DNA from: Bifidobacterium thermophilum DSM 20210
Lineage (GTDB): Bacteria > Actinomycetota > Actinomycetes > Actinomycetales > Bifidobacteriaceae
Length of the DNA: 64,000 bases
Reading direction: 5' to 3'
Assembly (NCBI GenBank): GCA_000771265.1
Contig: JDUB01000002.1
Location: 1 to 64,000 of the forward strand
Positions within the stretch are counted from its first letter, which is position 1. Each line of letters opens with the position of its first letter. Positions 1 to 64,000 of the stretch are shown in pieces. The notes beneath the pieces were generated by a model. That model ran no database searches. It saw only the letters and a program-made list of their open reading frames with translations, and was not told the DNA's origin. The translations under genes were made by a program, and so were the position numbers.

Positions 1-1790
1 ACCTGCACCGCAGCCAACGTCCGTTCCTTATCCCAGACTTGGCTTTCCGGCACGGGCGTGAGCCGCCCATCCACGCGGAGCATGGGTTTGTCGCCGACTA
101 CCAGATGAAGATCGGACGCGTTGAGTTCGACGAGTCGATACACCGCGTTGATGAATTCGGTGTCGGCATCAGGATGCTCGCGGAACATGGTTTGCACGAC
201 CAGCTGTGCCTTTTCACGGCGCTTCTTGAGAACCGCGTTGTCTTTTCCGCTGTCATCGCTCGGCGGCACGACGAAGGTAGGAGCTTGCAGGTTGACCTGC
301 TGGTAGGAGACTCCGCCTTGCGCCTGCTGAACGGCGGTCTGTGCAGCCTGAGCGCTTTGCGAGGATTGTTGTTGTGCCGTTTGTGCCGCTTGGGCTTGAC
401 GCATACGTTGCGCTTGCATCCGTTGAAGCATGGCTTGCTGATATGCGGCGTATTGCTGCTGCGCTTGCGCCGCCTGTTGTTGGGCGAGATATTGCGCCTG
501 CATGGTTTGCATCTGCTCGGCTGTCTGGTTCTGGGATGGGGTCTGTGTTGCTGTTGCTTGTTGTTTGTTCATGATATGCGATTCGTTGGTGGTGGATGAT
601 ACTACTGTATTGGCCGACTGCGCGGTCTGCTGAGCGTCTGCGACGCTCTTGGCCTGTGGCGTTTGCTCTGATTTAGCCGCCGGATTGGCCTGAGTGACCT
701 GCTCAGCCGGTTGAGCTTGCTGTTGCGCCTGTTCAGTACCGGTCTGCGCGGCATTTGCGGCATCCACTCGGGCCGCAGATGCCGCAAATGCGGTTGTTCC
801 AGTATTTGCAACACTAGCACCTGCATCAGCCAGGTTCTCAGTGCCGGCAGCGCCTGCCTCAGCTGGAGTCTCTGCGCCAGCTTCAGCCCCAACCATAGCA
901 TCTGCCCCGGCCGCGGTCTCTGCCCCGGACAAATTCCCCGCGCTCTGCACGTCTTGAGCGGGGGAAGCACTGATGGGCTGCAACGTTCCGGTGAGCGTTG
1001 CATACGTTTTCTTGCGCTCATCGTCGAAGTCGTCGAAGTCGTCGAAGTTTTCCAAATCACCGGGCTTCAGACCGAGTGACGCCTCAATTTGTACGTCGTC
1101 CCGGCTGTTGATTTGCGCGGAATGTTGGGCGAGTTCGGCCAGAGAGCTGTCGGAGGGAAGGGTTTCCTCGGGTTTGGCTTCGTAGGATGATTCAGGGAAC
1201 AGCTTGGGTTTTTGCGCCTCTTGCTTCTCGTAGTATGCCGAAGCGTTTTCGTCCAGCATGGCGAAGATTTTCTTCATGCCGTCGTCGAGGTTGGGATCGT
1301 CCGCCCGGATGGCCTTCTTGTCGGAGAAGTGCCGCCCGCGCTGGATTTTCTCCGAGTAGAACGGCGTGGTGTTGGGGATGGTAACGCCTTTGAGCCCGCT
1401 GAGGTAGGAGTTGCTGCGCGATGCGCCTTCCTCCATGATTTCCTCTGCGCCGTCATCGGCAACGTCCGACGAGGCGGATTCGGATGAACCGACCGCTTCC
1501 GGCGTGTTTCCGCTGGTTGCAGCGGCCCCGGTTGCGGCATTGCTATCGCTTGTCTCACCGGTGCCCGCCTCGTTGGCTTTCGGCGTGCCGTCGGATTCCG
1601 CGTCTGCCGCAGTGACGTCGGAATCCGCGGTCGTTGTCTGCTTTTCCATGGTTTGGGTGGCGGTGGTTCCTGCGGTGGTTCCTACGGTCGCTCCGACGGC
1701 AGAATCACTGGTTTCACCCGCGATCCCGCCGCCAGTCTGGGCCGCAGACCCGCTTGGTCCTGCGGCCTGTGTTTTGTTAGCCTCTGTCAT
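1..1790 (-). CDS. pilT: PilT-like type IV pilus ATPase with long low-complexity N-terminus (partial, runs off left edge)
   Basis: An open minus-strand frame runs without a stop from ATG at 1790 to the window edge (about 596 codons). A GAGG Shine-Dalgarno lies 7 nt before the ATG. The first ~500 residues are low complexity: Ala/Thr/Glu/Ser-rich, then Gln/Ala-rich. They are interrupted by a more ordered stretch around residues 125-230 and a triplicated FDD near residue 250. The last residues seen contain ASDLHLVVGDKPMLRVDGRL (about residues 557-576), the N-terminal signature of PilT/PilU retraction ATPases. Walker motifs would lie beyond the edge. The gene follows pilB by 90 bp on the same strand, so it is probably cotranscribed. 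By family, PilT powers pilus retraction; that role is inferred. An extension of this length is unusual, since PilT is normally about 350 residues in total. Confidence 0.8.
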   Translation of the reverse strand, partial: MTEANKTQAAGPSGSAAQTGGGIAGETSDSAVGATVGTTAGTTATQTMEKQTTTADSDVTAADAESDGTPKANEAGTGETSDSNAATGAAATSGNTPEAVGSSESASSDVADDGAEEIMEEGASRSNSYLSGLKGVTIPNTTPFYSEKIQRGRHFSDKKAIRADDPNLDDGMKKIFAMLDENASAYYEKQEAQKPKLFPESSYEAKPEETLPSDSSLAELAQHSAQINSRDDVQIEASLGLKPGDLENFDDFDDFDDERKKTYATLTGTLQPISASPAQDVQSAGNLSGAETAAGADAMVGAEAGAETPAEAGAAGTENLADAGASVANTGTTAFAASAARVDAANAAQTGTEQAQQQAQPAEQVTQANPAAKSEQTPQAKSVADAQQTAQSANTVVSSTTNESHIMNKQQATATQTPSQNQTAEQMQTMQAQYLAQQQAAQAQQQYAAYQQAMLQRMQAQRMRQAQAAQTAQQQSSQSAQAAQTAVQQAQGGVSYQQVNLQAPTFVVPPSDDSGKDNAVLKKRREKAQLVVQTMFREHPDADTEFINAVYRLVELNASDLHLVVGDKPMLRVDGRLTPVPESQVWDKERTLAAVQ

Positions 1791-1880
1791 ACTGTGTCCT
1801 CGTGTCTCTTCTCTTCTGGTGTGCTGTATTCCGCGCGCACCGGACGGGTTCACGCGAAGTTCGAATCGCGCGTTGCCGAA

Positions 1881-3635
1881 TCACACTGTGACTCGCAACA
1901 CCTCTTCGACTGAGGTGACTCCGGCAAGCGCCTTCTGCCACCCGTCTTCGCGCAGGCTGGTCATGCCGGCCTCGGTCGCGGCTTTCTCGATTTCGAGGCT
2001 GGTTGCGCCCTTGGCGATGAGCCCTTCCATCTTCTCGTCCACGCCCATGACCTGCTGGATGGCCACACGGCCCTTATACCCGGTGTTGGAGCATTCCTGG
2101 CAGCCGACCGGACGCCAGACGTCCGGCAGCTCGTCGCCTTCCTTGTAAGGTATTCCGAGCATTTTGAGTTCGACCACAGTCGCCTTGTCTTTTCTTGCGC
2201 AGCGCTTGCACAGCCGTCGGGCGAGTCGCTGCGCCATTACGGCGGCGAGCGAGGAGCTGATGAGGAACGGTTCGACGCCCATTTCGGTCAATCGGGTGAC
2301 GGCGCTCGGGGCGTCGTTAGTGTGCAGGGTGGAAAGCACCAAGTGGCCGGTCAGTGACGCTTCGATGGCGATGGTCGCGGTTTCCTGGTCTCGGATCTCA
2401 CCGATGAGCACGACATCAGGGTCAGCTCGCAGAATGGAGCGCAGGGCCGCAGCGAAGGTCAGGCCGGCCTTGACATTGACCTGTACCTGGTTGATGCCTT
2501 TCATGCGGAACTCGACCGGGTCTTCAACGGTGATGATGTTGATTTCCGGTTTGGCCACGTCGCCGAGCGTTGCGTACAGGGTGGTGGACTTACCGGATCC
2601 GGTCGGGCCGGTGACGAGCACCATGCCGTACGGACGCTGGTATGCCTTCTGGAAGACCTTGAGGTTGCGCTCGGAGAAGTTGAGGTCTTCGACTTTGAGA
2701 TTGCCGGCAGGCGTCGAAAGAATACGCATGACGACGGTTTCGCCCCAGACGGTCGGCAGGGTGGCGACACGCAAATCGACGCTCTTGCCGCCGTGCCGTA
2801 CGGTGATACGGCCGTCCTGCGGGCGACGGCGTTCGCCGATGTCGAGGTCGGCCATGACCTTGATACGGCTGATGACGCCTTGGATCATGGCTTTCGGCGC
2901 CCGTTGGAACACGTGCAGCACACCGTCGATACGGTACCTGACTTCGAGGCCGTCTTCCTGTGGCTCGATGTGGATATCGGAGACGTTGTCGTCGATGGCC
3001 TGGTTAATGAGCAGGTTGACGAAGCGCGCGACGGGGGAGGAGTCTTCCTCGTCATCGGATTCGAGGTTGATTTCCTTCTTGGCGGTGGCCGCGATCTCGT
3101 GGGAGATCTCGTTGAGCTCGTCGTTGGCGCGCAGGTAACGGTTGAGCGCGGTCTCCATCTGCGAAGGCATGGCAACCATGGGCAGGACGGTCATGCCGGT
3201 GGTTGCGGAGACGCCGTCGACGGCGGATAGGTCGCGCGGGTTGGCCATGGCGAGGGCGAGACGACCATTGATGATGGAGATGGGCAGGAGCTTTTCGGCG
3301 CGGCACATCTCGGCGGGCACCTTGTCGATGACGTTGCGGTCGACCTGGTATTCGTTGAGGTCAACGAAGGGCAGACTCATGCTCTGCGCGAGCTCCATGG
3401 CGAATGCGCGCTCCGCCTTTTCGTCCGCCATGAAGTCGCCTGTCATGGATGGCGCCGTGGTTGGGTCGAACCCGTCATTGGTGGCGGCGTGCTTTGGGCC
3501 GCTGGGTTTGAACACCATCGAGGTGTCATAGGTTGTGGTCGGATCAAAATGTGGAGTCTGCGGCTCGTCCTGATGCTCGTCTTCCTTTGGCCGTTTGCGG
3601 AAGAACAGCCCTCTCGAGTTGGTGTCCTCACCCAT
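1881..3635 (-). CDS. pilB: Type IV pilus assembly ATPase PilB/GspE
   Basis: Hexameric ATPase expected to drive pilin polymerisation at the inner face of the membrane. About 584 residues. An N-terminal GspE-type domain (around residues 70-190) precedes the ATPase core. Visible motifs are Walker A GPTGSGKST near residue 341, an Asp box/Walker B region (DPDVVLIGEIRDQETA), and a C-terminal zinc-binding pattern CxxC ... CxxC (CKRC, CQEC). The start at 3635 is chosen because GGAGGA lies 8 nt upstream; an upstream in-frame ATG at 3686 would add 17 residues without a comparable site. The first ~60 residues are polar and probably disordered. It is divergent from the pilin genes across a ~400-bp control region and is followed by the pilT-like gene. 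Confidence 0.95.
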   Translation of the reverse strand: MGEDTNSRGLFFRKRPKEDEHQDEPQTPHFDPTTTYDTSMVFKPSGPKHAATNDGFDPTTAPSMTGDFMADEKAERAFAMELAQSMSLPFVDLNEYQVDRNVIDKVPAEMCRAEKLLPISIINGRLALAMANPRDLSAVDGVSATTGMTVLPMVAMPSQMETALNRYLRANDELNEISHEIAATAKKEINLESDDEEDSSPVARFVNLLINQAIDDNVSDIHIEPQEDGLEVRYRIDGVLHVFQRAPKAMIQGVISRIKVMADLDIGERRRPQDGRITVRHGGKSVDLRVATLPTVWGETVVMRILSTPAGNLKVEDLNFSERNLKVFQKAYQRPYGMVLVTGPTGSGKSTTLYATLGDVAKPEINIITVEDPVEFRMKGINQVQVNVKAGLTFAAALRSILRADPDVVLIGEIRDQETATIAIEASLTGHLVLSTLHTNDAPSAVTRLTEMGVEPFLISSSLAAVMAQRLARRLCKRCARKDKATVVELKMLGIPYKEGDELPDVWRPVGCQECSNTGYKGRVAIQQVMGVDEKMEGLIAKGATSLEIEKAATEAGMTSLREDGWQKALAGVTSVEEVLRVTV

Positions 3636-4047
3636 GTCGTCAATCCTCCGTCCTTGGTCCATGCTCTTGGTGCGTCTTGCCGGCATCAGCTACGCGCGCC
3701 CATATAAAGACAACTATACCGTTAACTGAGAACGTTGGGGGTCGTGTTGGGGGGTAGCCGTGTCGCAATATTGGTGGATGCTGCATATTTCAAGGCTTAT
3801 GCGGCGTGATTATTGCAATGAGAACGTATGCATACCACCAAACATTAAACGTTTAAGCAAATGATTGATAGCTTGCACCCCCTATAATGGCCGATAGTTG
3901 TCACGTTAAGTGATAAAATGCTCATATCCGTCAGGTGTGTGACGTGCACTGTTCCATGGCTGGAGCGTACACGTCAGCGACTACGCATGCAGATGTGTAA
4001 GGCACCCGCGGTGTGCAAGCGACTGTGGTGTTGCGGAGGTAATGGCC
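3636..4047. promoter_or_regulatory. Divergent control region between pilB and the pilin operon
   Basis: About 400 bp with no gene. Facing the pilin operon, a TATAAT box sits at 3884-3889 within an AT-richer stretch. Just upstream is a perfect 12-bp palindrome TTAAACGTTTAA at 3846-3857, a candidate operator. A second AT-rich box (TAAAAT) lies near 3913. The minus-strand promoter for pilB/pilT should also be here but was not assigned. The promoter is inferred from sequence only. Confidence 0.45.
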
Positions 4048-4518
4048 ATGAGAAAGGCAATGCGTAAGGCTCGCGACGAGCAGGGGTTCAGCTTGGTTGA
4101 ACTGCTGGTTGTCGTCATCGTCATCGGCATTCTTGCCGGTGTGGCGGTCCCTATTTATCTGAATCAGCGTAAGTCGGCATGGCGTTCGTCAGTGCAGAAC
4201 GATGTGCACAACACTCAGGTGGCAATCGCCACCGCCATGACCAAGCTCAAAGACGGCGAAAAGCTGACGATGAAGAGCGATGATTCTTCGGCAACATGCA
4301 ATGAAAAGGAATGCACGTTTACGCAGTCCGGTGGCACCATCAGCGGCACCCCCGTTACAGTGTCCAAAGACAACACCATCAAGGTGACCATCAGCTATAG
4401 CAAGGCGAACGGCGGTGATTCCTACACGATTGAAGGTGGCAACAGCAGCCTGGGCGACTTCGAATACAAGTACGAGAGTACGACGGGCGCTTTGCAATGG
4501 CATCCGCATAAGCCGTGA
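4048..4518 (+). CDS. Major type IV prepilin
   Basis: Small class III signal protein (156 residues). A basic leader ends in DEQG, followed by FSLVELLVVVIVIGILAG, a classic prepilin-peptidase site with Phe+1 and Glu+5 and a hydrophobic N-terminal helix. The mature part has two central Cys (CNEKEC) and ends in a predicted soluble head. GGAGG at 4035-4039 is 8 nt from this ATG; the in-frame ATG at 4042 is only 2 nt from it, so 4048 is preferred. It is first in the pilus operon and followed by a strong hairpin, which suggests it is expressed at a higher level than the genes after it. That supports calling it the major pilin, by inference. Confidence 0.9.
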   Translation: MRKAMRKARDEQGFSLVELLVVVIVIGILAGVAVPIYLNQRKSAWRSSVQNDVHNTQVAIATAMTKLKDGEKLTMKSDDSSATCNEKECTFTQSGGTISGTPVTVSKDNTIKVTISYSKANGGDSYTIEGGNSSLGDFEYKYESTTGALQWHPHKP

Positions 4519-4527
4519 CACCAATCC

Positions 4528-4555
4528 GCCCCGCAGGGTTGAGGCCTTGCGGGGC
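4528..4555 (+). terminator. Hairpin terminator/attenuator after the major pilin gene
   Basis: An inverted repeat GCCCCGCA ... TGCGGGGC with a 12-nt loop begins about 10 nt after the pilin stop. It lacks a long T-run, so it may partly terminate, leaving abundant pilin mRNA and less downstream message. Confidence 0.6.
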
Positions 4556-4664
4556 TTGCCTGTTATCTGGCGGTCATTGACTGGCAGCAGGGTAATACGG
4601 AAAACGAGAGAGAAAACAAGTTCCCGGCACGGGTTGACGCCCGGCATAAGAGAGGAGAACAACC

Positions 4665-5435
4665 GTGGGCTATACATACGGTAGGAGGCGGGCGCTGCTC
4701 AAACGTATGCAGCGCGGCTTCACCATGGTCGAGGTCATCGTGGCGATTGGCATGTTGACGCTCGTCGGACTGGCGGCTGCCCAGTTCGCCATCACCGCCG
4801 TGCATTCTTCTTACGCGCACCAGCAGCGTGCCATCGCGGTCGGTCTTGCCGAATCGGGTATGGAGCAGGTGCAGGAAAGCGTGAAGGGCAAAGACGGCAA
4901 CACGATTTTCTCTACACTCACCTCGGGCATGTCCAAGTCGGATGCGCAGGAGGCACTCAAGGAGGCTACCGATCTCAATGTGATTGAGAACGCTTCAGAT
5001 ACCATCGACCTGGGGTGGAATGATTCTCCGAGCGCCACGGCGATTCAAGCCAAGGTCGAGACCAACGACCGGCAGGGCAAAGGCACCACGTATACCGTAT
5101 ACACGGTTGTCGGCAAGTGCTATCGCCTGTCTACCGAGGCTTCCTGCCTGTCCGCTTCGAAGCAAGGCCTGGTGACTTCATCCGGCGCTGTCGGTGCGTA
5201 CAAATATGTGGGTAAAGGCAACAAAGCCGTTGATGCAGCATCTATCACCGACGCTACGAAGTTCCCCACCGGTCCGTTCAACACTGGTACCGCTTCTAGT
5301 CCGACCTATTCGCCGATGGTCCGAGTGGTTGTGCTCGTCACTTGGCCGGACAGCCAGCATCAAGGCAAGACTTGCTGGTACAGCACTGCCACGATTTTCG
5401 ATGGCAGCAATGACGACACCCTGAAGAGCAAGTGA
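4665..5435 (+). CDS. Minor prepilin (PilV/PilE-like)
   Basis: 256 residues from a GTG start with AGAGGAG upstream. A 17-residue basic leader ends in QRG; the mature N-terminus FTMVEVIVAIGMLTLVGLAAAQF is a type IV pilin helix with Glu+5. The head is about 200 residues, larger than that of the first pilin. It contains a Cys pair (CYRLSTEASC) and a late Cys. Its position between the major pilin and another prepilin, all plus strand, fits a minor/priming pilin. The exact minor-pilin class cannot be decided from sequence alone. Confidence 0.85.
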   Translation: MGYTYGRRRALLKRMQRGFTMVEVIVAIGMLTLVGLAAAQFAITAVHSSYAHQQRAIAVGLAESGMEQVQESVKGKDGNTIFSTLTSGMSKSDAQEALKEATDLNVIENASDTIDLGWNDSPSATAIQAKVETNDRQGKGTTYTVYTVVGKCYRLSTEASCLSASKQGLVTSSGAVGAYKYVGKGNKAVDAASITDATKFPTGPFNTGTASSPTYSPMVRVVVLVTWPDSQHQGKTCWYSTATIFDGSNDDTLKSK

Positions 5436-5439
5436 GGCG

Positions 5440-6240
5440 GTGAACGGTATGGATAGTGGTATGAGCAATGTTGCACAGCCGGCGGCAACAGCAAGCATGC
5501 GCAGCGGATCTTGTGATGTGAAGCATGAAGGATTAGCAGGAAAGCTTGCATCTCGTTGGCGCAAGCTGAGGAACACCGATAAGCAAAAGGGCGTTTCCCT
5601 GACGGAACTCATGGTGGCGCTCGGTATATTCCTCTTGTTCTCGTCGGTGTTCACTGCCAGTGTCATGCAGTACCTGCGATCTACAAATTCCACCGCGGTG
5701 CGTGCTCAATCAGCGTCTACGGTAATGATGGCAACCCAGCGGCTTGAGCGTTTCGTCACGTATTCCAACTCGATTGGATATGCGACGACAGGCGGCAGCA
5801 GCAGTTCTACCGACAAGAACACGGTGTTGATTTATTCGGCGCCATCGTCCGGCAATGATTCCGGTGCGGCCAGTGCGAGTGTCGGCCAGTGCATCATGTT
5901 GTATTACAAGCCGGCGACTTGGTCGAGCGGTTCTTTACAAGATACCGGGGTCTTGTATTACCAGACCGCAGATGTAGACAACACCGGTGCTCACGGCACG
6001 TATTCTGCGAAGCATGCGCTGCTGAACTCGATTACGAACGCTCCGACGGCCACGGGATTGAGCAAGGCTGACCTGTTGACAGTCAAATCGACTGATACCT
6101 TGCAGTTCTCGCCGGTTGTCGGCCAGTATTCGGGCAGCAAACTGGTTACGTCGAACACTCAGGTGACATTCAGCTCGAGGAATTCCACGGCGTCAAGTGC
6201 CACAGGTTCAGCGGCGATCACCTATGCGGCATGCCAGTGA
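5440..6240 (+). CDS. Minor prepilin (PilW-like) with long leader
   Basis: 266 residues. The prepilin motif sits unusually late: about 50 polar residues precede KQKG, then VSLTELMVALGIFLLFSSVF, the hydrophobic helix with Glu+5. Start is GTG at 5440 or ATG at 5449; GAGG at 5431-5434 does not decide it. The head is rich in Ser/Thr/Gly. It begins 4 nt after the previous prepilin stop, so translation is probably coupled. The SLTELMVALG wording resembles PilW-type minor pilins; the class is an inference. Confidence 0.8.
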   Translation: MNGMDSGMSNVAQPAATASMRSGSCDVKHEGLAGKLASRWRKLRNTDKQKGVSLTELMVALGIFLLFSSVFTASVMQYLRSTNSTAVRAQSASTVMMATQRLERFVTYSNSIGYATTGGSSSSTDKNTVLIYSAPSSGNDSGAASASVGQCIMLYYKPATWSSGSLQDTGVLYYQTADVDNTGAHGTYSAKHALLNSITNAPTATGLSKADLLTVKSTDTLQFSPVVGQYSGSKLVTSNTQVTFSSRNSTASSATGSAAITYAACQ

Positions 6241-6837
6241 CGGATTCCCATCATTGAGGATTGGCCGACTGATATATGGAGTTGCTGACAGCGTTTGCAA
6301 AACATGATGAAACAATGGCACTTGTGCGTTGCGTGATTTATTTACGACGTCAATCGTTTGACGTCCCATAATGGCGAAAATAGCCAAGAAGCTGGCGACG
6401 TTCATATATCGAAGTATGATATCGCCTTAGATGCAAACGCATGCAATATATGGTAAACTTGCGGTGAAGCCGGCAGATTCTTCACTGCTGACTGTGGCGG
6501 TTGCACACAACCGCCACATCCTGGCACCACGGAGGCGCTTGGAAAATCCGGCATATCCGGAACTTCGAAAGAAGGAGAACATCATGAAGAGTGTTCAGGG
6601 TGATCTGATATGTCGGCGCCGTGACTTTTCCGGTGATGCATCCTTTGCATGAGAGGGTGAATTGCCGGTCTGCGGCCTCGTAAGAAGCCGCAGATAAACG
6701 CATTGCAGGCACTTTGCTCCTTTGTGGTGCTTGTGATGCGATTCATGCACGCACCGGAACCGTCCGGCGGGTAGAGAAGAGAGAACACAGGGGAGGCGCT
6801 CGAAAGGGCGCGAATACGGAGAATCACAACTAACGGG
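6241..6837 (+). promoter_or_regulatory. 600-bp structured leader with palindromic operator, hairpins and a 22-codon reading frame
   Basis: No standard gene. It holds four things. (1) A perfect 8-4-8 palindrome GACGTCAATCGTTTGACGTC at 6346-6365, abutting a CATAAT box (6367-6372), so a candidate operator/promoter. (2) A perfect 11-bp hairpin, TGTGGCGGTTG with loop CACA, at 6493-6518. (3) A 22-codon frame at 6584-6652 with AAGGAG 7-8 nt before its ATG. (4) A 7-bp hairpin at 6670-6693 just after that frame. Together this looks like a second promoter and leader for the pilC-onward part of the pilus operon. Whether the 22-residue peptide is made is unknown. Confidence 0.45.
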
Positions 6838-8094
6838 GTGAACATGCCACAGGGTCAAGCAAATAAGGCCGCGGTCTGGCGGTACAAGGGCGTAACGACG
6901 GATGGCACGCGCAGGCAGCAGGGCACGGTCGAGGCGGCAACACAAGACCAGGCGATTGCCCGCATCACCAAGCTCGGCATTATCCCCACCGAAGTGGTGA
7001 ACACCTCTGAGGCGGGCGGGTTGAACAAGGAGCTCAACCTCGGTTTCGCAAAATACCCGTCCAAGAAGGACTTCGCGGTCATGTCCCGCCAGCTGGCGAC
7101 CATGGTGACCGCAGGCGTCTCGCTGACACGCGCATTGAACATCGTGGTGGACCAGACGCCGAACCAGAAGCTGCGTGATGCGCTCCGTCAGTGCCTTACG
7201 GATATCGAAGGCGGCAAGTCCTTCTCCGACACCATGCAGGAGCAGAGTGACATCTTCCCGGCAATCATGATTTACATGGTACGAGCGGGCGAGACTGGCG
7301 GCTTCCTGGACGGCGCGTTGAACACCATCGCCTCGAGTTTTGAGGCGGATGTGCGCTTGCAGCAGCAGATCAAGTCCGCGATGGCCTACCCGATTGTCGT
7401 GTTGTGCATTGCCTTGCTGCTGGTCGGTGTCATGCTGTTGACCATCGTGCCGACCTTCAAGAACATGTACGATTCCATGGGTGCGGAACTCCCTGCCATC
7501 ACCAAGGTACTGGTGGTCATGGGTCAGGCCGCGCCTATCGCCATTCCGATTCTGGTGATTGCGATCTTCGTGTTCGCGGTGTGGTGGCGTCGGAATCGCA
7601 AGGAGGTGTTCATTCGCCGGTGGTGGGAGCCGTTCAAGTTGAAGGCCCCGGTGTTCGGCAAGTTGAACACGAATGTGGCGTTGGCGCGGTTCTGCCGGAA
7701 TTTCTCGTCGATGCTGCATGCCGGTGTGCCGATCACGGACGCGTTGGATATCGTGGGGTCCACGTCGGGTAATTACACGATCGAGAACGCGACGCGTACG
7801 GTGAGCACGGAGATCCAGAAGGGTCGTCGTCTGGCGGATTCTATGGCGATGGAGCCGGTGTTCCCGAACATGCTGGTGCAGATGGTCGCGATCGGCGAGG
7901 ATTCCGGTGCGGTTGACCAGATGCTTGACAATGCCGGTCGCGCGTATGACGAGGAGGCGCAGTCGATCGCCAAGCAGCTGACCTCGCTGCTCGAACCGAT
8001 CATGATCCTCGTCCTCGGCGTCATCGTAGGCTTTATGGTCATTGCACTGTACATGCCAATGTTCGACATGTTCAATGCGATCGACAACATGTGA
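6838..8094 (+). CDS. pilC: Type IV pilus inner-membrane platform protein PilC
   Basis: 418 residues from GTG at 6838 (ATG at 6844 is also possible). Two T2SSF domains are visible: the first begins near FAVMSRQLATMVTAGVSLTRAL, the second near LARFCRNFSSMLHAGVPITDALDIV. Hydrophobic segments follow each (AYPIVVLCIALLLVGVMLLTIVPTF, then IPILVIAIFVFAV, and a C-terminal ILVLGVIVGFMVIALYMPMF). PilC anchors the assembly ATPase to the growing pilus. Length fits the family (about 400). It is followed 94 bp later by the large pilin-like gene. Confidence 0.95.
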   Translation: MNMPQGQANKAAVWRYKGVTTDGTRRQQGTVEAATQDQAIARITKLGIIPTEVVNTSEAGGLNKELNLGFAKYPSKKDFAVMSRQLATMVTAGVSLTRALNIVVDQTPNQKLRDALRQCLTDIEGGKSFSDTMQEQSDIFPAIMIYMVRAGETGGFLDGALNTIASSFEADVRLQQQIKSAMAYPIVVLCIALLLVGVMLLTIVPTFKNMYDSMGAELPAITKVLVVMGQAAPIAIPILVIAIFVFAVWWRRNRKEVFIRRWWEPFKLKAPVFGKLNTNVALARFCRNFSSMLHAGVPITDALDIVGSTSGNYTIENATRTVSTEIQKGRRLADSMAMEPVFPNMLVQMVAIGEDSGAVDQMLDNAGRAYDEEAQSIAKQLTSLLEPIMILVLGVIVGFMVIALYMPMFDMFNAIDNM

Positions 8095-8188
8095 TCACGG
8101 TCGCGAAAGCGCTTCTCAGGTAGGAATCCAGGAATAGGAACCGATTCCAAGTACAGGAACACGGAATAGAAACAGCGAAGAGGTTGTC

Positions 8189-10699
8189 ATGAAAGAGTCA
8201 GTGTTGTGGCGTCGTCTTGATCGCGCGGTGGGTATGCGGCTGCGTGCACGCTACAAGAACAAGGAGTCGGGCGTCGCTATGGTGATGGCGCTCATGTTCA
8301 TCCTCGTGGTGTTGCTCACCTCGACACTGCTGCTGGGCATTCTGCTGTCCCAGGCGTTGCCATACCGTAACAACTCGCGCAATGCTCAGGGCAAGGTGGC
8401 TGCTGAGGCTGGATTGCAGGCAGGCCTGAGCTTCCTGCGCACGACGGAAAGCTATTACGAAACGGGCAACTATGACAAGCTGATGCCCGCCACGACGGCT
8501 GACCCAAGCAAGACGTCGCTTGACGAGACGTATGCTGTTGAGACTGCTACCGCATCAAGTTCCGCCACCGGAACCGCGAAGGTTGTGACCCTGAATTATG
8601 TTCCGGTCAACGATACGACCTCCGGTACTACGGCTGTTTCGACATCCAGCTCGACGCATGACCAGAAGCTCTCGTACCGTATTCAGATTGGATACTACGA
8701 CGGCGATCCTAATGCTGGTGGCAAGCTTGTTACCGATACGACCAAACTTTCCACTGTTAAGTATGCGGTAGTAGTTTCATATGGGTACGTCAACCGTTAT
8801 CCCGACGGCAGAGCTGCTGGTACGGAGAACGACCCCGTTCGTACAGCAGCCGCATTGTATAAGTTTGGCCAGGCCAAAGAAAATAACGGTGGAGGAGGCG
8901 GCGGCGGCTCGCCGATGCGTAACAAACCAATGGAGGACAATGGCTCTCCTTGGATTGTCGTGTCTTCATACAAGCGTGATGCAAATGGAGATCTTGACGA
9001 GATTGTTTCTGAAAACAATGTGAACGATAATGGTTTGCTCTGGGGTGACCATCTGAAGAAAGCCGTGCCCGACCCACGTAATGATTTGTGTTTTGTGGCT
9101 ACGACTGACGCTAAGGGCAATATTGATCCGAACAAGTCGGCTATCGACGGCTCCGCTGTCCGTGTGTTCCGTAAAGCTGTGCAGGTCGGTTCGACCAACA
9201 CGTTTAAGTATTCGGATTATTGCAAGAAGAACGGTGCATACAGGCGTCTCAACCAATGGGTGTACGGAAAGGATGACAGCATTCGGCTTGCATCTGACAA
9301 GAGTCTGTGCATGACCGGTGTTGATATTACCCACCGTTCCGTAAAAGGTGGAATAGGCAAAGATGGTGTCATCAGGCTCACTACGTGTGGCAGTTCGTAT
9401 TCTCCTGCTGTAAGCGACGGAAAGATAGTTCCGGGCGTTGGCAATACATGGGATGATCAAGGATACGATACTTCTGCGGAGCTTGCTGACGCGAACAGTC
9501 TCCTGAATAAATACCAAAAATGGGGATTCTATTACGGGTTTGTAAACGCAGGATACGTGAACTTCCCGAAGAATGGATCAGCAAATCAGAACGAACCTCA
9601 GTATTCTGTTGGCCCAATTCGAGGTAGTGGTAGCGATTATCAGCATACGTTGTTCCAAACCATGTATGCCCAGCGTATCGCTAGTGCTGATATAACTCCG
9701 AACGCCAAGTGGGGCCAATGCGATGCCGATGTGTCCAGCACGCAGTATGGTGACAATTCCATTGGCGGCAACGCATGCTTCTTGGCATCTTCACAATGGG
9801 TTGAGAGCTTCCCCGACAAGGGCAGTAAGGTCGGCATGACTTTTGCGGAAAGCCTCGGCGCTGGTGGAGAGTCAGGATGGAACACGAACCAGATTGTCTC
9901 AAATTCAGGTGCCTGCATGCAGGCGTGGAACAACGGCACTGAAGTAGGGACAAAGCAATGCAACGTCAATGCTGCGCCATCATACTCATATTGTTATGGA
10001 ACGCTCATGAACGGTACCGGTAATCTAGGTTCCGACGGTCAAGGCTCCTGGACGTACCCGTGCCCTGTCGCTAGTACAGGTACAAATTGGAAGGTTGACT
10101 CGATTTGGTACGATAGAGGGCAGGATGCTACATCGACATCGGTCGGCCGGAAACTTACAACCATCGTGTCATATTGGGCGCAGAGCGGGTACCGGCCATA
10201 TAGCAACGGCGATCTGAAAGTCAAATGCTACTACGTGAACAGTGCGACAGTCGGGGAGGTATTGCGCAACAAGGAAGGCGCCTGCCCGCTCGACATATCG
10301 AACACCAACACTTTCTATCGCTATGAATATGTTGGAAAAGACAGCATCTTCAATTATAAGTTCGTGCTTGCCTCGACGGCCGATACATCGACTCCGTTGT
10401 GCCTGACGGAGATGACCAACGGCATTGAAGGATACACGTACATAAATGAGCCCGGGACAACTGGACTTGCCAATGATTACTTTAATCATCTTGGACGGTA
10501 TACACCTATGGTCGTGCTCCAGAAGTGTACGAAGAGCTCAACGAATGCCTTGGGCGAGACGTTATATCCTCAGCAGTGGAATGGACCAATAGTAGTTCCT
10601 ACGCATGGTCTGGTTACTGCGTCATACACCCCCGAGGTGAAAGCCTCCATCAGCTACGCATCCAGCAAGTATGTGGACGCTGCGAACTGGAAGTGGTGA
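8189..10699 (+). CDS. Large pilin-like surface protein with ricin-type lectin-like motifs (candidate pilus-tip adhesin)
   Basis: 836 residues. A basic N-terminus leads into one hydrophobic helix (about residues 30-55, GVAMVMALMFILVVLLTSTLLLGILLS) that resembles PilX-type proteins. About 180 residues of Ser/Thr-rich domain follow, then a GGGGGGG linker near residue 235 and a ~590-residue Cys-rich C-terminal part. In that part three segments look like ricin-B/beta-trefoil repeats. The first has LCMTG ... IRLTTC ... YQKW (about 375-445), the second has ACMQAW ... KQC (about 575-590), the third has LCLTEM ... VVLQKC ... PQQW (about 736-795). A lectin at the pilus tip would bind glycans; this is inferred from short motifs. 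Base composition of the C-terminal part is visibly lower in GC than the neighbours, which may reflect transfer or fast evolution. Confidence 0.7.
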   Translation: MKESVLWRRLDRAVGMRLRARYKNKESGVAMVMALMFILVVLLTSTLLLGILLSQALPYRNNSRNAQGKVAAEAGLQAGLSFLRTTESYYETGNYDKLMPATTADPSKTSLDETYAVETATASSSATGTAKVVTLNYVPVNDTTSGTTAVSTSSSTHDQKLSYRIQIGYYDGDPNAGGKLVTDTTKLSTVKYAVVVSYGYVNRYPDGRAAGTENDPVRTAAALYKFGQAKENNGGGGGGGSPMRNKPMEDNGSPWIVVSSYKRDANGDLDEIVSENNVNDNGLLWGDHLKKAVPDPRNDLCFVATTDAKGNIDPNKSAIDGSAVRVFRKAVQVGSTNTFKYSDYCKKNGAYRRLNQWVYGKDDSIRLASDKSLCMTGVDITHRSVKGGIGKDGVIRLTTCGSSYSPAVSDGKIVPGVGNTWDDQGYDTSAELADANSLLNKYQKWGFYYGFVNAGYVNFPKNGSANQNEPQYSVGPIRGSGSDYQHTLFQTMYAQRIASADITPNAKWGQCDADVSSTQYGDNSIGGNACFLASSQWVESFPDKGSKVGMTFAESLGAGGESGWNTNQIVSNSGACMQAWNNGTEVGTKQCNVNAAPSYSYCYGTLMNGTGNLGSDGQGSWTYPCPVASTGTNWKVDSIWYDRGQDATSTSVGRKLTTIVSYWAQSGYRPYSNGDLKVKCYYVNSATVGEVLRNKEGACPLDISNTNTFYRYEYVGKDSIFNYKFVLASTADTSTPLCLTEMTNGIEGYTYINEPGTTGLANDYFNHLGRYTPMVVLQKCTKSSTNALGETLYPQQWNGPIVVPTHGLVTASYTPEVKASISYASSKYVDAANWKW

Positions 10700-10705
10700 T
10701 CGGTA

Positions 10706-11596
10706 GTGTTGACTTCCTCCATCGTTGCCGCCGGTGATGTTCTGGTCGGCTATGGTGTCCCGCATCTGGACACGAGCGCGTACGGCGACGGTGTCACCAC
10801 CGTGGTGCTGGCAGTCGTCGCGTTCGTGATCGGGTGCTTTATCGGTTCGTTCCTCAACGTGGTCATCTGGCGCGTGCCCAACGGCATCAGCCTGGTCAAC
10901 CCGAAGCGGAGCTTCTGCCCCAACTGCAAGTCCCCGATTCGTTGGCACGACAACATCCCCGTCATCTCGTACTTGGTGCTGCACGGCAAATGCCGCGACT
11001 GCCACGAGCCGATCTCCGGGCGATACCCGCTGGTCGAGCTGCTCGGCGGGTTCATGACCCTGCTCGCCGTACTCGGCCCGGCCCTCCACCTGTACCCGGT
11101 GTGGCTGCTCCCGGTCACCATCTACTTCGCATGGCTGAGCATCGTCATCGCGTTCATCGATATCGACGTGCAACTCATCCTCGATATCATGACGTACCCG
11201 TCCATGCTGCTCATACTCGCCCTGCTCGCCCTCGCCTCATGGGGGACCGGCTCATGGACGCCACTGTTGCGTGCCGTCATCTGCGCGGTCGCCCTCGCCG
11301 CCTTCTACGTGTTGCTCGGCTTCATCTGGCCGAACGGCATGGGGCTGGGCGACGCGAAACTCGCCGTCATCGTCGGGCTCATCCTCGGGTGGCTCGGCTT
11401 GAGGCAGCTCATCGTAGGGGCGTTCGCAGCGTTCATCGTCGGGGGAGCGTTCGCGCTCATCCAGGTGGCGCGCAAACGCATCAACATGAAAGGCGGAGTC
11501 CCGTTCGGGCCGTACATGCTCATCGGAGCGTGGATCGGCATCTACGTCGGCGCGCCAATCGCCAACTGGTACCTAACGATTTGCGGGCTTAACTAG
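10706..11596 (+). CDS. pilD: Prepilin peptidase (leader peptidase/N-methyltransferase)
   Basis: 296 residues from GTG, 6 nt after the previous stop. Integral membrane aspartic protease that cleaves the Gly|Phe bond of prepilins and N-methylates them. An N-terminal DiS_P_DiS domain shows the zinc tetracysteine CPNC ... CRDC. The two active-site aspartates are in FIDIDVQLILD and in GLGDAKLAVIVG. About seven or eight hydrophobic helices are visible. It sits in the operon with its four apparent substrates. Confidence 0.95.
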   Translation: MLTSSIVAAGDVLVGYGVPHLDTSAYGDGVTTVVLAVVAFVIGCFIGSFLNVVIWRVPNGISLVNPKRSFCPNCKSPIRWHDNIPVISYLVLHGKCRDCHEPISGRYPLVELLGGFMTLLAVLGPALHLYPVWLLPVTIYFAWLSIVIAFIDIDVQLILDIMTYPSMLLILALLALASWGTGSWTPLLRAVICAVALAAFYVLLGFIWPNGMGLGDAKLAVIVGLILGWLGLRQLIVGAFAAFIVGGAFALIQVARKRINMKGGVPFGPYMLIGAWIGIYVGAPIANWYLTICGLN

Positions 11597-11629
11597 TCCA
11601 CAGGAAAGAGAAAGGAAAAGGAGGAAGCC

Positions 11630-12673
11630 ATGAAGCCAATCACGACACTGTCGCTGTCGAACGACGCGATTCGCGCGGCCGTCATCGCCAATCCCTACAC
11701 GGAACGGCCGCAGATACTGCAATACCGCACGGTCGGCCTGCCGACCGGCGCGGTCGTTGACGGTGAGGTCGTCGACCCGCAGACCATGACCGGCCTGCTC
11801 AGGGGACTTATCAAGAACGCGAAATTCCCCAAGGATCTCGCGCTCGTCTACACCAGCCGTCGCGTGGTCTACAGGGAAATGACCTTCCCGGAAATGCCGC
11901 TCGCTGAACTGCACGACACTCTGCCGTTCCAGGTCAAGAACTACATCGCGCTGCCGGTTGACGATTCCATCATCGATTTCGTGCCGCTCACCCGTGAAGA
12001 GCAGGCGCAAGGCGCCGTGCTCCACGGCATGGTTGTGGCGACCTTGCGCACCGGCGTCGAGAAGACCACCACGGCGATTCAGAACGCCGGATTCGCTGTG
12101 CGGTCCGTGGATGTCAGCGCGTTCTCGCTGGCACGCGTCTTCCGCGACCAATCACGCGACAAGGCCATCGCCGTTGTCAACGTCGGCTCCAACAGCACCG
12201 ATGTCATCATTCTCTCGCAAGGGCACCCGGTCGCGCTGCGAGCCGTACCGTCCGGTGCAGACGATATCACCCAGGCTGTTGCCAAGGCACTCGACATCCC
12301 GTTCGATGGCGCACTCGAAATCAAGAACCGCATCGGCCTTCAGAACGTCGTTGGCGACGAACGACTCGAAAAAGCCGAGGAAATCATCCGCGACACCACA
12401 GCGCAGCTGATTGTCGGTATTCGTAACACCCTGAACGTGTACAACACCGACCACCCGGCAATGGTGGCCGACGATATCGTCCTGGTCGGAGCGGGCTCCA
12501 TGCTAGCCGGCTTCCCGCCCGTGCTCGCCAGCTCCACCAACAAGACCGTCACCATCGGCGACCCCTTCACCCACTTCATCGTCGGAGAGGACGCCAAGCG
12601 GCAGAACATCAACGTCCACGGACCCGAATATGCGGCGGTCCTCGGGCTTGCACTAGGAAAGAGGCCACGATGA
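11630..12673 (+). CDS. pilM: Type IV pilus assembly protein PilM (actin-like)
   Basis: 347 residues. Cytoplasmic actin-fold ATPase-like protein that docks to the N-terminus of PilN and links it to the ATPase/platform. Family features are an N-terminal phosphate-1-like loop (LSLSNDAIRAA), EMTFPEMPLAELHDTLPFQVKNY, AIAVVNVGSNSTDVIIL (phosphate-2-like) and DDIVLVGAGSML near the C-terminus. It has an AGGAGG site upstream and overlaps pilN by 4 nt (ATGA), so the two are coupled. Confidence 0.9.
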   Translation: MKPITTLSLSNDAIRAAVIANPYTERPQILQYRTVGLPTGAVVDGEVVDPQTMTGLLRGLIKNAKFPKDLALVYTSRRVVYREMTFPEMPLAELHDTLPFQVKNYIALPVDDSIIDFVPLTREEQAQGAVLHGMVVATLRTGVEKTTTAIQNAGFAVRSVDVSAFSLARVFRDQSRDKAIAVVNVGSNSTDVIILSQGHPVALRAVPSGADDITQAVAKALDIPFDGALEIKNRIGLQNVVGDERLEKAEEIIRDTTAQLIVGIRNTLNVYNTDHPAMVADDIVLVGAGSMLAGFPPVLASSTNKTVTIGDPFTHFIVGEDAKRQNINVHGPEYAAVLGLALGKRPR

Positions 12674-13605
12674 GCGCATTCAGCAAAGGTAGCCACAGCG
12701 GCAAAGGCGAAAAGTCCGCGCCGCGCCGCCAAGACAAGAACAATGACCAGAAGGATGGCAAGAAGGCCAAGGGGAGCATCCTCAACGCCGACCTGTCCAG
12801 CCTCGGCAAGTCCAAGAAGACCGGCAAGCTTACCCCGCCCGACCAGTGGAGTCTGAGCGTCGACCTCCTGCCGAAGTCGGTTGCGGCCATCAACAAGGAC
12901 CGCCAGATCGCTAAGATCATGGGCTTCGTGACCGTCGGCGTGCTGGTGCTGTGCTTCATCGCGGGACTTGTTGCCAACCAGTTCGTTGTCGCGGCACGTG
13001 GCGCAACCGACGACGCACGGCTCCAGCAGACCACCCTGACCACTCGCAAGGCGGAATTCAAGGAAATCCAGGACGTGCTCGTCACCTCCTACGACATCAA
13101 CGTGGCGCGCGTCGCTGCGCTGTACGGCGAAGTCAACTGGCTCGCAGTCACCGATCAGCTCAACTCGTCCCTGCCTGAAGGCGCCAAGTATACGAGCCTC
13201 CAGCTGACCGAATACCAGCCGGGCGGCGGAACCTCGGGATCTTCAAGCACGTCTTCTGATGCGAGCGTGTGGGGCGGTAACGGCGTGATTCAGGTCAGCT
13301 TCACCGTCTCCTCGCCGAACTTCATTTCCGCGCAGCAGTTCATCAACAACTTCGCGGGCGTCAACGGTTTCGTCACCGGAGACCTGAGCTCCGTGACCGG
13401 CGGACAGGACAGCGGCTACACCTACACCGGAACCATCGCACTGAAGCTCGACGGCAACACCACCGAACGCAGCGACAACTCCGGCGGTACCTCCAAGACT
13501 CTGCGCGGCATGGTCACCACGCTGCGTAACCAGCTGAGCGCAGCGGCCGACGGCAGCGGATCGTCAAGCAGCAGCTCTAGCTCGTCCAGCAGCTCGAGCA
13601 ACTAA
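12670..13605 (+). CDS. pilN: PilN-like type IV pilus assembly protein with poly-Ser tail
   Basis: 311 residues. The N-terminal cytoplasmic tail is ~90 residues, Lys/Ser-rich and longer than usual for PilN; it carries LSVDLLPKSVAAINKDR, where PilN proteins normally have the INLLP-type PilM-binding motif. One membrane helix follows (GFVTVGVLVLCFIAGLVANQF, ~100-120), then a coiled region and a fimbrial-assembly-type periplasm-facing domain. The C-terminus ends in an uninterrupted serine tract of 14 residues. ATGA overlap with pilM and 21 bp to pilO give the usual M-N-O order. Confidence 0.85.
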   Translation: MSAFSKGSHSGKGEKSAPRRQDKNNDQKDGKKAKGSILNADLSSLGKSKKTGKLTPPDQWSLSVDLLPKSVAAINKDRQIAKIMGFVTVGVLVLCFIAGLVANQFVVAARGATDDARLQQTTLTTRKAEFKEIQDVLVTSYDINVARVAALYGEVNWLAVTDQLNSSLPEGAKYTSLQLTEYQPGGGTSGSSSTSSDASVWGGNGVIQVSFTVSSPNFISAQQFINNFAGVNGFVTGDLSSVTGGQDSGYTYTGTIALKLDGNTTERSDNSGGTSKTLRGMVTTLRNQLSAAADGSGSSSSSSSSSSSSSN

Positions 13606-13626
13606 CGCAACACCAAGGAGATAACG

Positions 13627-14265
13627 ATGAATTTCAACAAGCACAAGGCGATATGGATCGGCCTGATCGTCCTCATCGTGATCATGCTCGGTGTCACCTG
13701 GTCGTCTGTAATCATGCCGGCAACGCAGAAGGTCAGCGCCGCGAATGCGGAAACCGCGCAAATCCAGAAGCAGAACGACAAGCTGCAGAAGGACATCGAC
13801 CTGCTGAACATGGCAAGCGCCAACACCACGCTGTACAAGAACCGTCTCGCTGAGCTCCAGCGCGGCATTCCGACCAGCTACGACCAGTCGGCGTTCATCG
13901 CCTCGCTCGACGGCGCGGCAACCAACTCCGGAACCACCATCCAGAGCGTGAGCTTCGGAACCGCAGCCGCGGCCACTTTGCCGAGTGACGCGTCCTCGCA
14001 GATCAGTGCGAAGAAAGTTGTCGCCGTGCCGGTTACCATCAGTGCGCAAGGCGGGTATGACGCGCTGCGCAACTTTGTCGACCAGGTGCAGCGCATCGAC
14101 CGCATCGCAGTGCCGACCAGCGTGAGTTACTCGGTCGCCGATGACGACTCGCAGAGCACCGTGACCATCAACAGCAACATCCTCGCGATTCTCAACTCCG
14201 GGTCCACCCAGACCAACGCGTCCTCCGACGCGATCGAGAACGCGACGTCTGGCGTGTCCAAGTAA
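13627..14265 (+). CDS. pilO: PilO-like type IV pilus assembly protein
   Basis: 212 residues with AAGGAG upstream. Short N-terminal tail, one membrane helix (IWIGLIVLIVIMLGVTWSSV, residues 10-30), a coiled coil rich in Gln/Lys/Asn (about 35-75) and a ferredoxin-like soluble domain. PilO dimerises with PilN. No pilP or secretin follows, as expected for a monoderm cell. It is the last gene of the operon and is followed by a strong terminator. Confidence 0.85.
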   Translation: MNFNKHKAIWIGLIVLIVIMLGVTWSSVIMPATQKVSAANAETAQIQKQNDKLQKDIDLLNMASANTTLYKNRLAELQRGIPTSYDQSAFIASLDGAATNSGTTIQSVSFGTAAAATLPSDASSQISAKKVVAVPVTISAQGGYDALRNFVDQVQRIDRIAVPTSVSYSVADDDSQSTVTINSNILAILNSGSTQTNASSDAIENATSGVSK

Positions 14266-14353
14266 GCGCTGCCGGAGTAGTGCTGCGGAAGTGGTGCTGC
14301 AGGGCGTCTAAGCCGAGAGCGGCTGCCAGATGGTGTAGCTGTTGGCTCTGAGC

Positions 14354-14435
14354 TGACTTGGTCGGTTGAACTGGCTGGTTGAGCTGGTTTGACTGACTTG
14401 GCTGGCTTGACCGACTTGGCCGACTTGGCTGGTTA
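14354..14435. repeat. Degenerate 9-bp tandem repeat
   Basis: Nine-base units such as GCTGGTTGA, ACTGACTTG, GCTGGCTTG, ACCGACTTG and GCCGACTTG run head to tail for about nine copies in the 3' untranslated region of pilO. It is probably a slipped-strand minisatellite. No coding role is seen. Confidence 0.7.
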
Positions 14436-14462
14436 CACCGCCCGGTTTGATTGCTCTGTGAA

Positions 14463-14505
14463 CGAGGCGGGCGGGAACCTATTGAGTGGGTTCCCGCCCG
14501 CCTCG
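14463..14505 (+). terminator. Strong terminator of the pilus operon
   Basis: A perfect 17-bp stem (CGAGGCGGGCGGGAACC and its complement) with a 9-nt loop, about 200 bp after pilO. Only a weak T-rich tail (TGTATTTC) follows. Confidence 0.8.
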
Positions 14506-14579
14506 CTGTATTTCTGGTGGTGACTGAATCCCGCCCCCAATGGCTTGCGGCAACGCGCTGACTGCACGCGATGCCGCAC

Positions 14580-15110
14580 TTGTGAGCGGATCATCACACG
14601 GTGGCGGTCCTATCCGTCCTGATGGTTGTTTCTTGCTGTTCCGGTTGCCAGTGTGTGAGCCAATCCTCACACAGTGCCGGTTCTGACGACTCGATTAGGC
14701 GTTTCCATGTTGGCGCGGGGTGAGTGTGTGAGCCAATCCTCACATGGTGGCGGTGTCGTAAGTTGTGATGGTCGTTTTCTAGTCGGTTAGAGGTCGGTGT
14801 GTGAGTCAATCCTCACACAGTCACCCATAGGTGATGCCGCCACCGCAATCCCAACCACCCGAACCGCCACCGTGCGAGCCAATCCTCACACAATGACCAC
14901 CGAGCACTTCCAAATCAGCCAATCCCATCAACCCAACCGGCACTGTGTGAGCCAATCCTCACACAACCACGGCAGAGTCGCGCCGAACCGGCAAAACCCA
15001 CCCTCCAGACCGTCACCGTGTGAGCGAATCCTCACACGATGACGGTTCCGTCGATGATTCTGGTCGTCGGTGTGCCGGTGAGGGGTGAGTGTGTGAGCGG
15101 ATTCTCACAC
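14580..15110. repeat. Array A: eight 20-bp dyads at exactly 73-bp spacing
   Basis: Dyads of 7-6-7 form start at 14580, 14653, 14726, 14799, 14872, 14945, 15018 and 15091; all seven steps are 73 bp. The commonest copy is GTGTGAGCCAATCCTCACAC. The six central bases vary (CCAATC, TCAATC, CGAATC, CGGATT, CGGATC) while the arms are nearly constant; the first copy is degenerate. The 53-bp spacers are mutually related at their ends: a RRTGRCGGT-like start in spacers 1, 2, 3, 7 and 8. The same motif appears as its reverse complement at the other end of spacers 4, 5 and 6. No open frame crosses the array convincingly. It fills most of the pilO-glyS gap. Confidence 0.95.
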
Positions 15111-15202
15111 GCTGGCGGCCTTGTCAGACCTCATGGTCGTCAGCGTGCTGGTGAGGGTAGGCGTGTGGTGCCTGAGCCATTGTTCCGGTCTCCTCACAAA
15201 TC

Positions 15203-15516
15203 TCGTATGCCGTGACAAACGCTGTTAATCAAATCTCGCCGGAACGCGGCCGCGCCCGGCAGTATTCCGTGGTTTGCGCATGCCCGGACATATACAAACC
15301 GGCATTACTACTCCCGGGTGGATTGGAACGTCTGGTGTCTGTCGTGTGCCGTATGTCAAGGCATGCGCAATCCGGTATTACGGCCTCCGGATTGTGCGGT
15401 CTGTTTCCTCTCAGGTGAGCTGCGTATGTCGGGGCATGCGCAAGTCGGCGTTCTGTTTCCTGAGTAGGGCGGGACGTCTCCTGCCCGATGGGCGGTATGT
15501 GAGTCAATCCTCACAC
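15203..15516. repeat. Array B: second dyad type at 73-bp spacing, ending with an array-A dyad before glyS
   Basis: A different 7-6-7 dyad starts at 15276 (GCGCATG, arm, then CATATAC), 15349 (CCGTATG ... CATGCGC) and 15422 (GCGTATG TCGGGG CATGCGC). The steps are 73 and 73. A degenerate copy (TCGTATG CCGTGA CAAACGC) fits 73 bp earlier at 15203. The next dyad, 75 bp on at 15497-15516, is of array-A type (ATGTGAGTCAATCCTCACAC) and lies 88 bp before the glyS start. The downstream flanks share a CCGGYATTAC-like block, so these are diverged tandem units. Between arrays A and B the repeat is disrupted (15111-15202), though GTGTG, TGAGCCA and CCTCACA fragments remain. Confidence 0.8.
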
Positions 15517-15604
15517 GGCGCCCGGCACCGGCTTCGTGTCAGAACGTATCGGTAAGCTTGACTTCCGTCATACGTCCCAAAACCGTCAAACCAGAAGGTG
15601 CATT

Positions 15605-17125
15605 GTGGCTAGTTCTAAACTCGATGAAGTCGTCTCCCTCGCCAAGCGTCGCGGGTTCGTGTTCCCCGCGGGCGAGATCTACGGCGGCACCCGTTCCGCG
15701 TGGGATTACGGCCCGCTCGGCGTCGCGCTGAAAGACAATATCAAGCGTGAATGGTGGCGCTCCATGGTCGTCACCCGTGGCGATGTCGTCGGCGTGGATA
15801 CTTCCATCATCCTGCCGCCGGAAGTGTGGGTTGCATCCGGCCACGTGTCCGTGTTCAATGATCCGCTCATCGAGTGCCTCAACTGCCACAAGCGCCAGCG
15901 TGCCGACAAGTTGCAGGAATCCTATGCAGAAAAGCATGGCGACAAGATGCCGGAGAACGGCCTTGCCGACATCGTGTGCCCGGATTGCGGCGTGCGTGGC
16001 AAGTGGACGGAACCGCGCGACTTCAACATGATGCTGCGCACCCATCTCGGCCCGGTCGAGGACGAGAACTCGCTGCACTATCTACGCCCGGAAACCGCGC
16101 AGGGTATTTTCGTGGACTTCAAGAACGTGATGATGGCGAGCCGTTCCAAGCCGCCGTTCGGCATTGCGAATATGGGCAAGTCGTTCCGCAACGAGATTAC
16201 GCCCGGTAACTTCATCTTCCGTACCCGTGAGTTCGAGCAGATGGAGATGGAGTTCTTCGTCGAGCCCGGCACTGATGAGGATTGGCATCAGTACTGGATT
16301 GATACCCGCACCCGCTGGTACCTTGATTTGGGCATCAACCCGGCGAACCTGCGTCATTACGAGCATCCGAAGGAGAAGCTCGCGCACTATTCGAAGCGCA
16401 CGGTCGATATTGAATACAAGTTCGGCTTCCAGGGTTCCGATTGGGGCGAGCTGGAAGGCATCGCGAACCGTACGGACTTCGATCTGTCCGCCCATGCGAA
16501 GCATTCCGGCGAGGACCTGAGCTACTTCAACCAGGCCACCGGTGAGAAGTACGTGCCGTACGTGATTGAACCGGCCGCCGGCCTGACCCGTTCCCTGATG
16601 GCCTTCCTCGTGGACGCGTACGACGTGGACGAGGCTCCGAACACCAAGGGTGGCGTGGACAAGCGCACGGTGCTACGTCTTGACCCGCGTCTGGCCCCGG
16701 TCAAGGCCGCGGTGCTGCCGCTGAGCAAGAAGCCGCAGTTGCAGACCATTGCTCACAACCTCGCCGCCGACCTGCGTCAGCACGAGTGGATGATCGACTA
16801 CGACGAGGCGGGCGCCATCGGCCGTCGTTACCGTCGTGAGGACGAAATCGGCACCCCGCTGTGCGTCACCGTCGATTTTGACACGCTTGACGACAACGCG
16901 GTCACGATTCGTGAGCGCGACACCATGCAGCAGGAGCGTGTCAGCCTTGACAAGGTCGCCGATTATGTGGCCGACCGCGTGAGCGAGAAGCGCGTGCGCT
17001 ATCCGGAAGGCCCGGCCAGCGTGACTGGCGTGAAGGCGGCCGACGGTGGCGTGGACGTTTCTAAGGAAAGCGGCATCGACGAGACCCAGCCGGTGAAGAT
17101 CGCCGAAGCCGGCGGCCTGTACTGA
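15605..17125 (+). CDS. glyS: Glycyl-tRNA synthetase (single-chain, dimeric type)
   Basis: 506 residues. Charges tRNA-Gly in the cytoplasm. Class II aminoacyl-tRNA synthetase of the alpha-2 type, not the alpha/beta tetramer. Start GTG at 15605 gives [28 protein letters not shown], the expected N-terminus; GAAGGTG lies upstream. Motif 2 region [25 protein letters not shown] and motif 3 region [10 protein letters not shown] are present, as is an anticodon-binding C-terminal domain from about residue 370. A CxxC ... CPDC pattern ([16 protein letters not shown]) near residues 90-135 looks like a zinc knuckle. The array-B dyads lie directly upstream, so their effect on glyS transcription is worth testing. 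Confidence 0.95.
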
Positions 17126-17152
17126 TATCGCTATCGCGCGCGTCATCTTTCT

Positions 17153-17196
17153 ACAAACTGGTTACGTTGGGAAGCCTCTTGGCGTAGCCAGTTTGT
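17153..17196. repeat. 44-bp inverted-repeat element, copy 1
   Basis: ACAAACTGGTTACG ... CGTAGCCAGTTTGT forms a 14-bp stem with one G-T pair, 27 bp after glyS. A second copy with the same arms and length but a different loop is at 35563-35606. It may act as a terminator, or be a dispersed palindromic element. Confidence 0.75.
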
Positions 17197-17288
17197 GAGT
17201 GTGTGCGGTGGAGGAGTACACTCGCACAATCGGTTGGCGGGTGCGCCGGGATGGGAAGTAAGCGCTTACGGGAAAGGAATCCAAGGGT

Positions 17289-18524
17289 ATGAGCAAGCAC
17301 GACGAGGACATCATCGACGAGCGCGGCGATTCCAGACTCGGCGAAGATCCCCGTTCTACGGCGACCGCCGGTCCGGTGCAGATTCATCCCGTGGATCTTG
17401 GGCACATCCATGTGCCGACGCCGGTCATGCTGTCTCCGATGGCAGGCGTGACCAATTGGCCGTTCCGCGTCATCTGCGAAGAGTACGGGCCAGACGGCTT
17501 GTATGTCGCCGAAATGATTACTGCCCGCGCACTCGTGGCCCGCAATCCTAAGGCTTTGCGCCTGTGCCGTTTCGCACCGAGCGAGAAAATCCGCTCCCTG
17601 CAATTGTATGGGGTCGATCCATCCATCGTCGAACAGGCGGCGCGCATTGTCGTCGACAACAATATGGCCGACCATGTCGATCTGAATTTCGGATGTCCGG
17701 TGCCCAAGGTCACCCGGCGCGGTGGCGGTTCTGCGCTTCCATGGAAAACCGACCTGTTCACTGAGGTCATCCACCGCGTGGTGTCCGTGTGCGGGCCGGC
17801 GGGCATTCCCGTGACCGCGAAAATCCGCGTGGGTATCGACCACGAGCACGAGACCTTCCTCGAAGCCGGGCATATCGCCCAGGAGGAGGGCTGTGCCGCC
17901 GTGACCCTCCACGCCCGTACCACCGCCGAATATTATGGCGGCCATTCCGACTGGAGCCGTATCGGCGAATTGGTGGAGCGTCTGGACATTCCCGTGTTCG
18001 GCAACGGGGACATCTGGGGCGCGGATGACGCGTTGACGATGGTGCGTGAAACGGGTTGCGCCGGTGTAGCGATCGGGCGGGGATGCCAGGGCAGGCCGTG
18101 GCTGTTCGCCGATATCAAACACGCCTTCGAAGGCAGCGATGAGAGAACGAACCCGAATCTGGGCCAAGTATGCGCGGTGATTCTTCGTCACGCCGGGTTG
18201 CTCACCGAGTTCTACGACGGTGACGAACGCATGGCGGTGCATGATCTGCGGAAGCATATCGCTTGGTATCTCAAAGGATTCCCGGTCGGAGGCACGACGC
18301 GTAAAGCCTTCATGGAATGTGAAAATATTGCGGATGTCAAGCGTGTCATGGATACGCTCGATCTACAAGCCCCGTACCCGCAGCGAATCATCGACAAACC
18401 GCGCGGGCGTGTGCGATACGCGAAAAAGGTACACCTGCCGTATGGATGGCTTGAGTCCAGGACCACTACACACGAACAACGAGAAACACTGTTCGGCGAC
18501 GATCCGATGGACGTAAGCTATTGA
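17289..18524 (+). CDS. tRNA-dihydrouridine synthase (DusB family)
   Basis: 411 residues. FMN enzyme reducing uridine in the D-loop of tRNA. After ~35 polar residues the TIM barrel starts with VMLSPMAGVTNWPFRVICEE. Further Dus signatures are the catalytic Cys in LNFGCPVPKVTRRGGGSALP, AKIRVGID, LHARTTAEYYGGHSDW (with a flavin-contact His) and GNGDIW ... GVAIGRGCQGRPWLF. A ~75-residue helical C-terminal domain follows. Start ATG at 17289 with AAGGA upstream. Subfamily is inferred by wording of motifs. Confidence 0.92.
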   Translation: MSKHDEDIIDERGDSRLGEDPRSTATAGPVQIHPVDLGHIHVPTPVMLSPMAGVTNWPFRVICEEYGPDGLYVAEMITARALVARNPKALRLCRFAPSEKIRSLQLYGVDPSIVEQAARIVVDNNMADHVDLNFGCPVPKVTRRGGGSALPWKTDLFTEVIHRVVSVCGPAGIPVTAKIRVGIDHEHETFLEAGHIAQEEGCAAVTLHARTTAEYYGGHSDWSRIGELVERLDIPVFGNGDIWGADDALTMVRETGCAGVAIGRGCQGRPWLFADIKHAFEGSDERTNPNLGQVCAVILRHAGLLTEFYDGDERMAVHDLRKHIAWYLKGFPVGGTTRKAFMECENIADVKRVMDTLDLQAPYPQRIIDKPRGRVRYAKKVHLPYGWLESRTTTHEQRETLFGDDPMDVSY

Positions 18525-18639
18525 CAGAACTCTTGGCTGCTCCGCGACACGTGAAAAAATCGCGGTACATACCAAGAAATAACGTATGTGTTACTGGTTT
18601 TGCGCTACAGTTGAGCATAACCGTAAGTGACAGGAGACA

Positions 18640-19941
18640 ATGGTGAGCGAGATTGCCCAGACAGACAATTTCAACGACAAGACCAACATCAAGGTCGTGG
18701 GGGTCGGCGGAGCCGGTGGCAATGCTGTCAACCGCATGATCGTCGAAGGTCTGCAAAACGTTGAATTCGTGGCCATCAACACTGATGCGAAAGATCTGAT
18801 GCGCTCGGACGCCGACATCAAGATCGCGCTCAACGATGCCACCAGCCGTGGGCTTGGCGCTGGTGCGGACCCGGAGAAGGGTGCGAAGGCCGCACAGGAC
18901 CATCAGTCTGATATCGAAGAGGCCTTGAAAGGCTCTGATATGGTCTTCGTGACCTGTGGCGAGGGCGGCGGCACCGGTACCGGCGCCAGCCCGATTGTCG
19001 CGCGCGCCGCAAAGCAGCAGGGCGCACTGACCATCGCCGTGGTCACCAAGCCGTTCAGCTTCGAAGGACCGCGTCGTGAAGCCTCTGCCGAGCTGGGCAT
19101 CGAGAACCTGCGCAAGGAAGTCGACGCGATCATCGTCATTCCGAATGACCGCCTGCTCGAGCTGTCCGACAAGTCCATCGGCATTGTCGATGCGTTCCGA
19201 ACCGCAGATACCGCGTTGCTCGCCGGCGTGCAGGGCATCACCGATCTGATGACCAACAACCCGTACATCCATGTGGACTTCTCCGACGTCACCACCATCC
19301 TTCGCGGTGCCGGAACCGCGCTGTTTGGCATCGGCTCCGCGCGGGGCGAGGACCGGGCCACCCAGGCCGCGGAAATCGCCATCAGCTCGCCGCTGCTTGA
19401 GGAAAGCATCGAGGGCGCGCAAGGTGCGCTGGTCAACATCGCGGGCCCGACCGACCTCAAGCTGCTCGAAGCATCCAACGCCGTCGAACTGGTCAAGAAG
19501 GCCATCCACCCCGAAGCCCAGATTATCTGGGGTCTTTCGCTTGACGACGCCTACGGCGATGAGGTGCGTGTCACCGTCATCGCGGCAGGATTCGACAAGG
19601 CGGGCAAGGAAGCTGCGGACGCGGGCGCCCCGGCAGCAGCTCAGCCGCTTGCCGCCAACGCGCAGCCGACGCAACCGGCGGCAACCCCCGCAGCCCAGCC
19701 GCAGCAAGTGCAGCCGGCCAGCGGGAACCTCATCGACGCCGGTGCCCAGAACCCGGCATCGCCGGCGCCTGAACGCCCGGCTACCGCTCCTTACGTCGTC
19801 CCGCAGCAGAATCCCGCTGCTGGCAACTACGGGTACGGCAACTACGGCCAGTATGGCGATGACGGAGATGCGACCACCGAGCACCGCGTTGTCCCGTCGA
19901 ACGATCCAGGCGATTTGGACATTCCGGATTTCCTGCGGTGA
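18640..19941 (+). CDS. ftsZ: Cell division GTPase FtsZ
   Basis: 433 residues. Tubulin-like GTPase forming the Z ring. Visible are the N-terminal nucleotide-binding start KVVGVGGAGGNAVNRMI, the tubulin signature GGGTGTGASPIVA and the T7 synergy-type loop region VDFSDVTTILRGAGTALFGIG. A ~110-residue Ala/Pro/Gln-rich linker (from about 320) is followed by the conserved C-terminal peptide DIPDFLR, where SepF and other partners bind. AGGAG lies upstream; ATG 18640 or GTG 18643 may start. It is followed 35 bp later by sepF. Confidence 0.97.
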   Translation: MVSEIAQTDNFNDKTNIKVVGVGGAGGNAVNRMIVEGLQNVEFVAINTDAKDLMRSDADIKIALNDATSRGLGAGADPEKGAKAAQDHQSDIEEALKGSDMVFVTCGEGGGTGTGASPIVARAAKQQGALTIAVVTKPFSFEGPRREASAELGIENLRKEVDAIIVIPNDRLLELSDKSIGIVDAFRTADTALLAGVQGITDLMTNNPYIHVDFSDVTTILRGAGTALFGIGSARGEDRATQAAEIAISSPLLEESIEGAQGALVNIAGPTDLKLLEASNAVELVKKAIHPEAQIIWGLSLDDAYGDEVRVTVIAAGFDKAGKEAADAGAPAAAQPLAANAQPTQPAATPAAQPQQVQPASGNLIDAGAQNPASPAPERPATAPYVVPQQNPAAGNYGYGNYGQYGDDGDATTEHRVVPSNDPGDLDIPDFLR

Positions 19942-19976
19942 ACGGCACAAGGCACGAGTAAGTAAAAGGAGCTGAG

Positions 19977-20459
19977 ATGGCTGGGTTCATGAAGAACGCG
20001 ATGTCCTATCTGGGCATGTCCGATGTCGTCGACGACGATGACGACCTGCTCGATCAGGAGGAAGACGACAAGGAATCAACTTTTGATTCCGACCACACGG
20101 TGGCGCCGATGTCAACGTCACAGCCCGCAAGCTCGTCGGCATCGTCGCCGAGCCGTGGAGCCAGCCAGTTCCCGGCGCGTGTCAGCCGGATCACTACGAT
20201 TCACCCGAAAACCTATGACGATGCTCAGCTCGTGGGCCGTGCGATTCGCGACGGTGTGCCAGTCGTGCTGAATCTCACTGGGGTTCCTGAAGCGATTGCC
20301 TATCGTATCGTCGATTTCTCGGCGGGCGTGGTGTTCGGCGTGCGCGGATCCATCGAGCGCGTGACCCCGCGGGTCTTTCTGTTGAGCCCCGCGCAGATCA
20401 ACATCAAGGTCGAGGAACCTGAATCCAAGGCTGCCGGACACGACCTCTTCGCCGATTGA
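19977..20459 (+). CDS. sepF: Cell division protein SepF
   Basis: 160 residues. Membrane anchor for FtsZ in actinobacteria. An N-terminal amphipathic segment (MAGFMKNAMSYLGMSD) is followed by a very acidic stretch (DDDDDLLDQEEDDKE), a Ser-rich linker and the SepF domain from ~residue 60 (ITTIHPKTYDDAQLVGRAIRDGVPVVLNL). Start ATG with AAAGGAG upstream. Gene order ftsZ-sepF-yggT-divIVA is the usual actinobacterial one. Confidence 0.95.
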   Translation: MAGFMKNAMSYLGMSDVVDDDDDLLDQEEDDKESTFDSDHTVAPMSTSQPASSSASSPSRGASQFPARVSRITTIHPKTYDDAQLVGRAIRDGVPVVLNLTGVPEAIAYRIVDFSAGVVFGVRGSIERVTPRVFLLSPAQINIKVEEPESKAAGHDLFAD

Positions 20460-20565
20460 CGCGGTCTGATGCCGGTATGGCTTGGCACCTGCCGACACCG
20501 GTCTTACCGGCACTGGTCCTGCTGGCGCCGACTAGTAGCACAGAACCCAATACCTGTCACCATAT

Positions 20566-20601
20566 GAGGGCTTCGATGAGCGCGTAATCATCGAAGCCCT
20601 C
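20566..20601. terminator. Perfect 14-bp hairpin between sepF and yggT
   Basis: GAGGGCTTCGATGA and its exact complement flank an 8-nt loop. It ends 16 nt before the yggT start, so it could terminate the sepF message or structure the yggT leader. Confidence 0.65.
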
Positions 20602-20617
20602 CTGCTATGCTGGGCCT

Positions 20618-20899
20618 GTGCTTGTATATTTGGCTATCTTCGTGATTAACCTGCTGCTCGACGCATACATCACCGTGCTGTTCATTCGTATGATTCTCGA
20701 CTGGGTGTTCATGCTCGCCCCACAATGGCGTCCGGGGCGTATCGCCGGTGATATTATCGATTTGGTCTACGATCTGACCGAGCCGCCGCTACGGTGGCTG
20801 CGGCGCTATATCCCGCCACTACCGTTGGGGCCGATCGCCATTGACCTGAGCTTCATCGTCCTGTATTTTGCGCTCGGTTTGCTGCGGGCGCTCATCTGA
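20618..20899 (+). CDS. yggT: YggT family membrane protein
   Basis: 93 residues from GTG. Two hydrophobic helices (residues 3-25 and 68-92) flank a conserved short loop (LAPQWRPG ... LTEPPLRWLRRYIPPL). The family is found next to sepF in many Gram-positive genomes and is linked to division or envelope function, but its precise role is not established. Confidence 0.9.
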   Translation: MLVYLAIFVINLLLDAYITVLFIRMILDWVFMLAPQWRPGRIAGDIIDLVYDLTEPPLRWLRRYIPPLPLGPIAIDLSFIVLYFALGLLRALI

Positions 20900-21113
20900 C
20901 GCGAATACTTGTGAACCCTCATGAACACGCGTGCGCGCTTGCGTATCCTCGTAAATGCTGAAGACAGAGTGACGATTCGCTAGGAGAATCGCAGATATCA
21001 TGACCGCGACACGAAAAAAGAGCGCGAAATCGGTCAGGAATTCATATGGGTCGTGCTAGCATCGGTATAGATACCGTCACAGCGAGGCATTACTCAAAGC
21101 GAGGTGGAGATTT

Positions 21114-22544
21114 ATGGCTCTTTTGACGCCAAAGGATATTAGGGAGCATACCTTCCAAACGGTACGCTTCAAGGAAGGCTATGACGTCGACGAAGTCGAT
21201 GACTTCCTTGACCAGGTAACCGAGACGGTCGAAGCTCTCGGCAAGCAGGCGATGCAGAACGGCCCGGCCACGCAGCCTCTCGGCCAGGATGTGGCGAATC
21301 TCAACGCCAAGATTTCCGAGCTGAACAACCAGATTGAATCCCTGAAGAAGGAAAACACCGATCTCAAGGCTGTCGCGGCTACGGCGGGCAATGCCTCTGC
21401 TGCGGATCAGGCAGCGAAGACCGCGACCGAGCAGCTGCACAAGGCTGAAGAGAACAACCGCGCACTCGCTGTGCAGAATGATCAATTCAAGCGTCAGAGC
21501 GAGCAAGCCACCGTTCTTGCCCAGAAGCTCAAGCATGAGAACGACCAGCTCACCGAGCAGGCCAACGGGCTCAACCAGCAGATCGAGCAGGCCAAGGCCC
21601 AGAGCGAACAGCTCAAGAACCAGAATGACCAGCTCAAGAGCCAAGTCGATCGTCTCAGCGCGCAGATTGATCAGCTCACCGCGCAGGCGGCAAAGGAAGC
21701 CGGCAACAAGGACGTCGCCGAGCAGCTGAATGCCGTCACCCGCGAACGCGACCAGTTCCGTGCCAACACGGAGAACCTCAGCCGCGAACTTGCCACTGCA
21801 CGTCAGCAGCTTGCCGTCCAGCAGCAGACCGGCACGCAGGTCAAGGAACTCCAGCGTCAGCTCGAGGAATCCCGTGAGCGTGAGAACAAGCTTCGTGCGC
21901 AAATCGAGAAGGTCGAGCCGAGCACCGAAACCGGCAGCCTCCAGAAGATCGCAGGCGCTGCGCAGAACGCTTCCAGCGAGCCGGAGCGTGCCACCGCAAT
22001 GCTCACCCTGGCTATGCAGCTGCATGACCAGTACGTTGACAAGGGCAAGGCCAAGGCCAAGGAAATCACCGAGGCAAGCCAAGCCAAGTACGAAGAGCTG
22101 GTCACTAAGGCCAACGATTACTCGAGCCGCACCCGCAGCGAGGCAGACGACTACAACAAGTCCACCCGTGCCGATGCTGACGCGTACAACAAGCAGGTTC
22201 ATGCCGATGCCGACGGTTACTCCGTCAAGACCCGTCAGGATGCCGACCTGTACGCGAAGAACAAGCGCGAGGAAGCCGACAACTACGAGGCTGAAGTCCA
22301 GCGTCGTGCTGCCGACTACGACAACAAGACCCGTTCCGGCGCGGACAACTACGCCAAGCAGGTTCGCAGCGAGCTCGAGAACCAGGTCAAGGTCATCGAA
22401 GGCAACATCCAAGGGCTCAAGCAGTTCGAGACCGAGTATCGCACTCGCCTTACTGATTTCCTTGGCCAGCTGATGAATCAGGTGTCCGATTCCAACAACT
22501 ACAGCAAAGTGGACCAGTCCCAGTCCAGCCCGCGTCGTCACTGA
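21114..22544 (+). CDS. divIVA: DivIVA/Wag31 polar growth scaffold, long form with Tyr-rich coiled repeats
   Basis: 476 residues, longer than many actinobacterial homologues. The N-terminal DivIVA domain (LLTPKDIREHTFQTVRFKEGYDVDEVDDFLDQV) binds negatively curved membrane. A long coiled coil (about 60-290) is rich in Gln/Leu/Asn. From about 330 to 425 there are about eight imperfect repeats of roughly 11-13 residues with the pattern (A/S)-(E/D)-A-D-x-Y-x-x-x-x-R, ending at a final coiled segment. Start ATG with GAGGTGG upstream. DivIVA recruits the polar cell-wall machinery; it sits 3' of ftsZ-sepF-yggT as expected. Confidence 0.95.
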   Translation: MALLTPKDIREHTFQTVRFKEGYDVDEVDDFLDQVTETVEALGKQAMQNGPATQPLGQDVANLNAKISELNNQIESLKKENTDLKAVAATAGNASAADQAAKTATEQLHKAEENNRALAVQNDQFKRQSEQATVLAQKLKHENDQLTEQANGLNQQIEQAKAQSEQLKNQNDQLKSQVDRLSAQIDQLTAQAAKEAGNKDVAEQLNAVTRERDQFRANTENLSRELATARQQLAVQQQTGTQVKELQRQLEESRERENKLRAQIEKVEPSTETGSLQKIAGAAQNASSEPERATAMLTLAMQLHDQYVDKGKAKAKEITEASQAKYEELVTKANDYSSRTRSEADDYNKSTRADADAYNKQVHADADGYSVKTRQDADLYAKNKREEADNYEAEVQRRAADYDNKTRSGADNYAKQVRSELENQVKVIEGNIQGLKQFETEYRTRLTDFLGQLMNQVSDSNNYSKVDQSQSSPRRH

Positions 22545-22584
22545 TCGCGGTCTGACCAGGTAACGGTTTTCAGGTTTGGAATCC

Positions 22585-23283
22585 ATGAATCCACCTCAGA
22601 TAACAAGACGGTCGCGTAGCAAGTACGTGGCCGTCTTTGCTGTTGCGGCAGTGATTGTGCTCGTCCTCGACCAAGGGACAAAAGCGTGGGCGAAACAGGC
22701 ACTGTCTGGCGGCAATATCATCGAGGTCATCCCTCATCTGCTGTCTTTTGTTCTCGTGCGCAATCCCGGGGCCTCGCTCGGATTCGCTTCAGGACACACA
22801 TGGGTCATTTCCATTCTCGCCTTCGTGGCGTGCGTGTTGCTGGCGTATGCTTCAGCACAAACCGATTCACACGAGTGGGCGGTCCTGCTGGGCACCGCGT
22901 TCGGCGGGGCTGCAGGCAATCTTATCGACCGTATCGTGTACGCCGAGCATGTGCTTGACGGTCGCGTCGTTGACTTCATTGATTACGGATGGTCGGTCGG
23001 CAATGTTGCGGACATCTTCCTGACCATCGCCGGAATCGGTGTGTGTGCGCTCGTGTTGCGCGGCGTCGCATTCCGCAGCGGTCTAGACGGCCGCAAGCCG
23101 ATTCCTGCGGAAGCTTATTTGTCGGCAACCAGTGACGAACCGGCCGAGATGCCAGCGGAGCCGTCCGAGGAACGGCCTGGATGTGTTATCGCGAGTACCA
23201 GCGGCAGCGACACGGATGCCGGCAAGGCCGATCGGCCCGAAGCGGATAGCGAGGTGAACGGCCGGGGGAGTGGGGCCAAATGA
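22585..23283 (+). CDS. lspA: Lipoprotein signal peptidase
   Basis: Membrane aspartic protease that cuts lipoprotein signal peptides after lipidation. 232 residues from ATG 22585 (AGG 10 nt upstream; a TTG at 22576 is possible). Family blocks are visible: LVLDQGTKAWAKQAL, VRNPGASLGFA, GGAAGNLIDRI and GRVVDFIDYGW ... VGNVADIFL, with the two catalytic Asp in GNLIDR and VGNVAD. Four membrane helices end near residue 165. A polar, Glu/Pro/Ser-rich tail of ~65 residues is extra compared with the usual ~165-residue enzyme. It overlaps the next gene by 4 nt. Confidence 0.94.
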   Translation: MNPPQITRRSRSKYVAVFAVAAVIVLVLDQGTKAWAKQALSGGNIIEVIPHLLSFVLVRNPGASLGFASGHTWVISILAFVACVLLAYASAQTDSHEWAVLLGTAFGGAAGNLIDRIVYAEHVLDGRVVDFIDYGWSVGNVADIFLTIAGIGVCALVLRGVAFRSGLDGRKPIPAEAYLSATSDEPAEMPAEPSEERPGCVIASTSGSDTDAGKADRPEADSEVNGRGSGAK

Positions 23284-24221
23284 GCCGTCTTGCACCAGCG
23301 CCCGACGCCCTGATCGGCAAGCGCTTTGATGTCGCCGTGTCCAAGATGCTCGGCATATCGCGCGCCAAATCCGCCGAACTCATCGAAACCAACCAAGTGC
23401 GCGGTTTGAACCGTGAGATGGCCAAATCAAGCACCCTCATGGAAGGCGATATCGTCGAATTCGATATAGTCGAGGAGCGTATAGAGCCTGAACCTCTCGC
23501 CGAGGACATGGCGGTCGTCTACGAAGATGACGACGTGATCGTGGTGGACAAGCCGGTCGGTGTCGCCGCCCATGCCTCCGTCGGCTGGACCGGCCCGACC
23601 GTCCTCGGCAGTCTGTTGCAGCGTGGCGTGCACATCACCTCGCTCGGGGCGGCTGGTAGGCAGGGCATCGTCAGCCGGTTGGATGTGGGCACCAGCGGGC
23701 TCATGCTCGTATGCAAATCAGATCTCGCCTACAAAGAGATGCGCCGGCAATTCGCCGAACATGAAGTCGTGAAAACCTATCATGCGCTCGTCCAAGGCAA
23801 TCTCAAGGAAGACAAGGCGACCATCGAAGCGCCAATCGGGCGGGCGAAAGTCTCTGATTTCCGCTTCACGGTAACCCCCACCGGCAAGGAAGCGATCACC
23901 CATTGGGATGTGCTCGAACGCTTCGGCGAAGCCACACTGGTGAAAGTCAATCTTGAAACCGGACGAACCCACCAGATCCGCGTCCACTTCTCGTCCATCG
24001 GGCATCCGCTGGTAGGAGATCCGATGTACGGGGCGAACCCGGTGATGGCGAAGGAACTCGGGCTCGAACGCCAGTGGCTGCATGCGATGCAACTGGAATT
24101 CCGCCATCCGCGCACCCATGTGTGGACGACCGTCAAGTCGCGCTACCCTGCGGATTTGCAACACGCGCTGGATTCGCTGGAAGCCAAGCACGCCACGCCG
24201 CCGGTCAACTCGCTTGGTTAG
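23280..24221 (+). CDS. RluA/RluD-family 23S rRNA pseudouridine synthase
   Basis: 313 residues. An N-terminal S4 RNA-binding domain (GKRFDVAVSKMLGISRAKSAELIETNQVRGLNREMAKSS) precedes the catalytic domain. The active-site Asp lies in SRLDVGTSGLMLV; VVDKPVGVAAHAS and ETGRTHQIRVHFSSIGHPLVGDPMYG are typical. Start ATG overlaps the lspA stop (ATGA), so the two are coupled. Closest to RluD by architecture; the exact target uridines are not predictable. Confidence 0.93.
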   Translation: MSRLAPAPDALIGKRFDVAVSKMLGISRAKSAELIETNQVRGLNREMAKSSTLMEGDIVEFDIVEERIEPEPLAEDMAVVYEDDDVIVVDKPVGVAAHASVGWTGPTVLGSLLQRGVHITSLGAAGRQGIVSRLDVGTSGLMLVCKSDLAYKEMRRQFAEHEVVKTYHALVQGNLKEDKATIEAPIGRAKVSDFRFTVTPTGKEAITHWDVLERFGEATLVKVNLETGRTHQIRVHFSSIGHPLVGDPMYGANPVMAKELGLERQWLHAMQLEFRHPRTHVWTTVKSRYPADLQHALDSLEAKHATPPVNSLG

Positions 24222-24231
24222 AGTGGACGGC

Positions 24232-27200
24232 ATGACAGATTCCGGAAACTTCGTCCAGCTGCACAACCATACGCATTACTCGCTGCTTGATGGTGCCTCG
24301 AAAATCCCGGATCTGGTCAAGCGCGTCAAGGAACTCGGCATGCCGGCCGTCGGCATCACCGACCACGGCAATATGCACGGTGCCTACGAGCTCTGGCGTA
24401 ACGCCGTAGACCAAGGCATCAAGCCGATCATCGGCATCGAAGCGTATGTGACGCCGGAAACCGCGCGCCAAGACAAAACCCGCGTCTCTTGGGACACCAA
24501 CTGGGTGCCGCAGCCGCATCACGAACGCAATCCTGACGACGTCTCCGGTGGCGGTCTGATCACCCACCTCACCCTGTGGGCGGAGAACGACGAAGGCCTC
24601 GTGAACCTCATCAAAGCCTCGTCCGTCGCCAATCTCGAGGGTCGCGTCATGCGCTACCCGCGTATGGACAAGGAGGTACTCCAGCGTTACCACAAGGGCG
24701 TCATCTGCTCGTCCGGATGCCCGTCAGGCATCATCCAGACGCGCCTGCGACTCGGCCAATTCGACGAGGCCTTGCGTGCCGCCGGCGAAATGCAGGACAT
24801 CTTCGGCAAAGATAACTTCTACATCGAACTCATGGACCACGGGCTGGAAATCGAGCGGCGCGTCACCAAAGACCTGCTGACCATCGCCAAGAAGCTGAAC
24901 GCCCCGCTGCTCGCCACCAACGACTCCCACTACGTGCATGAGGAGGACCGCGATGCGCAGGACGCGATGCTGTGCATCAACTCGGGTTCCCGGCTCGACG
25001 ACCCCGACCGGTTCAAATTCGACGGTTCCGGCTACTACATCAAATCCGCGCAGGAGATGCGCGACCTGTTCAAAGAACTGCCTGAAGCTTGCGACAACAC
25101 GCTCGCCATCGCCGACCGGTGCAACGTGATTTTCGACGACCACGAGGACGGCGCGTTCATGCCGCGCTTCGACTGCCCCGAAGGCTGGGACGAGACCTCA
25201 CTGTTCCTCAAGCATGTCGACGAGGGCCTCAAACGCCGGTACAACGGCAATCCGCCAATCGAAGTGCTCAAACAGGCCGATTACGAATGTGGCGTCATCT
25301 GCCAGATGCAGTTCTGCGGCTACTTCCTCGTCGTTGCAGACTACATCAACTGGGCGAAATCGCATGGCGTCATGGTCGGCCCCGGACGTGGTTCCGCAGC
25401 AGGCTCCATGGTCGCCTACGCGATGGGCATCACCGAACTCGACCCGCTCAAGCACGGCCTGATTTTCGAACGCTTCCTCAACCCTGAACGCGTCTCCCTG
25501 CCGGATATCGACGTGGACTTCGACCCGGACGGGCGTATGAAAGTCCTCGACTACGTGGCCAACAAGTACGGGCACGACAAAGTCGCCCAATGCGTGATCT
25601 ACGGCACCATCAAAACCAAGCAGGCGCTCAAGGATTCCGCACGCATCATGGGCTATGAGTTCTCCGTGGGCGAGCGCATCACCAAAGCCCTGCCGCCGAG
25701 CAAGAACGGCAAGGACGCGAGCCTGCACGACATCTTCGACCCCACGTCGAAGCGATATGCCGAGGCTCGCGAATTCCGCGAACTGTATGACGCCGATCCG
25801 GACGCCAAGCGCATCACCGAGGAAGCCAAGGGCATTGAAGGATTGATCCGCCAGACCGGTGTGCACGCCTGCGCGACAATCATGGGTTCCGAGGCAATCA
25901 CCAATACCTCGCCGTTGTTGGAACGCACCGACGGCACCATCACCACGACCTTCGAATACCATACGTGCGAAACACTCGGCCTGGTGAAGATGGATTTCCT
26001 CGGGCTGTCCAACTTGACGGTTATTCGCGATACGCTGACGAACATCCGCAACAACGGCAAAGAGCCGATTGACTACACGAAGATTCCGCTTGACGACAAG
26101 CCAACCTACGAGCTGCTCGCGCGGGGCGACACCCTGGGCGTGTTCCAGCTTGATTCCGACGGCATGCGATCGCTGCTCAAGACTCTGAAGCCCGATAACT
26201 TCAACGATATTTCCGCATTGATTGCGTTGTACCGGCCGGGCCCGATGGATATGGATTCGCATAACAACTATGCGAAACGTAAGAACGGCTTGCAGAAGAT
26301 TACACCGATCCATCCGGAGGTGGCCGAGCCGCTCAAAGAAGTGCTCGGCGAGACTTACGGCCTGATCGTGTACCAGGAGCAGGTGCAGTCGGCCGCACGA
26401 ATCCTCGCAGGCTATTCGCTGGGCAAGGCAGATGTGCTGCGTCGAGCGATGGGCAAGAAGAAGCCCGAAGTGTTGGCCAAAGAGAAAGTCCCGTTCTTCC
26501 AGGGCATGAAAGAACACGGGTATTCGATGGAAGCCGCGCAGGCGGTGTGGGATATCCTGGTCCCGTTCTCCGGGTACGCGTTCAACAAGGCGCATTCCGC
26601 GGCATACGGCTTGATTTCGTACTGGACGGCGTATCTCAAGACGCATTATCCGGTCGAATTCATGGCGGCGCTGCTGCAGAACGAACGCACGAACAAGGAC
26701 AAGACCGCGCTGTACCTCGGCGAGGCCCGACGCATGGGCATCAAGGTGTTGCCGCCGGATGTCAACGAGTCGCGGCTCGAGTATTCGGCAGTCGGCGATG
26801 TCGTGCGTTTCGGCCTGGGCGCCATCCGCAACGTGGGTGACAAGGCGGTTGAGGATATCATCGCCGAACGTGAAACCGCGCGCGGCAAGTACGTGAATTT
26901 CATGGACTTCATCCGCCGTGTGCCAGTCACCGCGTTGAATCGTCGTCTGGTGGAATCGCTGATCAAGGCGGGCGCGTTCGATTCGATCGACCCGAATCGC
27001 CGGGCATTGTATGAGATCCATGAAACGGCCATCGACTCGGTGATCGGGCTCAAACGTAAACAGGCGGAAGGGCAATTCGACCTGTTCGCCGATGACGATG
27101 ACGGCGGCGCGGACATGATGGGCGACGCTTCGGTCGTGGTGCCGGACATCGAGGAGTGGGACAAGAAGACCAAACTCAATTTTGAACGCGAGATGCTCGG

Positions 27201-27804
27201 CCTATACGTGTCCGACCATCCGTTGAGCGGCATGACCGCGATTCTGGCGAACCTTAGGGAGATGTCGATTGCGCATCTGATTGACCGGGCGAAGACCATG
27301 GGCGACAGCCAGCAGGTCACCATTGCCGGGCTGGTCACGAATGTGGACCGGCGCGTGTCCAAGAAGGGCAATCCGTGGGCCATCGTGACGGTGGAGGACA
27401 TGGAAAGCTCCATCCAGTGCATGTTCTTCGGCAAGGTGTATGAAGCCGCCGCCGCGCAACTGGCGATCGACGAGGTCGTGCAGGTACGTGGACAGGTAGA
27501 GGTGCGCGACGAGACTGTGAGCCTGCGCGCCACTGAAATGCAGGTGCCGTCGCTGGAAGCCGACGATTCGCGGCCTGTGGTGATAACGCTGCCGCCGGTC
27601 GCGCTTGATCGGGACCATGTGATGCAGCTGGGACATGTGCTCATGAACCACCCGGGGTATTGCCCGGTGAAGCTGGCGATTATGGGGGAGAAGGGCGACG
27701 CGCAAGTGCTGACCTTTGGTGACCGGTTCCGGGTCAAGCGCGACACCTCGCTGTTCGCGGAGATCAAGATTCTCTTCGGACCGAGCTGTCTGCCAGCCGC
27801 CTGA
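24232..27804 (+). CDS. dnaE: DNA polymerase III alpha subunit
   Basis: About 1190 residues, the replicative polymerase. An N-terminal PHP domain (QLHNHTHYSLLDGASK ... GITDHGNMHGAYELW) is followed by the palm. The palm shows SRGSAAGSMVAYAMGITELDPL-like residues (PGRGSAAGS, ~residue 385) and catalytic aspartates in LPDIDVDF. Then come finger/beta-binding parts (YQEQVQSAARILAGYSLGKADVLRRAMGKKK; FNKAHSAAYGLISY), HhH-containing and OB regions (VTIAGLVTNVDRRVSKKGNPWAIVTVED). Start ATG 24232 begins MTDSGNFVQLHNH; GTG 24223 is an alternative. Confidence 0.96.
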   Translation: MTDSGNFVQLHNHTHYSLLDGASKIPDLVKRVKELGMPAVGITDHGNMHGAYELWRNAVDQGIKPIIGIEAYVTPETARQDKTRVSWDTNWVPQPHHERNPDDVSGGGLITHLTLWAENDEGLVNLIKASSVANLEGRVMRYPRMDKEVLQRYHKGVICSSGCPSGIIQTRLRLGQFDEALRAAGEMQDIFGKDNFYIELMDHGLEIERRVTKDLLTIAKKLNAPLLATNDSHYVHEEDRDAQDAMLCINSGSRLDDPDRFKFDGSGYYIKSAQEMRDLFKELPEACDNTLAIADRCNVIFDDHEDGAFMPRFDCPEGWDETSLFLKHVDEGLKRRYNGNPPIEVLKQADYECGVICQMQFCGYFLVVADYINWAKSHGVMVGPGRGSAAGSMVAYAMGITELDPLKHGLIFERFLNPERVSLPDIDVDFDPDGRMKVLDYVANKYGHDKVAQCVIYGTIKTKQALKDSARIMGYEFSVGERITKALPPSKNGKDASLHDIFDPTSKRYAEAREFRELYDADPDAKRITEEAKGIEGLIRQTGVHACATIMGSEAITNTSPLLERTDGTITTTFEYHTCETLGLVKMDFLGLSNLTVIRDTLTNIRNNGKEPIDYTKIPLDDKPTYELLARGDTLGVFQLDSDGMRSLLKTLKPDNFNDISALIALYRPGPMDMDSHNNYAKRKNGLQKITPIHPEVAEPLKEVLGETYGLIVYQEQVQSAARILAGYSLGKADVLRRAMGKKKPEVLAKEKVPFFQGMKEHGYSMEAAQAVWDILVPFSGYAFNKAHSAAYGLISYWTAYLKTHYPVEFMAALLQNERTNKDKTALYLGEARRMGIKVLPPDVNESRLEYSAVGDVVRFGLGAIRNVGDKAVEDIIAERETARGKYVNFMDFIRRVPVTALNRRLVESLIKAGAFDSIDPNRRALYEIHETAIDSVIGLKRKQAEGQFDLFADDDDGGADMMGDASVVVPDIEEWDKKTKLNFEREMLGLYVSDHPLSGMTAILANLREMSIAHLIDRAKTMGDSQQVTIAGLVTNVDRRVSKKGNPWAIVTVEDMESSIQCMFFGKVYEAAAAQLAIDEVVQVRGQVEVRDETVSLRATEMQVPSLEADDSRPVVITLPPVALDRDHVMQLGHVLMNHPGYCPVKLAIMGEKGDAQVLTFGDRFRVKRDTSLFAEIKILFGPSCLPAA

Positions 27805-27855
27805 GGGGCGGCGACCGGTTTGATGGCCGGGTGGTTGCTGGCGTATCGGCGCGCG

Positions 27856-27875
27856 GTGCGACTTTGGTGTTGCAC
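27856..27875. repeat. Single 7-6-7 dyad related to the 73-bp arrays
   Basis: GTGCGACTTTGGTGTTGCAC lies 52 bp after dnaE. Arms GTGCGAC/GTTGCAC pair with one G-T wobble. They match the arms of arrays C and D. No second clear copy occurs 73 bp away, so this is a solitary member or chance match. Confidence 0.45.
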
Positions 27876-28020
27876 GGCTGCGGGATGGGGTTGGCGGCGG
27901 GGAGGGTTGGCCGTAGACGCGTCCCGTCACGCCCTGTCGCACAGGCCGTCATCTCAGCATGTGACAGCACCCCGGGATTTTTCTGTGCAAGGTTTTCGCC
28001 CGTTGCTACCATGTGAGGGT

Positions 28021-29418
28021 ATGAGCGACAATACCATGCGAATCATTGACCTGCGCGGAAAGCGCCTCACCCGTGCCGAGATGCTGGCGGCGATGCCACG
28101 TGCCGAGATGGGCACGAAGGAAGCCACCGATCTGGTGCGCCCGATCCTCGATGATGTCCGTGACCGCGGCGCTGCGGCCCTTCGTGATTTCGAGGAGAAG
28201 TTCGACCACGTGCGTCCCGAGCATCTGCGTGTGCCGGCCGAGGCTATGAAGCAGGCGCTTGACGAGCTTGATCCCGAAGTGCGTGCCGCCATCGAAGAGT
28301 CCGTTCGTCGCAGCCGTGCGGTGTCCGCATCCCAAGTGCCGCAAGACTTCCACACTGATCTGGCACCCGGCGCCCGTGTTGCGGAGCGTTGGATCCCCAT
28401 CCAGCGTGTCGGCCTGTACGTGCCCGGCGGCAAGGCCGTGTACCCGAGCTCGGTCATCATGAACGTGGTGCCCGCCCAGACGGCCGGCGTCGAATCGCTT
28501 GCCATCGCCACCCCGCCGAGCAAGGCGACCGCCGACGGTCTGCCTGACAAGACGATTCTCGCCACCTGCGCCATCCTCGGTGTCGACGAGGTCTACGCGG
28601 TCGGCGGCGCTCAGGCAATCGCTATGTTCGCCTACGGCGCCAAGGGCTCCGAGCCGCAGGACGGCGAGATTCTGTGCGAGCCGGTCGATAAGATCACCGG
28701 CCCGGGCAATATCTTCGTCGCCACCGCCAAGAGCATGGTCTCCGGCATCGTCGGTATCGACGCAGTGGCCGGACCTACGGAAATCGCCATCATCGCAGAC
28801 AAAGACGCGAATCCCAGCTGGGTCGCCGCCGATTTGATCGGTCAGGCCGAGCATGACGAGCTCGCCGGTTCCGTCCTGATCACCGATTCCGAGGACTTCG
28901 CCAAGCAGGTGCAGGCCAGCCTGGACCAGCGCGTCCCGCGCACCGAGCACGCCGAGCGCGTCGCCACCTCCCTGACCGGCCGCCAGTCCGGCATCATCCT
29001 GACCGACAATCTCGACCAGTCCATCGACGCCGCCAATGCGTATGCCGCGGAACACTTGGAAATCCAGACTGCCGACCCGAATGCCGTCGTACCGCGCATC
29101 AAGAATGCGGGCGCGATTTTCCGCGGCCCGTATTCTCCGGTCCCGCTGGGCGACTACATGTCCGGCTCAAACCACGTGCTGCCGACTTCCGGCACCGCGC
29201 GCTTCGCCTCCGGCCTGGGCGTGCACACCTTCATGAAGCCGGTCGAAGTCATCGAATACGACGAGGAAGGCCTGAAGTCGCTCGCTGCCCGCATCAACAC
29301 ATTCGCCGTTTCTGAGGACCTGCCCGCACACGGTGAGAGCGTGCTGAGCCGCTTCATCGCCGACCCGTACGACAAGGCGACCATCAAGCAGCAGGAAGAG
29401 CAGGCAGGACTGCGATGA
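28021..29418 (+). CDS. hisD: Histidinol dehydrogenase
   Basis: 465 residues. Zinc enzyme for the last two steps of histidine synthesis (L-histidinol to histidine, NAD-dependent). ATG 28021 follows GAGGGT. Typical parts are YVPGGKAVYPSSVIMNVVPAQTAGV, the NAD/zinc region GPTEIAIIADKDANPSWVAADLIGQAEHD and the C-terminal LPTSGTARFASGLGVHTFMKPVEVIEYD. First of a hisD-hisC-hisB group; hisC overlaps its stop by 4 nt. Confidence 0.96.
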   Translation: MSDNTMRIIDLRGKRLTRAEMLAAMPRAEMGTKEATDLVRPILDDVRDRGAAALRDFEEKFDHVRPEHLRVPAEAMKQALDELDPEVRAAIEESVRRSRAVSASQVPQDFHTDLAPGARVAERWIPIQRVGLYVPGGKAVYPSSVIMNVVPAQTAGVESLAIATPPSKATADGLPDKTILATCAILGVDEVYAVGGAQAIAMFAYGAKGSEPQDGEILCEPVDKITGPGNIFVATAKSMVSGIVGIDAVAGPTEIAIIADKDANPSWVAADLIGQAEHDELAGSVLITDSEDFAKQVQASLDQRVPRTEHAERVATSLTGRQSGIILTDNLDQSIDAANAYAAEHLEIQTADPNAVVPRIKNAGAIFRGPYSPVPLGDYMSGSNHVLPTSGTARFASGLGVHTFMKPVEVIEYDEEGLKSLAARINTFAVSEDLPAHGESVLSRFIADPYDKATIKQQEEQAGLR

Positions 29419-30581
29419 GCGAGAATACCATCCCCTCCAGCCTCCCGCTGCGCAACGACCTGATCGGCGAGGAGCCGTACGGCGCCCCGCAACTCGACGT
29501 GCCGGTGTGCCTCAACGTCAATGAGAATCCGTACCCGCCGAATCCGGACGTCATCGACACCATCGTCGAACGTGTCCGCGAAATCGCCCCCACGCTCAAC
29601 CGCTACCCGGATCGCGAGCATATCAAGCTGCGTCAGGCCTTCAGCGACTACCTCGCCAAGGAATCCGGCGCGCGTCTCGGTATCAGCCAGCTGTGGGGCG
29701 CAAACGGCTCGAACGAAATCATGCTCCAGCTGTTCCAGGCCTTCGGTGGCCCCGGCCGCACCGCGCTGAGCTGCGACCCCACGTATTCGATGTACCCCGA
29801 GTACGCGCGCGACACGTTCACCGGGTGGAAGGTCGTCCACCGCAACGCCGACTTCACGCTGGACGTGGACCGCACCATCGAGGCGATCAACGACATCAAG
29901 CCGTCCATGGTGTTGCTCACCAGCCCGAACAACCCGACCGGCACGCCGCTGCCGCTCGAAGACACCGAACGCCTACTTGCGGCCTGCGAACAGGCGGATG
30001 TCGCCGGCGCGGCGCCTGGAGTCCACCCGATTCTCGTGATTGACGAGGCTTACGTGGAGTTCCGCAACCCGGGCACACCGAGCGCGGTCACGCTCATCAA
30101 CAAGCATGAGAACCTCGCGGTCAGCCGCACTATGAGCAAGGCCTTCGCCTATGCGGGCGCGCGCGTCGGCTACCTTGCCGCTTCGAAGGGCATTATCGAC
30201 AGCGTGCGCATCGTGCGCATGCCCTACCACCTGTCCGCCGTGACTCAGGCCGTGGCCCTCGCCGCGTTCGAACACACCGACGAGCAGCTCAGCCGTGTAG
30301 CCCACTTGCGTGAAGTACGCGACCAGACCGCGGCATGGCTCAAACGCCAGACCTATAAGGGTGTCCCGCTTGAAGTCGCAGATTCCGAATCGAACTTCCT
30401 GCTGTTCGGCGGGCATTTCGACAACCGCGAGCGGATCTTCCAGGAGCTGCTTGACCGCGGTATCCTCATCCGCGTGGTCGGCCCGGACGGCTGGTTGCGC
30501 GTGTGCATGGGCACCGATGACGAGATGGCCCGCTTCCGTGAAGCGCTCGCCGAAGTGCTGCGCATCGTGGAAGCCCAATAG
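29415..30581 (+). CDS. hisC: Histidinol-phosphate aminotransferase
   Basis: 388 residues. PLP-dependent class I/II aminotransferase converting imidazole-acetol phosphate to histidinol phosphate with glutamate. N-terminal LNVNENPYPPNPDVIDTI, NNPTG motif (LLTSPNNPTGTPLP), VIDEAYVEF and the PLP lysine in SRTMSKAFAYAGARVGYL are visible. A terminal RVCMGTDDEMARF is also typical. ATGA overlap with hisD shows coupling. Confidence 0.95.
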   Translation: MSENTIPSSLPLRNDLIGEEPYGAPQLDVPVCLNVNENPYPPNPDVIDTIVERVREIAPTLNRYPDREHIKLRQAFSDYLAKESGARLGISQLWGANGSNEIMLQLFQAFGGPGRTALSCDPTYSMYPEYARDTFTGWKVVHRNADFTLDVDRTIEAINDIKPSMVLLTSPNNPTGTPLPLEDTERLLAACEQADVAGAAPGVHPILVIDEAYVEFRNPGTPSAVTLINKHENLAVSRTMSKAFAYAGARVGYLAASKGIIDSVRIVRMPYHLSAVTQAVALAAFEHTDEQLSRVAHLREVRDQTAAWLKRQTYKGVPLEVADSESNFLLFGGHFDNRERIFQELLDRGILIRVVGPDGWLRVCMGTDDEMARFREALAEVLRIVEAQ

Positions 30582-30737
30582 CGCGAACATCGCGAAGACA
30601 ACAAGCCCATCGGTGCGGTTTTCGTAATCAAGCGCGCGAGCCAGCGAGCTCGCGAGTCAACAAGCCAACAAGCCAACGAGCATGACGGAAAGCCGCACAT
30701 CCGGTCCGTCGCCGCAGACCGGAACTGAGGAGGAAAC

Positions 30738-31337
30738 ATGGCACGTACAGCCCACATCGTGCGCAAGACCAGCGAGTCGACCATCGATCTGTCGCTGAAC
30801 CTTGACGGCACGGGCAAAACCCAGATTGACACGTCGGTGCCCTTCTACAACCATATGATGACCGCGCTCGGCAAACATTCGCTTATCGACCTGAACATCA
30901 AGGCGAGCGGCGACACCGACATCGACGTGCATCACACGGTTGAAGACACTGCGATCGTCTTCGGCGAGGCCCTGCGTCAGGCGCTCGGTGACAAGCGCGG
31001 CATCCGCAGGTTCGCCGATGCCACTGTTCCGCTGGACGAGGCGCTCGCCAAGGCAGTCATCGACATCTCCGGTCGCCCGTACGTGGTGTGCTCCGGAGAG
31101 CCGGAAGGCTTCGAATACTGCATGATCGGCGGGCATTTCACCGGCTCGCTCGTTCGCCACGTCATGGAATCCATCGCATTGCACGCCGGCATCTGCTTGC
31201 ACCTGCAACTGCTCGCCGGCCGCGACCCGCATCATATCGCGGAAGCCGAATTCAAGGCGGTTGCCCGCGCGCTGCGGTTCGCCATCGAGCCCGATCCGCG
31301 CGTAGACGGCATCCCCAGCACCAAGGGAGCCCTGTGA
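30738..31337 (+). CDS. hisB: Imidazoleglycerol-phosphate dehydratase (monofunctional)
   Basis: 199 residues, the IGPD domain only (no N-terminal phosphatase). Mn-binding His/Glu motifs are visible: [54 protein letters not shown] and [17 protein letters not shown]. Start ATG follows GAGGAGG. A 156-bp gap after hisC contains short repeated AACAAGCCAACAAGCC-like motifs. The stop shares one base with the start of the next gene. Confidence 0.96.
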
Positions 31338-32137
31338 TGGCCGACGATACGACGACCCCCGGCGATCGTGACGATTCCGGTCTGTCCGGCGGTGCCGGCG
31401 AATCCGGGAATTTCGGTGATTCCGGGAACTCCGACAACCCTGGCAACGAGGACGGTCTGCATTTCAACGATGCAGATCTTGACGCCGCGATGACGGATTT
31501 CGAGCGAGAATTTGACCAGTCGCAGGCTTCCCCGAACCAGGGTTCTCAAGGTCCGGATTCCGGCTTCGGCCAGGACGACACGTTGTTTGCCGGCGACAGC
31601 ACCGGAGAATCCACGGATCAGCCGGAAACTCAGCAATCCATCGAAGCGAGCTTCGACGACGAGTTGCAGGGGCTGCTCGGCAACAAGGCCAAGGCGGCGG
31701 CTATCATCACCCGTCTGACCTCGGCCGAACTGCTTGCCGCATTCTGCCAGCTCAGCGATATCAGCGCCGTCTGCATCGACGACCCGCAAGGCGCCGTCGC
31801 CGTCCTGCGCAACCTTGACGGTGACAGTCCGGAAGCAGCAGCCAAGGATTTGACAACCGTGGTGTCTGGCATGCCTGCAATTCTCACGGTCAACCGCGCG
31901 GACAAGCTCGAAGCCACGCTGTTCCTGCAAGGTCAGGCGGGGGAGCAGTTCGCGCCGCCGATTCTATTCGCCTCCGCGGCTCCGTTCGTTGAGGATCTGA
32001 TGCTCGGCATAACCCCGCTTGAGGATATCCTCTCCGACCGCAAAAGCTTCGATTCCGCTGATCTTGACCATGATGGGGCTTTGGCGGTGCTCGCGAAGCA
32101 TACCAGATTCGGGCGCGGAAATTCCTCCATCTCGTAA
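31337..32137 (+). CDS. Conserved hypothetical protein in the his operon
   Basis: 266 residues. Its ATG (31337) shares a base with the hisB stop, so it is translated with hisB. The first ~100 residues are acidic and low complexity (Gly/Ser/Asn/Asp with repeated SGNFGDSGNSDNPGNED-like text), then DAAMTDFEREFD. From ~110 a more globular domain begins (FDDELQGLLGNKAKAAAIITRLTSAELLAAFCQLSDISAVCIDDPQGA). No catalytic motif was recognised. No membrane helix or signal peptide is seen. Its place between hisB and hisH suggests a link to histidine synthesis or its control, but no function can be assigned. Confidence 0.85.
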   Translation: MADDTTTPGDRDDSGLSGGAGESGNFGDSGNSDNPGNEDGLHFNDADLDAAMTDFEREFDQSQASPNQGSQGPDSGFGQDDTLFAGDSTGESTDQPETQQSIEASFDDELQGLLGNKAKAAAIITRLTSAELLAAFCQLSDISAVCIDDPQGAVAVLRNLDGDSPEAAAKDLTTVVSGMPAILTVNRADKLEATLFLQGQAGEQFAPPILFASAAPFVEDLMLGITPLEDILSDRKSFDSADLDHDGALAVLAKHTRFGRGNSSIS

Positions 32138-32261
32138 CGCCGCATCCAAGGCGTACGCGAGACGGGAACACGGTAACAATCCCGGAGTACCGTGAGAACG
32201 TCCACGAACACCGGACGGCGGGCCGCACACATGCAGGCCCCCGACGAAAGGAAGGACAACG

Positions 32262-32909
32262 ATGACATCGGTAGTGGTCTTTGACTACGGTTTCGGCAAT
32301 GTGCGCTCCATGGTGCGCGCGCTCGCCAATCTCGGCCTTGATGTGACCCTCACATCGGACCATCGCCAGGCTATTGAGGCCGACGGTCTTGTCGTCCCCG
32401 GCGTCGGGGCGTTTGGTGCCTGCGCGGATAGTCTGCGCAAGGTCGGCGGTGACCGCGTCGTCTACGATCGTTTGCGCGCTGGACGTCCGGTGCTCGGCGT
32501 GTGCGTCGGCGAACAGATCATGTTCGACCATGGCAACGAGCTCGGCAAGCCGGCGGACGGCTTGGGGCTGATTCACGGGGATGTGGACCTGTTGGACGCC
32601 GATGTGGTCCCCCATATGGGGTGGGATACCGTCGAGGCGCCGCAAGGCTCCGTGCTGCTGCGCGGACTGACCGGGGAGCGGTTCTACTTCGTGCATTCCT
32701 ACGCGGCGATGGACGCTCAGCCTGTGGAGAACGGCACCGAGGACATTGATTTCGGTGGGGAAGAGCAGAAGGTTACGTGGTGCACGTATGGGCGCAGCAG
32801 GTTTGTGGCGGCCTATGAGCGCGGACCGCTGTTTGCCACCCAGTTCCACCCGGAGAAATCCGCCGAAGCGGGCGCACAGCTGTTGCGCAACTGGGTTTCG
32901 ACCTTCTAA
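32262..32909 (+). CDS. hisH: Imidazole glycerol phosphate synthase, glutamine amidotransferase subunit
   Basis: 215 residues. Class I amidotransferase supplying ammonia to HisF. The nucleophile Cys is in VLGVCVGEQIMFDHG; the His-x-Glu of the triad is in FATQFHPEKSAEAGAQLL. Start MTSVVVFDYGFGNVRSM with GAAAGGAAGG upstream. A 124-bp gap separates it from the preceding gene. HisF, its partner, is not in the window. Confidence 0.96.
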   Translation: MTSVVVFDYGFGNVRSMVRALANLGLDVTLTSDHRQAIEADGLVVPGVGAFGACADSLRKVGGDRVVYDRLRAGRPVLGVCVGEQIMFDHGNELGKPADGLGLIHGDVDLLDADVVPHMGWDTVEAPQGSVLLRGLTGERFYFVHSYAAMDAQPVENGTEDIDFGGEEQKVTWCTYGRSRFVAAYERGPLFATQFHPEKSAEAGAQLLRNWVSTF

Positions 32910-33137
32910 GCGATCCGGGCAGTGGCCGTCCGGCAGTGGCAGTCTAAGCAGTGGCGATTCACACTGTGACAGACCATCGCAAGCTAACGCAGGCCATTGT
33001 CACGACACAGGCCGCCGCATTGGCGACTGCCAGAGGAACACACCCGGATGCAGCATTCAGCAAAGCATACGAAACATCATCCGAAACAGCCGGTATTCCG
33101 GCACTGACAGCGGGACACCCGCAGAATCGAGGGCAAT

Positions 33138-33863
33138 ATGGCACTTACTCTTCTCCCGGCAGTGGACGTGCGCGACGGCAAGGCGGTCCGTCTGCGCCAA
33201 GGTGAATCCGGCTCGGAAACCGATTACGGCAGTCCGCTCGAAGCCGCCCGTACCTGGGTGGAATCTGGAGCGCAGTGGATTCACCTCGTTGACCTTGATG
33301 CCGCATTCGGCACCGGGAACAACCGTGACCAGCTCAGCGCGATCGTCAAGGAGCTGGGCGAGAAAGTCAATATCGAGATGAGCGGCGGTGTACGTGACGA
33401 CGACAGCTTGAAAGCAGCGCTTGACGCCGGTGCCGCGCGCGTGAACATCGGCACCGCAGCGCTCGAGAACCCCGATTGGACCGCTTCGGTCATCAAGAAG
33501 TACGGCGATCGGGTTGCCGTCGGCCTCGACGTGCGAGGGCATACGCTTGCCGCACGCGGCTGGGTCAAAGAGGGCGGTGACCTGTTCGAAACCATGAAGT
33601 TCCTCGACTCCGTCGGCTGCTCGCGTTACGTCGTCACCGACGTGGCACGCGACGGCATGATGAGCGGGCCAAACCTGACCCTGCTTCGTGAGGTCGCCGA
33701 GCGCACCGACGCGCATGTCACCGCATCCGGCGGCATCAGCAGCCTTGACGACCTGCGCGCCATCAAGGAGCTCGCACCGCTCGGCGTGGATGCGGCGATT
33801 CTCGGCAAATCGCTATACGCGCGTGCGTTCACCCTCGAGGAAGCGCTCGAAGTGGCGCGTTGA
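33138..33863 (+). CDS. hisA: Phosphoribosyl isomerase (HisA/PriA)
   Basis: 241-residue beta/alpha barrel. Isomerises ProFAR to PRFAR in histidine synthesis; actinobacterial PriA enzymes may also do the TrpF reaction, which cannot be decided here. Visible are [15 protein letters not shown] (catalytic Asp), [30 protein letters not shown] (second catalytic Asp) and [12 protein letters not shown] 228-bp leader after hisH has no convincing gene; GAGGGC precedes the ATG. A terminator follows 7 bp after the stop. Confidence 0.93.
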
Positions 33864-33870
33864 GGGTAGT

Positions 33871-33909
33871 CGGCGGTCGGGGCAGCCGAATAATCAGCCT
33901 CGACCGCCG
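33871..33909 (+). terminator. Terminator after hisA
   Basis: Perfect 9-bp arms CGGCGGTCG/CGACCGCCG extended by GGGC/GCCT pairing, starting 7 bp after the hisA stop. No T-run. Confidence 0.6.
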
Positions 33910-34072
33910 GCCGACACGGCAGCGCACCTAGCAACAGGAATCCGCCAAGGTCAATGATGATCTGCGAAATCAGCTGGTCAACACACGAAACGCAACGCAA
34001 AACGCGGCATAGTCACGGGAATATCGCAACCGTGTAGCATGTCCGTAATATTTCGATGGGACGATGAGAACT

Positions 34073-35410
34073 ATGGATAAACAGCAAGAGTTCGCCCTGC
34101 GCACGGTTGAAGAACGAGACGTGCGCTTCATCCGACTTTGGTTCACGGATGTATTGGGAACACTGAAATCAGTGGCCATCGCCCCCGCCGAACTCGAAGC
34201 GGCGTTCGAGGAAGGGCTTGGTTTCGACGGTTCGTCGATCGAAGGCATGACGCGTGTTTCCGAGGACGACATGATCGTCAAGCCTGACCCGTCCACCTTC
34301 CAGATTCTGCCGTGGCGCGGTGGTCCGCAAGGCACCGCACGCATGTTCTGTGACATCCTCACCCCGGACGGCGAACCGTCGCTCGGCGATCCGCGGCACG
34401 TGCTCAAGCAGGCGCTCGCCAAAGCCAAAGAGAAGGGCTTCACCTTCTACGTGCACCCGGAAATCGAGTTCTACCTGTTCGAAAACCAGGAGGATTGGTC
34501 CAAGGCCCCCACACCCATCGACGAAGGCGGGTACTTCGACCACGTGCCGCGCAGCCCGGGGATGGATTTCCGTCGCGCGACCGTCAACATGCTCGAGCAG
34601 ATGGGCATTTCTGTTGAATACTCGCATCATGAGGCCGGTCCAGGCCAGAATGAGATCGACTTGCGGTATGCCGACGCGTTGACCACCGCGGACAACATCA
34701 TGACCTTCCGCACCGTGGTCAAAGAGATTTCCCTTGAACGTGGCATTCACGCGAGCTTTATGCCCAAACCGCTCGCCGACCAACCGGGCTCCGGTATGCA
34801 CACGCATCTGAGCCTGTTCGAAGGTGATTCCAACGCCTTCTACGAGGCAGGCCAAGAGTTCAACATGTCGCTTATCGCGCGCCAGTTCGCCGCTGGCATC
34901 CTGTACCATGCGGCGGAGATTTGCGCGGTCACCGACCAGTACGTCAACTCGTACAAGCGTCTGTGGGGTGGGGCGGAAGCGCCGAGCTACATCTGCTGGG
35001 GTCACAACAACAGGTCCGCGCTGCTGCGCATCCCACAGTACAAGCCAGGCAAGGGCAATTCCGCGCGTATGGAGTTCCGCGCGCTCGACCCGGCGGTCAA
35101 CCCGTATCTCGCGTTCTCCGTGTTGCTCGCGGCCGGTCTTGACGGCATCGAACAGCAGATGACCTTGGGTGAGCCGACCAGCGACGACGTGTGGGAGCTT
35201 ACCGATGCCGAGCGCAAGGCGATGGGCATCCAGCCGTTGCCGGAATCGCTCGACGAGGCGCTGAAGATTATGGAGAAGTCCGATTTTGTGGCCGGTGTCT
35301 TGGGTGAGCACGCCTTCGAATACTTCCTGCGCAACAAGCATCAGGAATGGGAGGAGTACCGCCGTCAGGTGACGCCGTACGAGCTTGGCAAGTATTTGCA
35401 GCGCCTGTAA
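34073..35410 (+). CDS. glnA: Type I glutamine synthetase (GlnA2-like)
   Basis: 445 residues, ATP-dependent amidation of glutamate. Motifs seen are WFTDVLGTLKSVAIAPAELE, GFDGSSIEGMTRV (beta-grasp), HPEIEFYLFE, the glutamate-binding PGQNEIDLRYADAL, the ATP region FMPKPLADQPGSGMHTHLSLFEG and the C-terminal NRSALLRIPQYKPG. It lacks the length and insertion of the adenylylated GSI-beta form and strongly resembles actinobacterial GlnA2. The ATG at 34073 gives MDKQQEFALR as in that family; an ATG at 34064 is possible. It lies directly after the his genes but has its own leader. Confidence 0.94.
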   Translation: MDKQQEFALRTVEERDVRFIRLWFTDVLGTLKSVAIAPAELEAAFEEGLGFDGSSIEGMTRVSEDDMIVKPDPSTFQILPWRGGPQGTARMFCDILTPDGEPSLGDPRHVLKQALAKAKEKGFTFYVHPEIEFYLFENQEDWSKAPTPIDEGGYFDHVPRSPGMDFRRATVNMLEQMGISVEYSHHEAGPGQNEIDLRYADALTTADNIMTFRTVVKEISLERGIHASFMPKPLADQPGSGMHTHLSLFEGDSNAFYEAGQEFNMSLIARQFAAGILYHAAEICAVTDQYVNSYKRLWGGAEAPSYICWGHNNRSALLRIPQYKPGKGNSARMEFRALDPAVNPYLAFSVLLAAGLDGIEQQMTLGEPTSDDVWELTDAERKAMGIQPLPESLDEALKIMEKSDFVAGVLGEHAFEYFLRNKHQEWEEYRRQVTPYELGKYLQRL

Positions 35411-35465
35411 CCCCGGCTGTCTGCGCTGCCTAATCGGTGTTTCGGGCAGCGTATGCAGTACCACC

Positions 35466-35498
35466 AGCCCCGCTTGCGTCAATCGCAGCGGGGCTTTG
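35466..35498 (+). terminator. Terminator after glnA
   Basis: AGCCCCGCT ... AGCGGGGCT stem of 9 bp (loop extends it with TGCG/CGC) followed by TTT, about 56 bp after the stop. Confidence 0.8.
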
Positions 35499-35562
35499 GC
35501 GTATCTATATGGCGTTCGTAATGTGTGTTGTGGTGCGCCGTGCGTCCCGTACAATTCCCCGT

Positions 35563-35606
35563 ACAAACTGGTTACGCTGGTGGGCGGTTTTGCGTAGACG
35601 GTTTGT
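35563..35606. repeat. 44-bp inverted-repeat element, copy 2
   Basis: ACAAACTGGTTACGC ... GCGTAGACGGTTTGT, the same length and arms as 17153-17196 but with an unrelated loop. It also lies in a 3' gene flank, ~70 bp after the glnA terminator. Confidence 0.75.
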
Positions 35607-36036
35607 GGGAGAGAGGCGTAAGAAAGCGGTGGACGGGTGACGTCGAATAGTTGACGGGCCAGAGGGTCGGTGTTCGGGCACACCCGGTGGTTCACTGGGA
35701 TGGGCGGCCGGACGGGTCGTACAGGAGGAACGCGGCGCATGGCCGAAACACACACGCAAAGCACGACGACAGGAATTCCACAAGACACGCAGGCACCACA
35801 GGGCACGCTGACACCACAAGACACGCAGAACGCGCCGAGCGATCAAAGGCATCAGATCGGTCACGCCTTACAATGACAGTGATGACAGTGATGACCTTGA
35901 ACGGCCGGCATGATGAGGGCGCAACGACCCTGGTACCGGGGATGGCGACGTTTGCGATCATGCGGAAGAGCCGATTTTGAGCAACATGCGGCGAGGGCTG
36001 GAATGTTAGGCATCGCGCCCCGCGTCATCGGAGGAC
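35607..36036. other. Non-coding gap upstream of the secreted protein gene
   Basis: About 430 bp. A 45-codon frame (35739-35876; Thr/Gln/Pro-rich, GIPQDTQAPQ-like repeats) has AGGAGG 10 nt before its ATG and might be translated, but it looks low complexity and nothing else supports it. The rest holds short GTGATGACA repeats near 35877-35892. No RNA gene or array dyad is recognised. Confidence 0.3.
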
Positions 36037-37257
36037 ATGGATATGATGGCAGAACCTGCGGATACGACGGATGCGATGGAATCAACAGCAGCAGAAACGA
36101 TAAAGCCGGGAGCATCGACGACATTGGGTAGCACGACGAACACGGAGACGAACACGGAAGCCTCGACATCTTTGAGCAAGCCGAAATCGGGACATGCGGT
36201 GAAATCATCCGCAGGACGCGACTGTGGACGGAGTACCGGTGGTTCCGGACGGCGTGCCGGCTCCAGCGCACAATCCGCGGGGCGTGCCAAGTCCTCGCGT
36301 GGGGCATCGTCAACGGGGTCGTCGTCGCGTGCCTCGTCCCCGCGCGGCGGTGGTCGGAAAGCCTCATCGTTCTCGAAAACAATACGGCAATTGCAAACCC
36401 GGTATCGCAAGGCATGGAAGAAAGCGAATCCCGGCAAACGGTGTCTGATTGTGCTGGAAACCATGGTAACGATTATCTGCGCGATGGCACTGGTCATGGG
36501 GCTGATTCGCGTCGTGCAATGGCGGACGGAAATCGCCATCGCCCAATACCGGCAGAATCAAACCGCGGAAAAGTACGGATTCAACCCCGGCAACATCATC
36601 TCCGATGGACAGTTCTTCAACAGCAATGCCATGAGCCAAGCGGAAATCCAAGCGTTTCTCGATAAGGAAGGCGCATCATGCACAGGAAGCCAATGTCTGC
36701 GTGTCATGACGTTTGATAGCGAGAACGAGCCCGCCGGCAGCGAATGCGAGGCGTACCAAGGGGCGCAAGGCGAAACCGCTGCCGCGATCATCAGCAAATC
36801 GGCGAAAGCCTGCGGAGTCAGTCCGAAAGTGCTGCTCACCGTGCTGCAGAAGGAGCAGCATCTGGTTACCGCGACCAGTACGACCGCCTTCCAGTTCAAA
36901 GCCGCGATGGGCTTGAGCTGCCCGGACGACGCGAGCTGCGACCCGCAGTACGCTGGGTTCTTCCGGCAAGTGTATGGGGCGGCGAAACGCTACAAGTACT
37001 ATCTGCAGCATGAGGATACGTACGGATACCATGCCGGCAGCATGAACTACATCCAATACAATCCGAACGCCAGTTGCGGGGGCAGCCAGGTGTACATCGA
37101 GAACAAGGCGACCGCGTTGCTGTACATCTACACGCCTTATCAGCCGAACACGGCGGCGCTTGCAGCCGGAGCGGGGGAGGGCGACTCCTGCTCGGCGTAC
37201 GGCAACCGCAACTTCTCGATCATCTACACCGGCTGGTTTGGCAATCCGCGCTCGTAG
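36037..37257 (+). CDS. Membrane-anchored secreted protein with possible lysozyme-like domain
   Basis: 406 residues. A Ser/Thr/Gly-rich cytoplasmic tail of ~135 residues leads to one membrane helix (CLIVLETMVTIICAMALVMGLIRVV, ~135-160), so topology is type II. Outside are YGFNPGNIISDGQFFNSNAMSQAEIQAFLDKEG and, near residues 255-280, CGVSPKVLLTVLQKEQHLVT, which resembles the start of lytic transglycosylase domains (Pro-x-x-Leu-Leu ... Glu); Glu in LQKEQ would be the candidate acid. Six or more Cys probably form disulphides. Actinobacterial relatives are often labelled haemagglutinin without evidence. Start is uncertain among ATG 36037, 36043 and 36046; GGAGG lies at 36030. Function is inferred only. 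Confidence 0.65.
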   Translation: MDMMAEPADTTDAMESTAAETIKPGASTTLGSTTNTETNTEASTSLSKPKSGHAVKSSAGRDCGRSTGGSGRRAGSSAQSAGRAKSSRGASSTGSSSRASSPRGGGRKASSFSKTIRQLQTRYRKAWKKANPGKRCLIVLETMVTIICAMALVMGLIRVVQWRTEIAIAQYRQNQTAEKYGFNPGNIISDGQFFNSNAMSQAEIQAFLDKEGASCTGSQCLRVMTFDSENEPAGSECEAYQGAQGETAAAIISKSAKACGVSPKVLLTVLQKEQHLVTATSTTAFQFKAAMGLSCPDDASCDPQYAGFFRQVYGAAKRYKYYLQHEDTYGYHAGSMNYIQYNPNASCGGSQVYIENKATALLYIYTPYQPNTAALAAGAGEGDSCSAYGNRNFSIIYTGWFGNPRS

Positions 37258-37365
37258 GAGGGCGGATGTTTGCGGCACAGGTTGCCGGGCTGTCACATGG
37301 TCGGGTGTGAACCCGTCCGCGGCCGATTGCCGATTCAGACGCGTCAGACACCTCAAGTGTCCCGC

Positions 37366-40300
37366 TTATGCGAGCACCTTGCGGATTCGCTGGATGCTCA
37401 CCGGTTTCGCCGTGCCCAGCTCCTGCGCCCACAGGGACACGTAGAACTCCTCGAGCATCCACCGGGCTTGGGTCGCCTTGCCCAGCAGCTGCTCGTGACG
37501 TGGTCCGGCCGGCTCGGCCTTTGCGCGTTCCATCGCCTTGTCCACGAGTCCGCGCGCTTCATCGGCTTGCCACGCCCAGCGCACGTCCCGGTTCTTATCA
37601 GTCCTCGCCTTGGCCAACCGCATCAGATCAGCGTGCAGATACCGTTCGATATTCGGCAACGCATCCGGGGGAGCTGCCCCGATGAACCCGGGGAACACGA
37701 GCGTGGCGATATGCTCACGCACCGATTGCAGCACCGAGAGCATCGGCAGGTCGGCCTTGCCGGACACCGCCTTGTCCACTTCGGCGTACCGCTTGAGAAT
37801 CGCAATCACATCATGCGCGACCGCATACACGGTATCCTCGAACACTTCCGACACCCCGCTGACCGCTTGGGCGAGCGCCTCATCGTCCGGCAGCTTGTCC
37901 ACACGCGGCAGCAGTCGCTTGACAGCGGCGAGCTGCAAATCCTCGACCAGATCGGCGGTGGAACGGTATGGCGCGCTCGCCAGCATGAGCGCTTCGGCGC
38001 CCAGCCATCGTGAAGAAATACGTTCCGACGGCAGACGTAGGGAATCCAGTGCGCCTGCCCACAGAATGTCGGCGCGCGGTTTGGTGGTTGCCCCCGCTTT
38101 GTGCAGCAGATTCGCCTGTTGGACGATTTTTCCTTGTGCTTCGGCGGCTTTCGCCTGTCGCTGCACGACTTTGCGCGCGGATGCGGCGGCGAGCTGCGCG
38201 AATTGCCGTTGCAGCCCGACCAGGGATTTGCCGGTACCGAGTACTTTGACGGCCTGCAGTCCGCCATGCCTATGCCCATTGCCGTGCCGATGTTGGGATT
38301 TGGCTTGCGGCAGTGGCTGTTCGATGCTGAAGGTCATCCTCAGGTAGGGGGCGAGTTTGCTGATTTGCTCGTCGGTATAGACCTCCGGGTGAATCTGCGC
38401 GCCGACTGTCGAAATCGCGGCCGCGGTGAACGCGTGGATGATATCCTGCCACGTGCCGGCACCGGCCGCCTGCGAGCCGACTGGCGAACCTTCCCGCGCG
38501 CTTTCTTGCGTATCGTCATCAGGCAGGTTCGGATGCCCCATCTCCCCGGATCCGGGCAAATCCGGGTATCGTTCGTCAATCGCCTCGCGGATTGCCCGCG
38601 CGGTGTCGGGGGCGGGCACGAATTGGACGCGCAGCGCCTTCGGCAGGGATTTGATCATGCCGAGCAGCAGTTCGTCAAGCAGACCGGGCACGTTCCATGT
38701 GAACTGCTCAGGCGTCAACCGTGACAGTTCCTTGATGGGGATGTGCACGGTCACACCGTCGTCCGGGGCGCCCGGCTCGTACTTGTAGCTCAGCCGCAGG
38801 TCGATCGGCGTGCCATCAGTGCCGAGCGTATGCCAGTATTTCGGGTAGTCGTCCATACTCACGCTGCCGGATTGCTGAAGCCGCTCGACGTTCTCCGGGT
38901 CGAAATCCAGCAGGTGCGGCTGCTTGTCGCGCTCGCCCTTCCACCATTTCGCCAGATCAGCGACACTCGTGATATCCGCTGGGACGACGGCATTGTAGAA
39001 GTCGAACAGATCCTCATCGCTGACCGTGTCGGCGACCTGCCGGGTGCGGTCGGCATCCTGCGCGGCATCCTCAAGGATGTCCCGGTTGCGTTCGATGAAG
39101 CCGTCATATGGGAAGCGCTGCTGGATATCCCCTTCGACCAAGCCTTGCCTCAGCAGGAAATCACGTGCTTCGGGCGGGTTGATGCGCCCCCATTGCACCG
39201 GACGATCCTGCACAATCGGCAGCCCATATAGCAGGACTTTCGATTGTGCTACCGCCGACCCACGCGAGCCGGACCAATGCGGCTCGGCGTAGGTGACGCG
39301 GGTGAGTGAGCCGGCCAGAGGTTCCGCCCATGCCGGGTCGATTGCGGCGGAATACCGCGCCCACAAGCGGGAGGTTTCCACCAGTTCCGTGCTCATCACC
39401 CACGGGGGAGTGGTTTTTGCGACCGCGGACGCGGGGAACAGCGCGAAACGTGTGCCGCGAGCGCCCTGATAGTCGTTTTTCGCGGTTTTCTGCGCGCGTT
39501 TCATCGCTCGAGCTTTGGCCGCCCCCTTGAGACCGGTGAAATCCGAGGCTTTCGGCTCGCGCACCACCTGCATGCCCATCATGGACAGCAACCCGGCGAG
39601 CATTGATTGGTGGATGCCTTGCGCGTCCCACGTGCAGCACATGGAGTGCGCGGCCTGCTGATTCATCGGCAGATTGCGGATGTCAAGCCCCGGCCGGGAG
39701 ATCGGCTGTGGCTCGCCCACGCGGAATTTCAGTTCGCGGCACATCTGGGACAGTTGCGCGACCAGGTCTTTCCACTGCCGCATGCGCAGGAAGCTGAAAT
39801 ACTCGGCTTTGCAGATGCGACGCAACGCATTGTTGCCTGGCTCGCCGTCCACTTGGAACACGCGGTCCCAAATATTGAGCGCGGTTAGGAAATCACTGGT
39901 CGGGTCAGCATACCGATTGTGGATCCGGTCAGCTTCCTCGCGTTTATCTTCGGGGCGCTCCCTTGGGTCTTGCAAGCTGAGGAACGCGACGACGACCAGC
40001 ACAGCGGCAAGCGTGTTCGGCGTGGTGCGGGTGGCCGCTTCGATGACCATGCGCCCGAGCCTGATGTCGATTGGGATATGAGACAATTGTCGGCCGATGC
40101 GGGTCAGTTTGACTTCGCCGTGTTTATGGCTGACGGCCTTGAGCTCGGTCAGCTCGTTGAACCCGTCGGACACGGAACGCACATCCGGTGGGTCGATGAA
40201 GCCGAAATGCGTGATGTCATCGACCGTGTGCGCCACGCCGACCGACAGCATGTGCAGCACCACTGCGCCCAGCGACGTGCGCAGGATTTCAGGCTCCGTG

Positions 40301-41514
40301 AAGCGTGGCCGCGTCTGGTAATCCTCGTTCGAATACAGGCGAATCGCGATGCCGTCGGCTACACGCCCGCATCGGCCGGAACGCTGGTCGGCGCTCGCCT
40401 GCGAAATCGGTTCAATCGGCAGACGCTGCACTTTCGCCGTTTTCGAATACCGTGAGATACGCGCGGTACCTGGGTCAACGACATAGCGGATTCCCGGCAC
40501 GGTCAGCGATGTTTCCGCCACATTCGTAGCGATGACAATGCGTTGGTGGGTGTGCGGTTCGAACACCTTGTGCTGTTCCTTGGCGGACAACCTGGCGAAC
40601 AGCGGCATGATCTCGATCGCGTCGGGGCGGCGCATATCCGCTGTGCGCGGACCGAAATGATGATGCAGGGCGTTTTCGAAATCATGGATATCGCGCTCGC
40701 CGGATGCGAAAACGAGGATGTCCCGCGGCCCGTGCTCATGGCTGGAACGAATGACCAGTTCGGCGCAGGCGCGCGCCACGGCGGTCGGCACATCGGTCTG
40801 GTCGTCGTCACTGTTGCCATTATTGCCGCTGCGCCCGTCGTCCCCGCCGATTGCGGGATTGCGCGGATTGGGGAAGCCGGGCACGTGATTCATGAGAGCT
40901 GGCAGCGATCCCAAGGGCTCGTAGACGATCTGCACAGGATAGGTGCGTCCGGAAACTTCGATGACCGGCACCTTGGTGTGCAACGCGTGCTCGAAATGGT
41001 CGCGGAACTTCTCCGAATCGATGGTCGCCGAAGTAATCACGAGCTTCAAATCACGGCGTTTGGGCAGCAGCGCGGTTAGATAACCGAGCAGGAAGTCGAT
41101 GTTGAGGCTGCGTTCGTGCGCCTCGTCAATCACGATGGTGTCGTAGCGGCTCAGCTGCGGGTCGCGCTGAATCTGCGCGAGCAAGATGCCGTCGGTGACC
41201 ACGCGCAGTCTGGTATTAGGGGAGCTTTCGTCGGTGAATCGCACCTGGTAGCCGATCTCATCGCCGAGTTTTGTTCCCATTTCCAAGGCGATGCGTTCGG
41301 CGACTGTTCGCGCGGCAAGCCGGCGCGGCTGCGTGTGCACAATCTGGTGGCCATGCGTGCCACGGCCCATTTCCAGCAGCATTTTCGGGATTTGCGTGGT
41401 TTTACCCGATCCGGTTTGGCCGGAGACGATGACGACCTGCGAGCGTTTCACCGCGTCGATGATTTCGTCATGCGCCGCGGAAATCGGCAGTTCCTTTGGA
41501 TACGTGAACTTCAT
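37366..41514 (-). CDS. hrpA: ATP-dependent DEAH-box RNA helicase HrpA
   Basis: 1382 residues from ATG 41514, which overlaps the methyltransferase stop (ATGA), so translation is coupled. Start MKFTYPKELPISAAHDEIIDAVKRSQVVIVSG fits the family. Visible are motif I GQTGSGKTTQIPK, motif II VIDEAHERSLNIDFLLG (DEAH), SATID, and a motif VI region RSGRCGRVADG. Next comes a helicase-associated domain and the long HrpA-specific C-terminus (DUF3418-like) ending in PVSIQRIRKVLA. Length matches bacterial HrpA (~1300). An Asp/Gly/Asn-rich insertion (GGDDGRSGNNGNSDDD) lies around residue 235. Roles in ribosome rescue and RNA processing are known for the family. Confidence 0.95.
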   Translation of the reverse strand: MKFTYPKELPISAAHDEIIDAVKRSQVVIVSGQTGSGKTTQIPKMLLEMGRGTHGHQIVHTQPRRLAARTVAERIALEMGTKLGDEIGYQVRFTDESSPNTRLRVVTDGILLAQIQRDPQLSRYDTIVIDEAHERSLNIDFLLGYLTALLPKRRDLKLVITSATIDSEKFRDHFEHALHTKVPVIEVSGRTYPVQIVYEPLGSLPALMNHVPGFPNPRNPAIGGDDGRSGNNGNSDDDQTDVPTAVARACAELVIRSSHEHGPRDILVFASGERDIHDFENALHHHFGPRTADMRRPDAIEIMPLFARLSAKEQHKVFEPHTHQRIVIATNVAETSLTVPGIRYVVDPGTARISRYSKTAKVQRLPIEPISQASADQRSGRCGRVADGIAIRLYSNEDYQTRPRFTEPEILRTSLGAVVLHMLSVGVAHTVDDITHFGFIDPPDVRSVSDGFNELTELKAVSHKHGEVKLTRIGRQLSHIPIDIRLGRMVIEAATRTTPNTLAAVLVVVAFLSLQDPRERPEDKREEADRIHNRYADPTSDFLTALNIWDRVFQVDGEPGNNALRRICKAEYFSFLRMRQWKDLVAQLSQMCRELKFRVGEPQPISRPGLDIRNLPMNQQAAHSMCCTWDAQGIHQSMLAGLLSMMGMQVVREPKASDFTGLKGAAKARAMKRAQKTAKNDYQGARGTRFALFPASAVAKTTPPWVMSTELVETSRLWARYSAAIDPAWAEPLAGSLTRVTYAEPHWSGSRGSAVAQSKVLLYGLPIVQDRPVQWGRINPPEARDFLLRQGLVEGDIQQRFPYDGFIERNRDILEDAAQDADRTRQVADTVSDEDLFDFYNAVVPADITSVADLAKWWKGERDKQPHLLDFDPENVERLQQSGSVSMDDYPKYWHTLGTDGTPIDLRLSYKYEPGAPDDGVTVHIPIKELSRLTPEQFTWNVPGLLDELLLGMIKSLPKALRVQFVPAPDTARAIREAIDERYPDLPGSGEMGHPNLPDDDTQESAREGSPVGSQAAGAGTWQDIIHAFTAAAISTVGAQIHPEVYTDEQISKLAPYLRMTFSIEQPLPQAKSQHRHGNGHRHGGLQAVKVLGTGKSLVGLQRQFAQLAAASARKVVQRQAKAAEAQGKIVQQANLLHKAGATTKPRADILWAGALDSLRLPSERISSRWLGAEALMLASAPYRSTADLVEDLQLAAVKRLLPRVDKLPDDEALAQAVSGVSEVFEDTVYAVAHDVIAILKRYAEVDKAVSGKADLPMLSVLQSVREHIATLVFPGFIGAAPPDALPNIERYLHADLMRLAKARTDKNRDVRWAWQADEARGLVDKAMERAKAEPAGPRHEQLLGKATQARWMLEEFYVSLWAQELGTAKPVSIQRIRKVLA

Positions 41515-42299
41515 GCCTGACGCAGCACCTCGATGACGCGATACCCTTTGGAACTGGCGTATTTGCTGACCGAATAGCCGTCGCCGAGCGCTTGGGCGAG
41601 CCAGGGGATGAGTGAATCGGAGCCGAGGTTCTTCTGCACCACCAGATACGCGGCGCCGCCTGGGTTGAGCCGCGGCAGCCATGCCATGAGCAGCTCGTGC
41701 AACGCGTCTTTGCCGATGCGAATCGGCGGGTTGGACCAGATCACGTCGAAGGTCAGGTCGGCGGGCACAGCATCGGACGTGACGGCGTGCACATGCTCCA
41801 AACCGTTGGATTTCGCGTTTTCCGCGGTCAGATCGACTGCGCGTTCGTTGATGTCGATTGCCCAGATGTCAAGGTTGGGGGATTCGAAGCCCAAAGCGAG
41901 TGCGATTGGCCCCCAGCCGCACCCCAGATCGAGCCCGGTGCCTTGCTGCGGCGGCATGGGCGCATGGCGCAGCAGCACGGACGTACCCAGATCGACACGA
42001 TTGCCTGAGAACACGCCGTTGGATGTCTGGACCGTGGCATCGTAGCCGCGCAAGGTCACCTTGCGTTCGCGCCTGACGTCGGCCGATTGGGGGTTCGCCG
42101 TGAAATACTGCTCGTCGCCTGTGCGCTGTTTCTGCGCGGAGCGTGTGCCGTTCTTCTGTTTAGCGTCACGCTCTTCGGCGCCATGATGTGCTTTCGATAC
42201 TGCCATATCCTTGTGTTCTTCCTGCAAACGTCCGTTGGTCGCGCCGGCGTGCTCGCCTGTCGCTGACGGCGGAACCGGCTTGGTGTTGTCGTCCAACAT
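41511..42299 (-). CDS. RsmC/RlmG-like small-domain methyltransferase
   Basis: 262 residues if started at ATG 42299, or 231 from ATG 42206; no strong Shine-Dalgarno decides. A Gln/Lys-rich N-terminal tail is followed by the MTS domain: FSGNRVDLGTSVLLRHAP, the SAM motif TGLDLGCGWGPIALALGFE, IDINERAVDLTAEN and the catalytic NPP motif VWSNPPIRIGK. The family N2-methylates guanine in rRNA. It is shorter than E. coli RsmC because it has one methyltransferase domain only. Divergent from hflX across ~60 bp; cotranscribed with hrpA. Confidence 0.85.
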   Translation of the reverse strand: MLDDNTKPVPPSATGEHAGATNGRLQEEHKDMAVSKAHHGAEERDAKQKNGTRSAQKQRTGDEQYFTANPQSADVRRERKVTLRGYDATVQTSNGVFSGNRVDLGTSVLLRHAPMPPQQGTGLDLGCGWGPIALALGFESPNLDIWAIDINERAVDLTAENAKSNGLEHVHAVTSDAVPADLTFDVIWSNPPIRIGKDALHELLMAWLPRLNPGGAAYLVVQKNLGSDSLIPWLAQALGDGYSVSKYASSKGYRVIEVLRQA

Positions 42300-42362
42300 G
42301 TTGATAATAAAGACAATAGTTGATACTAGGAAGATACCGTCGGTCGTGCCGCCGATTCGGCG

Positions 42363-44021
42363 GTGCGAGAAGAAGGAACCGCCATCACCACGACAGCTTT
42401 CGCACGTACGGACGACGCTGAAGACAACCGGGAAACCCAGACCAGTCAGGAACGGCAGGGGAGTGCGACGGGTATGACACCGCAACAGGCAGGGCACCAA
42501 GGTGCGGCGGAGCACGCTTCGGACGGCACCCTGAACCAAGCCGAGCAATCGGGCCAATCCGCCCCGGCTCAAGACGAGGACGTGCTGTCCGAACATTCCG
42601 AGGTCCTGCTTGACGATGCCGCGGCCCACCCCTACGCCCATGAAGACCAGGAGTGGCGCGAACGCGAGGCTCGCAACGAACTCAAACGAGTTGCCGGTCT
42701 CGGCGAATTGCAGGATGTCACCGAGGTCGAATACCGCAAGGTACGTCTCGAACGCGTGGTGCTCGTCGGCGTGTGGTCGAGCGCGAAAACCACCCAGGCA
42801 CAGGCCGAGGAATCGTTGCGCGAGCTCGCAGCACTCGCCGAAACCGCCGGCGCCCAGGTGTGCGACGGCCTCTTGCAACACCGTCTGCGCCCGGATTCCG
42901 CGACTTATGTGGGTTCCGGCAAGGCCAAGGAGATTGCGGGTGTTGTCGCGCGTGACGAAGCCGATACCATCATCGTCGACGACGACTTACCGCCGAGCCA
43001 GCGGCGAGCCTTGGAGGATGCGACAAAAGTCAAGGTCGTCGATCGTACGGCTGTGATTTTGGACATTTTCGCCCAGCATGCGACCAGCCGCGAAGGTAAG
43101 GCGCAAGTCGAGCTCGCCCAATTGCAATACATGCTGCCGCGATTGCGCGGTTGGGGCGGGTCGCTGTCCCGTCAGGCGGGTGGTCGTGCGGCGGGCGCCG
43201 ACGCGGGTATCGGCTCGCGTGGCCCCGGCGAGACGAAAATCGAAATGGACCGCCGTGTCATCCGCAACCGGATCGCCAAATTACGTAAACAGATCGCCCA
43301 CATGGCCCCCGCGCGCGATGTCAAGCGCGGGTCGAGGCGCCGCTTCGGTCTGCCCACGGTCGCCGTGGTCGGGTATACCAACGCGGGCAAATCATCATTG
43401 ACCAACCGGCTGACCGGCTCGCGTGAGCTGGTGGAGAACGCGCTGTTCGCCACGCTTGACACCGCGGTGCGACGTGCGAGCGCGAAGGACGGCCGCCAAT
43501 ACGCTTACGTGGACACCGTCGGATTCGTCCGCCGTCTGCCCACGCAGCTGGTCGAGGCGTTCAAATCCACGCTCGAGGAAGTCGCCGACGCCGATGTCAT
43601 CGTGCACGTAGTCGACGCCTCACATCCGGACCCGTTCGCCCAGATTGACGCGGTCAATGCCATCCTCGCCGATATCAACGGCACCGAAAGCATCCCTCGC
43701 ATTCTGGTATTCAACAAAATCGACCGGGCGGATCAGGCTACCCGTGAGCGTCTTGCGGCGCTCGCTCCCGAGTCGCACCTCGTATCCGCGTTCACCGGGG
43801 AAGGCATCGACGCGTTGCGTGAGGCGGTCGAGGCGCTCCTGCCGGTGCCTGATGTGCATGTCAGCGCGTTGCTGCCGTACACAGCCGGGTCGCTCGTCTC
43901 GAAAATCCGCGAATACGGTCAGATGGACTCGATTGAGTACCGCGGGGATGGCATGATGATCGAAGCGCAGGTTGACAGCCAGCTTGCCGCCCAGGTGGTC
44001 GATGCCGCCGTCGATGAATAA
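42363..44021 (+). CDS. hflX: GTPase HflX
   Basis: 552 residues from GTG 42363; a shorter start at ATG 42474 (515 residues) is possible since the first ~100 residues are polar and Gln/Glu/Ala-rich. HflX is a ribosome-splitting GTPase. The N-terminal HflX domain shows VYRKV-like text, DATKVKVVDRTAVILDIFAQHATSREGKAQVELAQLQYMLPRL and GPGETKIEMDRR. G1 is GYTNAGKSSL, G3 DTVGF, G4 NKID. A promoter-like TTGATA and GATACT pair at about 42300-42327 lies between it and the divergent methyltransferase. Confidence 0.95.
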   Translation: MREEGTAITTTAFARTDDAEDNRETQTSQERQGSATGMTPQQAGHQGAAEHASDGTLNQAEQSGQSAPAQDEDVLSEHSEVLLDDAAAHPYAHEDQEWREREARNELKRVAGLGELQDVTEVEYRKVRLERVVLVGVWSSAKTTQAQAEESLRELAALAETAGAQVCDGLLQHRLRPDSATYVGSGKAKEIAGVVARDEADTIIVDDDLPPSQRRALEDATKVKVVDRTAVILDIFAQHATSREGKAQVELAQLQYMLPRLRGWGGSLSRQAGGRAAGADAGIGSRGPGETKIEMDRRVIRNRIAKLRKQIAHMAPARDVKRGSRRRFGLPTVAVVGYTNAGKSSLTNRLTGSRELVENALFATLDTAVRRASAKDGRQYAYVDTVGFVRRLPTQLVEAFKSTLEEVADADVIVHVVDASHPDPFAQIDAVNAILADINGTESIPRILVFNKIDRADQATRERLAALAPESHLVSAFTGEGIDALREAVEALLPVPDVHVSALLPYTAGSLVSKIREYGQMDSIEYRGDGMMIEAQVDSQLAAQVVDAAVDE

Positions 44022-44195
44022 CCGCTGAACGACTGCAATACTTAATACGACTTCATTGTGAACGCTCTCATATTTTTCCTTCCCTTGGCCCCGCGTCAAG
44101 GCGTTTTCCCTGCGTAAACGTCACGGAGAGCCACTAGAGTGGAGATGTTACTGAATGAAGCCCGTCACAATCGGGTCATTGCCAAGGAGAAGTAG

Positions 44196-45161
<966 letters not shown>

Positions 45162-45238
45162 TACGTTCGCGAGCCGTATGGCGCCGTGACTGACTTGATG
45201 TCGTGACGCCATACCCCGGTACACTCGGAACAACAAGG

Positions 45239-45264
45239 AAACCCCGGCCGTTACGCCGGGGTTT
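45239..45264 (+). terminator. Terminator after ldh
   Basis: 10-bp stem AAACCCCGGC/GCCGGGGTTT with a 6-nt loop, 77 bp after the stop. The T-run of the 3' arm makes it a good intrinsic terminator. Confidence 0.85.
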
Positions 45265-45420
45265 CGTCGTATCTGCACGGATGAGAATGGTAATGAGAAG
45301 CGGTTTCGACAGTGCGCAGGTGGCAGTGCGCAGTGCCTATACGCAGGCGGCAGGGCGCTGGCGGCAAGGCGTACGGGCTATGTGTAAGTATGGCTACGGA
45401 ATACCCAAGGAGAGTACGCG

Positions 45421-46413
45421 ATGACGCATGGTGAAGGAGCCTCCCGGAAAGCGGGAAGCAGCAAGGAACATCAGCGCAGGCTGATCATGTCGCTGGCGCT
45501 GACATCGACTGTGTTTATCGCCGAGGTTATCAGCGCCGCGCTGACCGGATCGCTGGCATTGCTGGTGGATGCTGGGCATATGCTCACTGATCTTTCAGTA
45601 CTGGTCGCCTCGGCGGTGACGGCGATGCTGATGCGACGCAAGCCCAGCAACACCCGGACATGGGGGTGGGCTCGGCTGGAGGTCATCACTGCGGCGCTCG
45701 GTGCGTTGGTGTTGTTGTTCGTCGGGGTCTATGCGCTTGTCGAGGCGGGGATGCGCCTGTTCGGCGGAGCAGATGACGGTGTGCGCAGCGTCGGGCTGCT
45801 GATGTTCATGGGCGTGTTGGGTTTGGCGGCAAATATCGGTTCGATTGTCATTCTTCACGGGAACAGCGATGACAACATGAATATGCGTGCGGCCTTTCTC
45901 GAGGTGGTCAATGATGCCCTGGGGTCGGTTGCGGTTATTGTCTCGGCGATTGTGCTGCAATGCACGGGTTGGGGCGGCTTTGATGCGATTGCGGGCGGCA
46001 TCATCGCGTTGATGATGATTCCGCGTGCGGTGTTGCTGCTGCGCAAGGCGGTGCGTGTGCTGTTGGAGGAGACTCCGGAGGGGTTGGATCTCGATGAGGT
46101 TCGAGCACATATGGAACGCGTGCCGCATGTGGTGGCTGTGCATGACCTGCATGCGAGCACGGTATCGACTGGAATGCCGGTGCTGATGGCGCATGTAGTG
46201 GTCGATCCGGGGCTGTCAATGGCGCAGGGGGCGCAGATTCTGGCTCAGTTGCAAAGCTGCCTGCGTGAGCATTTCCCGGTGTCGATTCCGCATACGACCT
46301 TCCAGCTTGAGCCGGCCGGGTGCGAGGCGACCCGCGCGGAACATTTGCACGACGCGCCGGAAGGTGAGGGTGACAGCGGTGATGGTGTTGGGGTTAGTGA
46401 CGCGTCTGATTGA
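45421..46413 (+). CDS. Cation diffusion facilitator (CzcD/ZitB-type metal efflux)
   Basis: 330 residues with about six membrane helices. Exports divalent metal (Zn2+ or similar) in exchange for protons. TM2 carries the metal motif HMLTD in LLVDAGHMLTDLSVL. The TM5 equivalent reads EVVND in FLEVVNDALGSVAVIV, i.e. Glu in place of the common His, which may shift metal preference. A C-terminal cytoplasmic domain begins near LLEETPEGLDLDEVRAHMERVPHVVAVHDLHAS. Start ATG 45421; GGAG upstream. The tail is Glu/Gly/Asp-rich. Confidence 0.9.
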   Translation: MTHGEGASRKAGSSKEHQRRLIMSLALTSTVFIAEVISAALTGSLALLVDAGHMLTDLSVLVASAVTAMLMRRKPSNTRTWGWARLEVITAALGALVLLFVGVYALVEAGMRLFGGADDGVRSVGLLMFMGVLGLAANIGSIVILHGNSDDNMNMRAAFLEVVNDALGSVAVIVSAIVLQCTGWGGFDAIAGGIIALMMIPRAVLLLRKAVRVLLEETPEGLDLDEVRAHMERVPHVVAVHDLHASTVSTGMPVLMAHVVVDPGLSMAQGAQILAQLQSCLREHFPVSIPHTTFQLEPAGCEATRAEHLHDAPEGEGDSGDGVGVSDASD

Positions 46414-46443
46414 GCTGAAGGTGACGCGTCTACTTGAGGGGAT

Positions 46444-46609
46444 ATGTGAGGATTGAGTCGTGCGCCGGGCCGCTCGGTCATTCCGAGCCGGTGTGCTCGG
46501 CGGTTATCTGCCTGTCGTGTGACTGTTGTGTTGCACGCCGAGTCGGTTGGGTGTTCGAATGCGCTTGGTCAGCAGGGCATCTCCCCGTTGTGTGACTGTT
46601 GCGTCGCAT
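46444..46609. repeat. Array C: three 20-bp dyads at 73-bp spacing
   Basis: Dyads start at 46444 (ATGTGAGGATTGAGTCGTGC, degenerate), 46517 (GTGTGACTGTTGTGTTGCAC) and 46590 (GTGTGACTGTTGCGTCGCAT). Both steps are 73 bp. Arms pair when G-T pairs are allowed. A spacer end here (CGGTTATCTGCCTGTC, 46501-46516) is nearly the same as in array D (52739-52754). It lies in the convergent gap between the efflux gene and lexA. Confidence 0.8.
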
Positions 46610-46654
46610 GACGCCGCGACAGATGATTGCGACGTGCGACACCACCAGCAAGAC

Positions 46655-47404
46655 TTAGATTTTGCGCAGAACGGTGACTACTTTGCCCATGATTTGTGCA
46701 TGGGTGCCATCGATGGGGGAGTATGCGGGATTGTGAGGGATGAGCCACACATGACCGTGCTCCTTGCGGAAGGTTTTTACGGTGGCTTCGTCATCGAGCA
46801 GCGCCGCGACGATGTCCCCGTTTTCGGCGTTTTGCTGTTCGCGCACCACCACAAAATCACCGTCGCAGATGGCCGCGTCTACCATGGAATCCCCGTGGAC
46901 TTCGAGCATGAAGAGATTACCCGTGCCGGTGAGCCGTTCTGGGAGCCTCATGACATCTTCGATGTGCTGCTGGGCAGTAATCGGAGTGCCTGCTGCAATC
47001 CTGCCCACAAGGGGCACGTCGCGCGACTCAAGAATGGATTCCTGATCGTCCGTGGATGCTGCCGCCGTGGGGAAGGGAAAAATCTGCGCGGCCTGTTGAT
47101 GCATGGATTTGGACGGAACAGATGGTGTTGCAGTGGACTGATCCTCGACAAGCTCGATGGCACGGCCTTTTTTGGCGCCGATGCGGATATAACCGCGGTC
47201 GGCGAGAACCTGCAGCTGATGCTTGACCGACGACGGGCTTTTCAGACCCACCAAATCACCGATTTCCCGGAATGATGGGGCATAGCCGTGTTTGGCGACA
47301 TGGGAGCGAATGGCATCCAGCACTTGGCGCTGGCGGTTGCTCAACGCCAATGATTGCTGGCTGTGCTCGTCATCATGCCTAGACGGGAATGCGATGGTGC
47401 CCAC
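46655..47404 (-). CDS. lexA: SOS repressor LexA
   Basis: 249 residues. N-terminal winged helix-turn-helix (LSNRQRQVLDAIRSHVAKHGYAPSFREIGDLVGLKSPSSVKHQLQVL), linker, then the S24 self-cleavage domain. The Ala-Gly scissile bond is in GRIAAGTPITAQQ, the nucleophile Ser in EVHGDSMVDAAICDGD and the Lys in ATVKTFRKEHG. It represses the SOS regulon until RecA filaments trigger cleavage. Divergent from the LysM gene across ~260 bp that holds two LexA boxes. Confidence 0.97.
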   Translation of the reverse strand: MGTIAFPSRHDDEHSQQSLALSNRQRQVLDAIRSHVAKHGYAPSFREIGDLVGLKSPSSVKHQLQVLADRGYIRIGAKKGRAIELVEDQSTATPSVPSKSMHQQAAQIFPFPTAAASTDDQESILESRDVPLVGRIAAGTPITAQQHIEDVMRLPERLTGTGNLFMLEVHGDSMVDAAICDGDFVVVREQQNAENGDIVAALLDDEATVKTFRKEHGHVWLIPHNPAYSPIDGTHAQIMGKVVTVLRKI

Positions 47405-47505
47405 ATCAAATCCTTTCGTTCTCCACTAGCATAACCGAGCCCGCGGGAAAAATCAAACAAATGTTCGACACGCCACTTGTCAACTTCGAACGTCCGTGTC
47501 ATAAT

Positions 47506-47537
47506 TAGAACACCTGTTCGATAGAACATATGTTCGA
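47506..47537. promoter_or_regulatory. Two tandem LexA (SOS) boxes
   Basis: TAGAACACCTGTTCGA (47506-47521) and TAGAACATATGTTCGA (47522-47537) match the Gram-positive GAAC-N4-GTTC core. They abut exactly, with 16-bp register. They lie between lexA and the LysM gene. Weaker half sites (TGTTCGA near 47462, TTCGAACG near 47485) lie on the lexA side. Confidence 0.85.
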
Positions 47538-47666
47538 ACGTATTGCGAGTGATCGCAGCGTCGCCGTATGGCGTCGCGGGTTGCAAGGCAGCTGGCACAT
47601 GCGCATGGCTGGTATTGCAGATTAGACATGCGCATGAGGCATAACGCACGGGAAAGGTGGAGAGGT

Positions 47667-48074
47667 ATGCGAGCTCAGGAGTATATGGGGATGCGTTCTG
47701 TTGGCTATCGCTCTGTCCAGACGCGCCCAGGAGAGGGGGTTGGTGTGCTGCATCGGCGTGGAACTGCGCGAGTGTCCGCGATCGCTGCAGCGAGCAGCCG
47801 GTCTGTGCTGTCGAAAGGTTTGATTGTCGCCTTGCTGGCGATCGCGGTGGTGTTCGGGTGGAGCATGCTAGAACCGCGGACTGCGGAATCGGCAACCCCG
47901 GTGCAAACCGTAACCTATCAAGTGCAGGCGGGGGATACCTTGTGGCAGTATGCGCAGGAGGTGACTCCTGCTGGCGGTGACGTGAACCAGAAGGTTGATG
48001 AAATCGTCAGACTCAACAACTTGCAATCCACTGGTCTCAAACCGGGGGAATCAATTGTGGTGCCCATTGACTGA
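47667..48074 (+). CDS. LysM membrane protein, SOS-linked division suppressor (ChiZ/DivS/YneA-like)
   Basis: 135 residues from ATG 47667 with GGAGAGG upstream; an in-frame upstream ATG would add 33 residues. A ~45-residue basic N-terminus, one membrane helix ([18 protein letters not shown]) and a C-terminal LysM domain ([20 protein letters not shown] ... [24 protein letters not shown]) are seen. In Bacillus (yneA) and actinobacteria (Rv2719c/divS) a LysM protein sits divergent from lexA and next to nrdR, and blocks division during DNA damage. The two LexA boxes upstream support the same role. Confidence 0.85.
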
Positions 48075-48159
48075 CGATGGTCGGTTGGTTCGCCTTGATA
48101 CTGGCCACTGGTTGACAAGCGGGAACGGCAAGTTGGGGCTGTCGACTATGGTTGAAGGT

Positions 48160-48630
48160 ATGCATTGCCCGTTTTGCCAGAATCCTGAAACCAAGGTGGT
48201 CGACACCCGTATCAACGAGGACGGTCATTCCATTCGTCGTCGTCGTGAGTGCCTCAAATGCGGCAGGCGTTTTACTACGGTGGAAACCACAATGCTTCTG
48301 GTACAGAAACGCTCGGGCAATGTGGAGCCGTTCGACCGCAACAAGGTGGTCAACGGTGTGCGTAAAGCTTGCCAGGGTAGGCCGATTGACGAGGATCAGC
48401 TCAAGATGCTCGGTCAGCGGGTGGAGGAAGATCTGCGATCCCGCGGTCTGGCGACTGTCAAATCCGACGAGGTAGGCAAAGCGATTCTCAAACCGTTGCG
48501 CGATTTGGATGAAGTCGCGTACATGAGATTCGCCAGCGTGTATCAGAACTTTGAAAACCTGCAAGACTTCCAGCATGCTATCGATGAGCTGAACGCCAGC
48601 AAAGCTAAGGAACTCAACGGCGTTCACTGA
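48160..48630 (+). CDS. nrdR: Ribonucleotide reductase repressor NrdR
   Basis: 156 residues. Start [22 protein letters not shown] lies upstream. An N-terminal zinc ribbon (CPFC ... CLKCGRRF) is followed by an ATP-cone ([30 protein letters not shown]). It represses nrd genes when dATP is high. It follows the LysM gene by 85 bp and the lexA-LysM-nrdR cluster matches other actinobacteria. Confidence 0.96.
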
Positions 48631-48735
48631 CCATGTGCTGGTGATTGACATGGTTGCTTTTGCAGACGGCTCGCATCTCGCTGTTCTCAGTCAGATGTGA
48701 CATGTTGACATGTGATGACACAGACTCACATAAGA

Positions 48736-48768
48736 AACCGGTCAGGCCGCCTAGTAACCTGACCGGTT
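48736..48768. terminator. Bidirectional terminator between nrdR and serA
   Basis: Perfect 11-bp stem AACCGGTCAGG/CCTGACCGGTT with an 11-nt loop, in the convergent gap. A-rich and T-rich flanks let it serve both strands. Confidence 0.8.
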
Positions 48769-48841
48769 GTGATATCAGCTGAATACAGCTACCTGAAACG
48801 CGCCTACGAACTCACTCGCATTAATAAACGCGTCACGAGTG

Positions 48842-50071
48842 TCAGTGTTCAGTGTCTTCCACCGTGTTGCCGTCGGTGAGGACACGCATACGAATCGTGC
48901 CTTCGATATGACTCAGCGCGTCAATCGTCGCCTGATCTGGGACTTCGGCGACGTCAGTGACCACGTATCCCAACTCACCTTCAGTGCCGAGGGACTGTGC
49001 TGAGATGTTGATGTTCTCCTCGCCGAGGATGTGGTTCATCTTGCCCAGCACGCCAGGCAGATTGGCATGAAGATGCGCGATGCGTGCGACGCCGCGGTTG
49101 TTGCCGAGGTTGAGCTGCGGGAAGTTCACGGACAGCGCTGCAGAACCCTTGAACCAGTAGTCTTCCAGACGCTGCGATACGAAATGGCCGATGGATTCCT
49201 GAGCTTCGAGCGTCGAACCGCCGATATGCGGTGTCAGGATCATATTGTCCTCGTCAGCCAGCGGCGTGGTGAACGCATCGCCGCTCTTCTTAGGCTCGAC
49301 CGGGAACACGTCAACGGCCGCACCGGAGATATGCCCGGAATCCAGATGGCGCTTGAGCGCGTCCAAATCCGCGACAAAACCGCGAGACAGGTTGATAAAA
49401 ATAGCGCCCTGCTTCATGTGGGAGAACTGTTCCTCGCCAAAGAAGCCAGTGTTCGACTTGCGCCCGTCCACATGCAGCGTCACGGCATCGGACTGCTCAA
49501 GGAGCTCATTGAGACTCGACATGCGCTTGGCGTTGCCCATCGCGAGCTTCTCCTCAAGATCGTAGAACAGGACGCGCATGCCCATGGCCTCGGCGAGAAC
49601 CGAAAGCTGGGAGCCGATATTGCCATAGCCGATGATGCCGAGCGTCTTGCCACGCACTTCGTGGGAACCGCTGGCGGACTTGTCCCACACACCGTGCTTC
49701 ATATGGTGCGTGTGCGCAGGAATGCGGCGCATCAGGCAGATGATATCGCAGATGACCAGTTCCACCACGGAACGGGTATTCGAATACGGCGCGTTGAACA
49801 CGGCGATGCCGCGCTTGCCCGCGTAATCGAGATCGACCTGGTTGGTGCCGATGCAGAAGCAGCCGATCGCGGTCAGGTCGGGACGGGCGTCGATCACCTT
49901 GCGCGTGACATTCGTCTTGGAGCGAATGCCCAGCAGATCAACACCTTCGAGCGCGTCGATGAGCTCATCCTCGCTCAGAGCGCCCTTGAGCGTTTCCACT
50001 TCAAAACCGTGGTCTCGCAGCGATTGCGCCGCGAACGGATGAATATTCTCTAATAACAATGCTTTGGGCAT
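48842..50071 (-). CDS. serA: D-3-phosphoglycerate dehydrogenase
   Basis: 409 residues, the length of E. coli SerA. First step of serine synthesis. NAD motif LGIIGYGNIGSQLSVLAEAMG; catalytic Arg in INLSRGFVADLDAL, Glu/His pair with LTPHIGGSTLEAQ; then a C-terminal ACT domain (GVLGKMNHILGEENINISAQSLGTEGELGYVVTDV) that binds serine for feedback. Start MPKALLLENIHP. Adjacent to and codirectional with the helicase gene (10 bp gap). Confidence 0.95.
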   Translation of the reverse strand: MPKALLLENIHPFAAQSLRDHGFEVETLKGALSEDELIDALEGVDLLGIRSKTNVTRKVIDARPDLTAIGCFCIGTNQVDLDYAGKRGIAVFNAPYSNTRSVVELVICDIICLMRRIPAHTHHMKHGVWDKSASGSHEVRGKTLGIIGYGNIGSQLSVLAEAMGMRVLFYDLEEKLAMGNAKRMSSLNELLEQSDAVTLHVDGRKSNTGFFGEEQFSHMKQGAIFINLSRGFVADLDALKRHLDSGHISGAAVDVFPVEPKKSGDAFTTPLADEDNMILTPHIGGSTLEAQESIGHFVSQRLEDYWFKGSAALSVNFPQLNLGNNRGVARIAHLHANLPGVLGKMNHILGEENINISAQSLGTEGELGYVVTDVAEVPDQATIDALSHIEGTIRMRVLTDGNTVEDTEH

Positions 50072-50080
50072 ACTACTACC

Positions 50081-52378
50081 TTAAATCATCAATTGACGTT
50101 CGTCATCCTCTGTCCGCACTATAAGCAGACGTTGTGTCGGACGGGTCATCGCCACGTACAAATCCGCGGCGGCCACAAGTCGTGAAGGCGCGGTCTGTTC
50201 GATCTCTCCGGGTTCGACGACAATGACCGCGTCGAATTCCAAGCCTTTGACTTCCTCGGTGGTGCACACCATGACCTGTCGGTCCCAACTGCTCTGCTCA
50301 GCAAGTCGCTTGTAGCGATCTTCAGGCAGTCCATCGCGCAACGCGTTGTCGACCGTTGATTGCATGGCGGGAAGCCGCTCGGGGGAGCAGATGACCGCGA
50401 TGCGTCCGGTGCCGTCATCGCTGATGAACTCCTTGACCAGGCCGAGCGTGCGCGAGGCGACATCTGCGTTGAGTTCGGCATCAGAATGCACAAGAACGCG
50501 CCGGACGGAATCGTCTACATGCCGAACGGCCTTGACCGTCGAGACATACAGGCCCTCCCGCTGAGCGAACTCAGAGGCCAAGTCGGAGACTTCTTGCGGA
50601 TTGCGGTAATCGATGGTCAATTCGTTGAGATCCCAATGATCAGGCCCGAACAGCCGGTCCATGGTTTTCGCCCACGAGCGTGTGCCGCCGAGCGCAGAGG
50701 TTTGCGCGACATCTCCGACGATTGTGAACGAACGCGACGGACAGCGTCTGATGAGCATCCGCCAATCCATGGCGGTCAGTTCCTGCGCCTCATCGACGAC
50801 GATATGCCCGTAAGTCCATTCTCGGTCGGCTGCCGCATGCTGGGCTATGAGTTCGTCGTCGCCGCCGTTGATATTGTCCAGCAGCATTTGCGAAGTGACG
50901 ATACCTGTGCCGATGCCGGCCTGTGCGAGCGTATCGCTGGCGAACTGTTCCTCTTCGGCTCGCTTGGCGTCCTGCGCCGCCTGCCGTGCGGCTTGGCGGG
51001 GGTCGGGGCCGAGCAGCTCCAACGCTTCGTCGAGCAGAGGGATGTCGGAACGGGTCAGCGGCGAGCCTTTCGGCCTGGTCAGAATGCGGATATCGCTGTC
51101 CGTCAGCCATGGGGCATATGCACGCAGCTGATGCGGCTTGGCGAACATCTGATCGATCAGCCATTCGCCGGTCATCGGCAACCATGCTTTGTTCAGGGTA
51201 ATTCGGATCTGGTCGTTCATACGCAACTGCGAGACGATGTCGGACAGTTCTGCCTGATTCGGCTGATAATCGAGTTGCTCGACGTACCGGTTGCGCAACG
51301 CGCTGAGCATGCTGCGCACGAAGGTTTCACGCGCCTTGTTGTGTGGCTGGCGTGTACGTTTCGCGTCGGCGATCGCCTGTTCAATATCCGTACGGAGCAT
51401 GGGCACTTTGAAACCGTTGAGCGTAACGACAGGCAATCGTTGCGGAACGCGTTCACGCGCAGCCACTGCATGCTCGATCGCGTGGCGCATGCGATAATCG
51501 CCTTTTAGCATGGCGGCTTTCGCGTCATCCTCGTGTGTCGCGACGACACCGGGGATGAGGTCGGCGATGGTGCGGCTGACCACGCCGGTCTCGCCGAGCG
51601 AGGGGAGCACCTGATCGATGTAATGCAGGAAGCTGGTGCTCGGGCCGATGACCAAGACGCCGGAATTGGCGAGTCTGCGACGGTGCGTATACAGCAGATA
51701 TGCGGCGCGATGCAGCGCGACAGCGGTTTTGCCGGTTCCTGGTCCGCCCTGAACGATGACCACACGGTCGAGCGGCGCACGGATGATGCGATCCTGTTCC
51801 GCCTGAATGGTGGCGACGATATCGGTCATCTTCCCGGTACGCTTCGAGTTGAGCGACGCGAGTAGCGCGCCCTCGCCGGTCAGTGTGCCGGCGTCGGAGG
51901 CTTTACCGACCTGATCGGCGTGTACGTCGAGCACCTCGTCCTCAACCCCGACGACCTCGCGGAAATGAAGTGTGATATGGCGTCGCATGACGATATCGCC
52001 ATGATGCGACGGGGTCGCCTCATAGAACGGGCGGGCGGCTTCGGCACGCCAATCGGTGAGAATAGGTTCATGGTCGGCGCTGGACAGGCCGATTCTGCCG
52101 ATGTACCGGCGTTTGCCGTGCACGTCGTCAAGACGACCGAACACCAGACGATCCTCGACTGCGCGCAGCTGCATCAGCCGATCCTCGTACATGGTGGCGA
52201 AGGAATCACGTTCGGTGCGCTGGGTCGGCGAGCCGTGCGACCCCGCGGCACGTACTTTCGCCAGACGCTGCCGGGCTTGGTCACGCAGTGCGTCAAGCCG
52301 ATTGTAGGCGCGGGTGACCGCCTGCTGTTCCTCGTGAAGCTGGGAGGAGTATGTCGTCATGCTGTTCCGTTTCTGCAT
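50081..52378 (-). CDS. HelD-like superfamily I helicase (RNA polymerase associated)
   Basis: 765 residues; a start at ATG 52360 would give 759. An N-terminal coiled-coil arm (HEEQQAVTRAYNRLDALRDQARQRL), a HelD-type middle (YIGRIGLSSADHEPILTDWRAEAARPFYEATP), Walker A VIVQGGPGTGKTAVALHRAAYLLY and UvrD-type motifs (GHIVVDEAQELTAMDWRML; FTIVGDVAQTSALGGTRSW; VMVCTTEEVKGLEFDAVIVVEP; LYVAMTRPTQRLLIV). HelD proteins bind and recycle stalled RNA polymerase; some actinobacterial types lower rifampicin sensitivity. Specific role is inferred from the architecture. Confidence 0.9.
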   Translation of the reverse strand: MQKRNSMTTYSSQLHEEQQAVTRAYNRLDALRDQARQRLAKVRAAGSHGSPTQRTERDSFATMYEDRLMQLRAVEDRLVFGRLDDVHGKRRYIGRIGLSSADHEPILTDWRAEAARPFYEATPSHHGDIVMRRHITLHFREVVGVEDEVLDVHADQVGKASDAGTLTGEGALLASLNSKRTGKMTDIVATIQAEQDRIIRAPLDRVVIVQGGPGTGKTAVALHRAAYLLYTHRRRLANSGVLVIGPSTSFLHYIDQVLPSLGETGVVSRTIADLIPGVVATHEDDAKAAMLKGDYRMRHAIEHAVAARERVPQRLPVVTLNGFKVPMLRTDIEQAIADAKRTRQPHNKARETFVRSMLSALRNRYVEQLDYQPNQAELSDIVSQLRMNDQIRITLNKAWLPMTGEWLIDQMFAKPHQLRAYAPWLTDSDIRILTRPKGSPLTRSDIPLLDEALELLGPDPRQAARQAAQDAKRAEEEQFASDTLAQAGIGTGIVTSQMLLDNINGGDDELIAQHAAADREWTYGHIVVDEAQELTAMDWRMLIRRCPSRSFTIVGDVAQTSALGGTRSWAKTMDRLFGPDHWDLNELTIDYRNPQEVSDLASEFAQREGLYVSTVKAVRHVDDSVRRVLVHSDAELNADVASRTLGLVKEFISDDGTGRIAVICSPERLPAMQSTVDNALRDGLPEDRYKRLAEQSSWDRQVMVCTTEEVKGLEFDAVIVVEPGEIEQTAPSRLVAAADLYVAMTRPTQRLLIVRTEDDERQLMI

Positions 52379-52609
52379 TTCGGGTGCTGCAATTCAGGCA
52401 TTCTAGTGTAGCGCGAGGCTTCTACGTTGTTCCTGCGTTGTTCCCTGTTGTCGCTGATTTTCAGCTGGGCTTGATGTTGCTGGTGGGGCGGCGAACAGTC
52501 GGATGTCGTCGGATTGCTGATGTGCTGGTTTCGACATGGGGGTGTGCCGCCGCCGGTGCTGTGTTTCGTGGCTCCGCCTGCTGGCGCGTGGGGCGCATCG
52601 AGCTGCGTT

Positions 52610-52864
52610 GTGTGAGTGAATCCTCACATGATGACGAGTCGGGACGCTCTGCCGGACAGATTGTGGGTGTATCTGCCCGGCGTGCGACTCTGCGATCGCA
52701 CTGTGGGGAGGTGGAGCGCCTAGCTGGTTTCAATTAGTGGGTTATCTGCCTGCCGTGCGACTTGGCGGTCGCACGGTGGGGACATCGGCGCGGTTGAGGC
52801 GATCAGCTGGCGCGCTCTGCGTTATCAGCTTGCTGTGCGACCCCGCGTTATTTCCTCTCGCATG
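52610..52864. repeat. Array D: dyads at 72-73-bp spacing, followed by degenerate copy
   Basis: Dyads start at 52610 (GTGTGAGTGAATCCTCACAT, array-A type), 52682 (GTGCGACTCTGCGATCGCAC) and 52755 (GTGCGACTTGGCGGTCGCAC, perfect 7-6-7). The steps are 72 and 73. A broken copy begins at 52835 (GTGCGACCCCGCG ... CTCGCATG). A 16-bp spacer end (TATCTGCC core) precedes the second, third and last copies at 52666, 52739 and 52819. It lies in the 850-bp gap between the helicase and mraZ. Confidence 0.85.
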
Positions 52865-53148
52865 GCTGGTGACTTGCATTTAGAGATGGGCGATACAGCC
52901 GATTTTTAGGGATGGTTCACCACAAAAGCATCAATCCCTAGCGCAATCCGTAATGTATGTAGGAAAAATGGTGATTGCATCACCATAGATATGGGATTGG
53001 TGTGGGAAACGCTTGTCGAACGGTAATCTGAGCGCGATGGGGTCGAGCGGGGAATTGGCAGGATTTTCGAGCGAAACGCCTGTGTCGAACCGGTTTTCGA
53101 ATGATGGCAACGGTTTGAGCGCGATATCGTGAGTTTTTTGTGTCGTGA

Positions 53149-53183
53149 TGGGGAAAATTGGTGAATTGTGGGGTAAAGTGGTG
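53149..53183 (+). promoter_or_regulatory. MraZ operator: four TGGKG repeats at 10-bp period
   Basis: TGGGG (53149), TGGTG (53159), TGGGG (53169) and TGGTG (53179), each separated by 5 bp, upstream of mraZ. MraZ is known to bind several TGGGN-type direct repeats on one helix face to repress its own operon. Confidence 0.8.
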
Positions 53184-53232
53184 AGTCAGCTGTGGCGACG
53201 CGAAACAACATGGGCAAAAGGAGGTGGGTCCA

Positions 53233-54432
53233 ATGGCAGAACAGCGCGATGATGACAAGCCGGTGACCCCCTCCGAATCCCAGACTTCCGGCCAAATTCC
53301 ACCACTCGACCAAACCTCGGCGACCCCGCAACCTTCATCGGACTGGCCTCAACCCACCACCCCAGCCAGCGCTATCAACGGTGTCGCTAATGGTGCCGCA
53401 GACGCGGCTGCATCAAATGTTTCCAATGGTTATCCCGTGTCGCAAGTCCCGCCCGCCTTCCTTCAGCAACCCCAGCCGCAGACTGCTGCGCCGCAATCGC
53501 CAGCCGTGCAAATGCCACCTGCCCAGCAGTCGTCTGCGTCGGCATATCAAGTTCAGGGCTATCAGCCGATTCCACCTTATGCCGCCATGCCGCAGCAGTC
53601 CCAGACGGTTCAGCCATCCCGAGCCGTCCCGCAGCCGCAGCAGGCCGCACCGCAGCAGTATGCCGCGACTCAGCAGTCCACGCCGCCTGCCCAGTTCCCG
53701 GCCTCCTATGCCCAGCAGCAGTCTCAGCAATATGCCACCATGCCTCAAACCATGGCCGGCCAGCCGTTGACCCAGCAGCCGTTTGCTCCGCAGTCGCCTG
53801 TATCCGCGCCCGCCCAGCTTGCCGCAGCCCAGCAAGCGCAAGCTGTGTACCCGCAGCAGTCGCTAGGCACCATGCAAACGCAGCCGCAGGCGGCTCTGCC
53901 GCAGTCCGCCACCAGCCCCGTCTCCGTCTCAGCCCCCGCACCCGCCCTCAACTCGGCTTCAGCTGCCGCACCCATGCCCACAGACAGTGGCGAAGTCATG
54001 CTTTTGGGCACGTACACCCCGAAAATCGACGCGAAAGGCCGTATGGCGCTCCCCGCGAAGTTCCGCACCCAGCTCGGCCCGGGCCTGATTATGGCCCGTG
54101 GTCAGGAACGCTGCGTGTACCTGTTCCCGCAGGCCGAATTCCGCCGTGTCGCCATGCAGATCCAACACACGTCATTGGGTAACAAGGCCGCGCGCGAATA
54201 TCTGCGTGTTCTGCTTTCCGGCGCCGTCGATCAGACCCCCGACAAGCAGGGCAGGGTGCTGGTGCCGCAAATGTTGCGCGATTACGCCAAGCTTGGCAGC
54301 GATATCGTCGTAATCGGCGTGGGCACGCGTGCAGAAATCTGGGATAAGAAGGCTTGGGAGCAGTATCTTGCCGACAACGAGCAGGGGTACTCCGATATCG
54401 CCGACGATGTGCTGCCGAGTGTGGAATGGTGA
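53233..54432 (+). CDS. mraZ: MraZ transcriptional regulator with long Gln/Pro/Ala-rich N-terminal extension
   Basis: 399 residues from ATG 53233, with AAAGGAGG upstream. The first ~255 residues are Gln, Pro, Ala and Ser rich and presumably disordered. The last ~145 form the double SpoVT/AbrB-like MraZ fold: MLLGTYTPKIDAKGRMALPAKFRTQL and DQTPDKQGRVLVPQMLRDYAKL. MraZ normally has ~150 residues and could in principle begin at ATG 53998, but no ribosome site is there and the frame is open throughout. It represses the division cluster through the repeats upstream. Confidence 0.85.
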   Translation: MAEQRDDDKPVTPSESQTSGQIPPLDQTSATPQPSSDWPQPTTPASAINGVANGAADAAASNVSNGYPVSQVPPAFLQQPQPQTAAPQSPAVQMPPAQQSSASAYQVQGYQPIPPYAAMPQQSQTVQPSRAVPQPQQAAPQQYAATQQSTPPAQFPASYAQQQSQQYATMPQTMAGQPLTQQPFAPQSPVSAPAQLAAAQQAQAVYPQQSLGTMQTQPQAALPQSATSPVSVSAPAPALNSASAAAPMPTDSGEVMLLGTYTPKIDAKGRMALPAKFRTQLGPGLIMARGQERCVYLFPQAEFRRVAMQIQHTSLGNKAAREYLRVLLSGAVDQTPDKQGRVLVPQMLRDYAKLGSDIVVIGVGTRAEIWDKKAWEQYLADNEQGYSDIADDVLPSVEW

Positions 54433-54439
54433 TGACGCG

Positions 54440-55579
54440 ATGACTGATTTCTCTCAAATCCACCAGCCGGTCCTGCTCGAGGAATGCGTAGGACTTGTCG
54501 CTCCGGCGCTTGAACGTCCCGGCAGCATTGTCGTCGATTGCACCTTGGGCCTGGCCGGGCACGCGTGTGCGTTCCTCAAAGCAGCCCCCGAGGCCCGCCT
54601 GATTGGCATCGACCGTGACAGCGAGGCGTTGTCCCTTGCCACACAGCGGATGCATGAAGAAGGTTTGGATGACCGGTTCACCCCGGTGCATGCGGCATTC
54701 GACGAATTTGACCGGGTTCTTGACGATCTCGGCGTGCGCAGCGTGCAGGCTGTGTTCATGGATCTGGGTCTTTCCAGCTTGCAGATTGACGAGACGGACC
54801 GTGGTTTTTCCTACTCCCATGACGCCCCGCTCGACATGCGCATGGACGTGACGCAGGAACTCACGGCAGCCCAGGTGCTTGCGCAATACGATGAGCGTGA
54901 CCTGGTCCACATTTTCAAGACCTATGGTGAGGAGCGGTTCGCCCGGCAGATTGCCCACGCAATCGTGCAGGAACGTGGGGAGGAGCCGTTGACGACGTCT
55001 GGCCAGCTCAACCGCCTTGTAGACCGCGTAGTTCCCAAGGCGCACCGCCCGGCTGGCAATCCGGCGAAGCGCGTGTTCCAGGCGTTGCGCATCGAAGTCA
55101 ACGGTGAACTGGACAAACTCGCCCATACCCTGCCACAGGCCGCGAATCATCTGGCGGTCGGCGGCAGACTGGTTGTCGAGTCCTACCATTCGCTTGAGGA
55201 CAAGACTGTCAAATCCTTCATGCGTCACGGTCTTGAAGCGGACGTGCCTGCGGGTCTGCCTGTCATTCCCGATGACGCGAAGCCGTTCTTCACCGCGCTG
55301 ACCCGGGGCGCTGTCATGGCCGACGATCAGCAGATCGCCGAAAATCCGCGATCTGCATCGGTACGGCTGCGTGCAGTCGAGTTGAATCGTGAACTGCCTC
55401 AACGATGGCGTGAACGCTTCGAACAGATGGCGGTCGAAGGCGGTGGCCGTGACCGGCGTGCCTCGCGCGGCCGCACTGACGCCCATGGTCGCAATGACAC
55501 CCATGGCGATTTCACCCATTCGACCCGTGCAATCCACGTGAAAGGGACCCGGCATGACCATGGATCGAGGAGGGGATGA
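54440..55579 (+). CDS. rsmH: 16S rRNA m4C1402 methyltransferase RsmH (MraW)
   Basis: 379 residues. Start ATG 54440 gives MTDFSQIHQPVLLEECVGLV, the family N-terminus. SAM motif GSIVVDCTLGLAGHACAFLKAAPEARLIGIDRD, the inserted helical domain, FSYSHDAPLDMRMD and VVESYHSLEDKTVK are visible. A ~70-residue basic, Arg/His/Gly-rich tail follows the domain. It lies 8 bp after mraZ and overlaps the next gene. Confidence 0.95.
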   Translation: MTDFSQIHQPVLLEECVGLVAPALERPGSIVVDCTLGLAGHACAFLKAAPEARLIGIDRDSEALSLATQRMHEEGLDDRFTPVHAAFDEFDRVLDDLGVRSVQAVFMDLGLSSLQIDETDRGFSYSHDAPLDMRMDVTQELTAAQVLAQYDERDLVHIFKTYGEERFARQIAHAIVQERGEEPLTTSGQLNRLVDRVVPKAHRPAGNPAKRVFQALRIEVNGELDKLAHTLPQAANHLAVGGRLVVESYHSLEDKTVKSFMRHGLEADVPAGLPVIPDDAKPFFTALTRGAVMADDQQIAENPRSASVRLRAVELNRELPQRWRERFEQMAVEGGGRDRRASRGRTDAHGRNDTHGDFTHSTRAIHVKGTRHDHGSRRG

Positions 55580-56040
55580 TGGCAGCTTCCGCCCGTAGAA
55601 TCCGCTCACAGGCGTCTCCCGCCAGTCATCCCGAGCGTCAACAAGAGACGCGTCGGGCAGCCGCGCGCCCGGAGCTGCATGTAGTCAAAAGCGAGCAGGC
55701 CGACTCCGCGTCCTCGCAAGACCGGTTACGTAGCTTCATCGAATGGACACGCTCACATACTGTTCCGGTGATCCAGGTGGGCATCGCTATCGCGTTCCTT
55801 GGCGCGACCGCGGTGGGGTCGTTGACCTTGCGTACCCAGATGGCGGAAAACTCGTTCGATTCGCAGCAGACTGAGCAGCAGATCGAAAAACTCCAACAGG
55901 ACATCCAGACGGACCAGACAAAACTCGACTCATTACAGGCGTCCTTGCCGCAGAAGGCCCAGGATATGGGTATGGTTCCGCAGCAGGATTCCGTCACTAT
56001 TGATTTGAACGGCTACCAACCTAGCGACGGGAGCAAATGA
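55576..56040 (+). CDS. ftsL: FtsL-like bitopic division protein
   Basis: 154 residues. Positively charged N-terminal tail of ~60, one membrane helix (VPVIQVGIAIAFLGATAVGSLTL, ~65-85), then a coiled coil (SQQTEQQIEKLQQDIQTDQTKLDSLQASL). No enzyme motif. Position between rsmH and ftsI and the topology identify FtsL by context; sequence is poorly conserved in this family. GAGGAGG lies upstream; ATG 55576 or 55579. The start overlaps the rsmH stop. Confidence 0.75.
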   Translation: MMAASARRIRSQASPASHPERQQETRRAAARPELHVVKSEQADSASSQDRLRSFIEWTRSHTVPVIQVGIAIAFLGATAVGSLTLRTQMAENSFDSQQTEQQIEKLQQDIQTDQTKLDSLQASLPQKAQDMGMVPQQDSVTIDLNGYQPSDGSK

Positions 56041-56041
56041 C

Positions 56042-57838
56042 ATGCGAAGAATCAGGCGTTTCTTCGATGCGCTTGGACAGTTCGGTACGCGCTGCCTGCT
56101 GGTTCTGGTGGCATTCGCTGTGTTGTCCGCGGCTTGCGTCGGCAAGTTGACGGTTCTGCAACTGGTCAATGACAAGGGACTTGCCGTGGCCGCCGAGGAG
56201 AATCGTACGAAAACGGTGACGGTTCAGGCCAACCGCGGCAAGATCGAGGATACGAACGGCACGGTGCTCGCACAGAGTGTCGAGCGCTACAATGTCATCG
56301 GCGACCCGGTGCTCGCACAGTCGTTCAAGCCGACCGATTGCACGACGAACAACAAGGGCTATTGCCATTCCATCAACGGCAAACCGGTGGGAACGACCGG
56401 TGCGGCGGCCGTCGCGCGACTGCTGTCCAGCGTGATTGACGTGGATGCGAAAACCTTGGGAGCAAAGCTCAGCAGCAATCTGCGGTACGTGGTGCTGAAG
56501 AAGAATGTGTCCCCGGAAGTCAAACGAAAAATCGACAAGCTCAATATCGGCGGGTACGTGACCACGGAACTGTCCAGCATCCGAGAGTATTCCAACGGTG
56601 CGCTGCTGGGCTCGTTGCTCGGTGGTGTGGACGGCAGCGGTAAGGGCGTCAGCGGTATCGAATTGCTTGAGGACAAGACCCTGACCGGCACCAACGGCTC
56701 CAAAAAATATCAAAGTGGCGGCGGCGGCCAGGTGATTCCGGGTACGCTGGTTGATTCGAAAGATGCCGTCAACGGTTCGGATGTCAAGCTCACCATCGAT
56801 TCCGATGTGGATTGGTATGTCAAGAAGGCGCTGACGGACGGCGTAAGCCAGTACCACGCACAGTGGGGTATCGCGGTTGTTCAGGACGTGCGGACTGGTG
56901 CGATTATCGCGCTTGATGATTCCGACCAGATTGAGGCCGGCAGCACCGAAGCGATGCAAACGGCATCCCGTGCCGTCGCGCAGACTTTCGAGCCTGGCTC
57001 GGTCGGCAAGGTGTTCGCAATGGCGGGCATGTTACAGCTTGGCTTGCACAAGATGACCGACCAATTCAGCGTGCCGAGCACCATCACCGTGGACGGTCAG
57101 TCATACAAGGATTCGCACGAGCATGCTACGACCAATTGGACGCTCGCCGGCATTCTGCAACAGTCCTCGAACGTCGGAATGATCATGGCTGCCGACCAGT
57201 ACACCAGCGAGGAACGCTATGAGTTCCTGAAGAAATTCGGCATCGGTCAGGCCAGCGGATTGAATCTGCCGGGAGAGTCCAGCGGTTCGCTGACCAGCGC
57301 GAGTACCTGGGACGGCCGTACCCGCAACACCGTGCTGTTCGGCCAGGGCTACTCGACCAACGCCATGCAGATTACAAACGCGATTGCGACCATCGCCAAT
57401 AAGGGTGTGAAAAACCAGCAGTACATCATCAAATCCGTGACCGACGCCGATGGGCGGACTACAACACCGAAACGCGGGGAAGCGACCCGGGTCATCGATG
57501 AATCCGTGGCGAGCCAGATGCTCAACGCCATGGAGTCGGTCGGTGAATACTACCAGGCGCAGGCCGGTATCAGCGGGTACCGCATCGCGGCGAAAACCGG
57601 CACCGCGCAAGTCGCCGGCTCCAACGGGGCACTCACGTCGATCATCGCCGACTGGGTAGGCGTGCTCCCCGCCGACAATCCGCGGTTCGTGGTCACTGTC
57701 ATCCTCAAGGACCCGGAAGGCACTTATGGTGGTATGACGGCTGGGCCAATCTTCAAGACCATCGGTGAATTCCTTATGCAGAAGTATCAGGTGCCGGCAT
57801 CCACGCCGCGTACCGATGCTATCCCGGTGACGTGGTGA
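56042..57838 (+). CDS. ftsI: Septal penicillin-binding protein 3 (FtsI)
   Basis: 598 residues. Class B transpeptidase that crosslinks septal peptidoglycan. One N-terminal membrane helix, then the pedestal start VQANRGKIEDTNGTVLAQSV. Catalytic SxxK at FEPGSVGKVF (about residue 320), SxN at SSN (about 375) and KTG at AAKTGTAQV (about 518). It starts one base after the ftsL-like stop. Confidence 0.95.
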   Translation: MRRIRRFFDALGQFGTRCLLVLVAFAVLSAACVGKLTVLQLVNDKGLAVAAEENRTKTVTVQANRGKIEDTNGTVLAQSVERYNVIGDPVLAQSFKPTDCTTNNKGYCHSINGKPVGTTGAAAVARLLSSVIDVDAKTLGAKLSSNLRYVVLKKNVSPEVKRKIDKLNIGGYVTTELSSIREYSNGALLGSLLGGVDGSGKGVSGIELLEDKTLTGTNGSKKYQSGGGGQVIPGTLVDSKDAVNGSDVKLTIDSDVDWYVKKALTDGVSQYHAQWGIAVVQDVRTGAIIALDDSDQIEAGSTEAMQTASRAVAQTFEPGSVGKVFAMAGMLQLGLHKMTDQFSVPSTITVDGQSYKDSHEHATTNWTLAGILQQSSNVGMIMAADQYTSEERYEFLKKFGIGQASGLNLPGESSGSLTSASTWDGRTRNTVLFGQGYSTNAMQITNAIATIANKGVKNQQYIIKSVTDADGRTTTPKRGEATRVIDESVASQMLNAMESVGEYYQAQAGISGYRIAAKTGTAQVAGSNGALTSIIADWVGVLPADNPRFVVTVILKDPEGTYGGMTAGPIFKTIGEFLMQKYQVPASTPRTDAIPVTW

Positions 57839-57926
57839 CCGGCATGGTATGGTATTCGGTCTGCCCGACGGTACCGTGCAAACAACCGGGCTTACAACAG
57901 GGCATACCAACAGAAAGGGGCGTGTG

Positions 57927-58820
57927 ATGAGCGTGGTGACTGAGGCCGTAGGACGGCGGATGACGCTGGGTGACATCTGCTCGCGTTACGGTTTCGAGCT
58001 CGTTCCCCAATTCGCTGGCAGTGTAACCATCACTTCAATCAGCAGTGATATCGATTCGATTATGCCTGGAGCGCTGTTCACCCCGTTGCAGGATGTGGAT
58101 GCAGAGACCTTGCACATCGCCCATACTCGCGGCGCGTATGCGGCTATCGTTCCCCACACGAGCGAGCAGGTGGGCAGGCAGGCTGGATATCCGGTGATCA
58201 TTGCGCAGCCGACACCCGAACAAATCGGTGCCCTTGCGGCTTCAATCGCGGGGGAGCCGTCCCACGCGCTAGCGGTATTCGCGGTCGGCGGGCAGGACGG
58301 CGATGAGGTGCAGGCTACAGCCATCCGCCTCGCCACATTCCTGCATATGCTTGGCAATCCCGTCGGACAGGTCAACGCCGCCGGCTCATCATCGCTGGAA
58401 CGGCAGCTCAACCTGTCCTATCCACTTGACATCTACGATATTCAACACACGATGGCGGTATGCGCCGAAGACGGTGCAGCTGCAATCATCATCGCCCTTG
58501 AACCGGGTACCCTCGCGGATCACGCGCTCGAAGGTACCAGTGTTGATGTCGCCGGCAGCTGCGATGCGTTGACACCCACCTTGCTCAAGACGACATTGGC
58601 TGATTGGACGCAGCGCTACGGCCTGTCCCTGGAAGGCAACAACCAGATGATTTACCAGCGTGACGCTGAAACCGATGAAATCGCCGCTGAAGCGGTTGAT
58701 GGGTCGGCCGGCGTCGGCGATGTGTCGAGACTGAGCCTATCCATCGCGATGGTTATGGCTGCAGGCGTGCGCAAATCCAATATCCGCAACGCATTGCGCG
58801 TATCGAGCGAGATGCAGTGA
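57927..58820 (+). CDS. Degenerate MurE-like Mur ligase relative (P-loop lost)
   Basis: 297 residues; ATG 57927 follows AAAGGGG. It occupies the murE slot between ftsI and murF. The N-terminal part (~20-110) resembles the MurE substrate domain (TSISSDIDSIMPGALFTPLQ, AHTRGAYAAIVPH). The next region aligns with the MurE ATPase domain, but the expected GxxGKTT is replaced by AVGGQDGDEVQATA. The ME-SSHAL segment is replaced by IIALEPGTLADHALEGTSVDVAG. No C-terminal ligase domain follows. It should be catalytically inactive as a Mur ligase; a scaffold or substrate-sensing role is possible. True murE must lie elsewhere. Reading frame is intact. Confidence 0.6.
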   Translation: MSVVTEAVGRRMTLGDICSRYGFELVPQFAGSVTITSISSDIDSIMPGALFTPLQDVDAETLHIAHTRGAYAAIVPHTSEQVGRQAGYPVIIAQPTPEQIGALAASIAGEPSHALAVFAVGGQDGDEVQATAIRLATFLHMLGNPVGQVNAAGSSSLERQLNLSYPLDIYDIQHTMAVCAEDGAAAIIIALEPGTLADHALEGTSVDVAGSCDALTPTLLKTTLADWTQRYGLSLEGNNQMIYQRDAETDEIAAEAVDGSAGVGDVSRLSLSIAMVMAAGVRKSNIRNALRVSSEMQ

Positions 58821-58984
58821 ATGGCAGTGGCGAGATATGGACACTGCACCGATACATGTGGCAGTATGCATGGTTTTTCGAGGTCGGATGATTTGACAGC
58901 ATTGCCATAGTCGGCGTGTCGTAGACGGACAATAAAGACATGGGCAGGGAACAACTCGTACAGACGAGCAGGAAGGAACGAAAG

Positions 58985-60499
58985 ATGACGCAGGAGACGG
59001 GCATGATGCCGGTGACCCTTGAACAGATCGCCGACGCCGTGGACGGCAAGCTGGTGGTACCCAGCCAGGTGCAGTTGCCGCAGGGGCCGTTCGAACCCGC
59101 AGTGGTCAGCGATTCGCGTCAGGCGGGCGCCGGGTCGGTATTTGTGGCGATTCCCGGTGAGCATGTGGACGGCCATGATTTCGTGGGAAAGGCGGCCCAA
59201 AACGGTGCTGTGGCGGCCATCGTCGAGCATGTCGTGGATGCGCCGGTCGCCCAGATCCTTGTCCATGATTGCGTCGAGGCGTTGGGGCGTCTCGCCGCCT
59301 ACAACCTTGCGGCCCGTCGCAAGGCGGAAGGCGATTTCACCATCGTGGGGATTACTGGTTCGGTAGGCAAAACCACCACCAAGGACCTGCTGCACGCTTT
59401 GCTGGAAGACATGGGACCGACCATTGCGCCGGTGGGATCGTTCAATAACGAGATCGGTCTGCCGCTGACCGCCCTCAAAGTCGGCAGGAACACCCGGTTC
59501 CTAGTCGCTGAAATGGGCGCGAACCATGTGGGGGAGATCGCACACCTGACCACGATCGCACCGCCTGACATCGCCGTTGTTCTCAAGGTCGGCGTGGCGC
59601 ATCTTGGCGAATTCGGTTCGCCAGAGCGCATTGCGCAGGCGAAAAGCGAAATCGTGCGTGGCCTGGTGCCCGGTGGCACCGCCGTACTCAACGCGGGGGA
59701 CGTGCATGTGGCCGCGATGCAGGCCATCGCCCCGGCCGATGTGCTGTGGTTCGGCATCGAGGACGTCCGGAAGGACGCTTCCACGCCGAAAATCACCGCC
59801 CGTGACGTGACTCTTGACGATTTGGGCCATCCGTCTTTCGCTCTGGTCGATGCCGACGGGCGCACCGCCCCGGTGACGCTGGGCATCACAGGTCGGCATA
59901 ATGTGGTCAACGCGCTCGCCGCCGCGACGGTCGCACGCCGGTGTGGCATGACGCTGGAACGCGTTGCTGAAGTGCTCGGCAGCGTGCGACGCATCAGCGC
60001 GCATCGCATGGCCGTGTCCACCGTCCGTCGTGGGGAAGTCTCGTTCACTCTGATCGACGACTCCTTCAACGCGAACCCGGATTCCATGAAGGCCGGCCTC
60101 GACGGTCTGGCCGCATGGCATGCCAAGGAGGCTGTGCAACCGTACCGCATCGGCGTGCTCGGGGCGATGCTCGAGTTGGGGGACAGCGAACGCGAACAGC
60201 ACCGTGGCATCGGCGAATATGCATTGAGCCACGGCGTCGATGAGCTGATTGCGGTCGGCAGCGCCACGGACAAGCATTTCGACGCGCTCGCCGAAGCCAT
60301 GTCCCAAGGTGCCCGCGAGTACCTTGAAACATCCGGCCGTGCCGACGTCCCGATACACTGGGTACATGACACAGCCGAGGCCGATCGTCTTGTTGTGGCC
60401 GCCGCGGCGCACCATCCGGACACGGTGGTGCTGCTCAAGGGATCGCATGTTTCCGGGCTGAGCGCATTGGCTGAACGTTGGTCCGATAAGGCTCTGTGA
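58985..60499 (+). CDS. murF: UDP-MurNAc-pentapeptide synthetase MurF
   Basis: 504 residues. ATP-dependent addition of D-Ala-D-Ala to the UDP-MurNAc tripeptide in the cytoplasm. Start ATG 58985 after AAGGAACG. The N-terminal domain has VSDSRQAGAGSVFVAIPGEHVDGHDF. The P-loop is GITGSVGKTTTKDLL, then NNEIGLPLTAL, EMGANHVGEI and the C-terminal DDSFNANPDSMKAGLDGL. A TTGACA box lies about 90 bp upstream. Confidence 0.96.
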   Translation: MTQETGMMPVTLEQIADAVDGKLVVPSQVQLPQGPFEPAVVSDSRQAGAGSVFVAIPGEHVDGHDFVGKAAQNGAVAAIVEHVVDAPVAQILVHDCVEALGRLAAYNLAARRKAEGDFTIVGITGSVGKTTTKDLLHALLEDMGPTIAPVGSFNNEIGLPLTALKVGRNTRFLVAEMGANHVGEIAHLTTIAPPDIAVVLKVGVAHLGEFGSPERIAQAKSEIVRGLVPGGTAVLNAGDVHVAAMQAIAPADVLWFGIEDVRKDASTPKITARDVTLDDLGHPSFALVDADGRTAPVTLGITGRHNVVNALAAATVARRCGMTLERVAEVLGSVRRISAHRMAVSTVRRGEVSFTLIDDSFNANPDSMKAGLDGLAAWHAKEAVQPYRIGVLGAMLELGDSEREQHRGIGEYALSHGVDELIAVGSATDKHFDALAEAMSQGAREYLETSGRADVPIHWVHDTAEADRLVVAAAAHHPDTVVLLKGSHVSGLSALAERWSDKAL

Positions 60500-60523
60500 G
60501 TCGCGCAGGAAGTGGAGTAGACA

Positions 60524-61627
60524 GTGATTTCGCTAATCATCGGCATCGTGGTTTCGCTGCTGGTCGTGTTCTTCGGCACTCCGGTGCTGATTGACATCGT
60601 GCACAAGCTGCATTACGGCCAGTACATCCGGCAGGACGGTCCGAAATCGCATCAGGTCAAACGCGGTACGCCTACCATGGGCGGGCTGATTATTGTTCTT
60701 GCCATTGTGCTCGGGTGGGGTGCTTCCGCGATCTACCGCTTCTGCACGGGCGGCTCGGTGCCATCATGGTCTGCGGTGCTTGTGCTGTTCGCCATGGTGT
60801 CGATGGGCCTGCTCGGGTTCATTGATGATTTCGCCAAGGTCCGCAAGAAGCAGAACCTCGGATTGTCGGTGCACGCCAAATTCATCGGCCAGTTCATCTT
60901 TGCGACCTGCTACGCGGTGCTCGCGCTGATCATCCCCACAAAATCAGGTTTCCCGAGCGCGCAGGCCGGTATGAGCTTCATCGAGAAGCCGTTCTGGAAC
61001 TTTGAATCCGCCGGAAAAGTCGGTGCGATGATCTTGTTCATCATCTGGGTGAACTTCCTCATGACGGCGTGGACGAACGCTGTGAACCTGACCGACGGTC
61101 TGGACGGCTTGGCATCCGGCTCATCGATGATCGCCTTCGCCGGGTATGCGATTATCGCCTACTGGGAGTGCTACCATCTCAAGGGTGCCGGTCATGAGGG
61201 GTATGCATATGCGGTATCCGACCCGCTTGACCTGTCCATCATCGCCGTATGTGCGGCGGTCGCATGCTTCGGTTTCCTGTGGTACAACTCCAATCCGGCC
61301 ACAATCTTCATGGGTGATACCGGCTCCCTTGCGTTGGGTGGCCTGTTCTCCGCGCTGTCAATCGCCACGCACACGGAGTTCCTTGCGATTATTCTGGGTG
61401 GCCTGTTCGTGATTGAGGTCATGTCCGACGTCATCCAGGTCAGCTGCTTCAAACTCACCCACAAGCGCGTGTTCAAAATGGCCCCGATTCACCATCATTT
61501 CGAATTGCTCGGCTGGAGCGAGGGCAAGGTCGTCGTCCGCTTCTGGATGATCGAACTGCTGTTCACGTTGGTCGCCATCATGATCTTCTATGGCGATTGG
61601 GTGACCCGTTCCGGATTGTTGCTGTAG
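60524..61627 (+). CDS. mraY: Phospho-MurNAc-pentapeptide transferase MraY
   Basis: 367 residues from GTG 60524, integral membrane with about ten helices. Transfers phospho-MurNAc-pentapeptide to undecaprenyl phosphate, giving lipid I. Signatures: KRGTPTMGGLI, FIDDFAKVRKKQNLGL, NAVNLTDGLDGLASG, IFMGDTGSLALGG and the APIHHHFELLGW block. A GGAG precedes it. It lies 24 bp after murF. Confidence 0.97.
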   Translation: MISLIIGIVVSLLVVFFGTPVLIDIVHKLHYGQYIRQDGPKSHQVKRGTPTMGGLIIVLAIVLGWGASAIYRFCTGGSVPSWSAVLVLFAMVSMGLLGFIDDFAKVRKKQNLGLSVHAKFIGQFIFATCYAVLALIIPTKSGFPSAQAGMSFIEKPFWNFESAGKVGAMILFIIWVNFLMTAWTNAVNLTDGLDGLASGSSMIAFAGYAIIAYWECYHLKGAGHEGYAYAVSDPLDLSIIAVCAAVACFGFLWYNSNPATIFMGDTGSLALGGLFSALSIATHTEFLAIILGGLFVIEVMSDVIQVSCFKLTHKRVFKMAPIHHHFELLGWSEGKVVVRFWMIELLFTLVAIMIFYGDWVTRSGLLL

Positions 61628-61705
61628 CCTGCGTCCCGTAACCGGAAGGCGTTAGGGTCGTGTCGAAAACCTGCGGATTGCGCGCAAGCGCGGAAAAGAG
61701 ATGAC

Positions 61706-63190
61706 ATGAACGACGAATTGAGCGGCGAGACAGGTAACGGCGGCGCATCGATTGCCGACAAGACGGTCCTGGTCGCGGGGCTTGGTGTATCCGGCCGCAG
61801 TATGGTCGAAGTCCTCAGAGGGCGTGCCAAGTCGGTGATCAGCGTGGACGAGCACAAGCCCGAAGCCGATCTGCATTCCTTCGACGATATTGATTGGGAC
61901 CGCATCGACCTGGTGATGACCTCGCCGGTGTTCACACCGAGAACCCCGTTCATTCTTGAGGCGCAGCGCCGCGGTATCCCCGTATACTCCGAAGTCGAGC
62001 TCGCCTGGCGGCTGCGGGTCGATTCCCGCCGTACCGGCAGCCCGGCGCCGTGGATCGGCATCACCGGCACCAACGGCAAAACTTCGACCACCGAAATGAC
62101 GTCGGCCATGCTCACGGCGTGTGGGCTCACCGCGCCTGCGGTCGGCAACATCGGCAAAGCCGTCTCGCATGCCGCAGTCGATCCTGACAACGACGTGTTG
62201 TGCGTCGAATTAAGCTCGTTCCAGCTGCATTTCACGGATTCCTTGGCGCTGGAGTGCGCGGCCATCACGAATATCGCCGACGACCATCTTGACTGGCATG
62301 GCGGCATCGAAAACTATGCTGCGGATAAAAGCAAGGTCTTCCACCGGGCACGCAAAGCGCTCGTCTACAATGCTGACGACGCTCGGGTGACCGCTTTGGC
62401 CCATGCCGCACAGACCGCGCCGGGTTGCCACAGGATTGGATTCACCCTCCATGCGCCCGAAGAGGGGCAGATCGGTGTGGACGAGGGATGGATTGTCGAC
62501 CGCAGCGGTGTCGCCGGAGCAGTGCCGGGTGTCGCGTACCGAGTGGCTAAAATCACCGAATTCAGTCATTTGTGCGAACCGGACGGTACAGTCTACCCGC
62601 ATCTGCTTGCCGACGCGTTGACTGCCCTCGCGCTAGTGCTCGGAGCGGGAGCAGACCTTAATACGGCTTTGGACGCGCTGCGGTCCTTCGCTCCCGGTGG
62701 ACATCGCATCCAGAGGGTCGCGACCGCTCACGTGGAGGGCGGCGACATCCGCTTCGTCGACGATTCCAAGGCAACGAACGCGCATGCCGCGCATGCCTCC
62801 CTGTCCAGCTTCGCCCCGAAATCCGTGGTGTGGATCGCCGGCGGACTTGCCAAAGGCGCCCGGTTCGAGCAGTTGGTGCGCGACCAGGCCAAAACCATCA
62901 AGGCGGCCGTGATTATCGGCGTAGACCAGGAGCCGATGATTGACGCCTTCAAGACTTCAGCACCTGATATTCCTCTCACCCTCATCGACCCTGCCGACGC
63001 GTCCACGGTCATGCAGCGTGCCGTCGAGGCTGCGGGGATGTATGCCAAGGCCGGTGACATCGTGCTCATGGCGCCTGCCTGCGCTTCCATGGACCAATTC
63101 CGTTCGTATGCGGACCGCGGCGACCAGTTTGCCCGCTCGGCGCAACAGTGGTCCGCACAACATCAGGTTGATGCGCATGGCGAGCACTGA
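61706..63190 (+). CDS. murD: UDP-MurNAc-L-alanine:D-glutamate ligase MurD
   Basis: 494 residues. N-terminal Rossmann-like domain ([20 protein letters not shown]), P-loop [49 protein letters not shown] and the C-terminal [16 protein letters not shown]. Ligates D-Glu to UDP-MurNAc-Ala. AAAGAG lies 8 nt upstream of the ATG. Its end overlaps the ftsW start. Confidence 0.96.
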
Positions 63191-64000
63191 CCCCAAGCGA
63201 CGCGGCGAACGCAAGGGGCGCACAGTCCAGTCCACTGTGTTTCCCAGGCAGCGGCGGGATGACGCCCGCGGCGCTGAGGATTTCGACATTCTTGCCCCGA
63301 CCGGGTCGCAACCCGCCCAGCGGGCGTCCCGGCGGCCGTCTCGCAAGCCGGCAGACGGTGCCAGCGCCGAGCCGCACCGCGGTAAGACGGCAGCGACAGC
63401 GCGCAATCGGCGGGCCATCCCGTCCGGGACACCTAAGTCCAAAAGCGCTAAAGACCCGCAGACGCGTCACCGCTTGTGGGAACAAGTCAAAGACAGTGTG
63501 CTTCCCAAGCGCATTATGGCGGTGGAAAAAACCACCGCGGCATGCAAGCCGGTCATCGACCCAAGCACCACCGGCGACGCCCACGGCATCCGTATGCTCA
63601 AAAGCCCCCTGTGGTGCTACCACTGCTTTTTCGGCGCGGTCATGTTCCTCACCTTCCTTGGCGCGGTCATGGTCTTCTCCAGCTCGGTTATCAGCAATAT
63701 CTCCAGTGGGAAAAGCCCGTGGTCGCAGGCGCTGACCCAAGGCAAATTCTGTCTGATCGGCCTGGTGTTCTGCTTCGGCGCGTCACGCTTGAAAGCTCCC
63801 GCCTACCGCAGGTGTTCCGGCGTGATTCTCATGATTGCATGGGGATTCCAGCTGCTGACCATGTCACCGCTCGGCGTCAACTATCAGGGCAACACCGGAT
63901 GGGTCAACCTCGGCATATTCACCATGCAGCCAGCCGAGTTCATGAAACTCGCGGTATGCCTGTGGATGCCGCTGGGCGTGGTTATCGCCCAACAACGCAG
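63171..64000 (+). CDS. ftsW: Septal peptidoglycan polymerase FtsW (partial, cut by right edge)
   Basis: An open plus frame starts at ATG 63171 or 63177 inside the murD 3' end and runs to the edge (about 276 codons). It begins with a ~140-residue Arg/Lys/Pro-rich cytoplasmic tail, longer than usual. Then come hydrophobic helices ([49 protein letters not shown]) and the SEDS signature [26 protein letters not shown] proteins polymerise glycan strands with the class B PBP encoded upstream. Confidence 0.88.

Follow-up and report, generated by a model that had tools for sequence, protein, structure and literature searches.

Arrays of palindromes at a common 73-bp pitch in intergenic DNA of Bifidobacterium and related genera

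We analyzed a 64,000-nucleotide stretch of Bifidobacterium DNA, referred to here as the window, taken from what we call the source genome (G000). Between a PilO-like gene (Pfam PF04350) on one side and, on the other, a gene at about 15605-17125 that we take to encode glycyl-tRNA synthetase, this window carries eight regularly placed dyads that we designate array A (Table 1). Palindromes of a different sequence, class 3, lie directly downstream of the array and are followed by one more dyad of the array A type. A preliminary description of this DNA had reported that all seven intervals between the eight dyads measure exactly 73 bp, and the dyad starts, from 14581 to 15092, bear this out. Just upstream of the array, and outside it, are a strong terminator-like hairpin with 20 pairs counted (14463-14505) and an 18/27-bp tandem repeat (14372-14434). 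Within array A itself we found no terminator-like or promoter-like matches, and we rejected the idea that the dyads are intrinsic terminators, as the strong one is the hairpin outside.

Table 1. Palindromic sites in the window.
Feature	Sequence	Position	Strand	Spacing
Array A, class 1, eight dyads	TGTGAG-N6-CTCACA, core mostly YNRATC	14581..15109	+	seven exact 73-bp steps
Array A, dyad 1	TGTGAG CGGATC ATCACA, one arm mismatch	14581..14598	+	
Array A, dyad 2	core CCAATC	14654..14671	+	
Array A, dyad 3	core CCAATC	14727..14744	+	
Array A, dyad 4	core TCAATC	14800..14817	+	
Array A, dyad 5	TGCGAG CCAATC CTCACA, one arm mismatch	14873..14890	+	
Array A, dyad 6	core CCAATC	14946..14963	+	
Array A, dyad 7	core CGAATC	15019..15036	+	
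Array A, dyad 8	core CGGATT	15092..15109	+	
Class 3 array, four sites (15205, 15278, 15351, 15424)	palindrome GYATGYC-NN-GRCATRC	15205..15439	.	three exact 73-bp steps
Solitary class 1 dyad	core TCAATC	15498..15515	+	75 bp centre-to-centre past the last class 3 site
Solitary class 1 dyad, in a separate intergenic gap	core TGAATC	52611..52628	+	

Six of the eight dyads in array A are perfect over the 12 arm bases, and the other two carry a single mismatch. Over the whole window we counted 10 dyads with at most one mismatch, compared with a mean of 0.25 and a maximum of 2 in 60 first-order Markov simulations. When three mismatches were allowed, the count was 24 dyads against 26.6 expected by chance, with no excess, and the signal therefore comes from the near-perfect copies and from how they are spaced. 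The spacers had been described as alike only near their ends; consistent with this, spacers within the same array of the source genome have a mean identity of 0.577, compared with 0.524 for spacers of different arrays and 0.500 for shuffled controls. A distance of 73 bp is about seven helical turns of DNA, a correspondence that had been pointed out in the preliminary description and that we uphold.

Array A is one part of a larger, genome-wide pattern. The source genome contains 102 exact dyads TGTGAG-N6-CTCACA and no copy of a reversed control. In 64 of the 102, which we call class 1, the core reads NNRATC (oriented one way in 40 and the opposite way in 24) and is asymmetric and conserved. 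At least 34 of the remaining 38 lie on contig C1 between 202 and 246 kb and make up class 2, whose core varies freely and is more symmetric than that of class 1. We refer to the source genome, B. apri (G008), B. boum (G014), and B. thermophilum (G101), one genome per species, as the boum group. Across the loci of this group, 303 of the 318 distances of up to 145 bp between consecutive dyads with at most one mismatch were 72-74 bp, where loci in the relatives had been picked for a dyad pair 68-78 bp apart, with all distances within them counted, and stretches of the source genome had been picked for holding a dyad.

The class 2 zone of the source genome comprises two loci, L093 and L094, among genes that we read as gltA-, prfB-, ftsEX-, and smpB-like. 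In B. apri, B. boum, and B. thermophilum, too, the class 2 loci come from one contig each, with the exception of an odd array in L052. We discarded the possibility that the zone marks an origin or terminus domain, as the closed 2.2-Mb genome of a relative, G011, fits neither, with dnaA and the ftsX-like gene located at 1.3 kb and 634 kb, respectively. Contigs C4, C12, and C20 of the source genome end in or right beside dyads, and the arrays thus seem to break the assembly. At their midpoint, class 1 spacers carry a weak half-period dyad, GAATC...GATTC (54 copies of GAATC compared with 6.3 expected, 41 of these falling in the two bins immediately to the left of that point). This midpoint dyad was not seen when looked for in class 2, and the enriched words of genome G172 lie elsewhere, so it is not a general design.

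Exact dyads were matched in 13 of 112 genomes of the genus, with 143 in B. apri, 102 in the source genome, 73 in B. boum, 60 in B. thermophilum, 4 in B. minimum (G049), and 1 in each of eight others, while the control gave single matches in 4 genomes. Pairs of dyads 73 bp apart, with up to three mismatches, occurred in 8 of 189 Bifidobacteriaceae genomes, the control giving 0 in all 189. Such pairs numbered 109 in the source genome, 78 in B. apri, 49 in B. boum, 43 in G172, and 38 in B. thermophilum, with fewer in G130 (11), B. minimum (5), and Pseudoscardovia radai (G170; 5). These eight genomes comprise all four boum-group members, two Pseudoscardovia genomes, and two that probably acquired their dyad pairs by horizontal transfer. 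A scan of 84,980 species genomes, from which records near the window's own may have been left out, returned 62 loci with exact pairs 68-78 bp apart, all in B. apri, B. boum, and B. thermophilum apart from one locus each in B. minimum, P. radai, and Paractinoplanes, the last with a step of 71 bp. No dyad pair was found in viral contigs, and array A is unmatched among plasmids and phages; we therefore rejected a phage or plasmid origin. We found no description of such arrays in the open-access full-text literature, as judged from titles and the beginnings of abstracts.

B. minimum and G130, which belong to different genera, share a 7.7-kb segment that has arrays at both borders and is 99.3% identical (L162 7374-15079 and L164 7415-15120). 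By our reading, the segment encodes two amidohydrolase-like proteins along with a permease and a regulator, and its border genes presumably encode transposases. In G172, a segment with a class 1 array and a metA-like gene encodes proteins up to 97% identical to those of B. apri; the remaining arrays of G172 are its own, long, and built on the half-site TGCGAG.

The class 3 palindrome, GYATGYC-NN-GRCATRC, is spaced in the same way. When its sites were scored independently of their neighbors, in loci that had been chosen for class 1 or 2, 58 of the 66 distances of up to 200 bp were 72-74 bp, 50 of them exactly 73; an alternative count in which weak sites were retained only beside a neighbor placed 79 of 83 at 72-74 bp. 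In the family scan, class 3 pairs at 73 bp numbered 91 in B. apri, 65 in the source genome, 21 in B. boum, 13 in B. thermophilum, 4 in G172, and 3 each in B. minimum and G130, with a single 3-mismatch match in G015 and 0 in the control. Thus, seven of the eight genomes with class 1 or 2 pairs also hold class 3 pairs, P. radai being the one without. None of the 21 class 3 sites in the stretches of the source genome lies inside a gene called by our own gene caller. Class 1/2 and class 3 arrays sit side by side at 27 junctions of less than 300 bp, and the distances across these junctions are scattered from 38 to 292 bp, so that there is no lattice common to the two and a locked phase between them can be discarded. 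The occurrence of one pitch in two unrelated palindromes means that common descent of the 73-bp unit is insufficient as its cause.

Selection on both the dyads and the distance between them had been proposed for array A, with a decaying satellite as the contrary outcome. Our comparisons of related genomes support the proposal: a spacing of 72-74 bp is retained, which argues against decay, and when orthologous loci were aligned the arms changed less than the spacers in all six species pairs. Mismatch in arms and spacers, respectively, was 3.8% and 21.6% between the source genome and B. apri (intergenic DNA, 12.1%), 7.0% and 12.8% between the source genome and B. thermophilum, 0 of 36 and 20.3% between the source genome and B. 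boum, 3.5% and 12.6% between B. apri and B. thermophilum, 1.7% and 3.3% between B. apri and B. boum, and 3.2% and 8.9% between B. boum and B. thermophilum (intergenic DNA, 3.6%). Arms also differed less than ordinary intergenic DNA in five of the six pairs, the two being about equal between B. boum and B. thermophilum.

Spacers mostly differ in length by no more than one base. In 8 of 87 reciprocal-best interspecies spacer pairs, which share sequences across comparisons and so are not independent, the difference reached 2 bp or more, against 23.0 such pairs expected under a neutral length model that assumed 0.12 indels per substitution and indel sizes as observed. If the count is limited to lengths that could be detected, the neutral expectation is 18.7%, or about 16 of the 87 (binomial P of 0.011 for the 8 seen), and at half the indel rate (0.06 per substitution) it is 10.3%, or about 9 of 87, which leaves no deficit; measured intergenic rates were 0.109-0.150 indels per substitution. 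One-base changes, by contrast, are in excess (25 compared with 11.9 under neutrality), suggesting that about one base of slack is tolerated. Between the source genome and B. apri, BLAST gaps per substitution were not lowered in spacers (0.167, compared with 0.109 in intergenic DNA). Because the length test depends on the assumed rate and BLAST gaps are not lowered, the stronger argument for selection on distance is the narrow peak over near-unrelated spacers together with the pitch shared by two palindromes.

Arrays in the source genome are intergenic according to our gene caller, with two overlapping a gene end by 5 bases. Around 39 arrays or single dyads, the flanking genes are arranged +- in 13 cases, ++ in 10, -+ in 9, and -- in 3, with 4 at contig ends. 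Convergent gaps are enriched, both in the source genome (13 of 29 compared with 16 of 111; P of 0.0013) and in the four species pooled with orthologues counted repeatedly (31 of 82 compared with 37 of 272; P of 4e-6).

Orthologous sites often retain their arrays and differ in unit number by whole units, with counts of 1, 2, and 4 dyads in one case and 3, 6, and 2 in a second; at a further site, each of three species has 13 dyads, with individual units replaced. Unit identity of at least 0.7 was reached by 37 of 231 pairs at lag 2, compared with 22 of 327 neighboring pairs (P of 0.0007), and by 62 of 398 pairs at lags 2, 4, and 6, compared with 43 of 569 at lags 1, 3, and 5 (P of 0.00014, computed over unit pairs that are not independent). 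This suggests that blocks of two units (146 bp) are a frequent unit of amplification, although lag 7, at which 18% of 33 pairs reach that identity, is at odds with the even-lag pattern and does not fit. Three B. apri loci (L014, L041, and L057) show a partial A-B-A-B alternation, a higher-order repeat of about 146-148 bp. In an empty-site comparison, the locus L097 of the source genome and L066 of B. apri were too diverged for an insertion boundary to be found.

The two arms of a dyad vary independently of each other, as seen in 313 class 1 and 177 class 2 copies. Only one class 1 arm pair, 2/15, varies often: among the 313 copies it is C-A in 29 and T-G in 27, which makes 56 single transitions, and both changes (C-G) occur together in 2. 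A double change at class 1 pair 5/12 occurs in one copy, and z scores above 4 at pairs 0/17 and 5/12 are owed to single degenerate copies. Excess pairing is found in the flanks (-7/24 and -8/25 in class 1, -1/18 in class 2), not in the arms. Among 118 class 3 copies, Watson-Crick pairing at the outer Y/R pair is rarer than expected (0.34 compared with 0.52; z of -4.4), so that the half-sites are unequal, one tending toward GTATG and the other toward GCATG. Judged by sequence, such unequal halves look like the half-sites of a protein site, not like a stem.

No partner protein had been visible in the window, and none was recognized among the genes flanking the arrays of the source genome, 30 of 61 of which we scanned against Pfam. 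Their families include BPD_transp_1 transporters (twice), metabolic enzymes, Vsr, an HhH-GPD repair protein, and MraZ, along with regulators of the HxlR, MarR, GlnR-like, and ROK types and three genes without a family. The RAYT family (PF01797) is absent from all four boum-group genomes and was matched in 1 of 13 genomes searched, G061, which itself has no dyad. The two PF00589 genes of the source genome, perhaps XerC and XerD, are separated by about 10 kb on contig C23, and similar pairs occur in many of 20 genomes searched. PF00239 was matched twice in B. boum and once in B. thermophilum, and not at all in the source genome or B. apri. There is one ParB in the source genome, its two ParB_N matches being halves of one frame on contig C47; B. 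apri and B. boum have one further match each, weak or distinct, and no ParB was found among the 30 scanned flanking genes. Within these families the source genome showed no gene dedicated to the arrays, and we rejected as partners RAYT, ParB, and recombinases of the tyrosine (PF00589) and serine (PF00239) families.

We weighed several other explanations for the arrays. The preliminary description had offered as an alternative that each unit is a structured RNA of about 73 nt. Each dyad could indeed form a stem of 6-7 bp, but the lack of arm covariation and the anti-pairing in class 3 make hairpin RNA unlikely, flanking genes occur in every arrangement, the window has no Rfam match at the gathering threshold, and array A lacks terminator-like and promoter-like matches; we reject RNA hairpins on the covariation and Rfam results and regard processed RNAs or transcript hairpins as very improbable. 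The same description had likened the dyad to a tyrosine-recombinase core. If each dyad were the core of a site-specific recombinase site, and the units cassettes that are gained, lost, and flipped, this would agree with the asymmetric, conserved class 1 core, with whole units having been gained and lost, the breakpoints lying at dyads, and with a spacer orientation opposed to core orientation in 48 of 135 class 1 units (55-bp spacers whose two flanking cores agree, with an orientation profile partly tracking C/G skew). Recombination has no need of a constant distance of 73 bp, however, class 2 cores vary freely, and the only PF00589 genes of the source genome are the two that are paralleled elsewhere, with neither PF00239 nor PF01797 matched. 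We regard the likeness to a recombinase core as weakened by this gene content, and the cassette explanation as having little probability. We give similarly little credence to a functionless, ordinary decaying tandem satellite. Block duplications combined with spacer divergence do look satellite-like, and the deficit of length changes vanishes at half the measured indel rate; against this stand the concentration of spacings at 72-74 bp, the conservation of arms relative to spacers in every species comparison, and an unrelated palindrome with the same pitch.

The main rival, which we consider rather unlikely, is that the dyads are REP-like selfish extragenic palindromes spread by transposition or recombination, the period reflecting how units are copied. 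An extragenic location, high copy number, and convergent bias are as such an element would have them, and so are orthologous arrays differing by whole units, the greater resemblance of units at even than at odd lags, and the near-identical array-bounded segment in two genera. Spacers of different arrays are nevertheless near random, so that sites have not, as a rule, recently received copies of the 73-bp unit from one another, and neither the single pitch of two unrelated palindromes, nor the conservation of arms among orthologues, nor the lack of a Y1 transposase in the four boum-group genomes is what this explanation would lead one to expect. REPs are reported to lie mainly between unidirectional and convergent genes and fall into GTAG and CGTC super-families (PMC3733652). 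REPs and BIMEs, with palindromes of 20-40 bp, resemble the present arrays in being short, extragenic, high-copy, clustered palindromes that are often found between convergent genes. The present arrays differ in their fixed 73-bp pitch, common to two unrelated palindromes, and in having no one-sided GTAG or CGTC tag (by eye, class 1 and class 2 flanks mirror each other), no RAYT, the family that goes with GTAG REPs, found in the boum group, and a stem that is not kept as a pairing structure.

Two other known systems invite comparison. The F-plasmid centromere, parS-F or sopC, is described as twelve 43-bp tandem repeats with ten 16-bp inverted repeats that are bound by ParB-F (PMC6238139). The centromere shares with our arrays tandem units of constant length with one dyad each, and a dimeric protein is likely here too; unlike it, our arrays occupy many chromosomal intergenic sites at 73 rather than 43 bp, have nearly unrelated spacers, and belong to a genome with one ParB only. 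CRISPR arrays likewise consist of regular repeats and variable spacers. Ours differ from them in having an 18-bp dyad and spacers of about 55 bp, some of which are kept between species, and array A had no match among 72,556 plasmid and 50,697 phage records.

The explanation we favor, with confidence that is about evenly balanced, is that the arrays are oriented sites for lineage-specific dimeric architectural proteins, all facing the same side of the DNA and set at a pitch of seven turns. Each dyad would bind one dimer of a sequence-specific protein, and the 73-bp pitch would set every dimer on the same face at an equal distance, so that neighboring dimers could touch or be bridged and the intergenic stretch would become a regular nucleoprotein block. 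A pair of related proteins, or of domains within one complex, would combine a shared geometry with different DNA specificities; indeed, the pitch common to TGTGAG and GYATGYC dyads would be explained most simply by such a geometry. The resulting blocks would probably act as architectural or insulating elements at the borders of transcription units. More tentatively, and with a probability that we put well short of even, the arrays might belong to a dispersed, chromatin-like bacterial system, in which at least two proteins with different palindromes and one oligomerization geometry form seven-turn lattices, often of 146-bp two-unit blocks, that fold or insulate intergenic DNA.

A constant distance over near-unrelated spacers, common to two palindromes, is a strong hint of a protein machine that measures. 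If a protein family does read this lattice, it would constitute a new means by which bacterial chromosomes form ordered nucleoprotein blocks, with the arrays providing countable, ready-made sites for protein isolation and for tests of helical phasing.

With all three classes masked, intergenic 7-mer repeats still peaked at lag 73, with 379 matches compared with a mean of 36.5 (sd of 25.9). Beyond a 60-bp margin around known sites, lag 73 had 4 matches, no more than neighboring lags; lag 72 had 21 (8 of them from one P. radai tandem repeat) and lag 84 had 16. We take the peak in the masked data to be leftover spacer similarity rather than a sign of further palindromes. In P. radai, a 72-bp non-palindromic tandem repeat adjoins a dyad array (L165 7235-7460).
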